Positions 1 to 41,254 are shown, counted from the stretch's first letter. The stretch is DNA of 41,254 nucleotides from Hyella patelloides LEGE 07179 (GCF_900659865.1 NZ_LR213792.1:1-41254), one strand, 5' to 3'. Translations and numbers: made by a program. The notes: generated by a model from the sequence alone, not told the origin.

Positions 1-56
1 GACTTGAAGTAGTCTTCATTCATCTGTGCCAAGTCATCTTTATCTAATCCAGCCAT
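1..56 (-). CDS. 5' end of a gene running off the left edge (possibly IS66-type transposase)
   Basis: An ATG at 56-54 on the minus strand opens a frame that stays open to the window edge (18 codons). It begins MAGLDKDDLAQMNEDYFK. The DLxQMNEDY...K pattern recalls the N-terminus of cyanobacterial IS66-type transposases, but 18 residues are too few to be sure. No clear ribosome binding site is visible upstream. It could equally be another small protein. The assignment is tentative. Confidence 0.3.
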   Translation of the reverse strand, partial: MAGLDKDDLAQMNEDYFK

Positions 57-212
57 AATTCATAGCATACATCAATTCGCTGTTCTGAGAATTATTTGAC
101 TTCGATTTCTGGTTTTTTAGGGGGGGGAATGAACGATTACTCACGAGATTGTACAAGTTAAGAGCTTTTTGTAAATTCGCTATCTTAGCATGGGTTTTTC
201 TACTAACAGATA

Positions 213-347
213 TCAAAGGGATATTCGCATTTTGCAACTTTTTAATATTAAGATTGCAGATTGATAACCCTTATCTTCTTGAGAAAATAAAGAGCTATCA
301 AAAGCCGTAAAAATAATTAATTGATGTTGTTCGTGCGTTGTCTCCAT
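213..347 (-). pseudogene. 44-residue ORF just downstream of hisD, possible gene remnant
   Basis: ATG at 347 with stop at 215-213, reading in the same direction as hisD and starting 7 bases after its stop. The product begins METTHEQHQLIIFT, which resembles the start of TIGR04282/DUF2064 glycosyltransferase-like proteins, but the following RYPxPGxxKTR motif of that family is absent. I read it as either a random small ORF or the 5' scrap of a lost gene. No function is assigned. Confidence 0.2.
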
Positions 348-353
348 AATGAT

Positions 354-1646
354 TTATTCTGTTCTCAATCTGACAGAATCACCATGGGAAGGTAAACCTT
401 CTGCTTGAGCTAAAATTTGAATGGTGCTAGACATCTGTTTTAAAGCAGTATCAGAATACTGAATCAAACTAGAGTGCTTCATAAACGTTTCTACTCCCAA
501 CGCAGAAGCATAGCGGGCTGCACCAGAGGTGGGCAAGGTGTGATTGGGACCTGCTAAGTAGTCTCCTACCGCTTCTGGAGTGGAGTGACCCAGGAAAATC
601 GCCCCTGCATGACGAATTTTCTCTATTAAACCCCAAGGGTCACTAACTTCTAACTCTAAATGTTCTGGAGCAAATAAATTAGATAAATAAGCTGCAACTT
701 CCAAAGACTCTACGACCACAGCTAAACCATAATTAGCGATCGCCTTTTCCGTAAGAGTTTTCCGAGGATGCCCTTCTAACATTCTTGTTACTTCCTTCTG
801 TACCTGATACGCCAGTTTCTCATCAGTAGTAATCAAAATTGCAGCAGCCATCGGATCGTGTTCTGCTTGAGCGAGTAAATCTACTGCCACATGGGTAGGA
901 TTAGCAGTTTCATCGGCAATGACTAAAACCTCAGACGGTCCTGCCAAAGAGTCGATCCCTACCGTACCGTAAACCATCTTTTTCGCCAAGGTGACATAGA
1001 TATTACCAGGCCCAGTAATCACATCTACTTTGGGTATTGTATCTGTACCATAGGCTAGAGCTGCGATCGCTTGTGCTCCTCCCACGCGATAAATTTCTTC
1101 AATACCGGCTTCTTGGGCTGCTACTAATACCGCAGGATTAATCTTGCCTTCTTCCCCAGGAGGCGTTACCATCACAATTCGCGGTACTTTAGCCACCTTT
1201 GCAGGAATCGCATTCATCAGTACTGTACTAGGATAGGAAGCTCTTCCGCCTGGAACATACAATCCTGCCCTGTCCACTGGTGTATAACGCTTACCCAGTA
1301 CTATATCATCTTCGTTGAATTGCACCCAAGATCTAGGCACTCTCTGACGATGAAAAGCTTCAATCTTTTGACAGGCCAGTTGAATTGCATGGAGCAAATC
1401 TTGAGATATCTGTTGATAAGCAGCATCTAACTCAGAACCACTTACCCGCAAATTTACTACTTCTAAGACTTGTCGGTCAAATTTGGCTGTGTAGTCAAGT
1501 AGGGCTTCATCTCCTTTATTTTTCACCGTAGTGACAATTTCTTTGACAGCCTTTTCTTGGGGTTCGATCTCACCGCTAAAAGTGCGATCCCCAATACGCT
1601 TGAGTTCTCTTTCTGCATCAAGTTGCCGATTGATTATGCGCAGCAT
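354..1646 (-). CDS. hisD: histidinol dehydrogenase
   Basis: Catalyses the last two NAD-dependent oxidations of L-histidinol to L-histidine in the cytosol. The 430 residues match the usual bacterial length. Zinc-ligand positions known from the E. coli enzyme are present: Q260 and H263 (LLAQAEHD), D362 (VGDYLAGP) and H421 near the C-terminus. The catalytic Glu-His pair is E328-H329 in FAPEHLELE, and the glycine-rich PGGRASYPST and TGPGNIYV segments are intact. The start MLRIINRQL is an ATG close to the expected N-terminus. It is transcribed divergently from rpsT across a 290-bp AT-rich gap. No other his gene is adjacent, which is common in cyanobacteria where his genes are scattered. Confidence 0.97.
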   Translation of the reverse strand: MLRIINRQLDAERELKRIGDRTFSGEIEPQEKAVKEIVTTVKNKGDEALLDYTAKFDRQVLEVVNLRVSGSELDAAYQQISQDLLHAIQLACQKIEAFHRQRVPRSWVQFNEDDIVLGKRYTPVDRAGLYVPGGRASYPSTVLMNAIPAKVAKVPRIVMVTPPGEEGKINPAVLVAAQEAGIEEIYRVGGAQAIAALAYGTDTIPKVDVITGPGNIYVTLAKKMVYGTVGIDSLAGPSEVLVIADETANPTHVAVDLLAQAEHDPMAAAILITTDEKLAYQVQKEVTRMLEGHPRKTLTEKAIANYGLAVVVESLEVAAYLSNLFAPEHLELEVSDPWGLIEKIRHAGAIFLGHSTPEAVGDYLAGPNHTLPTSGAARYASALGVETFMKHSSLIQYSDTALKQMSSTIQILAQAEGLPSHGDSVRLRTE

Positions 1647-1828
1647 TGAGTCCCTATATCCGTTCTAGCTACTTTGTAATACCTCTAGCTTAGCAAGAAT
1701 CGTAGTTTGACCGTAAGATTAACCATAATAAATCGCAAAATCCCCGTATTTTTACTCAGAAAAAAAGCTTAATTAATCCCCTGATGCTTCTAATACTTAA
1801 TGCCCATTAACTACTTTCTGTTTTCTTT

Positions 1829-1858
1829 TTGACATTATCGAGCATAATCTGCTATATT
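1829..1858 (+). promoter_or_regulatory. sigma-70 type promoter of rpsT
   Basis: A consensus -35 TTGACA (1829-1834) is followed after 18 bases by TATATT (1853-1858), an almost perfect -10. Transcription would start near 1866 and give a leader of about 70 bases before the GTG start of rpsT at 1937. It lies in the divergent hisD/rpsT gap and points toward rpsT. Strong promoters are expected for ribosomal protein genes. Confidence 0.65.
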
Positions 1859-1936
1859 AAGAGTTCTGATCTATATTAATAATCCTCTGATTAACCTTAC
1901 AGAAAGCATTTTCTCGAAATAAATAAATTAAATATT

Positions 1937-2227
1937 GTGGCTAACTCGAAATCGGCAATCAAAAGAATCGCTATAGCAGAGCGTAATCGCTTAAGAAACA
2001 AAACTTATAAATCTGCTCTAAGAACTTTAATGAAGACTTATTTTAACGCAGTAGATAGTTACAAGGTAGAACCAACAGCAGAAAATATGGAAGCTGCTAA
2101 CAAGGCAATGTCAGAAGCCTATAGCAAGATAGACAAAGCAGTTAAGCGAAATGTCTTGCACCGTAACAATGGCGCGAGGAAAAAGTCTCGGCTAGCTAAA
2201 GCTATGGCACAAGCAACTGCATCTTGA
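1937..2227 (+). CDS. rpsT: 30S ribosomal protein S20
   Basis: A 96-residue basic protein that binds 16S rRNA in the small subunit. The N-terminal [18 protein letters not shown] and the C-terminal [13 protein letters not shown] segments are typical of S20, and the helical, lysine-rich composition fits. The start codon is GTG. ATG is absent, and the stretch before it is AT-rich with no clear Shine-Dalgarno, so initiation may rely on an unstructured leader. It is the first gene of the block rpsT-tatD-rpoB-rpoC1-rpoC2, which is conserved in cyanobacteria. Confidence 0.97.
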
Positions 2228-2254
2228 GCAAAAGACTTTGATTCTTAAGCGGAA

Positions 2255-2273
2255 TTTAGAGAATATCTCTAAA
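2255..2273 (+). terminator. hairpin after rpsT, weak terminator or processing site
   Basis: A perfect inverted repeat, TTTAGAGA/TCTCTAAA with a 3-base ATA loop, lies 28 bases after the rpsT stop. There is no U-tract after it (AATAACTG), so it may only pause or protect the transcript rather than end it before tatD. Confidence 0.3.
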
Positions 2274-2347
2274 ATAACTGAACAGATAAAGTAGTTGACA
2301 TACATCATACAAAGTTACTAATTACTAGCCAGCAGTACGCTAAACTT

Positions 2348-3139
2348 ATGCAATTGATCGATACCCATGTTCACATCAATTTTGATGTCTTTCAGGGAAA
2401 TCTTAGTTCGCTAGAACAACGTTGGCGAGAGGCAGGTGTAGTCCATTTAGTACATTCTTGTGTAGAACCCAAAGAGTTTCAGGGAATTCAGTCTCTAGCA
2501 GACAAGTTCCCTGAATTGTCGTTTGCAGTGGGTTTGCATCCTCTAGACGTAGATCGGTGGACGGAAAAAACAGCCTCACAAATTAAGACACTGGCAAGTT
2601 CTGACAGTCGTGTGGTTGCTATTGGAGAAACAGGCTTAGATTTCTACAAAGCAAATAATTATCAAAAACAAAAGTTGGCTTTAGAATCTCAGTTAGCAGT
2701 TGCTCGGGAATTAAACAAGCCAGTAATTATCCATTGTCGCGAAGCTGCTCCTCAACTTAAAGAAATTATCGAAAACTTCCAAAGAGAAAGAGGAGTAGTC
2801 AGAGGGGTGATGCATTGTTGGGGAGGAACTCCTGAAGAGACAGCATGGTTTTTAGATTTAGGTTTTTATATTAGCTTTAGTGGCACTGTTACCTTCAAAA
2901 AGGCAAAACAAATCAAAGAATCAGCAACCATAGTACCTCAAGATCGCCTACTAATAGAAACCGATTGTCCTTTTCTTGCTCCAGTTCCCAAAAGAGGTAA
3001 AACCAATGAACCTTCCTTTGTCAAGTATGTTGCCCAACAACTGGCTGATTTACGAGGAATTTCCCTGGAAGAGTTAGCTCAACAAACAACCAGCAATGCT
3101 TGTCGCCTTTTTAAGATCGAGCTGACTGAAGCAAGTTAG
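2348..3139 (+). CDS. tatD: TatD family metal-dependent hydrolase (DNase)
   Basis: A TIM-barrel nuclease of the amidohydrolase fold, 263 residues as usual for the family. Metal-binding residues are all present: H7 and H9 in DTHVH, E94 in GETGLDFY, H129 in VIIHCREA, H156 in VMHCWGG and D206 in [10 protein letters not shown]. TatD enzymes are Mg-dependent 3'-5' exonucleases or deoxyribonucleases of the cytosol, linked to DNA repair. It sits between rpsT and rpoB, a position conserved in many cyanobacteria. Its start codon is ATG and no strong Shine-Dalgarno is seen. Confidence 0.93.
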
Positions 3140-3188
3140 GGTATCTTAGACTAGATAACTAATGACAAATGTTCTGGCAATCAGACAT

Positions 3189-3194
3189 TATAAT
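3189..3194 (+). promoter_or_regulatory. possible -10 element of an rpoB promoter
   Basis: A perfect TATAAT lies 160 bases upstream of the rpoB start in the 215-bp tatD/rpoB gap. The bases at the -35 distance are poor (the nearest TGACA-like string is about 21 bases upstream), so this would be a promoter with only a good -10. A long untranslated leader for rpoB is implied if it is used. Confidence 0.3.
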
Positions 3195-3354
3195 AAAAGA
3201 TTTTTACAGAATAAACCATTAAACTTACAAATTACTAATTTGAAAAATACCAGCAGTGAAAATTGGGAGTAATTCTCTCACTTAAGTTGACCCAGGTTCT
3301 CGAACGCAAGATTCCAGAACAAGATTCAGAAACATCTACCAGCTATCACTTCTT

Positions 3355-6300
3355 ATGACCAATATATCCCACAGTCTGCTACCAGACCTGATTGAAATTC
3401 AACGCTCTAGTTTTCGTTGGTTTCTTGAAGAAGGTTTAATCGAAGAACTCAATAGTTTTTCCCCCATCGCTGATTATACGGGTAAATTTGAGTTACATTT
3501 TATAGGGGAAAATTACCAGCTTAAAGAACCAAAATATAACGTTAATGAGGCAAAACGCAGAGACAGTACTTACAACGTACAGATGTATGTCCCTACTCGT
3601 CTGATTAATAAAGAAACTGGTGAAATCAATGAGATGAAAGTTTTCATTGGTGATTTGCCATTAATGACAGAACGTGGAACTTTCATCATTAACGGTGCAG
3701 AAAGGGTAATTGTTAACCAAATTGTACGTTCCCCTGGGGTTTATTACAAAGCAGAAACCGATAAAAATGGTCGTAGAACCTATTCTGCTTCTTTAATCCC
3801 CAACCGAGGAGCTTGGTTGAAATTTGAAACTGATAAAAATGGCTTAGTCTGGGTCAGAATTGATAAGACTCGCAAATTATCCGCTCAAGTATTACTCAAA
3901 GCGATCGGACTGACAGATAATGAGATAATGGATGGATTACGCCATCCTGACTTTTTTGAGAAGACTTTAGAGAAAGAAGGTAATCCCTCAGAAGAAGAGG
4001 CTTTACTAGAATTATATCGCAAGTTACGTCCTGGTGAGCCTCCTACAGTCAATGGCGGAAAACAACTTTTAGAATCCCGTTTCTTCGATCCTAAACGGTA
4101 TGACTTAGGTAGAGTGGGTCGCTATAAACTCAATAAAAAATTACGGCTCACCGTAGCGGATACTTTTAGAGTTTTAACCCCTGGAGATATTTTAGCTGCG
4201 ATCGACTATTTAATTAACCTAGAATTCGATGGTGGTAGTACTGATGATATTGACCATTTAGGAAATCGTCGCGTGCGCTCTGTAGGGGAGTTATTGCAAA
4301 ATCAAGTCAGAGTAGGTTTAAATCGTCTTGAGAGAATCATTCGTGAAAGGATGACAGTGAGTGAAAGCGATAGCTTAACTCCTGCTGCTTTAGTTAACCC
4401 CAAACCTTTAGTCGCAGCAATTAAAGAGTTTTTTGGGTCATCACAACTATCTCAGTTTATGGATCAAACCAATCCTTTAGCTGAATTAACTCACAAACGT
4501 CGTCTTTCTGCTTTAGGGCCTGGAGGTTTAACTAGAGAAAGAGCAGGGTTTGCAGTCAGAGACATTCATCCTTCTCATTACGGACGTATTTGTCCCGTAG
4601 AAACCCCAGAAGGCCCTAACGCTGGATTAATTGGCTCATTAGCTACCTATGCTCGCGTCAATCCTTACGGGTTTATTGCAACTCCTTACTATCCTGTTCA
4701 AGAGGGGAAAGTCATTAGAGATGATAAACCCGTTTACTTAACTGCGGATGAAGAAGATGATTTGAGGGTTGCTCCTGGAGACGTTTCCACAGATGAAAAT
4801 GGTTACATCGTAGCAGAAACTATTCCCATTCGTTATCGTCAAGAATTCGATACCTGTAGCGCAGAAGAAGTTGATTATGTGGCGGTGTCCCCGATTCAAA
4901 TTGTCTCGGTTGCCACAAGCATGATTCCCTTTTTAGAGCACGATGATGCCAATAGAGCCTTAATGGGTTCTAATATGCAGCGCCAAGCCGTTCCCCTATT
5001 ACGCCCCGAACGCCCTCTAGTGGGTACAGGTTTAGAAGCTCAAGCAGCCAGAGACTCAGGGATGGTAGTAGTCTCACGCACTCACGGCATTGTCTCTTTT
5101 GTGGATGCCATGGTTGTCAGGATAAAAGTTACAGAAGGAGAAAATGAAAAACACACTCCTGCCCCTGGAAGAGAAATTGAGTATCGTTTACAGAAATATC
5201 AACGCTCTAACCAAGATACCTGTCTCAACCAGCGTCCTTTAGTTTATGTTGGCGAAGATGTTGTCCCTGGACAAGTTTTGGCTGATGGCTCTTCTACAGA
5301 AGGAGGGGAACTAGCTCTAGGGCAAAATGTCTTGGTATCTTATATGCCCTGGGAAGGTTATAACTACGAAGATGCGATTTTGCTGAGCGAGAGATTAGTT
5401 TATGACGATGTATACACCAGTATTCACGTCGAAAAATTTGAAATTGAAGCTCGTCAAACAAAATTAGGTCCAGAAGAAATTACCAGAGAAATCCCTAATG
5501 TAAGTGAAGATACGCTGCGTAACTTAGATGAGCGAGGCATCATTCACGTTGGTGCTTGGGTAGAAGCAGGTGACATTCTTGTGGGTAAAGTAACTCCCAA
5601 AGGAGAATCTGACCAACCACCAGAAGAAAAACTCTTGCGAGCAATTTTTGGGGAAAAAGCTAGAGATGTTCGCGATAACTCGTTGCGTGTTCCCAACGGG
5701 GAAAAAGGAAGAGTTGTTGATGTGCGGGTATTTACCAGAGAACAAGGAGATGAACTGCCTCCTGGAGCTAACATGGTAGTCCGTATTTATGTTGCGCAAA
5801 AAAGGAAAATTCAAGTAGGCGACAAAATGGCAGGTCGTCATGGAAACAAAGGAATCATTTCGCGTATTCTGCCTATTGAAGATATGCCCTACTTACCAGA
5901 TGGCTCACCCATTGATATTGTTTTAAACCCTCTTGGTGTACCTTCTCGCATGAATGTAGGGCAAATATTTGAATGTCTTCTGGGTTGGGCAGGGGATAAC
6001 TTGGGTATGAGATTTAAGATTACTCCCTTTGATGAGATGTATGGCAAAGAAGCCTCCCGCGAAACTGTTCACGGCAAAATTAGAGACGCATCTCGGAAGC
6101 CAGGCAAAGATTGGGTTTTTGATGAAAACAATCCTGGTAAGATTCAAGTCTTTGATGGCAGAACAGGAGAACCTTTCGATCGTCCTATAACAGTAGGTAG
6201 GGCTTATATGCTGAAACTGGTTCACTTAGTAGACGATAAGATTCACGCTCGTTCTACTGGTCCTTACTCTCTGGTTACACAGCAACCTCTTGGTGGTAAA

Positions 6301-6672
6301 GCCCAACAAGGTGGTCAGCGTTTTGGAGAGATGGAAGTATGGGCATTGGAAGCATACGGCGCAGCCTACACTTTACAAGAATTATTGACCGTGAAATCTG
6401 ATGATATGCAGGGTCGTAATGAAGCTCTCAATGCCATTGTTAAAGGTAAACCCATTCCCCGTCCTGGTACCCCAGAATCTTTCAAGGTACTGATGAGAGA
6501 ATTACAGTCTTTAGGTCTGGATATTGCGGTTCACAAGCTGGATATAGATCGAGAAACGGGAGAAAGTAAAGATGTGGAGGTTAATTTGATGGCAGATAGT
6601 TCCCGTCGTACTCCCAATCGACCTACTTACGAATCTATGAATCGAGAGAATTTAAAGGAAGAAGAAGCCTAA
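3355..6672 (+). CDS. rpoB: DNA-directed RNA polymerase subunit beta
   Basis: The beta subunit of core RNA polymerase, 1105 residues, the short form typical of cyanobacteria. The N-terminal [19 protein letters not shown], the rifampicin-binding region from about residue 358 ([33 protein letters not shown]) and the active-site region [14 protein letters not shown] (about residue 827) are intact. Rifampicin-contact residues look wild type. The C-terminus ends in a short acidic tail ([10 protein letters not shown]). The ATG at 3355 gives the expected N-terminus. It is followed after 263 bases by rpoC1, an unusually roomy gap that may hold a secondary promoter or processing site. Confidence 0.98.
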
Positions 6673-6935
6673 AATGCTCACTAAAGAAAGGGGATTGGAG
6701 GAACTAAGAGTAAAGAGACTAGCAATCAATCTTCCTTCTCCTTCATTAAGTGCTTCGTCCTGGCTAATGATTCTGGCAGTCTGTGGGGATGTTTTTGAAA
6801 TCAGTAGTTAATAGTTTGAAGCAGCATCTTTCGCAGTCTCCCCATGAATTCAATAATTTATATTTTTAGGGAATTAAGAACATATTTAAGGTTTAATTTC
6901 CTTTAACTGATTGCTAATTATAATTTTGCTAAGAG

Positions 6936-8810
6936 ATGAGAAACCAACAAGAACAACGCTTTGATTACGTTAAAATCGGGATTGCTTCTCCAGAAAGAAT
7001 TCGACAATGGGGAGAAAGAACTTTACCCAATGGGCAATTGGTAGGGGAAGTTACCAAGCCAGAAACGATTAACTATCGTACTTTGAAGCCAGAAATGGAT
7101 GGCTTATTTTGTGAGCGGATCTTTGGTCCTGCAAAAGACTGGGAATGTCATTGTGGTAAATACAAAAGAGTTCGCCACAGAGGTATTGTCTGTGAACGCT
7201 GCGGGGTAGAAGTTACAGAATCTAGAGTGCGCCGTCACCGCATGGGCTATATTAAACTAGCAGCCCCCGTAACTCACGTTTGGTACCTCAAGGGCATACC
7301 TAGTTATCTCAGCATCATTCTGGATATGCCTCTGCGAGATGTGGAGCAGATTGTTTATTTTAATGCTTATGTCGTTCTCGACCCTGGCAATGCTCAAAAT
7401 CTTTCTTGCAAGCAACTACTGACAGAAGACCAGTGGATTGAGATTGAAGAACAACTCTACAGTGAAGATTCAGAACTTATTGGGGTTGAAGTTGGAATTG
7501 GTGCAGAAGCCGTACAAAGGCTACTAGAAGAAGTTGAATTAGACTCAGAAGCCGAAAGACTTAGAGAAGAAATTAATGACTCTAAAGGGCAAAAAAGAGC
7601 CAAATTAATTAAGCGATTACGAGTTATTGATAACTTTATCGCTACGGGGGCGCGTCCAGAATGGATGGTAGTAACGGCAATTCCTGTAATTCCTCCTGAT
7701 TTACGCCCGATGGTGCAATTAGATGGGGGTAGATTTGCTACTTCTGACCTTAACGACCTCTATCGTCGAGTAATTAACCGTAATAATCGTTTGGCTCGTT
7801 TACAAGAAATTCTCGCTCCAGAGATTATTGTGCGAAATGAAAAACGAATGCTGCAAGAAGCGGTAGACGCTTTAATCGATAACGGTCGTCGTGGTCGGAC
7901 GGTTGTGGGAGCAAATAATCGACCTCTAAAATCTTTATCTGACATTATTGAAGGGAAACAGGGACGTTTCCGTCAAAACTTACTGGGTAAAAGGGTTGAC
8001 TATTCTGGTCGTTCTGTAATTGTAGTCGGGCCTAACCTGAAAATATATCAGTGTGGTTTGCCAAGAGAAATGGCAATTGAGTTATTCCAGCCCTTTGTAA
8101 TTCACCGCTTGATTCAAAATGGCATGGTGAACAATATCAAAGCAGCTAAAAAACTGATTCAAAGAGGAGAGCCACAAGTATTTGAAGTCCTCAAAGAAGT
8201 CATTACAGGGCATCCTGTCATGTTAAACCGTGCGCCTACTCTACACCGCCTGGGTATTCAAGCCTTTGAACCGATTATTGTCGAAGGTCGTGCAATTCAG
8301 TTGCATCCTTTGGTCTGTCCTGCTTTTAACGCGGATTTTGACGGAGATCAAATGGCAGTTCACGTACCTTTATCTTTAGAGGCTCAAGCAGAAGCTCGAT
8401 TGTTAATGCTCGCTTGTCATAACATTCTTTCTCCAGCAACAGGTAGACCCATTGTCGCACCTTCTCAAGATATGGTTTTGGGTTGCTATTATCTGACTGC
8501 GGAGAATCCCCAAGCGACAAAAGGAGAAGGTCAACGTTTCGGCAGTATGGATGATGCGATTAAAGCCTTTGAACAAGGATTAGTAGATTTACATACCTAT
8601 GTCTGGTTGCGTTATGAGGGAGAAGTAGACACTACAGAACCCGATAATGAAGTAGAGAATGAAGAACAGTTATCTGATGGCAGTGTCATTAAATACTATC
8701 GTCAAAGATTTGTACGAGAATCAGCTAGTGGAGAACAACTTACTCAGTATGTAAATACCACAATAGGTAGGATCATCTATAACCAGACCATTCAAGAAGC
8801 GATTGAATAA
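6936..8810 (+). CDS. rpoC1: DNA-directed RNA polymerase subunit gamma (N-terminal part of beta-prime)
   Basis: 624 residues corresponding to the N-terminal part of bacterial beta-prime, which is a separate protein only in cyanobacteria and plastids. A zinc-binding module has C71, C73, C86 and C89. The catalytic [12 protein letters not shown] motif carries D467, D469 and D471, which hold the active-site Mg. The clamp and bridge-proximal segment [19 protein letters not shown] is intact. The start ATG follows a GAG purine stretch directly. It lies 49 bases upstream of rpoC2. Confidence 0.98.
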
Positions 8811-8859
8811 CACCTAAAAAATATTATCAAGACTGAAAAAATAAAGCTAAGGATAGAGC

Positions 8860-11800
8860 ATGAAATTTTACAACCGCATCGTGGATAAAGGTCGTCTTAA
8901 AAAATTAATGGCTTGGGCTTACACTAATCATGGTTCGGCTAAGTCTGCTACTATGGCGGACAAACTGAAAGAAATGGGCTTTCGCTATGCTACAAAAGCA
9001 GGGGTTTCCATTAGTGTTGACGATCTCAAAGTTCCGCCGATTAAGCAACAGATGCTGGATGCTGCGGAAGTAGAAATCAGGAAAACAGAAGAACGTTATG
9101 CCAAAGGAGAAATTACAGAAGTAGAGCGATTCCAAAAAGTTATTGATACTTGGAATGGCACTTCTGAAAGTCTTAAAGATGAAGTTGTTGTGAACTTTAA
9201 AGCTACTGATCCACTTAACTCTGTCTATATGATGGCTTTTAGTGGGGCGCGGGGTAATCTTTCTCAGGTGCGTCAGCTTGTAGGAATGCGCGGTTTGATG
9301 GCAAATCCTCAAGGGGAAATCATTGACCAGCCAATTAAAACTAATTTTCGTGAAGGTTTAACTGTAACCGAGTACATTATCTCTTCTTACGGCGCAAGAA
9401 AGGGTCTAGTTGATACTGCATTAAGAACGGCTGACTCTGGATATTTAACCCGTCGTTTGGTAGACGTTTCTCAAGATGTAATTGTCCGCGAGGTAGATTG
9501 CGGAACGAAAAGAGGAATTAGGATCGAAGCCATGAAAGATGGGGAACGCACCCTAATTCCCTTATCCGATCGCTTATTTGGTAGAGTTTTGGGAGAAGAT
9601 GCCCTTGATTCTGAAACTGGAGAAGTGGTCGCTAAACGCAATCAAAACATGGATGCCGACTTATCTCTAGAAATTGGTCGTCGTTGTGAATCTGTTATAG
9701 TGCGATCGCCGTTGGTTTGTGAAGCTGCTCGTTCTGTGTGTCAGCAATGTTATGGTTGGAGTCTGGCACACGGCAAAATGGTAGATATGGGTGAAGCGGT
9801 AGGGATTATTGCAGCCCAATCTATTGGGGAGCCTGGCACACAGCTAACCATGCGTACCTTCCACACTGGAGGTGTTTTTACAGCAGAAGTAGCCCGTCTG
9901 ATTAAGGCTGATAAAGATGCGACCATCGAATATGCCAAGGGTCTTACTACTCGTCAGGTAAGAACTCGTCATGGGGATGAAAGGCAACAGGTAGAAACAG
10001 CAGGTAATTTGGTTCTCGTACCCAAAAAAGGTAAGAAAATTACTTATCCTCTGACTGGTGGTTCTATAATTTATGTCACTGATGGAGAAGAAGTAACAGC
10101 AGGACAACTCTTAGTTGAAGTAGCCAAAGTATCTGCCAAAAAATCCACAGAAAGAGCTACTAAAGACGTAACCTCTAATCTAGCAGGAGAAGTTTTATTT
10201 GATAATCTCAACCCAGGAGAAAAATCCGACCGCCAAGGAAACACAACTAATATAGCCCAGCGAGCGGGATTGTTGTGGATTCTCTCAGGAGAAGTGTATA
10301 ACTTGTTACCTGGTGCAGAACCGTCTGTGAAAAATGGGGATCTAGTTCAACCAGGAGAAGTATTAGCTCGAACTAGACTGACTTCTGCTAATGGTGGTGT
10401 GGTGAGAATGAAGCCCAATAGTCGGGAAATTGAAATTGTCACCGCATCAGTAGTATTAGATCAAGCAGAAGTTAATATTGAAAGCGATAGCGGTCGAGAA
10501 CAGTACGTTATCCATACTGCGGATAATCAAAAATTCTCCCTGAAAACAACTCCAGGTACTAAAGTTCAAAATGCTCAAGTCATTGCAGAAATGATTGACG
10601 ATCGCTATACAACGGAAACTGGTGGTATTATAAAGTATGCTGGGATTGAAATTGGTAAAGGTGGACGTAAGCAGGGTTACGAAGTTACCAAAGGCGGTAC
10701 GATTCTCTGGATTCCCGAAGAAAGTCATGAAGTCAACAAAGATATTTCACTATTGATTGTCAAAGATGGAGAATATGTTGAAGCGGGAACTGAAGTAGTA
10801 AAAGAAGTTTTTGCTCAATCTTCAGGGGTAGCCGAAGTAATCCAGAAAAATGACATTTTACGAGAAATCATCATTAAACCAGGAGAAATACATCTTCTTG
10901 ATGAAGTAGACCCCTCATTAGACGGACAGTTAGTCCAGCCAGGAACAGAGGTTTTACCAGGGGTAACAGTTGAAGAATTAAAGTATGGAGAGATTGTTGA
11001 GACTACAGAAGGAGCAGCACTTTTATTGCGTCCTGTGAAAGAGTTTCAAGTTACAGATCAACCTTATGTTCCTTCTCAAGTATCTATTAACAAAGCAGAT
11101 GGTCGCCAAATTGAATTAAAAGCAGTTCAAAAGCTTTATTTTAAAGATGGAGAGCGAGTTAAATCTGTTGATGGGCTATCTTTATTGACTACTCAATTGA
11201 TTGCTGAAATTGAAAATCTTGATAACATCGATATTCTGGGTACTTTGAGTGCAGATATTGAACTCCAACCAGACCCTGAAAACCCCGAAGTTCAAAGATT
11301 CCAGATGGTGATCGTTGAGCCATTAGTACTACGACGTGATACTGATGCTGACCCCTACAGTGGTGGTATTGAAACTAGAGTGCTAGTAGAAGATGGTCAA
11401 GAAATCCTTCCTGGAGAAACTATTGCTCAAACTGAAATTCAATGTAAATCAGCAGGAGAAGTACGAGGTATTCGTCAGGGAGGAGAAGCAATTCGTCGTA
11501 TCCTAATTATGCGAGAGTCCGATCTTGTAACTCACGAAATAGATATTGCTAAGAGTGAACTGAAATGTAAAGAAGAAGACCTGATGGTTTCAGAAGCAGA
11601 AATTGCACCAGGATTCAAGCTTACTGAATCTGGACAGATTGTGGAATTAGTGGAGAGGGAAAAAGGTAAAACCAGTATCGTGATGAGGAATGCTCGTCCT
11701 TATCGGGTATCTTCTGGTGCAGTTTTACACATTGATGATGGTGATTTGGTTCAAAGGGGAGATAACTTGGTACTACTAGTCTTTGAACGCTCTAAAACTG

Positions 11801-12840
11801 GGGATATTATTCAAGGTTTACCCCGAATTGAAGAACTACTAGAAGCAAGAAAACCTAAAGAGGGTTGTATCTTAAGTCGTCGTCCTGGGGTTTGCCAAGT
11901 AGTTTATGAAGAAGGAGAAACCGTAGATATCAAGATTATTGAAGATGATGGGACTATCAGCGATTACCCTGTCGCTCCCAACCAAAACTCGATGGTTTCT
12001 GATGGACAAAAAGTGGGTGTCGGAGAAAGAATTACTGATGGTATTGCCAATCCTCACGAAATTTTAGAGGTCTTCTTTAACTACTATCTGGAAGAAAAAG
12101 GTTGCTATGAAGCTTCTTTGATTGGTTTACAAAAAGCCCAAACGTTTTTAGTAGACCAGGTGCAATCTGTATACCAAAGTCAGGGAATTGATATTTCTGA
12201 TAAACATATTGAGGTTATCGTCCGTCAAATGACTTCTAAGGTTAAAGTTGATGATGGAGGAGATACCGTAATGTTACCTGGAGAGTTGGTAGCACTACGG
12301 GAAATTGAGCAGGTTAACGATGCGATGTCTATTACAGGAGGTGCGCCAGCACAATATACTCCAGTACTACTAGGTATTACTAAAGCATCTTTAAATACTG
12401 ATAGCTTTATCTCTGCTGCTTCTTTCCAAGAAACAACCCGTGTTTTGACTGAGGCTGCTATTGAGGGTAAATCTGATTGGCTTAGAGGACTTAAAGAAAA
12501 CGTCATTATTGGTCGTTTAATCCCTGCGGGAACTGGCTTTAATACCCATGAAGAGCCTGGTACTATGAGAAACGATCTTGATGGTTCAGGATTCCGTAAT
12601 AATTCCTTATATGGTAGTTACAATGGAGATTTTGACAATTTCCGTATGGGAAGCGAAGATAATGTTGGTAGTCCTGATGCTGCATTGCGTTCTTACCAAA
12701 ACTTGAGTGATGATGCCAACATGATTGTGGACGACCAAACTGCAAGAGTGTATACTGGCTTGACTAACGAAGATAAGTCCAATAAGAAAAAATCTGGTCG
12801 TAAGTCTGGCAAAAAGAATGATAATGATATAGAGGAATAG
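8860..12840 (+). CDS. rpoC2: DNA-directed RNA polymerase subunit beta-prime (C-terminal part), with SI3 insertion
   Basis: 1326 residues forming the C-terminal part of beta-prime. A zinc site is made by C214, C287, C294 and C297 ([11 protein letters not shown]). The bridge and trigger-helix motif [19 protein letters not shown] spans about residues 320-338. It is followed by a long insert (about residues 345-975) of repeated beta-rich sandwich-barrel hybrid motifs, the cyanobacterial SI3 insertion. The conserved core resumes at [19 protein letters not shown]. The last 60 residues are a low-complexity tail ending in a Lys-rich stretch and DIEE. The gene closes the rpoBC1C2 operon, and a hairpin terminator lies about 145 bases after its stop. 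Confidence 0.98.
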
Positions 12841-12886
12841 CTCATTTCGGGTGAGAAACGCCCGCTTAAAGTGGGTGGGGAAAATT
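12841..12886 (+). other. two small hairpins abutting the rpoC2 stop
   Basis: Directly after the stop codon come CTCA-TTTCGGG-TGAG and CCCGC-TTAAA-GTGGG, two adjacent short stems. The string resembles the structured right ends that follow tnpB in cyanobacterial IS200/IS605 and IS607 elements, so it could be a relic of such an end. It could also belong to the rpoC2 mRNA 3' end. No TnpB coding remnant is seen beside it. Confidence 0.25.
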
Positions 12887-12985
12887 AAAGTAGATAAAGT
12901 AGAGAGTGGAGATCGAAGTCAGCAATTATCTCGATTCCGCTTGATATTATCCGAAGATGGAACGGAACTCTATTGTAAAACGAAC

Positions 12986-13040
12986 GGGGCTGTCTCTTGA
13001 ATGCGATTCAGGAGACAGCCCCAGATCTACAATACTTTTT
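12986..13040 (+). terminator. strong hairpin terminator of the rpoBC1C2 operon
   Basis: Bases 12986-13002 pair with 13006-13022 to form a continuous 17-bp stem (one T-G wobble) closed by a GCG loop. The outer 11 bp are GGGGCTGTCTC/GAGACAGCCCC. A T5 run follows at about 13036-13040. The position, about 145 bases downstream of rpoC2 and just before the IS607 gene, suggests transcription termination of the operon. The near-symmetric stem might act in both directions. Confidence 0.6.
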
Positions 13041-13065
13041 AGGGTTAAAAACTGAACTCAAATAA

Positions 13066-13122
13066 TTAGACAATAATTAACATAGTTAGACAAATATTTT
13101 GATATTATATGTTCATGTCTAA
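13066..13122 (+). promoter_or_regulatory. TTAGACA repeats in front of IS607 tnpA
   Basis: TTAGACA occurs at 13066-13072 and 13086-13092, exactly 20 bases (two helical turns) apart. Its inverse TGTCTAA is at 13116-13122, overlapping the first codons of tnpA. This arrangement suits binding of the MerR-type N-terminal domain of the transposase to the element's left end, which could also control its own expression. This is inference from spacing. Confidence 0.4.
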
Positions 13123-13723
13123 CTTGATTGGAGTAAAAGAAGCAGCAGAGTTACTAGGTGTATCGACTAAAACCATTCGTAGATGGGAAGAGTCGGGCAA
13201 AATCCGTTCGACTAGAACAGAAGGAGGTCATAGAAGATTCGATGTTAGTCAATTATTAGGTAACAAATCCGATGCAAGTCTTACTGTAGTTTATGCTAGA
13301 GTCAGTTCAATAGACCAAAAAAAAGATTTGGAGCGTCAAGCAATGGTACTTGAAGCTTACTGTGCCAAACAAGGTTGGTCATTTGAACTAATTAAAGACT
13401 TGGGTTCGGGAATGAACTACAAGAAAAAAGGTTTGATTAGATTGATCAAATTAATCTGCACATATCAAGTGGAAAGATTAGTTTTAAGTCATAAAGACCG
13501 TCTCTTAAGATTTGGTAGCGAACTAATATTTATGCTTTGTGAAATATATGGCACGGAGGTAGTAATTATTAATCGTTCAGAAGATTCAACATTTGAGGAA
13601 GATTTAGCTCAAGACGTACTAGAAATAATTACCGTATTTAGTGCTAGATTATATGGAAGCAGAAGTTATAAAAACAAGGCATTAGTTAAAGAGTTAAGAG
13701 AAGTAGCTGATAAGATCTTTTAA
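13109..13723 (+). CDS. tnpA: IS607-family transposase TnpA (serine recombinase)
   Basis: 204 residues with two domains. A MerR-type helix-turn-helix (about residues 4-50, GVKEAAELLGVSTKTIRRWE...GHRRF) is followed by a serine recombinase catalytic domain beginning VVYARVSS, whose serine is the likely nucleophile, and containing the conserved LGSGMNYKKKG and SHKDRLLRFGSELI segments. Length and order match the small serine transposases of IS607 elements. ATG at 13109 is used here, and ATG at 13115 is an alternative two codons later. It looks intact. tnpB starts 2 bases after its stop, so the two were co-transcribed. Confidence 0.93.
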   Translation: MFMSNLIGVKEAAELLGVSTKTIRRWEESGKIRSTRTEGGHRRFDVSQLLGNKSDASLTVVYARVSSIDQKKDLERQAMVLEAYCAKQGWSFELIKDLGSGMNYKKKGLIRLIKLICTYQVERLVLSHKDRLLRFGSELIFMLCEIYGTEVVIINRSEDSTFEEDLAQDVLEIITVFSARLYGSRSYKNKALVKELREVADKIF

Positions 13724-13725
13724 AA

Positions 13726-14292
13726 ATGCTGTTAGGGTTTAAGACAGAATTAAAAGTGAATAATACACAAAAAATTCTCTTAGCTAAACACGCAGGAGTA
13801 GCCAGACACGCGTGGAATTGGGGATTAAGTTTAACCAAGAATATTCTAGATAATAATAAAAATAATCCAGAAGCAAAAATTAAATTTCCGACCTCTATTG
13901 ATTTACACAAATGGTTAGTAGCTCTAGTAAAACCAGAATATTCTTGGTATTATGAAGTCTCAAAATGTGCGCCACAATATGCTTTAAGGCATTTAAGAAG
14001 AGCTTGGGATGATTGTTTTAAGAAAACTAAATTACCACCACGCTTCAAGAAAAAAGGTAAGTCGGATAGTTTTACGTTAGATGGCTCAATCAATGTAGAA
14101 CCTAACAGAATTAAAGTCCCTAGAATTGGATGGTTAAAGACTTATGAAAGATTACCTCAAGGCACTAACCCAAAATCTGTAACTATTAGTAAAAGAGCCA
14201 ACAAATGGTTTATTAGTTTTAAAATAGAATCAACTCCCAATACTTCTCGGTTAAGCCAAAAATCGTTTAAACTAATCGAGATTAAGCACTAA
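13726..14292 (+). pseudogene. tnpB: TnpB of the IS607 element, truncated by an IS4-family insertion
   Basis: The first about 170 codons are the N-terminal half of a TnpB RNA-guided nuclease (AGVARHAWNWGLS, LPPRFKKKGKSDSFTLDG, ISKRANKWFISFKIE). The sequence then runs into the left inverted repeat of an IS4-type element at 14238. The remaining codons to the stop at 14292 come from that element. The whole RuvC part (DxG and later acidic residues) and the zinc ribbon are missing and are not found beyond the far end of the IS4 copy, so this TnpB cannot cleave DNA. The intact neighbour tnpA could still act on the left end. Confidence 0.85.
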
Positions 14293-14311
14293 TAGAATTT
14301 GAGGATAAAAT

Positions 14312-14644
14312 TTGCAACTTAAAGAATTTTCTTTGATTAATCCTAAGCTAAAAGCTTCAGAAGTATTTCAAGCGATAGAAACAGTCATTACACCAAAAAT
14401 GATTGAGCAAGCCTTAGAGAGAAGCAATAGCTTTGAATCACGAAAAAGAAAGCTAACCTCAAGCTTGGTAGTGTGCTTAGTCATTGCGATGAGCTACTGG
14501 TCATCTGATTCAATGACGACAGTTCTAAAAAATTTAGTCAACGGATTGAGTAGACAATGGACAAAATTGGGACAATCTTGGAAAACTCCGACTAGTTCCA
14601 ATACTGTTCGGTTAGTATCTCAAGTTATTTTGTCCGCCCCCTAA
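14312..14644 (+). pseudogene. IS4-family transposase, N-terminal fragment
   Basis: Begins with TTG at 14312 (MQLKEFSLINPKLKASEVFQ) and matches the IS4 transposase N-terminal domain (LTSSLVVCLVIAMSYWSSDS). At 14599 the frame enters the MITE-like insert and soon stops. If bases 14599-14722 and one copy of the 10-bp duplication are removed, the frame continues as KTPTSSSISETRQRLG and joins the middle fragment without a shift. Confidence 0.8.
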
Positions 14645-14722
14645 ATCCCCCAATCCTGGGGGACTTTCACAAATATAACTCCCTCAAAGTTGGGGGCTGG
14701 GGGGCTTAACCGAACGGTATTG
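14599..14722 (+). mobile_element. 124-bp MITE-like insertion with 10-bp target duplication
   Basis: Flanked by direct repeats CGACTAGTTC at 14589-14598 and 14723-14732. Its 16-bp terminal inverted repeats are CAATACTGTTCGGTTA and, read inward from the right, CAATACCGTTCGGTTA (15 of 16 match). They closely resemble the ends of the surrounding IS4 copy (CAATACTTCTCGGTTA), so the same transposase family could have moved it. The interior is non-coding and holds C-rich/G-rich stems such as CCCCCAATCCTGGGGG, a motif also seen alone at 38142-38157. Confidence 0.88.
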
Positions 14723-14732
14723 CGACTAGTTC

Positions 14733-15205
14733 TTCAATAAGTGAGACGAGGCAAAGATTAGGTTGTCAGGTAATGAGTCAGTTATTTAACTCAATGGTGC
14801 GACCCTTGGCAAATCCGACAACGATTGGTGCATTTCTGGGGGAACTAAGAGTAATGGCGATAGATGGAACGGTATTAGATGTCCCTGATAGTAAAGCTAA
14901 TGCCAAAGTGTTTGGTTATCCTGGGAGTCGAAAAGGAACAAGGGCAGCTTTTCCAAAAGTTCGCGTAGTTTTACTTATTGAAGCTCCGAACACATTTAAT
15001 TACAGATGCACTTTTATGTCCTTATCGAATTGGAGAAAGAGTCAGAGCTATAAAATTACTACGTTCGGTGAGTGAATCCATGCTGTTAATGTGGGACAGA
15101 GGATTTCATTCTTATCAAATGGTTAGTTGTACATTAACCCAAAAATGTCAGTATTTAGGAAGAGTACCAGCTAACGTTAAATTCCCTGCTCATCAAGTTT
15201 TAGAT
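14733..15205 (+). pseudogene. IS4-family transposase, middle fragment (frameshifted)
   Basis: Contains the first catalytic aspartate in VMAIDGTVLDVPD and the second in LMWDRGFHSYQMV. The two lie in different frames because of about one extra base near 14988 (…LLIEA then THLITDALLCPYRIGERV). An ATG at 14773 opens the first part. The second part runs to 15205, where the IS1634-type element interrupts the string HQVLD; the nominal stop at 15236-15238 lies inside that insert. Confidence 0.78.
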
Positions 15206-16238
15206 TTCTCATTACGCACTTCAGTTTGTAGTTGGTAAAAAGTATGAGTCTGAATGCACTTTTAATACTTTTAATGCTGGCTCGGCAACCAGGAACAGGC
15301 GATCGAAGCGCGACAAAATACTTTGATTTCAACTTATTATCATTAATCGATAGTTATTGAGAATAACTGTGCAAGAGAATATTATTTTTCACTCTTTTTA
15401 GGTTTAAAATATTAAATAAAAATCTGATTACTAGCCAGATAAAATATCATATTTTTGACAATGCTTGGAAAAATAATTAATAGTTTTAATTCAAGAATCA
15501 GTCAGATTTACAATTTGTTTTACTCCATTGAAAACAACTAAATGAATGCCCTGAAAGCCTTGAAATATCCAACGTAGAGTGGGTTTATCTGTTAATGAAC
15601 CTAATTGATTTTTAACCCCTGTATTGTTCTGTTTTAGGTTGGCTCTAAGTTGTCTTTGCCCGATAGTATAAACTAATAAAGGGGAATATTGATGATTGAC
15701 GACCTATTCTTTTACAAGCTCTCAAAGCAATTGCCAAAAATATTTTATTCAAGCCAATTTTGTAGAGTTTATCCATAACTCTACCAATTTTATCATCATT
15801 AAAATATTCGGGACATATTCCCGCTCCGAAGAGATGTTCTGTCGCCTTATCATTAAAAAACTGAGGGAATAAAGATAAGGGTCTTGAGACAAACCCCATA
15901 GCATTTAAAATTATACTTTTAACAATTATTCCACTATTTAACTTTTCTTGAGCTTTAATCCCTAACTGTTCATTGATTATTTCTACTATCCCTATTTCAT
16001 CTATTAGACCAGCTATTATTCCTAAATGATTAATTGTTTGAACTTCAATATTGGCTAATTGACTCATTAAAATCAAACTTTAACAATTACTTTTATTAGA
16101 GTTATTTTATCTGAGTTTTAGCTCCCTGGAAACTATTTAAAATACTTAAAAAATCTCGGCTTTGGTCATCTCTCTGAGATATGCGATCGCTATAATCTTA
16201 TAGCTCTATGTATTACGTCTAGACGTGCGTAATGAGAA
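15206..16238 (-). mobile_element. IS1634-family element, internally deleted, with 6-bp target duplication
   Basis: Terminal inverted repeats TTCTCATTACGCAC occupy 15206-15219 and, reversed, 16225-16238. Direct repeats TTAGAT lie outside at 15200-15205 and 16239-16244. Deleting the element plus one TTAGAT rejoins the IS4 transposase as HQVLD-DGSYLSW in frame. The element is about 1.0 kb, shorter than a full IS1634-type copy, because the transposase gene inside has lost its middle. Confidence 0.85.
15491..16076 (-). pseudogene. IS1634-type (DUF4277) transposase remnant
   Basis: The N-terminal part starts at 16076 (MSQLANIEVQTINHLGIIAG) and has the DUF4277 features IVEIINEQLG, ILNAMGFVSRPLSLFPQFF and FNDDKIGRVMDKL. 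After about 125 residues the frame changes near 15705. The C-terminal end of the same family then follows (SPLLVYTIGQRQLR, LTDKPTLRWIFQGFQGIHLV) and stops at 15493-15491. The catalytic centre between them is gone, so the element is not autonomous. Confidence 0.8.
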
Positions 16239-16256
16239 TTAGATGATGGTTCTTAT

Positions 16257-16712
16257 TTGAGTTGGATTAATCCCGATCGCAAGTCGAAAAAAAAGGGTTT
16301 AAGCAAAATACAAGTTCGAGTTATTGAATATACTATTGAAACTAATGGAGATCTTAAAACTTATCGTTTAATTACTAGCTTAATGAATTTGACTCTGTTT
16401 CCTGCCCTGTTTTGGCGCAACAATATCATCAGCGATGGGAGGTGCGAAAATACCATTGATGAACTCAAAACTCACCTTTTGGGACGTAAAACTCCCATTC
16501 GTTCCCTCAAACCTCGTGAAGTTGTTCAAGAAATTTATGGTTGGCTCTTAGGTCACTATGCAATTCGTTCTTTGATGTTTCAAGCTTCCCAACAAGCTAA
16601 TATTTCTCCTTTGCGTCTCGGTTTTACTGGTACTCTCAAGGTTATTCGTCGAGCCATTCCTAATTTTCAAGACTTGAAAGATGAGCAACTGCCCTTTTTT
16701 TCTCACGGTTAA
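16257..16712 (+). pseudogene. IS4-family transposase, C-terminal fragment
   Basis: Continues from LDDGSYLSWINPDRKSKKKG directly after the TTAGAT duplication and carries the catalytic glutamate region (GRCENTIDELKTHLLG). The frame breaks in the T7 run near 16694 (…LPFFSHG stop). The original end can be followed in the other frame (LIQDILAEQIPPRQGRQNTR), through a short insert near 16783-16828, to KSIPPKQLTFAIFNSA and a stop at 16920-16922. Confidence 0.8.
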
Positions 16713-16779
16713 TCCAAGACATCCTAGCCGAACAAATTCCTCCAAGACAAGGCAGGCAGAATACCAGAGTAGTCAAAAA

Positions 16780-16822
16780 GCGCACCGCCCGCGCTGAGGT
16801 CTCCGAGCGCGTATAGGACGGA
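16780..16822 (+). repeat. short GC-rich palindromic insert in the IS4 transposase end
   Basis: A GC-rich island in an AT-rich gene, with CGCGCT (16790-16795) pairing with AGCGCG (16806-16811). It breaks the otherwise readable C-terminus between RVVKK and RSKFPSKK, introduces a TAG, and looks like a small dispersed palindromic repeat that landed in the old transposase gene. Confidence 0.4.
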
Positions 16823-17045
16823 GCAAGAAAACTCGTTCCAAATTCCCTTCCAAAAAACCTCTTCATCAAGAGAAATCCATTCCACCAAAACAACTTACTT
16901 TTGCGATTTTTAATTCCGCTTAATGCTTAACCGAGAAGTATTGGGGTCGCCTTGACAGTGCCAGCATGACACCGTAATTGGTGTGTTCGTAGATTTCTCT
17001 ACCTTAGAGATTCTGCGACCATAGCGTCAGCTTGGTCGTGTGAGT

Positions 17046-17165
17046 ATGTCAATTGAAGCCTCAATGTTGGTACATTTCCGCAAAAGGTTGAATCGGGAAG
17101 TGGTGGGTCGAATCAACAAGCAAATAGTCTTGAACCGAAGACAAACCAAGAGGAAAGCCCCCTAG
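17046..17165 (+). pseudogene. fragment of an IS5-like transposase
   Basis: ATG at 17046 to stop at 17163-17165 gives 39 residues including SMLVHFRKRLNREVVGRINK, the pattern found near the N-terminus of many IS5/IS1182-type transposases (SxLVxFRxRL...INxxI). The frame is open upstream only to 17025. No inverted repeats or further coding parts are recognisable around it. Confidence 0.5.
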
Positions 17166-17660
17166 AGAGATAAGGCATCAGCCAAAAATTTCCAGTTCGC
17201 TAAAGAAATAATAACTTCCTGCTCTAAGGAATTTAAGGTATTAGCAACTTTTTCTCTAACATCATCTAGATTGATGAACCAGAGCGATCGCAATAGTTAA
17301 TATTTTCTACTACTTTAATTTTCAGCAGATAAAGACTTTGTACCTTGGCACACCCTAATCCAGTCTTTTGTTGCTTCATCAGCAACTTTAGTTCTTCTAC
17401 CGATTCTATTATTTATCGATTCAGATGAAGGTTTAAAGCTAGGAGTCACGCCCGTCACCGAGTCAGGAGTTAGTGTAAACAGTAGTTTGAGTGTTTTTTC
17501 GTCAATTAGAAATAATTTTCTATCTATCTAGCTATTTTTGAGAACTGGTATCAGTTTTACATGATGGCAAACAATACCTCATTGAAAAATAGGAGCTAGC
17601 TCTAACCCCTAGATTGCAGCTTTTTAGAATTCAAGACTCAAGTAACAGTTTTTTCGAGAG
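17166..17660. other. gene-poor stretch with a possible relic frame
   Basis: No complete gene is visible. A 70-codon open frame without a start codon (17319-17531, plus strand) reads like protein (DFVPWHTLIQSFVASSATL, then LLPILLFIDSDEGLKLG) and may be a relic, family unknown. One HIP1-like GCGATCGC lies near 17283. I see no RNA gene. Confidence 0.3.
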
Positions 17661-17987
17661 CTAAATGCGAATAAAAACACCTAAAGATGGTCTTCTACGA
17701 AAACGACGGCGAGAAGATCGCCTAAAATTTCGGTGACGTGGAGAGTATCCTCGAAATGAGCTTCCTCGGTGAAAACGATGTCTTCTATGTCTTCTATGTC
17801 TGAAAGAACCCCGTCGATGATGATGGTGACTAACAAGAAAACCAGTTGATGCTTGATGGTGACTGACAAGAGAACTAGTTGATGCTTGCTCCTCCATAAG
17901 GGTCGTCCTTTCAAAACTATGAACCTTAGAAGGAATAAAGAGTCCTAATGCCATAAAAGTAGCAGTCGCCCAGAGAGAAAATTTCAT
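17661..17987 (-). CDS. small secreted His/Arg-rich protein
   Basis: 108 residues. Residues 1-23 form a signal peptide (MKFSLWATATFMALGLFIPS, likely cleavage after VHS), followed by a linker containing two copies of the pattern QAST-x-x-LVSHH. The tail is made almost only of Arg, His, Ser, Phe and Gly (HRRHRRHRFHRGSSFRG, RRSSRRRFRRR). The mature protein is strongly basic. His-rich stretches could bind metal and Arg-rich stretches could bind nucleic acid or polyanions, but no family is recognised. A 10-bp palindrome lies just upstream of the start codon. Confidence 0.65.
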   Translation of the reverse strand: MKFSLWATATFMALGLFIPSKVHSFERTTLMEEQASTSSLVSHHQASTGFLVSHHHHRRGSFRHRRHRRHRFHRGSSFRGYSPRHRNFRRSSRRRFRRRPSLGVFIRI

Positions 17988-17997
17988 AATGGTATCG

Positions 17998-18033
17998 TGA
18001 TATCTATTCTTGTGATTCTTGTGATAGATATCA
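17998..18033 (-). promoter_or_regulatory. palindrome immediately upstream of the His/Arg-rich gene
   Basis: TGATATCTAT (17998-18007) and ATAGATATCA (18024-18033) are perfect inverted arms. The 16-base loop holds a tandem direct repeat (TCTTGTGAT then TCTTGTG). The nearer arm is 11 bases from the ATG at 17987, so it covers the ribosome binding region in RNA or could bind a dimeric repressor in DNA. Confidence 0.45.
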
Positions 18034-18435
18034 TTATGAAAGTAGTTTCTGAAAATAGTCTGAGAAAGCAGGTTTTCACCTAAAATTGCGCGAGAGGAAA
18101 CACCCTCTCAGGACTCTCTCCATGGGAGTTATTTGCGATTCGCTACCTAATTTAAGAATTAGTACAAGGGGATAATTTTAGTGAAGAGGAATTGGTATTA
18201 TTTTTAGTCAATTTAACCAGCTAAGTAGGCAGACATAAATAATCTAAACTATGTAACAAAATGTAAAATTCCTTCGGCTTGATATTAATTAAACGATTAG
18301 ACTTACTTTACAAAACTAAATATAGTTGAGTTTAATTCCCCCGACCTACTTATAAGCCAGGTTTGATTCCCCCACTATGCAAGTCTTGCTAATAGCTAAT
18401 AGCAAGAAAGCTTACAGCTAATCGCTAGCGCGATT
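18034..18435. other. 402-bp intergenic stretch without genes
   Basis: No coding frame stands out. There is a small stem GAGAGG/CCTCTC (18092-18097 with 18104-18109), and AT-rich sequence after 18240 that could hold promoters for the leftward gene. No tRNA or known RNA is recognised. Confidence 0.4.
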
Positions 18436-19077
18436 TTAAAACCCTGCAAAGCCACTTGCTCCTAAGTAAACCTCATTCCAAGAAGGGGGTCTAAAATCTC
18501 GATTCAAACCGCGATCTACATATCCCACCACGCGAGACAATTCTTCTCCTCTGATTTCACCTTGTAAAAACATTTTCAATTTGGTTTCCCAGTCTTGGGG
18601 ATAGTCTCTAATTATGGGATGTTTAACCATCAGCGATTGATATTCCCCTTCGTCGGGATCGACAATAACATCAAGACTGAGAATGCCCAATGAGCGAACA
18701 AAAATACCAGTAGCAGCGATCTCAAAATTCCCATTAACTAGTCTCTGTTTGAGAACGACTACAAAATGTCCTCCTTCGGGGATGTTATAAACCAGCTTAC
18801 TGGGGTCTTTAACTGGTTCAACTTCAATGTTATACCCTTTGGTCAGTCCTTCTTCTAAGGTGACATCTTCGTACTCTTGATCGGGATGGGGTAGATAAAT
18901 CGTAAACTTATGGATATCTAGCCAGGGATTGTATACTGTTTCATCAGTCGTTCGTTTCCAAGCATTATATTGTCCCCGCATTTCTTGACCAACATAACTC
19001 TCGCTATCGCAGATATTAATCAGAGCCATATTGAGAACGCACTGCTCGAATTTATTAAATGCTCCTAAAACTTGCAT
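18436..19077 (-). CDS. conserved-looking hypothetical protein next to a nafY-like gene
   Basis: 213 residues, ATG at 19077, soluble, with no signal peptide or membrane span. Recognisable stretches include FNKFEQCVLNMALINICDSE, the acidic VDPDEGEYQSLMVKHPIIRD, and an aromatic C-terminus (PPSWNEVYLGASGFAGF). I do not recognise the family. It is the last of three minus-strand genes (20489 to 18436) that follow a NafY-like protein, with gaps of 110 and 219 bases. The larger gap contains a repeat. The start codon directly follows tandem copies of a GTTAGTG-type heptamer and has no Shine-Dalgarno. Confidence 0.7.
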   Translation of the reverse strand: MQVLGAFNKFEQCVLNMALINICDSESYVGQEMRGQYNAWKRTTDETVYNPWLDIHKFTIYLPHPDQEYEDVTLEEGLTKGYNIEVEPVKDPSKLVYNIPEGGHFVVVLKQRLVNGNFEIAATGIFVRSLGILSLDVIVDPDEGEYQSLMVKHPIIRDYPQDWETKLKMFLQGEIRGEELSRVVGYVDRGLNRDFRPPSWNEVYLGASGFAGF

Positions 19078-19296
19078 AATGGTTAGTGGTTAGTGGTTAA
19101 TTGTTAGTGGTTAGTCCCGTCAACACTCGCGCGACCGAAGGAAGTCCTTTAGGGCGTTCCTTTGCCGAGGAAGCCTCGGCAGGGGTGGATAGGGGGGACT
19201 TTTCTGGTTTTCTGTTTTGTCTCTCACAGTTAACTGTGGTTTGTTGAAGTCCCCCCATCCCCGCGCTCGTCAAGCGGGATAATATGGTTAATCGTT
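19078..19296. repeat. composite repeat: GTTAGTG tandem copies and a G-rich inverted repeat
   Basis: 19080-19114 holds tandem variants of GGTTAGT. GGGGGGACTT (19192-19201) and AAGTCCCCCC (19247-19256) are perfect inverted arms within longer imperfect arms. The block is bounded by TTAGTCCCGTC (about 19110-19120) and AAGCGGGATAATATGGTTA (about 19273-19291), a pair that recurs around 27144-27192. It resembles a small non-coding mobile repeat inserted between two genes. Confidence 0.55.
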
Positions 19297-19641
19297 CTAG
19301 TCTTCATCCAAAGCGGGAAACGACTCTTCAATTTCCCATAAAATACTCTTGTGAGCGATAAACCAACTGCGAGTTTCTGGAGTCAATTCATCCCAAACTA
19401 AGTCAGGAGAAACATGGGGAGATTCGTATTGATATTGTTGTCCTAGCGATCGCAAATTGCCAGCAACTCCTCTAGGAATACCAAAAGTTAACCAGTCAAC
19501 CTCGACGATTTTACCCGATACACCGCCACTGGGATCGTAAATTAATTGAGCCACTCGAATCAAATCGGCAAAGTGGGTTGGTCTTAATCCCGTTATCTGT
19601 TGAATTTCTCGAATACGCTGTTTATTTTTTTGTATGTTCAT
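19297..19641 (-). CDS. hypothetical protein in the nafY-like cluster
   Basis: 114 residues starting MNIQKNKQRIREIQQITGLR, with a good AAGGA ribosome binding site 7 bases before the ATG. The N-terminal half looks helical (PTHFADLIRVAQLIYDPSGG). The C-terminal half is rich in acidic and aromatic residues (LVWDELTPETRSWFIAHKSI). No family is recognised. It lies 110 bases after the NafY-like gene on the same strand and is probably co-transcribed with it. Confidence 0.65.
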   Translation of the reverse strand: MNIQKNKQRIREIQQITGLRPTHFADLIRVAQLIYDPSGGVSGKIVEVDWLTFGIPRGVAGNLRSLGQQYQYESPHVSPDLVWDELTPETRSWFIAHKSILWEIEESFPALDED

Positions 19642-19751
19642 AATTTATCCTTCTGAGTTTGTCTTTTATCTTTTGTTCTTCGTTATTCATGTAAACATTA
19701 ATGACCAATGATCGATGACTAACTACTGTACAGGCGAAGGTTGGTTTGCCC

Positions 19752-20489
19752 CTATCCACTAACAGCTTTATAATTTTTCACCCTTTCACCTGTCCCAATG
19801 CCTAAAATTTTGGCTAACCAAGGTGGAGGAGAAGTTGCGATCGCTTTTTGTAAGTCTGCTAAGATTTCTCTTGCCGAACCACCCTGAGATACTTTCATGG
19901 GATAAATATAAGCTTGAATAACTTTAGCAGCAGCAGGACCACCGATGGACATAATATAGAGTACGGGACAATCTCTAATTAAATTGACTCGGTAAGTATT
20001 TTTTTCTTCCGCAAGATCGGCTTCTATTGCTGAGCGAACATCGATTAATTTAAGTTCGTCTGCCGATAGCTGATAGATTAAGTAACGATGGCAAGAACCA
20101 AAGTGTCCGTCTAATTGTTCTGCGGTGTTGGAAGCGACGGCAATTCTAATGGAGTTGGGCATATCACCCTCTTCATATGGTTCGATGGGTGAAGATTGCT
20201 CGAAATAACCTGTTTCACCCCAGAGGATTCGTACCGCTTCTTTAAAAGCTTCCATGTCACTGTTATCAACATTTTCTCCTTCTTCTTCACCGTCAATTTC
20301 GTACATCTTGCCAAAGGATTTTTTAAATTGGGTGACTGTAAGTTTACTGAGGGATTTCTCGGTAATTTCTTCATCGTCGAGATTGGTTTGCAAAGCCTCA
20401 ATTAAATCTCCGACAGATACGTTAGGTAATACCTTGGCTGCTAAGGCAATTCTGAGGGCTACTTCGTTGGAAATGGGTTGAGTCGTCAT
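19752..20489 (-). CDS. NafY-like dinitrogenase iron-molybdenum cofactor-binding protein
   Basis: 245 residues in two domains. Residues about 8-65 resemble the helical NafY N-terminal domain (VALRIALAAKVLPNVSVGDL...SLSKLTVTQFKKSFGKMY). Residues about 113-225 are the NifX/NifY/NifB-type cofactor-binding domain (IRIAVASN, LDGHFGSCHRYLIYQ, DCPVLYIMSIGGPAAAKVIQ), with H129 at the position used for cofactor binding in the family. NafY proteins hold FeMo-cofactor or stabilise apo-dinitrogenase. No nif structural or assembly gene is in this window, so a role in nitrogen fixation is inference; other metal-cluster roles are possible. An acidic linker (about residues 67-80) joins the domains. Confidence 0.8.
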   Translation of the reverse strand: MTTQPISNEVALRIALAAKVLPNVSVGDLIEALQTNLDDEEITEKSLSKLTVTQFKKSFGKMYEIDGEEEGENVDNSDMEAFKEAVRILWGETGYFEQSSPIEPYEEGDMPNSIRIAVASNTAEQLDGHFGSCHRYLIYQLSADELKLIDVRSAIEADLAEEKNTYRVNLIRDCPVLYIMSIGGPAAAKVIQAYIYPMKVSQGGSAREILADLQKAIATSPPPWLAKILGIGTGERVKNYKAVSG

Positions 20490-20523
20490 TGTTTTATTTC
20501 TGAATTTGATTTGTTGGGGTTGG

Positions 20524-20550
20524 TAGGGGCGAACCGTAGTTCGCCCTTAC
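20524..20550. repeat. palindromic GGGGCGA..TCGCCC repeat, copy A
   Basis: TAGGGGCGAAC and GTTCGCCCTTAC form an imperfect hairpin in the divergent gap between the nafY-like gene and the beta-lactamase gene. It is followed by AGTTATTAG. Related copies lie at 25373-25398, 31303-31330, 31668-31696 and about 32405-32422. Confidence 0.6.
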
Positions 20551-20644
20551 AGTTATTAGCATCGCGAGTGGGAATAGTTATTAGTTGTTGGTAAAAAACA
20601 GATAACCTGGTAAATTTAAAATCGCTTTTGTTACAAGTGTAATT

Positions 20645-21487
20645 ATGAAAAAACTGCTCAATCTGTTATTGCTATTGGTTTTGGCTGTAGTTGGTAGTTG
20701 GTTTGTTCAAGAACATCGAGTTTATTCACAAAATACACCAGAAATAGAGCAAACAGTTGATTTTAAGCAGCATTTTGATGATTTAGGGGTTAATGGCTCG
20801 ATTATCATTTACGATCGCGATCGAGATAGCTTCTATGAACATAATCCCAGTCGTAATAGCACTGCTTTTCTCCCTGCTTCAACCTATAAAATTCCTAATT
20901 CTTTAATTGCTTTAGAAACTGAAGTAATTAAAGATGATGTCGCTGTTCTTACTTGGGATGGAATTGAAAGAGGTTTGCCTGATTCTCCCATCAAAGAATG
21001 GAATCAAGATTTAAACATTAGTCTTGCTTTCAAGTATTCCGCCGTTTGGTTTTATCAGGTGTTGGCTCGTAGAATTGGTCATCAAAGGATGCAGGATTTC
21101 GTGAATAAAATTCAATATGGCAATCAAAATATTGGTGCAAAAGAAGATATTGACAAGTTTTGGCTCTCAGGAGAATTAAGAATTACACCTCAAGAGCAAA
21201 TTGATTTTCTACGCCGTTTTTATCAAAATGACTTACCTTTTGACCAACGAACTATGGATCTGGTGAAAGACATTATGATCGCCGAACAAACACCTGATTA
21301 TGTGCTTCGGGCAAAAACGGGATGGGCTGCTTCTACCACACCTAGCATCGGTTGGTATGTGGGTTACCTAGAGCAAAACGACAATGTTTATTTCTTTGCT
21401 ACCAATCTAGATATGGATTCGGAAAACGCTCTCCCAGCAAGATTAGAAGTTACTAGACTATGTTTACAGGATTTGGGATTGTTATAG
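20645..21487 (+). CDS. class D (OXA-type) serine beta-lactamase
   Basis: 280 residues with an N-terminal hydrophobic signal segment (residues 4-20). All class D motifs are present: S79-T-Y-K82 (nucleophile and carbamylated lysine), S132-A-V134, Y158-G-N160, W173 in FWLSGELRI, and K224-T-G226. It should hydrolyse beta-lactams in the periplasm, or act as a penicillin-recognising relative; substrate range cannot be read from sequence. It is divergent from the nafY-like cluster, and no regulator (BlaR/BlaI type) is adjacent. No insertion sequence flanks it directly, so it looks chromosomal rather than recently acquired. Confidence 0.92.
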   Translation: MKKLLNLLLLLVLAVVGSWFVQEHRVYSQNTPEIEQTVDFKQHFDDLGVNGSIIIYDRDRDSFYEHNPSRNSTAFLPASTYKIPNSLIALETEVIKDDVAVLTWDGIERGLPDSPIKEWNQDLNISLAFKYSAVWFYQVLARRIGHQRMQDFVNKIQYGNQNIGAKEDIDKFWLSGELRITPQEQIDFLRRFYQNDLPFDQRTMDLVKDIMIAEQTPDYVLRAKTGWAASTTPSIGWYVGYLEQNDNVYFFATNLDMDSENALPARLEVTRLCLQDLGLL

Positions 21488-21712
21488 TTTTGTCATTTGT
21501 CATTTGTCATTTGCTATTGTTCACCTTAAACTCAATTTATATCAGACTGCTTGAAAAATAAGGATTTGAGGCGTTTGCATTAATATAATTAAACGTGTAC
21601 TCAAAATCCTCAGCCCTGTATTTGAAAGTCTTGAACGATTGGATTGGGATCGAGATACGAGTATTTTTTTGAGTTAGTACGGATATATTTAAGTAGCTAT
21701 TTAACCCTAAAG

Positions 21713-21800
21713 GCGATCGCGCCTCAAATATAGACAGGTTAAAGGTTATCGCCGATCTGAGTTGATAATTTTCGATTTGTTATTGCTTGTACTCAATTTA
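21713..21800. repeat. interspersed repeat R, copy 1
   Basis: Begins at GCGATCGC and continues TCAAATATAGACAGGTTAAA, GGTTATCGCCGATCTGAGTT and TATTGCTTGTACTCAATTTA. It lies beyond the 3' end of the DUF5615 gene. Upstream of it (21646-21675) is a second shared motif, CGAGTATTTTTTTGAGTT, also present at 24607-24624. The rest of the 21488-21860 gap holds TTTGTCATTTGTCA tandem repeats but no gene. Confidence 0.7.
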
Positions 21801-21860
21801 GAGTGAACAGTGCTCGCATTAATTTAAAAAGTAACCAGATGATTAGGCTATGATTTCACA

Positions 21861-22193
21861 CTATGCCAACACTAAAATACTTTCCGATTCTCGAACTTCA
21901 AACTCAGAGATCGTATCGAAATTATCTCTCAAAATTTGAACAATTTTTGAGGTTGGACTGTTACCAATACGAAGGTAAATAAATTTGGGCGGATGACCAT
22001 AAAGCAAACTGCGCTGATAAAAATCAGAATCTTTAGAAACGATCGCAAAACCATTGGTTTTTGCATATTCCCAGATAATTGCGTCATCCGTATTTATCAG
22101 CCCTAGAGTCTTAACATGCTCGGAATTGGGATACAAATCGACAATTCTGTGGATAATTCGATCTGATAGGTTTTCATCTAAGAGCAGTTTCAC
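21861..22193 (-). CDS. DUF5615 PIN-like toxin of a type II toxin-antitoxin pair
   Basis: 110 residues. The N-terminal LLLDENLSDRI (D6, E7) and central SKDSDF (D55, D57) plus D36-D37 give the acidic cluster of PIN-like ribonucleases of the DUF5615/Mut7-C group. Such proteins are usually encoded right after a DUF433 antitoxin, as here (30-base gap). The expected role is RNA cleavage held in check by the partner, known from family context and not shown for this pair. Confidence 0.82.
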   Translation of the reverse strand: MKLLLDENLSDRIIHRIVDLYPNSEHVKTLGLINTDDAIIWEYAKTNGFAIVSKDSDFYQRSLLYGHPPKFIYLRIGNSPTSKIVQILRDNFDTISEFEVRESESILVLA

Positions 22194-22219
22194 AGGGACA
22201 CGATAAATAACTTTTTCTC

Positions 22220-22250
22220 GCGATCACGCAGTGCCAGGCTTCGCCTGATC
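22220..22250. repeat. 31-bp palindromic repeat supplying the antitoxin C-terminus
   Basis: Starts GCGATCACGCAGTGCCAG and ends CTGATC. The reverse complement shares an 18-base end, CTGGCACTGCGTGATCGC, with 38733-38750. In the DUF433 gene it encodes the last residues (…DQAKPGTA) and the stop codon. In the unrelated ORF at 38486 the copy does the same. Confidence 0.65.
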
Positions 22251-22439
22251 AGCTGCAAAAGCAAGGCAAGCTTTAATATCCTGGGATGTTAGTTCTGAAA
22301 AGTCTTCAAGAATTTCTGATTCTGTCATGCCACCTGCAAGATATTCTAGAATATCGCTGACAGTAATCCTCATCCCACGGATACAAGGTTTACCACTCCG
22401 CTTTCCAGGCTCAATCGTGATTATATCTCGATAATCCAT
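22224..22439 (-). CDS. DUF433 antitoxin
   Basis: 71 residues with the typical DUF433 pattern IITIEPGKRSGKPCIRGMRI, TVSDILEYLAGGMTESEIL and DFSELTSQDIKACLAFAADQ, a winged-helix-like DNA-binding antitoxin. It precedes the DUF5615 toxin gene. The last about seven residues and the stop codon are encoded by a dispersed palindrome (22220-22250), so its natural end may once have been different. The ATG at 22439 lies close to repeat R copy 2 upstream. Confidence 0.85.
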   Translation of the reverse strand: MDYRDIITIEPGKRSGKPCIRGMRITVSDILEYLAGGMTESEILEDFSELTSQDIKACLAFAADQAKPGTA

Positions 22440-22586
22440 ATCCGCTATTGAGTTATTCTGAACTTTGATTACCCTTTAATAATACTAAAAAATAGAGGCA
22501 AGAAGTAGCAAAGGATGTTATACCCGTACCCGATTTTACTATGGCTTTTGGGTTAACTTTAGGCTAGTTGGTTACTGAAGTAAAGA

Positions 22587-22697
22587 GCGATCGCGTCTAA
22601 AATATAGACAGGTTAAAGGTTAACGCCGATCTGAGTTAATGATTCTTGATGGGCTATTCCTTGTACTCAATTTAAATAGACTCATTAACGTCTTGCT
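22587..22697. repeat. interspersed repeat R, copy 2
   Basis: GCGATCGC at 22587-22594, then AATATAGACAGGTTAAAGGT, ACGCCGATCTGAGTT, CTTGTACTCAATTTAAATAG and ACTCATTAACGTCTTGCT. Lies between the methyltransferase and DUF433 genes. The remaining parts of the 22440-22768 gap contain no gene. Confidence 0.7.
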
Positions 22698-22768
22698 GCT
22701 TCCTGTTTTGTACCATTCTTAGACCGCTAACTATTTATTATCTGTGATATTTGTACTTGAGAGAACAT

Positions 22769-23410
22769 TCACTGGTGTTTCTGAAGCAGCCAAACGTTCT
22801 CTTTTGCTGCACATTTTCCTTTCAATCCACCAGCAACATCAGTGCTTACAATAAGAGATAAATCATAACTATCGCTATAGTGTCGCTCTACTTCTTCGTT
22901 ACTAATTGAAAATGGAGGACCTTCCATCAGGTTTTGATCGTACTCATAGGTAACTAGCAACTGCGGTGCTTTACCCGTAATCTCAGCTAGGTGCGCTGTA
23001 TATCGATTACGCATTTCTTCTGGCAGGGCTACCAAAGCTGCTCTGTCATAGATTGCATCTACTGAGCCGAGGATTTCGCCAGATACATCAAGGATATTGC
23101 CGACAAAGATGTTGATATCTTTTGCACTATAGAGGCTTGCTTCTCCGACTCTTGATATTTTGGGCTTCATACCAAGCTCATCAAATAGCTGCTCGACTGC
23201 CATTTCAACCAATTCAGCACCAGTAACACGATAGCCCTCAAGAAGCAGCCAAGCGATATCGAGAGTTTTGCCACATAATGGCACAAATAGACGGCTGCCT
23301 TTCGATAGAGAAAGCTCTTCAAAATATTTCGCCAGCACTGGGTTAGCTTCACTTTTGTGGAAACCAATGTCATTTTTTTCCCACTTCTGAAGCCAAAAAC
23401 TTGAATCCAT
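22769..23410 (-). CDS. thiopurine S-methyltransferase (TPMT)-like SAM methyltransferase
   Basis: 213 residues from the chosen start. The N-terminus MDSSFWLQKWEKNDIGFHKS matches the canonical TPMT start pattern (FWxxxWxxxxIGFH), so I prefer the ATG at 23410 to the one at 23425; a GGAAAGAG ribosome binding site precedes it. The SAM-binding motif is LFVPLCGKTLDIAWLLLEGY with an acidic AELVEMAVEQLF. DAIYDRAALVALP is also conserved. Such enzymes methylate S, Se or Te in small molecules, often metalloid detoxification. The substrate is unknown. Confidence 0.85.
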   Translation of the reverse strand: MDSSFWLQKWEKNDIGFHKSEANPVLAKYFEELSLSKGSRLFVPLCGKTLDIAWLLLEGYRVTGAELVEMAVEQLFDELGMKPKISRVGEASLYSAKDINIFVGNILDVSGEILGSVDAIYDRAALVALPEEMRNRYTAHLAEITGKAPQLLVTYEYDQNLMEGPPFSISNEEVERHYSDSYDLSLIVSTDVAGGLKGKCAAKENVWLLQKHQ

Positions 23411-23564
23411 GGTTACTCTTTCCAAAGTTTACGGCACATAACTATTTATTATGGGTCAACTTTCTGGATATACACCATGCATGGGATAAATTAAAGAATT
23501 TTTTCATATATTAATGTTGTTTAGATTACAACTTGGATATGATAACAATCTTTTCAGAGATAGA

Positions 23565-23713
23565 GCGATCGCCTTTCAAATAGAGACAGGTTAAAGGTTA
23601 TCGCCGATCTGGGTTGATAATTTTTGATTTATTATTGCTTGTACTCAATTTAAATAGACTCATTAACGTCTTGCTCTACTTTAAGGCTTTGATTGCAACA
23701 ATCCCACCTTCAA
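23565..23713. repeat. interspersed repeat R, copy 3
   Basis: GCGATCGC at 23565-23572, then AATAGAGACAGGTTAAAGGT, ATCGCCGATCTGGGTTGATA and TTAAATAGACTCATTAACGT, running into CTTTAAGGCTTTGATTGCAA, which is the 3' end of the aspartic-protease gene. It lies between the protease and methyltransferase genes. Confidence 0.7.
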
Positions 23714-24047
23714 CTGCTTCAATCTCAACCTTAAACCCATACAGTAAACTCATTCCAATTAGCGGATCTGCTTCGGAAGCTGCAACATCAATAACCCGAT
23801 CTTGTCCATCCCAAATTACACTCGCCTTATACATTTCAAAGATTACCTCGCTTCCATCGCCTAACGTGCCAACATCACGGAAATGCCAAGGTAATCCAAG
23901 AGAGGCAATAATGGATTGTGGTAGGGAAAGAAAACCTGTAAAACCAGTGTCAATTAGAGCTTTAACCATTTGCTTTCGTTTACTAGCATGACCTACTGCA
24001 ACTTGGATAATGGCTTCGCAATTTTGATTAACGAAACCTTGCATCAT
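23676..24047 (-). CDS. clan AA (retropepsin-like) aspartic protease family protein
   Basis: 123 residues. The catalytic motif is D33-T-G in ALIDTGFTGFLSLP and the second conserved element is DPLIGMSLLYGF, a single-domain pepsin-like fold expected to dimerise. Its start overlaps the stop of the upstream 91-residue gene by 4 bases (ATGA), so the two are translationally coupled. Two-gene pairs of this type are frequent in cyanobacteria and are sometimes discussed as toxin-antitoxin-like; the function is not established. Confidence 0.8.
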   Translation of the reverse strand: MMQGFVNQNCEAIIQVAVGHASKRKQMVKALIDTGFTGFLSLPQSIIASLGLPWHFRDVGTLGDGSEVIFEMYKASVIWDGQDRVIDVAASEADPLIGMSLLYGFKVEIEAVEGGIVAIKALK

Positions 24048-24319
24048 GGTGAATTCTTTAGGCTACGAGAACCAAAACGGTAAACTGCCCGATGTCCAAT
24101 CCGAATTACCCAAGGTTGAGCATCTGGATATCGTTCGTAGAGTCGATCGACTGCTGCAATTGGTGTATCGGCTACTTCAAAAGCACCTGTTTCAATATCA
24201 ATCGCTACTATCTTGCCATCATTACCTTCTTCTACTTGTTGACGCACCTGAGATTCATAAATCTCATTACCACGTCGAGCAAATTCTTCTTTGCTGTATC
24301 GTGGTTGTCTCACTGTCAT
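24044..24319 (-). CDS. hypothetical partner of the aspartic protease
   Basis: 91 residues. The N-terminal MTVRQPRYSKEEFARRGNEI, a DGKIVAIDIETGAFEVAD beta segment and WVIRIGHRAVYRFGSRS are seen in proteins paired with the protease family in cyanobacteria. Its stop overlaps the protease start by 4 bases. A role as chaperone or antitoxin of its partner is a guess from gene order. Confidence 0.72.
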   Translation of the reverse strand: MTVRQPRYSKEEFARRGNEIYESQVRQQVEEGNDGKIVAIDIETGAFEVADTPIAAVDRLYERYPDAQPWVIRIGHRAVYRFGSRSLKNSP

Positions 24320-24433
24320 AGGCTTGACCTCGTTTCGTTGGTTATCTTTTCATTTTAACCTGGAGGTTTATAGCAGATGACACCACGACCTATAACTTTA
24401 GGAGAATTATTTGGCTGGTTATTAGAGTGAAGT

Positions 24434-24583
24434 GCGATCGCACTTCAAATAGAGACAAGTTAAAGGTTATCGCCGATCTGATTTGATGATTTTTGATTTA
24501 TTATTGCTTGTACTCAATATTAAATAGACTTATTAACGTCTTGCTCTACTTTAAGGCTTTGATTACAACAATCCCATCTTCAA
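24434..24583. repeat. interspersed repeat R, copy 4, with duplicated protease 3' end
   Basis: GCGATCGC at 24434-24441, then AATAGAGACAAGTTAAAGGT, ATCGCCGATCTGATTTGATG and ATTAACGTCTTGCTCTACTT. The match with copy 3 continues past the repeat into CTTTAAGGCTTTGATTACAA and ATCCCATCTTCAA, a copy of the last about 12 codons of the aspartic-protease gene. This indicates a segmental duplication or the remains of a second protease gene. Confidence 0.7.
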
Positions 24584-24606
24584 AGGATTAGATTTGGATT
24601 GAAATG

Positions 24607-24654
24607 CGAGTATTTTTTTGAGTTTATATCGCGTCTCAAATATAGACAGGTTAA
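24607..24654. repeat. interspersed repeat R, partial copy 5
   Basis: CGAGTATTTTTTTGAGTT followed by CGTCTCAAATATAGACAGGT and TAA, after which the match ends. It joins the two motifs that lie about 50 bases apart in copy 1, so it is a shortened version. Confidence 0.55.
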
Positions 24655-24687
24655 TTGAGTTCAAAGATATGCTCTACCCAACGCTTA

Positions 24688-25203
24688 CTATAACAACGCC
24701 AAAATTCTGTCACGTATTGAAACAATAATTGAATCCGCGAAAATTGCAAAGGATAAACCATAGAAAAACATGCAGGTTGAGAATATCCATGTATTTTTAT
24801 AAGCAGAGATTCCTTTTATACATTCCCTTAAATTTTGAAGCTTGAAGAACATTGACTCCTGTGTCTTCTTGTCGAAGCTTGACGACTTTATTGTCGCTTC
24901 TATTCTATCTGCGGTTTTGAGAAAGTTTTCTTTTCTACCGTCTTTCCTGTGTCCTATTTTGCAATAGAAAAATATATTAAGCACAAACCCAGCTGCCAGA
25001 AGTCGCAGGCTTAAAAATGGGATTGGAATTCCCCAGCAGGCAATAATTGCCAGAAATAGCCAGGGAGCTTCCTGATTAAGTAGCATCTGATGATTGGTAA
25101 CTAGCTGGTGCAGCTTTTCAATCTCTCTGTAAACTTCCACCTCTACTTTGTGGTTGCCTCTGAAGTTAAACAGCCTTATGTATTTAAATATGCTCACAAC
25201 CAA
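24688..25203 (-). CDS. hypothetical membrane protein
   Basis: 171 residues with two hydrophobic blocks near residues 47-78 (WLFLAIIACWGIPIPFLSL, LLAAGFVLNIFFY) and one near 140-160 (IFSTCMFFYGLSFAIFADSI). Between them is a charged, soluble helical loop (RIEATIKSSSFDKKTQESM). No family is recognised. It heads the minus-strand run of modules separated by repeat R. Confidence 0.6.
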   Translation of the reverse strand: MVVSIFKYIRLFNFRGNHKVEVEVYREIEKLHQLVTNHQMLLNQEAPWLFLAIIACWGIPIPFLSLRLLAAGFVLNIFFYCKIGHRKDGRKENFLKTADRIEATIKSSSFDKKTQESMFFKLQNLRECIKGISAYKNTWIFSTCMFFYGLSFAIFADSIIVSIRDRILALL

Positions 25204-25372
25204 TCCCTGCCGTAAACAATTGAACTCTCTATATAAAAGACCTTAGTTAAATCCAATACTATAATTATCAGTATTTAACTAACAATCTTTTTGATAGTAA
25301 AGATCGCTCATACTTTAAATTATATAGCAGGTTAAAAGCGATCGCTCTACCCCAAAAACCAACAACCAATAA

Positions 25373-25398
25373 AGGGCGAATCGCGATTCGCCCCTACA
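25373..25398. repeat. palindromic GGGCGAATCGCGATTCGCCC repeat, copy B, after pntB
   Basis: A perfect 20-base palindrome inside AGGGCG..CGCCCCTACA, ending 4 bases beyond the pntB stop codon. In RNA it forms a 10-bp stem, which could protect the pnt mRNA 3' end or terminate transcription, although no U-tract follows on the minus strand. Confidence 0.6.
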
Positions 25399-25402
25399 AC
25401 AA

Positions 25403-26806
25403 TTACAGTTGTTTTACTTCCCCTACTAACTTGGATACTACATCTTGTGCGCTACCGAATAGCATGGTGGTTTTGTCTTTGTAAAATAGTTCGTTATCCA
25501 CTCCTGCAAAACCTGTTCTCATGCTGCGTTTAATTACAATGGCGTGTTGAGCTTTATCCACATCAATAATGGGCATCCCATAAATAGGGCTGCTATTATC
25601 ATTACGGGCTGCGGGATTGACTACATCGTTTGCACCGATCACTAGAGCTACATCAACGCGCTCGAATTCAGTATTGATATCATCCATATCATACAGGCGA
25701 TCGTATGCAACGTTTGCCTCAGCCAGTAATACATTCATGTGACCTGGCATTCTACCTGCAACGGGATGGATGGCATACTTAACATCGACTCCCATTTTTT
25801 CTAGTTGAGCAGCCAATTCTCTAACACCATGTTGCGCTTGGGCTACTGCCATACCGTATCCAGGAACTATAACCACAGAACGAGCATAACCTAACATCAT
25901 TGCTCCTTCTTCACTGTCGATGGAACGGTAGGTTTTATCAATTTCCGCACCACCTGCGCCACCAACGGCAACGCTATCTCCACCAAAAGCACCAAATAGC
26001 ACGTTGGTAAGAGGTCGATTCATCGCTTTACACATAATTTGGGTCAAAATTAACCCTGAAGCTCCAACTAACGCCCCTGCGACAATGAGCATATTGTTAT
26101 ATAAAATAAAGCCCACAGCACTAGCAGCCAAACCCGAAAAAGAGTTTAATAGAGAAACTACTACGGGCATATCCCCACCACCAATAGGTAGCACAAATAA
26201 AGCCCCAAAAAGTAAAGAGATAGTGGTTAAAGTCAGAAAAATTGCGGGGTTTGCTGGCTGAATTAATAAATAAACGCTACCAGCTAAAAAGCTAGCTAAC
26301 AGTAAAAAATTAAAGGGTTGTTGAAAAGGAAAAGTAACGGGAGAACCTGTAATTAAGCCTTGTAGTTTGGCAAAGGCTAGTAGACTTCCTGTCAGAGTTA
26401 CACCACCAATTAAGACACCTAATATGGCAATAAACGTAGCATCAAGGGGAACAGTACCATTAGCGTCAAGTAATCGCCAAAATTCACCCACTGCCACTAA
26501 AGACGAAGCAGCACCACCAACACCGTTGAAGATACCCACCATTTGAGGCATATCGGTCATGGCTACCTTTTGAGCTGCGATCGCACCAATCAAAGAACCA
26601 GCAATAATACCTACTAAAATCCACTCATAATCGAGTACGGACTGATTTAATAAAGTTGCAATAATAGCAATTAACATTCCCACTGCTGCGAGAAAATTCC
26701 CGTTACGGGCTGTAGCGGGGGAACCTAATTTTTTTAAGCCTAAAATAAACAATGCAGCAGCAGTTAAATAAGCTAGTTCGATTCCTGTATTCAAATATGT
26801 ATTCAT
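25403..26806 (-). CDS. pntB: NAD(P) transhydrogenase subunit beta
   Basis: 467 residues: about eight or nine membrane helices in the first 270 residues, then the NADP-binding domain III (SVVIVPGYGMAVAQAQHGVR, GRMPGHMNVLLAEANVAYD, IGANDVVNPAARND). With PntA1 and PntA2 it forms the proton-pumping transhydrogenase that uses the proton gradient to transfer hydride from NADH to NADP, in the thylakoid or plasma membrane. The start overlaps the stop of pntA2 by 4 bases (ATGA). Confidence 0.97.
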   Translation of the reverse strand: MNTYLNTGIELAYLTAAALFILGLKKLGSPATARNGNFLAAVGMLIAIIATLLNQSVLDYEWILVGIIAGSLIGAIAAQKVAMTDMPQMVGIFNGVGGAASSLVAVGEFWRLLDANGTVPLDATFIAILGVLIGGVTLTGSLLAFAKLQGLITGSPVTFPFQQPFNFLLLASFLAGSVYLLIQPANPAIFLTLTTISLLFGALFVLPIGGGDMPVVVSLLNSFSGLAASAVGFILYNNMLIVAGALVGASGLILTQIMCKAMNRPLTNVLFGAFGGDSVAVGGAGGAEIDKTYRSIDSEEGAMMLGYARSVVIVPGYGMAVAQAQHGVRELAAQLEKMGVDVKYAIHPVAGRMPGHMNVLLAEANVAYDRLYDMDDINTEFERVDVALVIGANDVVNPAARNDNSSPIYGMPIIDVDKAQHAIVIKRSMRTGFAGVDNELFYKDKTTMLFGSAQDVVSKLVGEVKQL

Positions 26807-27096
26807 GTTGTTGTCTCCTTCTTCTTAAACATTTGCAGCATTCTGTCTGTTACTAAAAAACCGCCAACGACGTTAACGGTAGCTAGCACCACGGCAATTA
26901 AGCCCAAGATGGTAGTGACGTTCCATTCCTGCGCTCCAGCAATTAATAATGCACCTACTACAGCAATACCAGAGATGGCATTAGCACCAGACATTAAGGG
27001 GGTGTGCAATGTTGGGGGAACTTTATTAATTACCTCAAATCCGACAAATGATGCCAGAACGAAAACGACTAAGCCTGTTAATAATCCTTCTGTCAT
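26803..27096 (-). CDS. pntA2: NAD(P) transhydrogenase subunit alpha part 2 (membrane)
   Basis: 97 residues with three membrane spans (GLLTGLVVFVLASFVGFEVI, ISGIAVVGALLIAGAQEW, ILGLIAVVLATVNVVGGFLV) and the conserved HTPLMSGANAISG. This is the separate membrane part of the alpha subunit, as in cyanobacteria and other bacteria with three-gene transhydrogenases. It is translationally coupled to pntB. Confidence 0.95.
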   Translation of the reverse strand: MTEGLLTGLVVFVLASFVGFEVINKVPPTLHTPLMSGANAISGIAVVGALLIAGAQEWNVTTILGLIAVVLATVNVVGGFLVTDRMLQMFKKKETTT

Positions 27097-27142
27097 GAGT
27101 TCGACTCCTATTTTTTATGGGTTAGTAGTTGGTATTTGGTAG

Positions 27143-27192
27143 TTAGTCCCGTCCCATCTTCATGGGATAATATCAAGCGGGATAATATCGTT
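27143..27192. repeat. TAGTCCCGTC..GCGGGATAATAT repeat between pntA1 and pntA2
   Basis: TTAGTCCCGTCCCATCTTCA followed by TGGGATAATATC and AAGCGGGATAATATCGTTA. The two ends match the ends of the larger repeat at about 19110-19291. GGGATAATAT is duplicated inside. Both copies begin beside GTTAGT-type sequence. Confidence 0.5.
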
Positions 27193-28363
27193 ACCTACTA
27201 ATAACTAATAAAGCTTCTTTAATACGTTCATTGCGAATTTCTCCAGCATGGGTAACGCAAGCACTGCTGGTAATCTCATCGTCAAAATCTAGTAGCAGCG
27301 AATCGCGATTCGCCTCGACATTTCCATCCTTGGCTAAATATTTCACCAGATTTAAGAGATTTTTGGCATACATCTGGCTAGTGTTAACAGGTACAGTCGC
27401 AGGAAGATTTGTCGAACCAATTACAGTTACGTTATGAGAGTTAATATTTTTACCAGCTTCGCTACAGGCGCAGTTACCACCACTTTCTGCTGCGAGATCG
27501 ACAATTACCGATCCTGGCTTCATTTGTGCCACTGTCTCTTCTGTAATTAATAGTGGTGCTGGCTTACCTGGCACTTGAGCGGTTGTAATAACGACATCTG
27601 CTTTGGCAACATAGGGACTTAAACCCTGACGAATCAGTTCTTGAGTATCGCTCCCAACTTGTTTAGCGTAGCCTCCCTCGGCTTCGGTTTTTTCTTCGAG
27701 ATCGATTTCAATAAAATTACCACCGACACTTTGAACTTGTTCTTTAACAGTGGGACGAATATCAAACCCATCTACTACTGCGCCCAATCTACGGGCTGTA
27801 GCGATCGCCTGTAATCCTGCCACGCCTGCACCCAAAACCAATACTTTGGCTGGGGGGATCGTTCCTGCTGCGGTAGTCATCATCGGAAAAATTCGCGGTA
27901 AACTAGCTGCTGCTAGCAACACTGATTTATAACCTGCAATGTTGGCTTGAGAAGATAATGCATCCATGCTTTGAGCGCGGGTAGAGCGGGGAATTAGCTC
28001 CATGCTAAAAGCTGTAACTTGTCGCTGTGCAAGCTCTTGAGTAACTTGGGGATCGCCCAAAGGATTGAGGAAACTAATCAAAGTTGCTTCTGGTTTGAGC
28101 CAGTCAATTTCTGACCAACCATCTCGCGATCCTGGAGGATTAACTTTCAGCAGGATGTCTGCTTCTCCCCAGAGTAAAGCGGGATCTGCAATTATCTTTG
28201 CTCCTACTGCTTCGTAAGCAGAATCTTCATAACCCGCACCCACACCAGCACCCGCCTCTACCCAAACTTCAAAACCTTGTTTGACCAAGCGGGATACGGT
28301 ATCGGGAACTTGGGCTACGCGAAGTTCTCCTAGCTCGTTTTCTCTAGCAACGGCTATTTTCAT
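27191..28363 (-). CDS. pntA: NAD(P) transhydrogenase subunit alpha part 1
   Basis: 390 residues of the soluble NAD(H)-binding domain I. Alanine-dehydrogenase-like N-terminus (MKIAVARENELGELRVAQVP), Rossmann motif VLVLGAGVAGLQAIATARRL with following GFDIRP, and the conserved QAQSMDALSSQAN-type segment (here STRAQSMDALSSQANIAGYK). First gene of the pntA1-pntA2-pntB operon. The 94-base gap to pntA2 contains a dispersed repeat. Confidence 0.95.
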   Translation of the reverse strand: MKIAVARENELGELRVAQVPDTVSRLVKQGFEVWVEAGAGVGAGYEDSAYEAVGAKIIADPALLWGEADILLKVNPPGSRDGWSEIDWLKPEATLISFLNPLGDPQVTQELAQRQVTAFSMELIPRSTRAQSMDALSSQANIAGYKSVLLAAASLPRIFPMMTTAAGTIPPAKVLVLGAGVAGLQAIATARRLGAVVDGFDIRPTVKEQVQSVGGNFIEIDLEEKTEAEGGYAKQVGSDTQELIRQGLSPYVAKADVVITTAQVPGKPAPLLITEETVAQMKPGSVIVDLAAESGGNCACSEAGKNINSHNVTVIGSTNLPATVPVNTSQMYAKNLLNLVKYLAKDGNVEANRDSLLLDFDDEITSSACVTHAGEIRNERIKEALLVISR

Positions 28364-28690
28364 ATAATTCTCCTAAATTCAATTAATAATTATTGGTCAT
28401 TGGTCATCGGTCATTGGTTTAATTAGTGGCTTTATACCAAGGACAAAGAATGAAGAACAAAGGACAAACGACCTAGCTTAAACAACTTATACCAGCTAAT
28501 TATTTGGAAGAGATAATTTTGAACTCAGATTAGATTGGTTAAGGTTGTACTTGTGGGGGTGAAACCTAGCTATAGTGGGATAAATAAATTTCTCTTGGGG
28601 TAAGGTACGAGTATTTTGACCCAGAAGTACGGGTATTTTGAGTAGGTTTGGTGAACGCAAAGCAATTTAGATTAGGGCAAGAGTTTTAAA

Positions 28691-28746
28691 GGAATGAGGA
28701 ATGAGGAATGAGGAATGAAGAATGAAGAATGAAGAATGAAGAATGA
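28691..28746. repeat. (GRAATGA)8 heptamer tandem repeat
   Basis: Four copies of GGAATGA are followed by four of AGAATGA, then GG. A uniform 7-base period over 56 bases suggests slippage or unequal exchange. Period 7 would disrupt any reading frame and none is present. Confidence 0.85.
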
Positions 28747-28779
28747 GGGATTGGTGATTATCCAGTACTAATATCAATT

Positions 28780-28890
28780 TTTGACCTCCTCGCCTTGCTT
28801 CAGCTAGGCTTCTAGCACTTGTGCCTCTCGGTGGGTTGACGGTGATAGCGAGAATTGCTAGGCAAACCTAGTCTTATGAGAGGTTCAATA
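28780..28890. other. hairpin-rich segment, possible relic of a TnpB-element end
   Basis: Contains GCTAG-GCTT-CTAGC and CTAGG-(TTTG on the minus strand)-CCTAG stems within about 100 bases, and a GC-richer composition than its surroundings. The layout is like the structured 3' ends (omega-RNA region) of IS200/IS605-type elements, but no tnpB coding sequence is next to it. The similarity is by eye only. Confidence 0.2.
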
Positions 28891-29098
28891 GTTTGTTTGA
28901 TTTGGTCTAATTCTGAAAGTGATGATTTTGTACTCGTACTCGATTCTTTACTTGTGAGTAAATCTAACTAAGATTAACTTTTCAGTTTATACTTAAAGAA
29001 ATGTTAAGCAATAAAAATTTAAGTCAGAGATTACTATCTCTATTTTAGATGGTGATGGTTCTAAAAATGGCTTTCTTGAAGTACCCTGCCGTAATTTA

Positions 29099-30211
29099 AT
29101 GACTAATTCCAATACTAGAGTTTTAATCGCTTTTTTAGAGATAATTCTGGCTTTATTTTTAGGTATAGCGATCGCACATTTCGGTTTAGGAGGTGTCGCC
29201 TGGATTTTTGGGGGAATGGGTGCAGGAGTAATAGTTATGAGAAGTTATCAAACTATTTTTCAAAAAACTCTTAAACCTAATAAAGCTGGCAGAAAAATCG
29301 GACAGGCAATGGTCGGTTTATCTATCGGATTTGCGATCGCTGATAGTAACTTGTGGGCTGCTTCTTCTCGTTTGCCACTGTTTATCTTTCTCACTTTATT
29401 TATGCTGCTTTGTGGCAGTGGTATCGGTTATTTTTATTCTCGTATCAGCCACACCAACTTACTCAACGCCATGTTAGCTACCGTACCTGGTGGAGTGGCA
29501 ACCATGTCGAGTATTGCTGCGGAATACAATCGCAATGTCTCTTTAGTGGCAATGGTGCAAACGCTTCGTATCACTAGCGTAGTTTTGATTATTCCTCTCA
29601 TAGCTGGAATATCCGATCGTGATGTTAGCCAAACCACTTTTTCTCTAGGAGACTATGTAGTAAAGAGCGATCCTATTTATTTATGCTGGTTAATATTAGC
29701 AATTATTTCGGCTTGGTTAGGAGTAAAACTAGCGAGTAAATTACGTATTCCTGCTGCTTCTTTTTTTGGAACTTTAGTTGTCGGAATAGTTTTTAATAAT
29801 GCCATTGGCTATCTTCCTTTTGTTGCTAATGTTGATTTTGTACCGCCTGAATCCGTTAGTGTAATTGGTCAAATATTATTAGGAATTACTGTTGGTGAAG
29901 CTTGGAGTAACCGCGTAGATATAACGGGAAAAAGTATCACTTATGCTTTTATTTCTGTGGCAATGACCATTGCCAGTGGCTTTATTGCTGCCACTATTGC
30001 CAGCCAACTAACTCCTTGGGATTGGCTAACCTGTATGCTAGTAACAGCACCAGGAGGTTCGACAGAAATGATTTTAGTTGCCCTGACTCTAGACCATAAT
30101 CCAGAAATTGTTACCGTGGCTCATTCTGTGCGCTTGATGGCTCTTAATTTATCTTTACCACTATGGCTATTTTTGTTCCGCTATTGGGAAAAGCAGACAG
30201 TTAGTCATTAA
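29099..30211 (+). CDS. AbrB-family (COG3180) integral membrane protein
   Basis: 370 residues with about ten hydrophobic segments. The family's duplicated motif is visible: MLATVPGGVATMSSIAAEYN near residue 125 and MLVTAPGGSTEMILVALTLD near residue 315. These belong to Pfam AbrB (PF05145), annotated as ammonia monooxygenase-like or AidB regulator; the transported substrate is unknown. Note it is not the AbrB DNA-binding protein. The start is ATG at 29099. It is a single gene flanked by long gaps. Confidence 0.85.
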   Translation: MTNSNTRVLIAFLEIILALFLGIAIAHFGLGGVAWIFGGMGAGVIVMRSYQTIFQKTLKPNKAGRKIGQAMVGLSIGFAIADSNLWAASSRLPLFIFLTLFMLLCGSGIGYFYSRISHTNLLNAMLATVPGGVATMSSIAAEYNRNVSLVAMVQTLRITSVVLIIPLIAGISDRDVSQTTFSLGDYVVKSDPIYLCWLILAIISAWLGVKLASKLRIPAASFFGTLVVGIVFNNAIGYLPFVANVDFVPPESVSVIGQILLGITVGEAWSNRVDITGKSITYAFISVAMTIASGFIAATIASQLTPWDWLTCMLVTAPGGSTEMILVALTLDHNPEIVTVAHSVRLMALNLSLPLWLFLFRYWEKQTVSH

Positions 30212-30585
30212 TGGCTTAGGACACTACATTCATTAATTGACCTCTACTGAATATTGCTATATTTCAAAGATTAATTAATTCTAAATATTGAAACTAATTT
30301 GACTAATTGGTAGCAAATCTTACTAAAAATCTAGATAGCAAAAAGCTAAGTTTTTAATGAAGAGCAATCAACTTCCTTAGCAAATAATATTTTTAGCGAT
30401 CGCCTTAAGGGATTTTTATTTTTGAGTTATGAAATTAACTTACGGGCGATCGCTATTTCAGTAAGATTTCAATTTAGTGGCAATTTAAAGATTTAACTCC
30501 AATGCAGCTAGTAACTCTAGGTGGTGACTGCAAAGGGTTAAAATTTCGTTCCTATCCACAGCATCAATAATTAAGGAGAAATCAA
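30212..30585. other. 374-bp intergenic region, no gene
   Basis: AT-rich with two HIP1 octamers (GCGATCGC near 30396 and 30448). I see no reading frame, tRNA or clear terminator. It ends with the ribosome binding site AAGGAG in front of the tautomerase gene. Confidence 0.4.
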
Positions 30586-30804
30586 ATGCCATTTGTAACT
30601 ATTCAAATTGCCCAAGGACACTCCGTAGAAAAAAAACGAGAACTAGCAAAAGCAGTGACCGATACTATAGTTTCTAGTTTGGGAACAAAACCAGAATGGG
30701 TAACAATTCATATTGACGAATTTAATCGCGAAAATTGGGCAGTTGGTGGCGAGTTACACATTGACAAGCACTCTGGTAGACATAGAGAAAAAGTTGTGAA
30801 TTAG
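30586..30804 (+). CDS. 4-oxalocrotonate tautomerase family protein
   Basis: 72 residues beginning MPFVTIQIAQGHSVEKKREL; the proline after the removable Met is the family's catalytic base. ELAKAVTDTIVSSLGTKPEW and VTIHIDEFNRENWAVGG follow the usual pattern. A consensus AAGGAG lies 7 bases before the ATG. Small tautomerases act on keto-enol substrates as hexamers; the actual substrate here is unknown. Confidence 0.88.
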   Translation: MPFVTIQIAQGHSVEKKRELAKAVTDTIVSSLGTKPEWVTIHIDEFNRENWAVGGELHIDKHSGRHREKVVN

Positions 30805-30973
30805 TAAGAAAAACACAAATTAAGTCAGAGATAATCCCTGACCATTGGTTAATTGGTTGAGATTGTTAGTTATTAGTGGTAATCGATCTCAACCTTTTTA
30901 CCTTGGTTGTTTTGATTTCTCTCTACTATTTAAATGAGTCAAAAATTCAGTTAAAAAAGAAGGAATAGTAATC

Positions 30974-31306
30974 ATGGAATTAACATCAACAGATGCCGAA
31001 CAATTAGCGTTGGATTTTTTTCTAGAGGATTGGGAAATTCCCGAAGACGATCGCGATTTTTTTGTTTCCCTTGATTCTCACGTGGTTGAAGATCGCTGGT
31101 ATGTAGTAGAAATTGGCGTAGAAGGATTGCCCGATAAGTGGGTGATTCAAGTTTACGACGAAACCAAAGATTGCGATCCTTGTTTTACCTTTGTCTCGCC
31201 GATTAAAGCCTCAGAAAGTGAGACAGGATTAGAAGAAATGCCCGAAAGTATTGCCAAAATATTGCAAGCGGAACGTAAGAGTAAAGAGGTGTTTGTTAAT
31301 GGGTAG
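30974..31306 (+). CDS. hypothetical protein, paralogue 1
   Basis: 110 acidic residues. Pattern AEQLALDFFLEDWEIPEDDR, WYVVEIGVEGLPDKWVIQVY, SPIKASESETGLEEMPESIA. It shares the pattern with the next gene across its whole length (AExLAxxFL, PxxDRD, VEIGxxGxPDxWxIxVYD, SPIxxSE, IAxxLxAERK), so the two arose by tandem duplication. A small alpha/beta domain is likely and the function is unknown. The stop TAG lies inside repeat copy C. Confidence 0.75.
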   Translation: MELTSTDAEQLALDFFLEDWEIPEDDRDFFVSLDSHVVEDRWYVVEIGVEGLPDKWVIQVYDETKDCDPCFTFVSPIKASESETGLEEMPESIAKILQAERKSKEVFVNG

Positions 31307-31330
31307 GAGCAAACTTTTGTTCGCCCCTAC
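31303..31330. repeat. palindromic GGAGCGAA-type repeat, copy C
   Basis: GTAGGAGCAAAC and GTTCGCCCCTAC form an imperfect hairpin, followed by AGTGGTTAGTTGTTAG. The TAG at 31304-31306 within it is the stop codon of paralogue 1. Confidence 0.6.
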
Positions 31331-31362
31331 AGTGGTTAGTTGTTAGACAAAGAATAAAGTAA

Positions 31363-31671
31363 ATGATTAATTCAACTGAAGCTGAAAAATTAGCCTTTAC
31401 ATTTTTAACTCATGAATGGAATGTACCATCAGAAGATCGAGATTGGTTTACAGTAATGGCTTCTCGTACTCTAGGAGAAGATGGCTATGATGTGGAAATT
31501 GGGATAGATGGTTTTCCCGATCGCTGGATTATAGAAGTATATGATAATGGCAAGTGTGAGCCTTATTATGAATTCAACTCACCTATTAGAGATTCTGAAA
31601 CCAACAGCGATCTAGAAGATTTACCAGATTGGATCGCCCAAGTATTAATCGCGGAAAGGAAGCATAGGTAG
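31363..31671 (+). CDS. hypothetical protein, paralogue 2
   Basis: 102 acidic residues, 56 bases after paralogue 1 and clearly related to it (AEKLAFTFLTHEWNVPSEDR, VEIGIDGFPDRWIIEVYDNG, DLPDWIAQVLIAERKHR). Paralogue 1 has extra Cys residues around DCDPC where this one has GKCEPYY. The stop TAG at 31669-31671 falls in repeat copy D. Probably co-transcribed with paralogue 1 and the following cupin gene. Confidence 0.75.
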   Translation: MINSTEAEKLAFTFLTHEWNVPSEDRDWFTVMASRTLGEDGYDVEIGIDGFPDRWIIEVYDNGKCEPYYEFNSPIRDSETNSDLEDLPDWIAQVLIAERKHR

Positions 31672-31696
31672 GGGTGGTTTGTAAACCGCCCTGACA
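31668..31696. repeat. palindromic repeat, copy D
   Basis: GTAGGGGTGGTTTGTAAACC and CGCCCTGACA form a hairpin (GGTTTGTAAACC core) and are followed by GTTATTAGTCGTTAGTTGTT. Its first TAG is the stop codon of paralogue 2. Confidence 0.6.
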
Positions 31697-31755
31697 GTTA
31701 TTAGTCGTTAGTTGTTATAGGAAAAATTAATGACGGAAGACGAAGGACAAAGATA

Positions 31756-32379
31756 ATGAAAACAGCAGATTGGTTGGTCAAAGAAGATGGTATTTGCTGT
31801 CTATGTAAATCAGTGCGGGAGTGGGATTTATTAGCTGAAGAATATCGACTGTATCGGTTTTTAACGGAAGTAGAAGATATTACTAGATTAGCTGCTGTTG
31901 AAGAAAGAGACGAAGAAACTTCTCTATCGGGACTGCGAATGTTGGTCAGAAAACTACTTCTTAACTGTTATACGATTAAAACTCGTTTACCCGAACCAAA
32001 CCAGAAAACAGGAGTTTCAGTGGTCATGCTGTACGATGAATTGGGATTTCCCATGTCTATCCAAACAGAAATGAATTTACCAGGAATAACTTCATCCATT
32101 CACAATCACGGTACTTGGGGAATAGTAACAGTATTACAGGGCAAACAGAAAAATACTTTTTGGCAACGTAATCCTACTCCAGAATTTCCTGACAAAATTG
32201 ATCGCGTTGGCGAGAGAGTTATCGAACCAGGAGATATCATCAGCTTCACTACCGAGGCTATTCATAGCACAGAAGCGGTGGGAGATGAACCAACAATAAC
32301 CTTTAATTTATATGGGGAAACTCATGGTAGTAAAAGATTTCAGTTCGATTTTGATAAACAGACTGCTAAGCATTTTTAG
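31756..32379 (+). CDS. cupin-type dioxygenase-like protein (cysteine dioxygenase superfamily)
   Basis: 207 residues. The cupin core carries SSIHNHGTWGIVTVLQGKQK (H-x-H metal motif) and a second motif VIEPGDIISFTTEAIHSTEA with a third histidine, as in cysteine dioxygenase-like double-stranded beta-helix enzymes (COG5553). An Fe(II) site of three His is expected. The substrate (cysteine, mercaptopropionate or other) cannot be told. The N-terminal 90 residues are helical with a CCLCKS cysteine cluster. It follows the two paralogues by 84 bases. Confidence 0.75.
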   Translation: MKTADWLVKEDGICCLCKSVREWDLLAEEYRLYRFLTEVEDITRLAAVEERDEETSLSGLRMLVRKLLLNCYTIKTRLPEPNQKTGVSVVMLYDELGFPMSIQTEMNLPGITSSIHNHGTWGIVTVLQGKQKNTFWQRNPTPEFPDKIDRVGERVIEPGDIISFTTEAIHSTEAVGDEPTITFNLYGETHGSKRFQFDFDKQTAKHF

Positions 32380-32380
32380 A

Positions 32381-32424
32381 TTCGCGCGATGGGTCGCGAG
32401 TCCTTTAGGGAATCGCCCCTACAG
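32381..32424. repeat. palindromic GGGAATCGCCCCTACAG-type repeat, copy E
   Basis: Downstream of the cupin gene: TTCGCGCGATGGGTCGCGAG, TCCTTTAGGGAATCGCCCCT, then ACAGTAGTTAATTGTTAG. The right half matches the other copies and the left half resembles 19127-19155 (CTCGCGCGACCG..AGTCCTTTAGGGCG). It lies between two convergent genes. Confidence 0.5.
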
Positions 32425-32427
32425 TAG

Positions 32428-32949
32428 TTAATTGTTAGTCATGTCGAAAGCGGATCGATCGATCCCGTAAACTAAAACTTCTTTACCATACACTTCTGTT
32501 TTGTCTTGAAGTTGTTCTCCCAATTTTTCGGCTACTCGAATCGATCTAGTATTACCAGGATGAATTAGACTTACTATATGCTCTCGTTTCAACTCTCTAA
32601 AACCATAGTCGAGTAATGCTTTTGCTCCTTCAGTAGCATAACCTTGTCCCCAGTAATTACGATTTAAAATCCAACAAAGCTCAAATCCAGGCCATCCTTC
32701 AGGATTGAGAAACCCAATTCTACCCACAACTACTTTACTAGAGCGTTCTTCAACTGCCAAAATACCATAGCCCCGTAATTGCCAATGTCCAAAGATAGCA
32801 GCCATACTCATCCAGGCTTCTGGTCGCGCCATAGCTTTTCCATTACCGATGTAGCGCGTGACTTCTGGGTCGGAAAAGATTTGCAAGTAGTCCTCAAAGT
32901 CTGATTCGCGGAACATTCGTAGAATTAAACGTTCTGTTTCAATTAACAT
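32428..32949 (-). CDS. GNAT family N-acetyltransferase (RimJ/RimL type)
   Basis: 173 residues from ATG at 32949 (MLIETERLILRMFRESDFED, the standard GNAT start). An upstream ATG at 33000 would extend into the divergent selO gene and adds no conserved sequence. The acetyl-CoA-binding region includes NRNYWGQGYATEGAKALLDY and HPGNTRSIRVAEKLGEQL. The acceptor is unknown: protein N-terminus or a small molecule. The stop overlaps GTTAGTC-type repeat sequence. Confidence 0.85.
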   Translation of the reverse strand: MLIETERLILRMFRESDFEDYLQIFSDPEVTRYIGNGKAMARPEAWMSMAAIFGHWQLRGYGILAVEERSSKVVVGRIGFLNPEGWPGFELCWILNRNYWGQGYATEGAKALLDYGFRELKREHIVSLIHPGNTRSIRVAEKLGEQLQDKTEVYGKEVLVYGIDRSAFDMTNN

Positions 32950-32974
32950 TTGTCTTAAATTAATAAAAATTACA

Positions 32975-34402
32975 TTGAACGATCGACAATCAAACAGCAA
33001 TCCCTTTTTCGATCTTAATTACGAATCAGCTTTAGAGTCTTTGGGTAATGACTTTTTTGATCGCGTACAACCTGTTAATTTCTCTGAGCATACTCTGCGT
33101 TTTCGTAATGATAATCTGCTGTCTATTCTCGGTTTAGATTCTAATAGAGTTACCGATCGGCATTTCCTAGATTTTGGCGGACATTTTCAGGGAAAACAAT
33201 CCTGTTTGGCATTACGCTATCACGGTTATCAGTTTGGTCAATACAATCCCTATTTAGGAGATGGGCGGGGGTTTCTCTACGGTCAAATTCGAGGAATTGA
33301 CGGTCAACTATACGATTTTGGTACTAAAGGATCGGGACAAACTCCCCATTCCCAGTCTAGAGATGGTCGCTTAACTCTCAAAGGTGGGGTGCGAGAAGTT
33401 CTGGCTGCGGAGGCGTTACACTATTCGGGGGTTAGGACATCTCGCTGTTTGAGTTTAGTTGAAACTGAAGCCTTTACCAGAGATGGTGAGACTGAAAAAG
33501 GGGCGGTTATGGTGCGTTTTAGCCGTTCTCATCTGCGCTTTGGTACTTTTGAACGCTTAGAATATTACGATCGCCCCGATCTAATTCAGCAGCTATTAGA
33601 TCATGTAATTCAATATTATTATCCTCATTTATGGCAGCAACAAGACTGCTACATTCGCTTTTATACTGAATTGGTAGAGCGTATCGCTCAATTAGTGGGG
33701 CAATGGATGGCAGTGGGTTTTTGTCATGGTGTTCTCAATACTGACAATATGTCGATTACGGGAGAAAGCTTTGACTATGGCCCTTATGCTTTTATCGATA
33801 CTTATAATCCATATTTTACTGCTGCTGCTTTTGATCGCCAGGGAAGATATAGTTATCGCAATCAGCCAGGTGCTTGTCGTTGGAATCTAGAAATGTTGCA
33901 GCGTCCGCTATCAGCAGTAATCCCTGTTTCAGAAATGGCAGCAGCTTTAGATACTTTCTCTGAGTCTTACACTCGATATTATCATCAGCAAATGCTTCGT
34001 AAGTTGGGATTCGATCGCTTGTCTGTTTGGGAAACTGAAGAATTAATCGATTTGACTCTACAACTGTTGTTTTTAACTAAAGTCAACTATCATCAGTTTT
34101 TCTGCGAACTGAAACAAAAATTTTCTCGGCAATGGCGCGAAGATGCTAACTCTATTTTGCAAGACTTAGAGTTTTTGGTATCTGGGGAAGAAGTAGCTAT
34201 TTTAAAACGTTGGTGCTGGCTTTATCATCAATTATTAATTATGCGATCGCCAACAGAAATTGATATAACTGCTCAATGTCTGCAAAGAGTAAATCCTACA
34301 GTTATCTTGTCAAAATCGGCAATCGAGAATATTTGGCAAGCTATTAGAGAAGATGATAACTGGCAACCGTTTATTGACTTTATTCAACTGGTTCGGGTTT
34401 AA
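32975..34402 (+). CDS. selO: protein adenylyltransferase SelO (YdiU/UPF0061)
   Basis: 475 residues, close to E. coli SelO (478). A pseudokinase fold with flipped ATP that transfers AMP to Ser/Thr/Tyr of targets in redox stress. Visible hallmarks: YDFGTKGSGQTPHSQSRDGR with K118, LTLKGGVREVLAAEALHYSG, NTDNMSI (D257, N258) and SFDYGPYAFIDTYNP (D267). The start codon is TTG at 32975; no ATG gives the expected N-terminus. It is divergent from the GNAT gene with only 25 bases between starts. Confidence 0.93.
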   Translation: MNDRQSNSNPFFDLNYESALESLGNDFFDRVQPVNFSEHTLRFRNDNLLSILGLDSNRVTDRHFLDFGGHFQGKQSCLALRYHGYQFGQYNPYLGDGRGFLYGQIRGIDGQLYDFGTKGSGQTPHSQSRDGRLTLKGGVREVLAAEALHYSGVRTSRCLSLVETEAFTRDGETEKGAVMVRFSRSHLRFGTFERLEYYDRPDLIQQLLDHVIQYYYPHLWQQQDCYIRFYTELVERIAQLVGQWMAVGFCHGVLNTDNMSITGESFDYGPYAFIDTYNPYFTAAAFDRQGRYSYRNQPGACRWNLEMLQRPLSAVIPVSEMAAALDTFSESYTRYYHQQMLRKLGFDRLSVWETEELIDLTLQLLFLTKVNYHQFFCELKQKFSRQWREDANSILQDLEFLVSGEEVAILKRWCWLYHQLLIMRSPTEIDITAQCLQRVNPTVILSKSAIENIWQAIREDDNWQPFIDFIQLVRV

Positions 34403-34423
34403 TCAATCAGCAGTAACAAATAG

Positions 34424-34786
34424 TACTGTTTTGTAACGGTTCGGATTAATCTTTATTCTGAAAAAGATGCTTTCTTAAAAAATAGAGTTAGAGTAACAGG
34501 ACAGAAACCTTTTCTTCTGAATGCTGTTACAAATGATGGAGAATCTGCAATTTTAGCTGCACAACATTTAGCAAAGGTAGGAATTAAATCTGCTATAGAA
34601 CCAATATGCGATCGCCTTAAAAGTAGCAAACTAGAAGAATTAGATTTAATCGTTAGTCTTTTAGATTCTTTAAACAAATTGGATAGCAAATTACCTCAAG
34701 ACTTATTACTAAAATTTAATCAGAGTGATATTCCCTGGCAGATTAAAACTAAACTTGAGGAACAATATTTGTCGGCAAAATTCTAG
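34424..34786 (+). pseudogene. 120-codon HEAT-like open frame without a start codon
   Basis: Open from 34424 (just after a TAG) to the stop at 34784-34786, but with no ATG, GTG or TTG in its first two thirds. It reads as protein: LLNAVTNDGESAILAAQHLA, VGIKSAIEPICDRLKSSKLE, LDLIVSLLDSLNKLDSKLPQ. The helical pairs recall HEAT or PBS-lyase repeats. Most likely the 3' remnant of a longer gene whose 5' part was lost at the selO boundary, though an unusual start (for example ATT) is possible. Confidence 0.5.
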
Positions 34787-34795
34787 TTTAATAAG

Positions 34796-35053
34796 ATGTC
34801 AATCGGTAAAAAAGACTTAGTTAAACGAGTTACTCAAAAAGTAGATAGTAAACAGAAAGACGTTGAAGAAATTATCGATGCTACTTTGGAGGAGATTTAT
34901 CAATCTTTAAAGCAAAGGGAAAGCGTCAACATCCGTAACTTTGGTACTTTTTACGTCAAGCAACATCGAGATTCGGTTGCTTTTAAGTTCAATCCTTCGC
35001 AAAAGCTACGAATGATGTTTGGTTGGTCATCTACTTACAAGGGTAATATTTAA
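34796..35053 (+). CDS. divergent HU/IHF-family DNA-binding protein
   Basis: 85 residues. The N-terminal two-thirds match HU (MSIGKKDLVKRVTQKVDSKQ, VEEIIDATLEEIYQSLKQRE, NIRNFGTFYVKQH), but the usual beta-arm signature RNPQTGE is replaced by FNPSQKLRMMF and the protein ends in SSTYKGNI. It could bend DNA with altered preference. It begins 10 bases after the HEAT-like remnant and lies upstream of the STAND ATPase genes. It is probably not the main housekeeping HU. Confidence 0.8.
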   Translation: MSIGKKDLVKRVTQKVDSKQKDVEEIIDATLEEIYQSLKQRESVNIRNFGTFYVKQHRDSVAFKFNPSQKLRMMFGWSSTYKGNI

Positions 35054-35185
35054 GGCAATTATTTACATTTTGCTTGGCATCATGACTAACAAAAATTAAT
35101 ATTTACTTAATAGCAAATTAACTACTAGAATTAGCTAGTATTTAAGTGATTGTCTTAAACACAATTGGAATTACCTGAATTTTAG

Positions 35186-35575
35186 ATGAGTATAGAATTA
35201 TTTACCGCAGGAAAGCTGCTAGAGATCGCTTTAAGTGCAATTGTTGGGAATGCTGCTACTGAAGGTACAACAAGATTATGGCAGACAATCAAGAATCGCT
35301 TGTTACAAAATCAGCCTGTTATTGAAGCAGATATCATAGTTGAATTAGAACAAAATCCCACTGAGGAAAAATTAAAACGACTACAACCCTATCTAGAACA
35401 AGAAATGCAAGAAGATAGAGATTTTGCTCAAGAAATCACTAAGTTAGCAAAAGAGGTAGCTAATGTGAGTAGTGGAGATGCCTTGAACATGAATAATCCC
35501 GTAGCAAAAGAAGGTGGGATTTTAGTTGGTAAAAATGAAGGTGGAATTAACATTAATAATTCCTCGGTAAAGTAA
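35186..35575 (+). CDS. effector-associated-type N-terminal protein upstream of the STAND ATPase
   Basis: 129 residues. The helical first part (FTAGKLLEIALSAIVGNAAT, EGTTRLWQTIKNRLLQN, EEKLKRLQPYLEQEMQEDRD) and Gly/Asn-rich end (GGILVGKNEGGININNSSVK) are typical of the N-terminal region of cyanobacterial multidomain STAND or effector proteins. The downstream frame is open from just before this stop (about 35559) and reads VPTSTNLEILPPKLENLVKR, the usual linker into an NB-ARC domain. The pair may therefore be one protein split by a frame change. Confidence 0.7.
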   Translation: MSIELFTAGKLLEIALSAIVGNAATEGTTRLWQTIKNRLLQNQPVIEADIIVELEQNPTEEKLKRLQPYLEQEMQEDRDFAQEITKLAKEVANVSSGDALNMNNPVAKEGGILVGKNEGGININNSSVK

Positions 35576-35646
35576 TTAATACAATTGAATACGCTGCTGT
35601 TCCTACTTCTACCAACCTCGAAATCTTACCGCCAAAGCTCGAAAAC

Positions 35647-37989
35647 TTGGTAAAGAGAAAAGAAGAAATAGAAGTTATAGAAGCATGGCTGAATAATCCG
35701 CAAGTTAGCACTGTAGGGATTAATCAAGCTAAGACTTTGGGAATTAAAGGCTTGGGCGGTGTAGGAAAATCTACTTTAGCTGCTTATTTTTATGATGATC
35801 CTGAATCTGAATTTAAATCTCTTAATTTTGAAAAGAAATTCTGGGCAGATGTTAGTGCAAAACCTGATTTTACAGTATTTGCGGAAAAAATAATTCTGGC
35901 TTTGGGTGGAAAGCCTCCTCAACGTATCGATATTACGGAGTTAATTAATAATTTACTGTTGCTACTTAGTCAGCGACGCTGTCTGTTGGTAGTAGATAAC
36001 TTAGAAACTCTGCTCGATCGAGAAAGAAAATGTCAAGATGAATCTTATCAAGAATTTTTTCGTCGTTGGCTACAACAAGGTACAAATAGTACTTTATTGA
36101 TAACTACTCAAGAGAAACCCAAGTTATTCCAAGGTTTAGACTATTGGCATACTTTGGGAGGGATGAAGATTGAGGAAGGAATTGCTTTATTAAATAAGTT
36201 AGCAATACAAGGAACAGAAGCAGAATTGAAAGATTTTGTTGAAAAGGTAAATGGGCATCCTCTAACTATAAAATTGGTAGCAGGATATTTAAGAGAATAT
36301 TGTGATTGTCAGTTAAATCAATTCGATTTCGATGACAAAAAAGTCGAAAAAGTCGACGGCTTACATCGCGATAATCAAGATGCCTGTTTAGATTGGATTA
36401 TTAAACAGCATTTAAAGAGGTTAAGTAGAGAACAAAAACAATTTATAACTAATTTGAGTGTATATCGGCTACCGTTTAACCTTAAAGCAGCAAGGAAGCA
36501 AATTCCTGAACCAAATTTATTGAACAAATTATTGAACAAATTATTTTCTTTAAGAAAAAAAGTTGAAACTCAAGAAATAAATAACCAAATAGATGTTAGA
36601 GAACCTCTACAAGAATTATGTAATCGCTCTTTGTTAACTAAAACTAAAGATAATAAATATCAGTTTGAATCTTTAGTACAGAAATACGTTTTACAGCAAG
36701 CAAATACTTTAACTAATGCCCATCAGCAAGCTATTGAATATTATAAAGCTAATTTAAAAGAACCAAAATCTTGGCAAGTGCTAGAAGATGTCAGCGAATA
36801 TTTAGAAATTGTCGATCACCAATGTGAATTAGGGCAGTATGCTTCAGCTAATAAGTTTTTAAATTCCTGTTATGGTTTTTTGAATCTGCGGGGTTACTAT
36901 GGGGTTTCGGTAGAAATATATGAAAAATTAGTTCCAGGATGGCGATTAAAACTGCAACCAGAAGATAAATCAGATTATGCTGTTTCTTTAAATAATTTGG
37001 GTAGTGCTTACAATTCTTGGGGAAAATATCCACGGGCAATAGAATTCTATCAACAGTCATTAAAGATTGCACAAAAAATAGGCAATCGCTATCAAGTAGC
37101 TAATTCTTTAATAGGTTTAGGCAGTGCTTGCACTTCCCAGGGAAAATATCCACGGGCAATAGAATTCTATCAACAGTCATTAAAGATTGCACAAAAAATA
37201 GGCAATCGCTATCAAGTAGCTGTTTCTTTAATAGGTTTAGGCAATGCTTACAATTCCTGGGGAAAATATCAACGGGCAATAGAAATCTATCAACAGTCAT
37301 TAGAGATTGCACAAAAAATAGGCAATCGCTATGAAGAAGCTAATTCTTTAAATAATTTAGGCAATGCTTACTATTCCCAAGGAAAATATCCACGGGCAAA
37401 AAATTACCTCCAACAGTCATTAAAGATTTTTCAAGAAATAGGCGCTCGCCATGAAGAAGCTAATTCTTTAAATAATTTAGGCAATGCTTACTATTCCCAA
37501 GGAAAATATCCACGGGCAAAAAATTACCTCCAACAGTCATTAAAGATTTTTCAAGAAATAGGCGCTCGCCATGAAGAAGCTAATTCTTTATGTAATTTAG
37601 GTAATGTTTACCGTTCCCCAGAAGAATATCCACGGGCAATTGATTACTATCAAAAGTCATTAAAGATTTTTCAAGAAATAGGCGCTCGCCATGGAGAAGC
37701 TAAGTCTTTATGTAATTTAGGCAATACTTACTATTCCCAAGAAGAATATCCACGGGCAATTGATTACCTTGAACAGTCCTTAGAGATTTTTCAAGAAATA
37801 GGCACTCTCGATCTTGAAGCTAAATCTTGGTTTAATTTAGGAGATACTCGGAAAAACTTACAGCAAAAATCTGAAGCTAAAACAGCTTATGAAAATTCCA
37901 GAGAACTATATCAAGAGATGGGATTAGATAAAAAAGTAGAGAAATGCGACCAGGCAATTCAAGATTTAGTCAATAACGATCTCGATTAG
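35647..37989 (+). CDS. STAND ATPase with NB-ARC domain and TPR array
   Basis: 780 residues from TTG at 35647. P-loop GLGGVGKSTLAAYF (about 35-48), Walker B CLLVVDNLETLL (112-123), LLITTQE sensor region, and GHPLTIKLVAGYLREY. A winged-helix-like region follows to about 340, then eight TPR units of 40 residues from about residue 446 (NLGxAYxSxGKYPRAIxxYQQSLKI pattern). STAND proteins are molecular switches that sense a ligand through the repeats and oligomerise; in bacteria many act in signalling or anti-phage immunity. No separate effector domain is visible at the C-terminus, so the N-terminal partner (35186-35575) may supply signalling. The start is uncertain. Confidence 0.85.
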   Translation: MVKRKEEIEVIEAWLNNPQVSTVGINQAKTLGIKGLGGVGKSTLAAYFYDDPESEFKSLNFEKKFWADVSAKPDFTVFAEKIILALGGKPPQRIDITELINNLLLLLSQRRCLLVVDNLETLLDRERKCQDESYQEFFRRWLQQGTNSTLLITTQEKPKLFQGLDYWHTLGGMKIEEGIALLNKLAIQGTEAELKDFVEKVNGHPLTIKLVAGYLREYCDCQLNQFDFDDKKVEKVDGLHRDNQDACLDWIIKQHLKRLSREQKQFITNLSVYRLPFNLKAARKQIPEPNLLNKLLNKLFSLRKKVETQEINNQIDVREPLQELCNRSLLTKTKDNKYQFESLVQKYVLQQANTLTNAHQQAIEYYKANLKEPKSWQVLEDVSEYLEIVDHQCELGQYASANKFLNSCYGFLNLRGYYGVSVEIYEKLVPGWRLKLQPEDKSDYAVSLNNLGSAYNSWGKYPRAIEFYQQSLKIAQKIGNRYQVANSLIGLGSACTSQGKYPRAIEFYQQSLKIAQKIGNRYQVAVSLIGLGNAYNSWGKYQRAIEIYQQSLEIAQKIGNRYEEANSLNNLGNAYYSQGKYPRAKNYLQQSLKIFQEIGARHEEANSLNNLGNAYYSQGKYPRAKNYLQQSLKIFQEIGARHEEANSLCNLGNVYRSPEEYPRAIDYYQKSLKIFQEIGARHGEAKSLCNLGNTYYSQEEYPRAIDYLEQSLEIFQEIGTLDLEAKSWFNLGDTRKNLQQKSEAKTAYENSRELYQEMGLDKKVEKCDQAIQDLVNNDLD
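36985..37860 (+). repeat. 120-bp tandem repeats encoding TPRs
   Basis: Seven full 120-bp units and one partial. Bases 37331-37470 and 37451-37590 are identical over 140 bases, and 37021-37080 equals 37141-37200, while outer units differ. Such near-identity at the DNA level shows recent duplication or gene conversion within the array. Confidence 0.85.
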
Positions 37990-38132
37990 CAGGTAATTCG
38001 TTAATCTAAAATTTTACAAATGCGATCGACTATTGTTTTCAAGCTTCTGAAGTTATAGGTTTCTTCCATCAAGCAATTATTTGTGTAGTAGTGCATCCAG
38101 ATTAATTTGTTGGGTATTGAAAATTGATTTCA

Positions 38133-38160
38133 GCCCCCTAACCCCCAACCTTGGGGGAAC
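38133..38160. repeat. C-rich/G-rich hairpin repeat
   Basis: CCCCCAA and TTGGGGG (38142-38148 and 38151-38157) are perfect arms with a CC loop, preceded by GCCCCCTAA. The same stem type is found inside the MITE-like element at 14639-14662. Confidence 0.6.
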
Positions 38161-38182
38161 AAGAAAATACTAACCCAGCATT

Positions 38183-38410
38183 TTAACCTAGACGCGCTAG
38201 TAGTAAAGGTTTGAAATTAATAATCATTTTTATAAAATATAACGCCAGTAGAGAAGAACCACTAATCACATCTGCGATCACGAAGTGGCGCGGGTACGCG
38301 ATCGCATTCCCAAGAGTTCCAAAAAGTAAATAAATCTCGCAGTGGAGTTGATAGCGATCGTGAAAATATGATAAAGCGATCGCGCCAAGAAATAAACAAA
38401 ACTGCTTCAA
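38183..38410 (-). CDS. doubtful 75-residue ORF containing a dispersed palindrome
   Basis: MKQFCLFLGAIALSYFHDRY at the start and a hydrophobic C-terminal half. Residues about 34-46 (NAIAYPRHFVIADV) are encoded by a HIP1-containing palindrome at 38274-38305, so at least that part is repeat-derived. No homologue is recognised and no ribosome binding site stands out. It may be chance. Confidence 0.25.
   Translation of the reverse strand: MKQFCLFLGAIALSYFHDRYQLHCEIYLLFGTLGNAIAYPRHFVIADVISGSSLLALYFIKMIINFKPLLLARLG
38274..38305. repeat. 32-bp HIP1-containing palindromic repeat
   Basis: Starts GCGATCACGAAGTGGCGC and ends TACGCGATCGC. It resembles the palindromes at 22220-22250 and 38720-38750, sharing the GCGATCACG left half, with a different loop. 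Confidence 0.5.
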
Positions 38411-38485
38411 TTAAGCAACAGTAACAAAGGGTACTATTCTATCGAATTAGTAAGTTTAAGATTTAAGAAATCAGTTATTAAATCT

Positions 38486-38746
38486 ATGCAAATCAAATCT
38501 ATCGAGCAAGAGTTGATTGAAGGTACTGAGATGATTTTGACTAGAGTAACCCTCAATCAAGTTAACAGTTCTTGTATATTATCAAGACTTATAATTGATA
38601 CTTTAGGAAAGCCAGGAATTGATAACGATCTTCAGTTACTAGGTTCTGGAAGTCAATGGGAAGTGGTTTGGACTGAACCAAAACTAACTATCGAGCAAAC
38701 TAGAGAAATAATTAGTAAAGCGATCAGCTTCGCTGGCACTGCGTGA
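38486..38746 (+). CDS. small hypothetical protein with repeat-derived C-terminus
   Basis: 86 residues. MQIKSIEQELIEGTEMILTR, LQLLGSGSQWEVVWTEPKLT, then EQTREIISKAISFAGTA. The final KAISFAGTA and the stop TGA are encoded by the palindrome at 38720-38750, the same repeat family that ends the DUF433 antitoxin. The family is unknown. The first about 75 residues look like a genuine small domain. Confidence 0.45.
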   Translation: MQIKSIEQELIEGTEMILTRVTLNQVNSSCILSRLIIDTLGKPGIDNDLQLLGSGSQWEVVWTEPKLTIEQTREIISKAISFAGTA

Positions 38747-38750
38747 TCGC
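38720..38750. repeat. 31-bp palindromic repeat supplying a C-terminus and stop
   Basis: Starts GCGATCAGCTTCGC and ends CTGGCACTGCGTGATCGC. It shares its last 18 bases with the reverse complement of 22220-22250, while the loop (CTTCG versus GCGAAGC) is inverted. Confidence 0.65.
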
Positions 38751-38819
38751 CCCATCTGCGTAAAAGCCATAGATAATTTAAGATTTTAGGGAAAATGAAG
38801 TTCAATTGTTCCTAGGTAT

Positions 38820-38942
38820 TTGTTAAAACGCCAGCAAGTTTATTACGCTCCTTTGTACTACACTCGCCCTGAAGCAGAAACTAAAAAAATTGATGGTAAT
38901 TTTGCTGTTGTAGAAATAATCTGGGAAGAAATTGAAACATAA
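38820..38942 (+). pseudogene. 3' fragment of an unidentified gene
   Basis: A TTG at 38820 opens a 40-codon frame reading LLKRQQVYYAPLYYTRPEAE, TKKIDGNFAVVEIIWEEIET. It looks like the end of a real protein, but the frame is blocked upstream by TGA near 38799. An ATG (about 38795) in another frame stops after six codons. Probably a truncated gene. Confidence 0.3.
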
Positions 38943-39319
38943 ATATCTAAAAATAAAAATAAATATTGCTAAAGTGCGATCGCTTTTTTCGGACAAACCA
39001 TCTTTATTGAACTTGTTCGAGCAAAAAAATAATATTGACTATGTTTTTGTTTTGTATTGTAATTAGCTGTTTTATTTCTAGATTATTGGTATCGTGATAT
39101 ATGTAATGCAATAATACATCGCTAAAAAGTTGATATTTCTTACTCCTAGGCAATGCAGTAATGCTTATGGTGTAAAGGACTAGACGAGATTTTAGAAAAA
39201 AAAGCTTCTCTATAATTAATTTGTGCAATCTCTTGCAGGATTTCAAATCTCTTAAGCTGTGACCTGAGATTAACATAGAAAGATTGTTTTTTATAACTTA
39301 AAAAATTTAGGTTATTAAG

Positions 39320-39353
39320 GGCTTAATTTCAATAACATTAAGCTCTTTTTTTA
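39320..39353 (+). terminator. rho-independent terminator
   Basis: GGGCTTAAT (39320-39328) pairs with ATTAAGCTC (39338-39346; one G-U), followed by T7 at 39347-39353. An additional GTTATT/AATAAC pairing competes within the loop. It would end transcription from the left before the 39521 gene. Confidence 0.65.
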
Positions 39354-39439
39354 TGCTCTTTTCTCTTTCTTTTATCTGACAAATCGTGCCAAAAATCTCG
39401 ATTGTTGGATAAAGTTTAGCTTCAAATTTAGAAAGGTAA

Positions 39440-39480
39440 AAATGCTATCTACTTGTTGCTAATTTTTATTAGCAGCATTT
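39440..39480 (+). promoter_or_regulatory. nested leader hairpin before the 39521 gene
   Basis: AAATGCT (39440-39446) pairs with AGCATTT (39474-39480), enclosing TGCTAAT-TTTT-ATTAGCA (39457-39474). The two stems share base 39474. It lies about 40 bases before the start codon and leaves the GAGGAGAG ribosome binding site free, so it may stabilise the mRNA or tune translation. Confidence 0.4.
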
Positions 39481-39520
39481 GAGTTGTCAACCTTTAAGAT
39501 AAATCCGAGGAGAGTTTTTT

Positions 39521-40135
39521 ATGGCTACTTCAAAAGCATTAAATCCGAGCTTTTTAAGAGATGCATTTACATCTTATTCCAAATACAATACTCCGAAACA
39601 ACAGGAACTCCAACAGTATGCTTTACAATGGCTGCAAAGCCAGATTGAATCAGAACTCGATGATGGAAAGGCAATCATGGAAAAGTTTACAGGTAAATGG
39701 CGTAAAGGATGGCAGCCAGGCATAAATTCTCAAGAATCACCGATTGAATTAAAAAATTTACCTCATTCCTATAAAGGCTCAAATACAATAGATTCCCATC
39801 AAGAGGATGCTCTAGTTTTTATCCACGAAGCAATTCCTCAAAATCTAAAAGATGACTTTGCCAAACTTTGGAATATCAAGGAAAAATTACAGGTTAGTAA
39901 TGCCGATGGTGCGATCTTCATGGTTAATGACGAGGAAATAGCTACTCTAAAAGAACAAGATCCTGAAGGAAATGGCACAGCTTGGTATCAAGTAGACGAA
40001 AAGCAAACTTATTATTTGCTTTCTTCTGAAGAAAAAGGCGATCGCTATTTAGTAGTGTTAAGTGAAGCAATCAGTCCCCAAAATCGTGATACCTGGTTGG
40101 TGGCTCAAGCAGATGTTAATATCTCTAAAGTTTAA
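39521..40135 (+). CDS. hypothetical 204-residue soluble protein
   Basis: Begins MATSKALNPSFLRDAFTSYS, with a helical KQQELQQYALQWLQSQIESE segment. Then comes a Pro/Trp-rich region (KFTGKWRKGWQPGINSQESP), a DALVFIHEAIPQNLKDDFAK stretch and a beta-rich end (TYYLLSSEEKGDRYLVVLSE). No signal peptide or membrane span. Strong GAGGAGAG ribosome binding site. Upstream terminator and leader hairpin and a downstream terminator make it a self-contained single-gene unit. I do not recognise the family. Confidence 0.75.
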   Translation: MATSKALNPSFLRDAFTSYSKYNTPKQQELQQYALQWLQSQIESELDDGKAIMEKFTGKWRKGWQPGINSQESPIELKNLPHSYKGSNTIDSHQEDALVFIHEAIPQNLKDDFAKLWNIKEKLQVSNADGAIFMVNDEEIATLKEQDPEGNGTAWYQVDEKQTYYLLSSEEKGDRYLVVLSEAISPQNRDTWLVAQADVNISKV

Positions 40136-40188
40136 TCGCTTGTATTTTTAAATTATTTATCTTTTCAGGCGATCTCGCTTTTTATAAT

Positions 40189-40229
40189 TCGGCAAGTATT
40201 TCTCTTGCCGATCTTGCTTCGGTTTTTTT
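40189..40229 (+). terminator. terminator after the 39521 gene
   Basis: TCGGCAAG (40189-40196) and CTTGCCGA (40204-40211) form an 8-bp perfect stem. A second small stem CCGA-TCTTGCT-TCGG is followed directly by T7 (40223-40229). Confidence 0.65.
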
Positions 40230-40404
40230 CCTCGGATAGATATTGGCTATGATGATTAAAATCGAGTCAGAGTATAGAGTATAGAGAAAAGAAGAATTAA
40301 AATAATATCGACAAAGTGCTAATAAATCTCTGTCATTTCCACACTAAAGTGCTTAGTTTAGTTGTAGTATAGTGTAGATATTAACATCAAGCATAAAGGT
40401 CGTA

Positions 40405-41184
40405 ATGCTTAATCTCACGTACAATTACAAGTTACAACCAACATCAAAACAGATAGAGGTTATCAAGCATAATCTGAATGTATGCAAATCTGTTTGGAAT
40501 TATGCTCTCTATATCAGAAAGCTTTGGTATAACTCTCGTAGTTGTGAGATTAATAAATGTTCTCTATTTCAGGAATACATTGTTGAGCCATTTGATTATC
40601 CTAACTACCATTTTCAATCTTCTGAATTAACACAAGCTAAGAAGACTAATCCTTTTCTCAAGTCTGGTAATGCTCAAGCTATGCAGCAAACATTGCGTAA
40701 GTTGGATAGAGCTTTTAATAATATGAAGTCTAAAGGCATGGGATTTCCTCGTTATAAAAAGAAGATGAAATCTTTTAACTTAATTAGTCAAACTATTGAG
40801 TTAAATGGTAGTTATTTAAAGATGCCTTTGCTTAAAAATATTAAGCTAAGAAAATCTAGAGATATCCCAGATGGGTTTAAAATATGCCAAGTACAAATCA
40901 TTAAAAAAGCTAGTGGTTACTATGTTAATTTGATGATTGAACTTGATGTTGACGTGCCAACGGATATGCCTCATGGTCATACTATAGGAATAGATGTAGG
41001 AATTAAAAGTATGTTAGCAACTTCTGATGGGTTAACTATTGCTAGACCAAAGTTTTTAGACAAAGTTCAGCGCAAGATTGAATTACTGCAAAGAAAACTT
41101 AGAAATAAAACTATTGGTTCAAAAGGCTGGCATAAGTTATACCAATTTCCTAAAGTCCAGCTACAGATAATGCATCGAGAATGA
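40405..41184 (+). pseudogene. tnpB: TnpB (OrfB, IS200/IS605 type), 3'-truncated
   Basis: 259 residues: N-terminal TYNYKLQPTSKQIEVIKHNL, VCKSVWNYALYIRKLWYN, KGMGFPRYKKKMKSFNL, then the first RuvC motif TIGIDVGIKSMLATSDG with D197. Homology ends near residue 244 (…GSKGWHKL). The last codons lie in unrelated sequence that is, on the minus strand, the 3' end of another gene. The second and third RuvC acidic residues and the zinc ribbon are missing, so RNA-guided cleavage should be lost. No TnpA gene is adjacent. ATG at 40405. Confidence 0.82.
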
Positions 41185-41254
41185 AATCAAATCCCGTAAT
41201 GGAAGCGATATCTGCTTGAGTAAATTCAGCTAAGATATTTGCTAGTTTTCTTCT
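41150..41254 (-). CDS. 3' end of a gene entering from the right edge
   Basis: On the minus strand an open frame from the window edge ends at TAG 41152-41150 and reads RRKLANILAEFTQADIASIT, GFDFILDALSVAGL. It looks like a helical protein end, family unknown. It overlaps the last codons of the truncated tnpB, so the TnpB element broke off against or inside this gene. Confidence 0.4.
   Translation of the reverse strand, partial: RRKLANILAEFTQADIASITGFDFILDALSVAGL

Follow-up and report, generated by a model that had tools for sequence, protein, structure and literature searches.

We analysed a window of 41,254 nucleotides from Hyella patelloides LEGE 07179 and found that a repeat of about 100 bases, R, is probably a duplicated spacer of a Uma2 (DUF820) nuclease gene, and that the hypervariable site in which it lies was probably built by duplication of R and Uma2, decay of Uma2 and capture of modules. 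Sequence comparison with related genomes (G numbers) indicated that the array arose by copying of a local spacer, next to a nuclease gene that is now broken, and does not consist of integron-type cassettes. The original prediction, in which R separated gene modules in a cassette-like manner, was partly supported. It had overlooked that R appears to be the spacer beside a Uma2 gene, with 3'-end relics of this gene at the R borders, and that parts of the adjoining sequence were copied along with R, as would be expected from segmental duplication.

A repeat search of the window revealed a 114-nt direct-repeat family at 21710, 22584, 23562 and 24431, with a fifth member of 27 nt. We refer to these as four near-full R copies (R1 to R4, starting at 21713, 22587, 23565 and 24434; about 90-114 bp) and one 27-base fragment (R5, 24628-24654). 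As predicted, all copies had the same orientation, here on the plus strand, and a copy was present at every module boundary. The four near-full copies were found where the original prediction had placed them; the partial copy begins at 24628 and not at 24607, and positions 24583-24624 do not belong to R, being duplicated from the left-hand spacer (21634-21675, 86%). The ungapped identity within the family was 76-88%, while that of R4, which contains one indel, was 68% (84% by BLAST). In a BLAST search of the whole 8.06 Mb genome, the E-values of the four copies ranged from 9e-54 to 7e-25 and the fragment had 2e-5, while the next best place, outside the array, reached only E=0.018; R is therefore not a chance resemblance and is limited to one locus. 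These results confirmed that a real repeat family separates the minus-strand modules and that it is not scattered genome-wide. A search of genome contigs with the exact R pattern gave no match.

R starts with the HIP1 octamer GCGATCGC. Within the repeat, CTTGTACTCAATTT was exact in R1-R3, and GACAGGTTAAAGGTTATCGC was exact in R1 and R3 only, the corresponding sequences being AACGC in R2 and GACAAG in R4. Additionally, a 24-nt right extension was common to R2, R3 and R4 and absent from R1. The borders were sharp at the R left ends and at the right ends of R2 and R3, which diverge at exactly the same right-hand point though different modules come next; R4 and R5 continue into adjoining gene or spacer sequence.

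The hypervariable site is located between two conserved flanks. The right flank is a 467-aa gene (25403..26806, minus strand), which we take to be pntB-like and which was 92-94% identical over its full length in six same-family genomes. The left flank is a conserved block of nif-associated genes and a class D beta-lactamase gene, bla (20645..21487, plus strand; NCBIfam NF012161, E=1e-85), with 74-85% identical proteins in many relatives. A conserved spacer (21488..21712, plus strand) follows bla and runs into R1 (21713..21800, plus strand). Module 1 (21861..22439, minus strand) is a PIN/antitoxin-like pair of DUF5615 (21861-22193) and DUF433 (22224-22439), matching Pfam PF18480 and PF04255; DUF433 (COG2442), which is abundant in cyanobacteria, has been predicted to act as the antitoxin to PIN proteins (PMC2701414). 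R2 with its right extension (22587..22697, plus strand) is followed by module 2, a TPMT-family methyltransferase gene (22769..23425, minus strand; TIGR03840, E=1e-78). The right end of R3 (23565..23675, plus strand) abuts the protease stop codon of module 3 (23676..24319, minus strand; TIGR03698), which is composed of a clan-AA aspartic protease gene (23676-24047) and a gene for a 91-aa partner (24044-24319). R4 (24434..24545, plus strand) and R5 are followed by module 4 (24688..25203, minus strand), a 171-aa ORF that had been described as a membrane protein and for which no family match was found.

R1 appears to occupy the ancestral position, with an orthologous copy in both G005 and G006. 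The spacer together with R1 (21488-21801) aligned at 80% over 314 bp with G006, where the matching region likewise lies downstream of this beta-lactamase gene and is the site of the single strong R match. The spacer alone aligned with G003 (21489-21728, 75%) and with G021 (21534-21737, 78%), in the latter case reaching the first part of R. In both G005 and G006, a plus-strand Uma2/DUF820 gene came immediately after R; in G003 a Uma2 gene followed the spacer without R. The order in G005 was spacer, R, Uma2, two degenerate R copies (R' and R''), a 198-aa ORF on the minus strand and pntB. A state with fewer copies, read as ancestral, is present at the orthologous site, as R beside bla in G006 and as spacer-R-Uma2-R'-R'' in G005.

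The site was arranged differently in other relatives. In G004, bla and pntB were 124 bp apart, with neither R nor modules between them; in G012, the nif-associated genes adjoined pntB, and neither bla nor R was there. G024 contained R, an acetyltransferase gene and R near pntB, with a relative orientation that matches the window, and in G010 (C369) R followed the nif-associated genes. Because the arrangements of G004, G012, G024 and G005/G006 differ, the neighbours of R here vary from one genome to another, ranging from nothing to Uma2 or an acetyltransferase gene, in agreement with the original expectation. G001, the sole genome from the same genus, had no match for R, bla or Uma2.

The array region of the window contained no intact Uma2 gene, only 3'-end relics. 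Relic 1 (22502..22564, plus strand) corresponds to residues 159-179 of the G003/G005 Uma2 proteins (tblastn, 67-71% identity, E=5e-6 to 1e-5) and is directly followed by R2. Relic 2 (24392..24427, plus strand), which covers the last 12 residues (ITLGELFGWLLE-stop; tblastn, 83-92% identity, E=3e-4 to 6e-4), is directly followed by R4. A relic before R3 was not recognisable by tblastn, and unit 2 could therefore have a different history. A close intact Uma2 gene was present elsewhere in the same genome, at C87, without R. In G002, the order was Uma2, a Uma2 3' relic, a UPF0175/DUF3368 module, R and another Uma2 3' relic.

All four partial Uma2 copies that passed the filters in 1.1 Mb of fetched loci were 3' ends. 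Further fragments came from a genome search; these were again 3' ends, apart from at least one from the 5' end, so that a 3' bias among partial copies is no more than suggested. We also considered whether Uma2 genes are generally tandem or partial and rejected this, as a second Uma2 segment was found in only 10 of 80 Uma2 loci, and a same-strand tandem arrangement in about five of these. In the literature searched, we found no description of Uma2 reduced to 3'-end relics beside a repeat.

The R copies at the right of the array include parts of their neighbours. In particular, R4 and the sequence on its right side copy R3 and the protease 3' end with 95% identity over 64 bp (23650-23713 versus 24520-24583), so that a duplicated 3' end of the protease gene (24546..24583, minus strand) stands beside R4. 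At the right end of the array (24583..24654, plus strand), the left spacer and the start of R appear for a second time, the latter as the R5 fragment (96%). Adjoining non-repeat sequence and truncated gene parts, the features expected in copies made by tandem duplication, were thus found with R4, R5 and the Uma2 relics. Since the copies contain parts of neighbouring genes, we regard them as a mark of duplication and not as a discrete inserted element.

In the duplication model that we favour, the starting state would have resembled G005, with the spacer, R and Uma2 in this order and more R copies past the Uma2 stop codon. The R-Uma2 unit would then have multiplied in this lineage through tandem segmental duplication, for which unequal recombination of the RecA type, acting on R copies in direct orientation, may be the simplest engine. 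Modules unrelated to one another, all on the minus strand, would have been captured between R and the Uma2 3' end, and the Uma2 copies would meanwhile have been deleted down to their 3'-end relics. The repeats, the relics, the duplicated protease and spacer parts, the position of R1 in relatives and the variable content of the site were observed directly; the engine and the sequence of events are inferred. The arrangements of G002, G004, G005, G006 and G012 also support this model, as does the C259 array of G010 described below, in which part of the protease gene is repeated between two tandem Uma2 genes. Several observations count against duplication: no relic was recognisable before R3, the shared right-hand divergence point of R2 and R3 would also be expected from site-specific insertion, the finding that nearly all relics are 3' ends would be unexpected under simple random decay, and the same-genus genome G001 lacked matches that could show an intermediate.

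The common right-hand border of R2 and R3 fits a reading in which R is a recombination site and R-module-(Uma2) units are excised and inserted by a recombinase or nuclease acting in trans, possibly Uma2 itself, with no integron integrase. HIP1, the frequent cyanobacterial octamer with which R begins, has been connected with site-specific recombination (PMC4390886), R bounds every module in a single orientation, and the acetyltransferase gene of G024 is flanked by two R copies. An arrangement of R, protease and Uma2 was also found at another genomic place in G010. There, on contig JASJDB010000178.1 (locus C259), a diverged R is located at the protease stop codon; its local alignment score was 56, whereas 500 shuffles reached at most 34. 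It is followed by the protease pair, which shows 87% DNA identity to module 3, and by an adjacent intact Uma2 gene; part of the 5' region of the protease gene and another Uma2 gene come next, giving two tandem Uma2 genes. This G010 copy was the only exception among the flanks fetched for relatives of the TPMT, protease and DUF5615 proteins, which otherwise gave no BLAST match to R and thus speak against a recombination site. The protease and DUF5615 relatives were located at other genomic places, and the best TPMT match was 40% in the sampled own family and 62% elsewhere, in G045, which belongs to another family. Also against this reading, no integrase-like ORF was recognised among the ORFs read in 19000-28000, the left ends of the Uma2 relics differ (residues 151, 159, 159 and 176), which indicates imprecise borders, and the R copies carry duplicated neighbouring genes. 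We consider a recombination site unlikely but retain the cassette-like reading because R bounds each module, the R2 and R3 borders match and the G024 and G010 arrangements are comparable. A more specific form appears quite improbable: R and Uma2 would make up a cassette-like mobile system of cyanobacteria whose HIP1-initiated direct repeats bound a PD-(D/E)XK nuclease gene, this gene would drive the exchange of small modules, toxin-antitoxin-like ones among them, at R, and recombination would take place at a border formed by R and the 3' end of Uma2. With regard to the original prediction, R does bound the modules and the content of the site does vary, but a true cassette array was not supported, and cassette-like mobility of the array is unlikely.

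A shared regulatory or RNA element had also been proposed; it could be a promoter, terminator or leader maintained by selection at each module. For modules 1-3, the distance from R to the minus-strand start codon upstream of which it lies is 115-150 bp, and R comes a short way past the next stop codon, a placement that such an element might have. However, folding with RNA parameters gave z-scores of -1.6 to +0.8 over both strands, no better than dinucleotide shuffles, and an Rfam search with R gave no match. Promoter-like sites (8 versus 11 expected) and terminator-like sites (3 versus 2.9) were at chance level, and in G005 and G006 R stands upstream of a plus-strand gene instead. We therefore consider selection of R as a regulatory or RNA element very improbable indeed.

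The HIP1 start of R is also relevant to another possibility, namely independent insertion of a small mobile repeat, such as an SDR or a MITE, at each of the places between modules. The R core starts at HIP1, and a second HIP1 was found about 23-24 nt on in G002, G024 and G057. Insertion of the SDR5 repeat module inside HIP1 was reported by Elhai (PMC4390886), an SDR5-type repeat being expected between nucleotides 3 and 4 of the octamer, and diverged cores in other genomes would likewise be in keeping with a mobile repeat. Nevertheless, R is found at one locus only in its own genome, and of 391 Cyanobacteriales genomes examined with an R-core sequence model, only 19 had a core at E<=3e-4. The repeat search found no inverted-repeat pair within the R copies, and neither terminal inverted repeats nor target duplications were seen at R. 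In addition, the copies run into neighbouring spacer or gene sequence, and R1 lies within a conserved spacer. Independent insertion is decidedly unlikely on these grounds, and the earlier suggestion of a MITE was not borne out.

The survey of the 391 genomes revealed R-like cores beside other small modules. A stricter search with a 40-nt double-HIP1 consensus and three mismatches matched only G006, the pattern being too strict. G057 and G097 each contained three core copies in one orientation between an aspartic protease gene, a PIN gene pair and a BrnT/BrnA pair. The homology of these cores to R is only a candidate, because the G057 copies went into building the R-core model and an earlier model gave them about E=1e-3 at best. 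Among the Pfam families listed for 14 core-match loci (up to 25 families), several toxin-antitoxin-type families recurred: PIN had 4 members and BrnT, DUF433 and DUF5615 had 3 each, and none of the four was among the families listed for 20 weaker-match loci. Recurrence of an R-like core beside toxin-antitoxin modules is thus suggested as a lead and not as a result, because the counts concern listed families only, G057 and G097 are orthologous and both belong to the 14 loci, and the 20-locus set was unmatched for double HIP1. Two further candidates were rejected. A double-HIP1 spacing peak was seen in a pool that included loci fetched by the R-core model and reflected this selection, because it was absent from 712 kb fetched independently by Uma2. 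A module swap between the related G057 and G097 arrays was also rejected, because what distinguishes them is that about 186 bp of the protease gene are deleted.

The array offers a concrete and checkable picture of how accessory modules (DUF433/DUF5615, a protease pair and a methyltransferase) build up at one cyanobacterial site, and it ties this site to the Uma2 nuclease family, which is abundant yet poorly understood. If Uma2 takes part in the rearrangements, this would suggest a role for a gene family with many copies per genome.

Comparison with known systems revealed both similarities and differences. Integron cassette arrays likewise contain small modules between repeats of one orientation; here we found neither a gene for an IntI-type tyrosine recombinase among the ORFs of 19000-28000 nor an attC-like hairpin, R folding as its shuffles do. 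In the flanks fetched elsewhere the modules stand without R, except for the G010 protease pair, and the copies include parts of neighbouring genes. MITEs and other small mobile repeats have inverted repeats and dispersed copies, and R has neither. The SDR and HIP1 sequences of cyanobacteria resemble R in that R begins with HIP1 and a HIP1 octamer stands on either side of related cores; with its length of about 100 bp and its confinement to one locus rather than dispersal, R would differ from an SDR. Uma2/DUF820 genes (COG4636), which encode predicted PD-(D/E)XK nucleases, are abundant in cyanobacteria and have been described together with toxin-antitoxin systems (PMC2701414, PMC4963859, PMC1913061). 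Tandem copies of them occur, whereas here the gene is cut down to 3'-end relics beside a repeat. Arrays formed by tandem duplication through recombination between direct repeats share with this locus the repeats of one orientation, the partial gene copies at unit borders and a variable site between conserved genes. In contrast to such arrays, each unit here contains a different accessory module rather than copies of one gene, and the marks common to the units are R and the Uma2 3' ends.

Two related genomes (G057 and G097) from a family other than that of the window carry a second array that is laid out like the one in the window. In G057, three direct repeats of approximately 40-120 bp, each with HIP1 at the start, were found at about positions 3229, 4332 and 5178 of locus L254 (C1:244000-253000), and the related array of G097, also with three repeats, was found in locus L292 (C167:1-8000). 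In both arrays the repeats separate an aspartic protease gene and two gene pairs, one of the PIN and one of the BrnT/BrnA type.

In genome G021 (L043, 3692-8219), nif-associated genes are directly followed by the post-bla spacer with the first part of the direct repeat R, while the beta-lactamase gene bla lies approximately 3.5 kb away. This arrangement suggests that bla itself was displaced relative to the spacer. In the window, the bla-to-pntB region is flanked on both sides by inverted copies of a 26-nt palindromic sequence of the GTAGGGGCGAA type (20523-20548 and 25372-25397).

We also found that the DUF433 gene has a short sequence, gcgatcacgcagtgccaggcttcgcctgatc, at its 3' end (22221-22255). 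This sequence resembles a small dispersed repeat, because the DUF433/DUF5615 pair is approximately 25 bp shorter in relatives and a 33-nt match is present at a different place in locus L210.

In Oscillatoriales cyanobacterium USR001 (L116, 5441-5812), the last ~124 bases of an intact Uma2 gene recur in near-identical form after the gene, with the palindrome-like gtttgtagtaagcgctttagcgctaaagcgcttactacaaac between the two. Two intact Uma2 genes are arranged in tandem in G010 (L084, contig C259, 1674-2989), and part of the 5' region of the protease pair lies between them.

Additionally, HIP1-bounded elements of approximately 37 nt, such as GCGATCGCATTTCTGATGTAGAGTAAAGAGCGATCGC, adjoin toxin-antitoxin genes in G207 (L296), G387 (L297), G366 (L298) and G082 (L293), in places in tandem.
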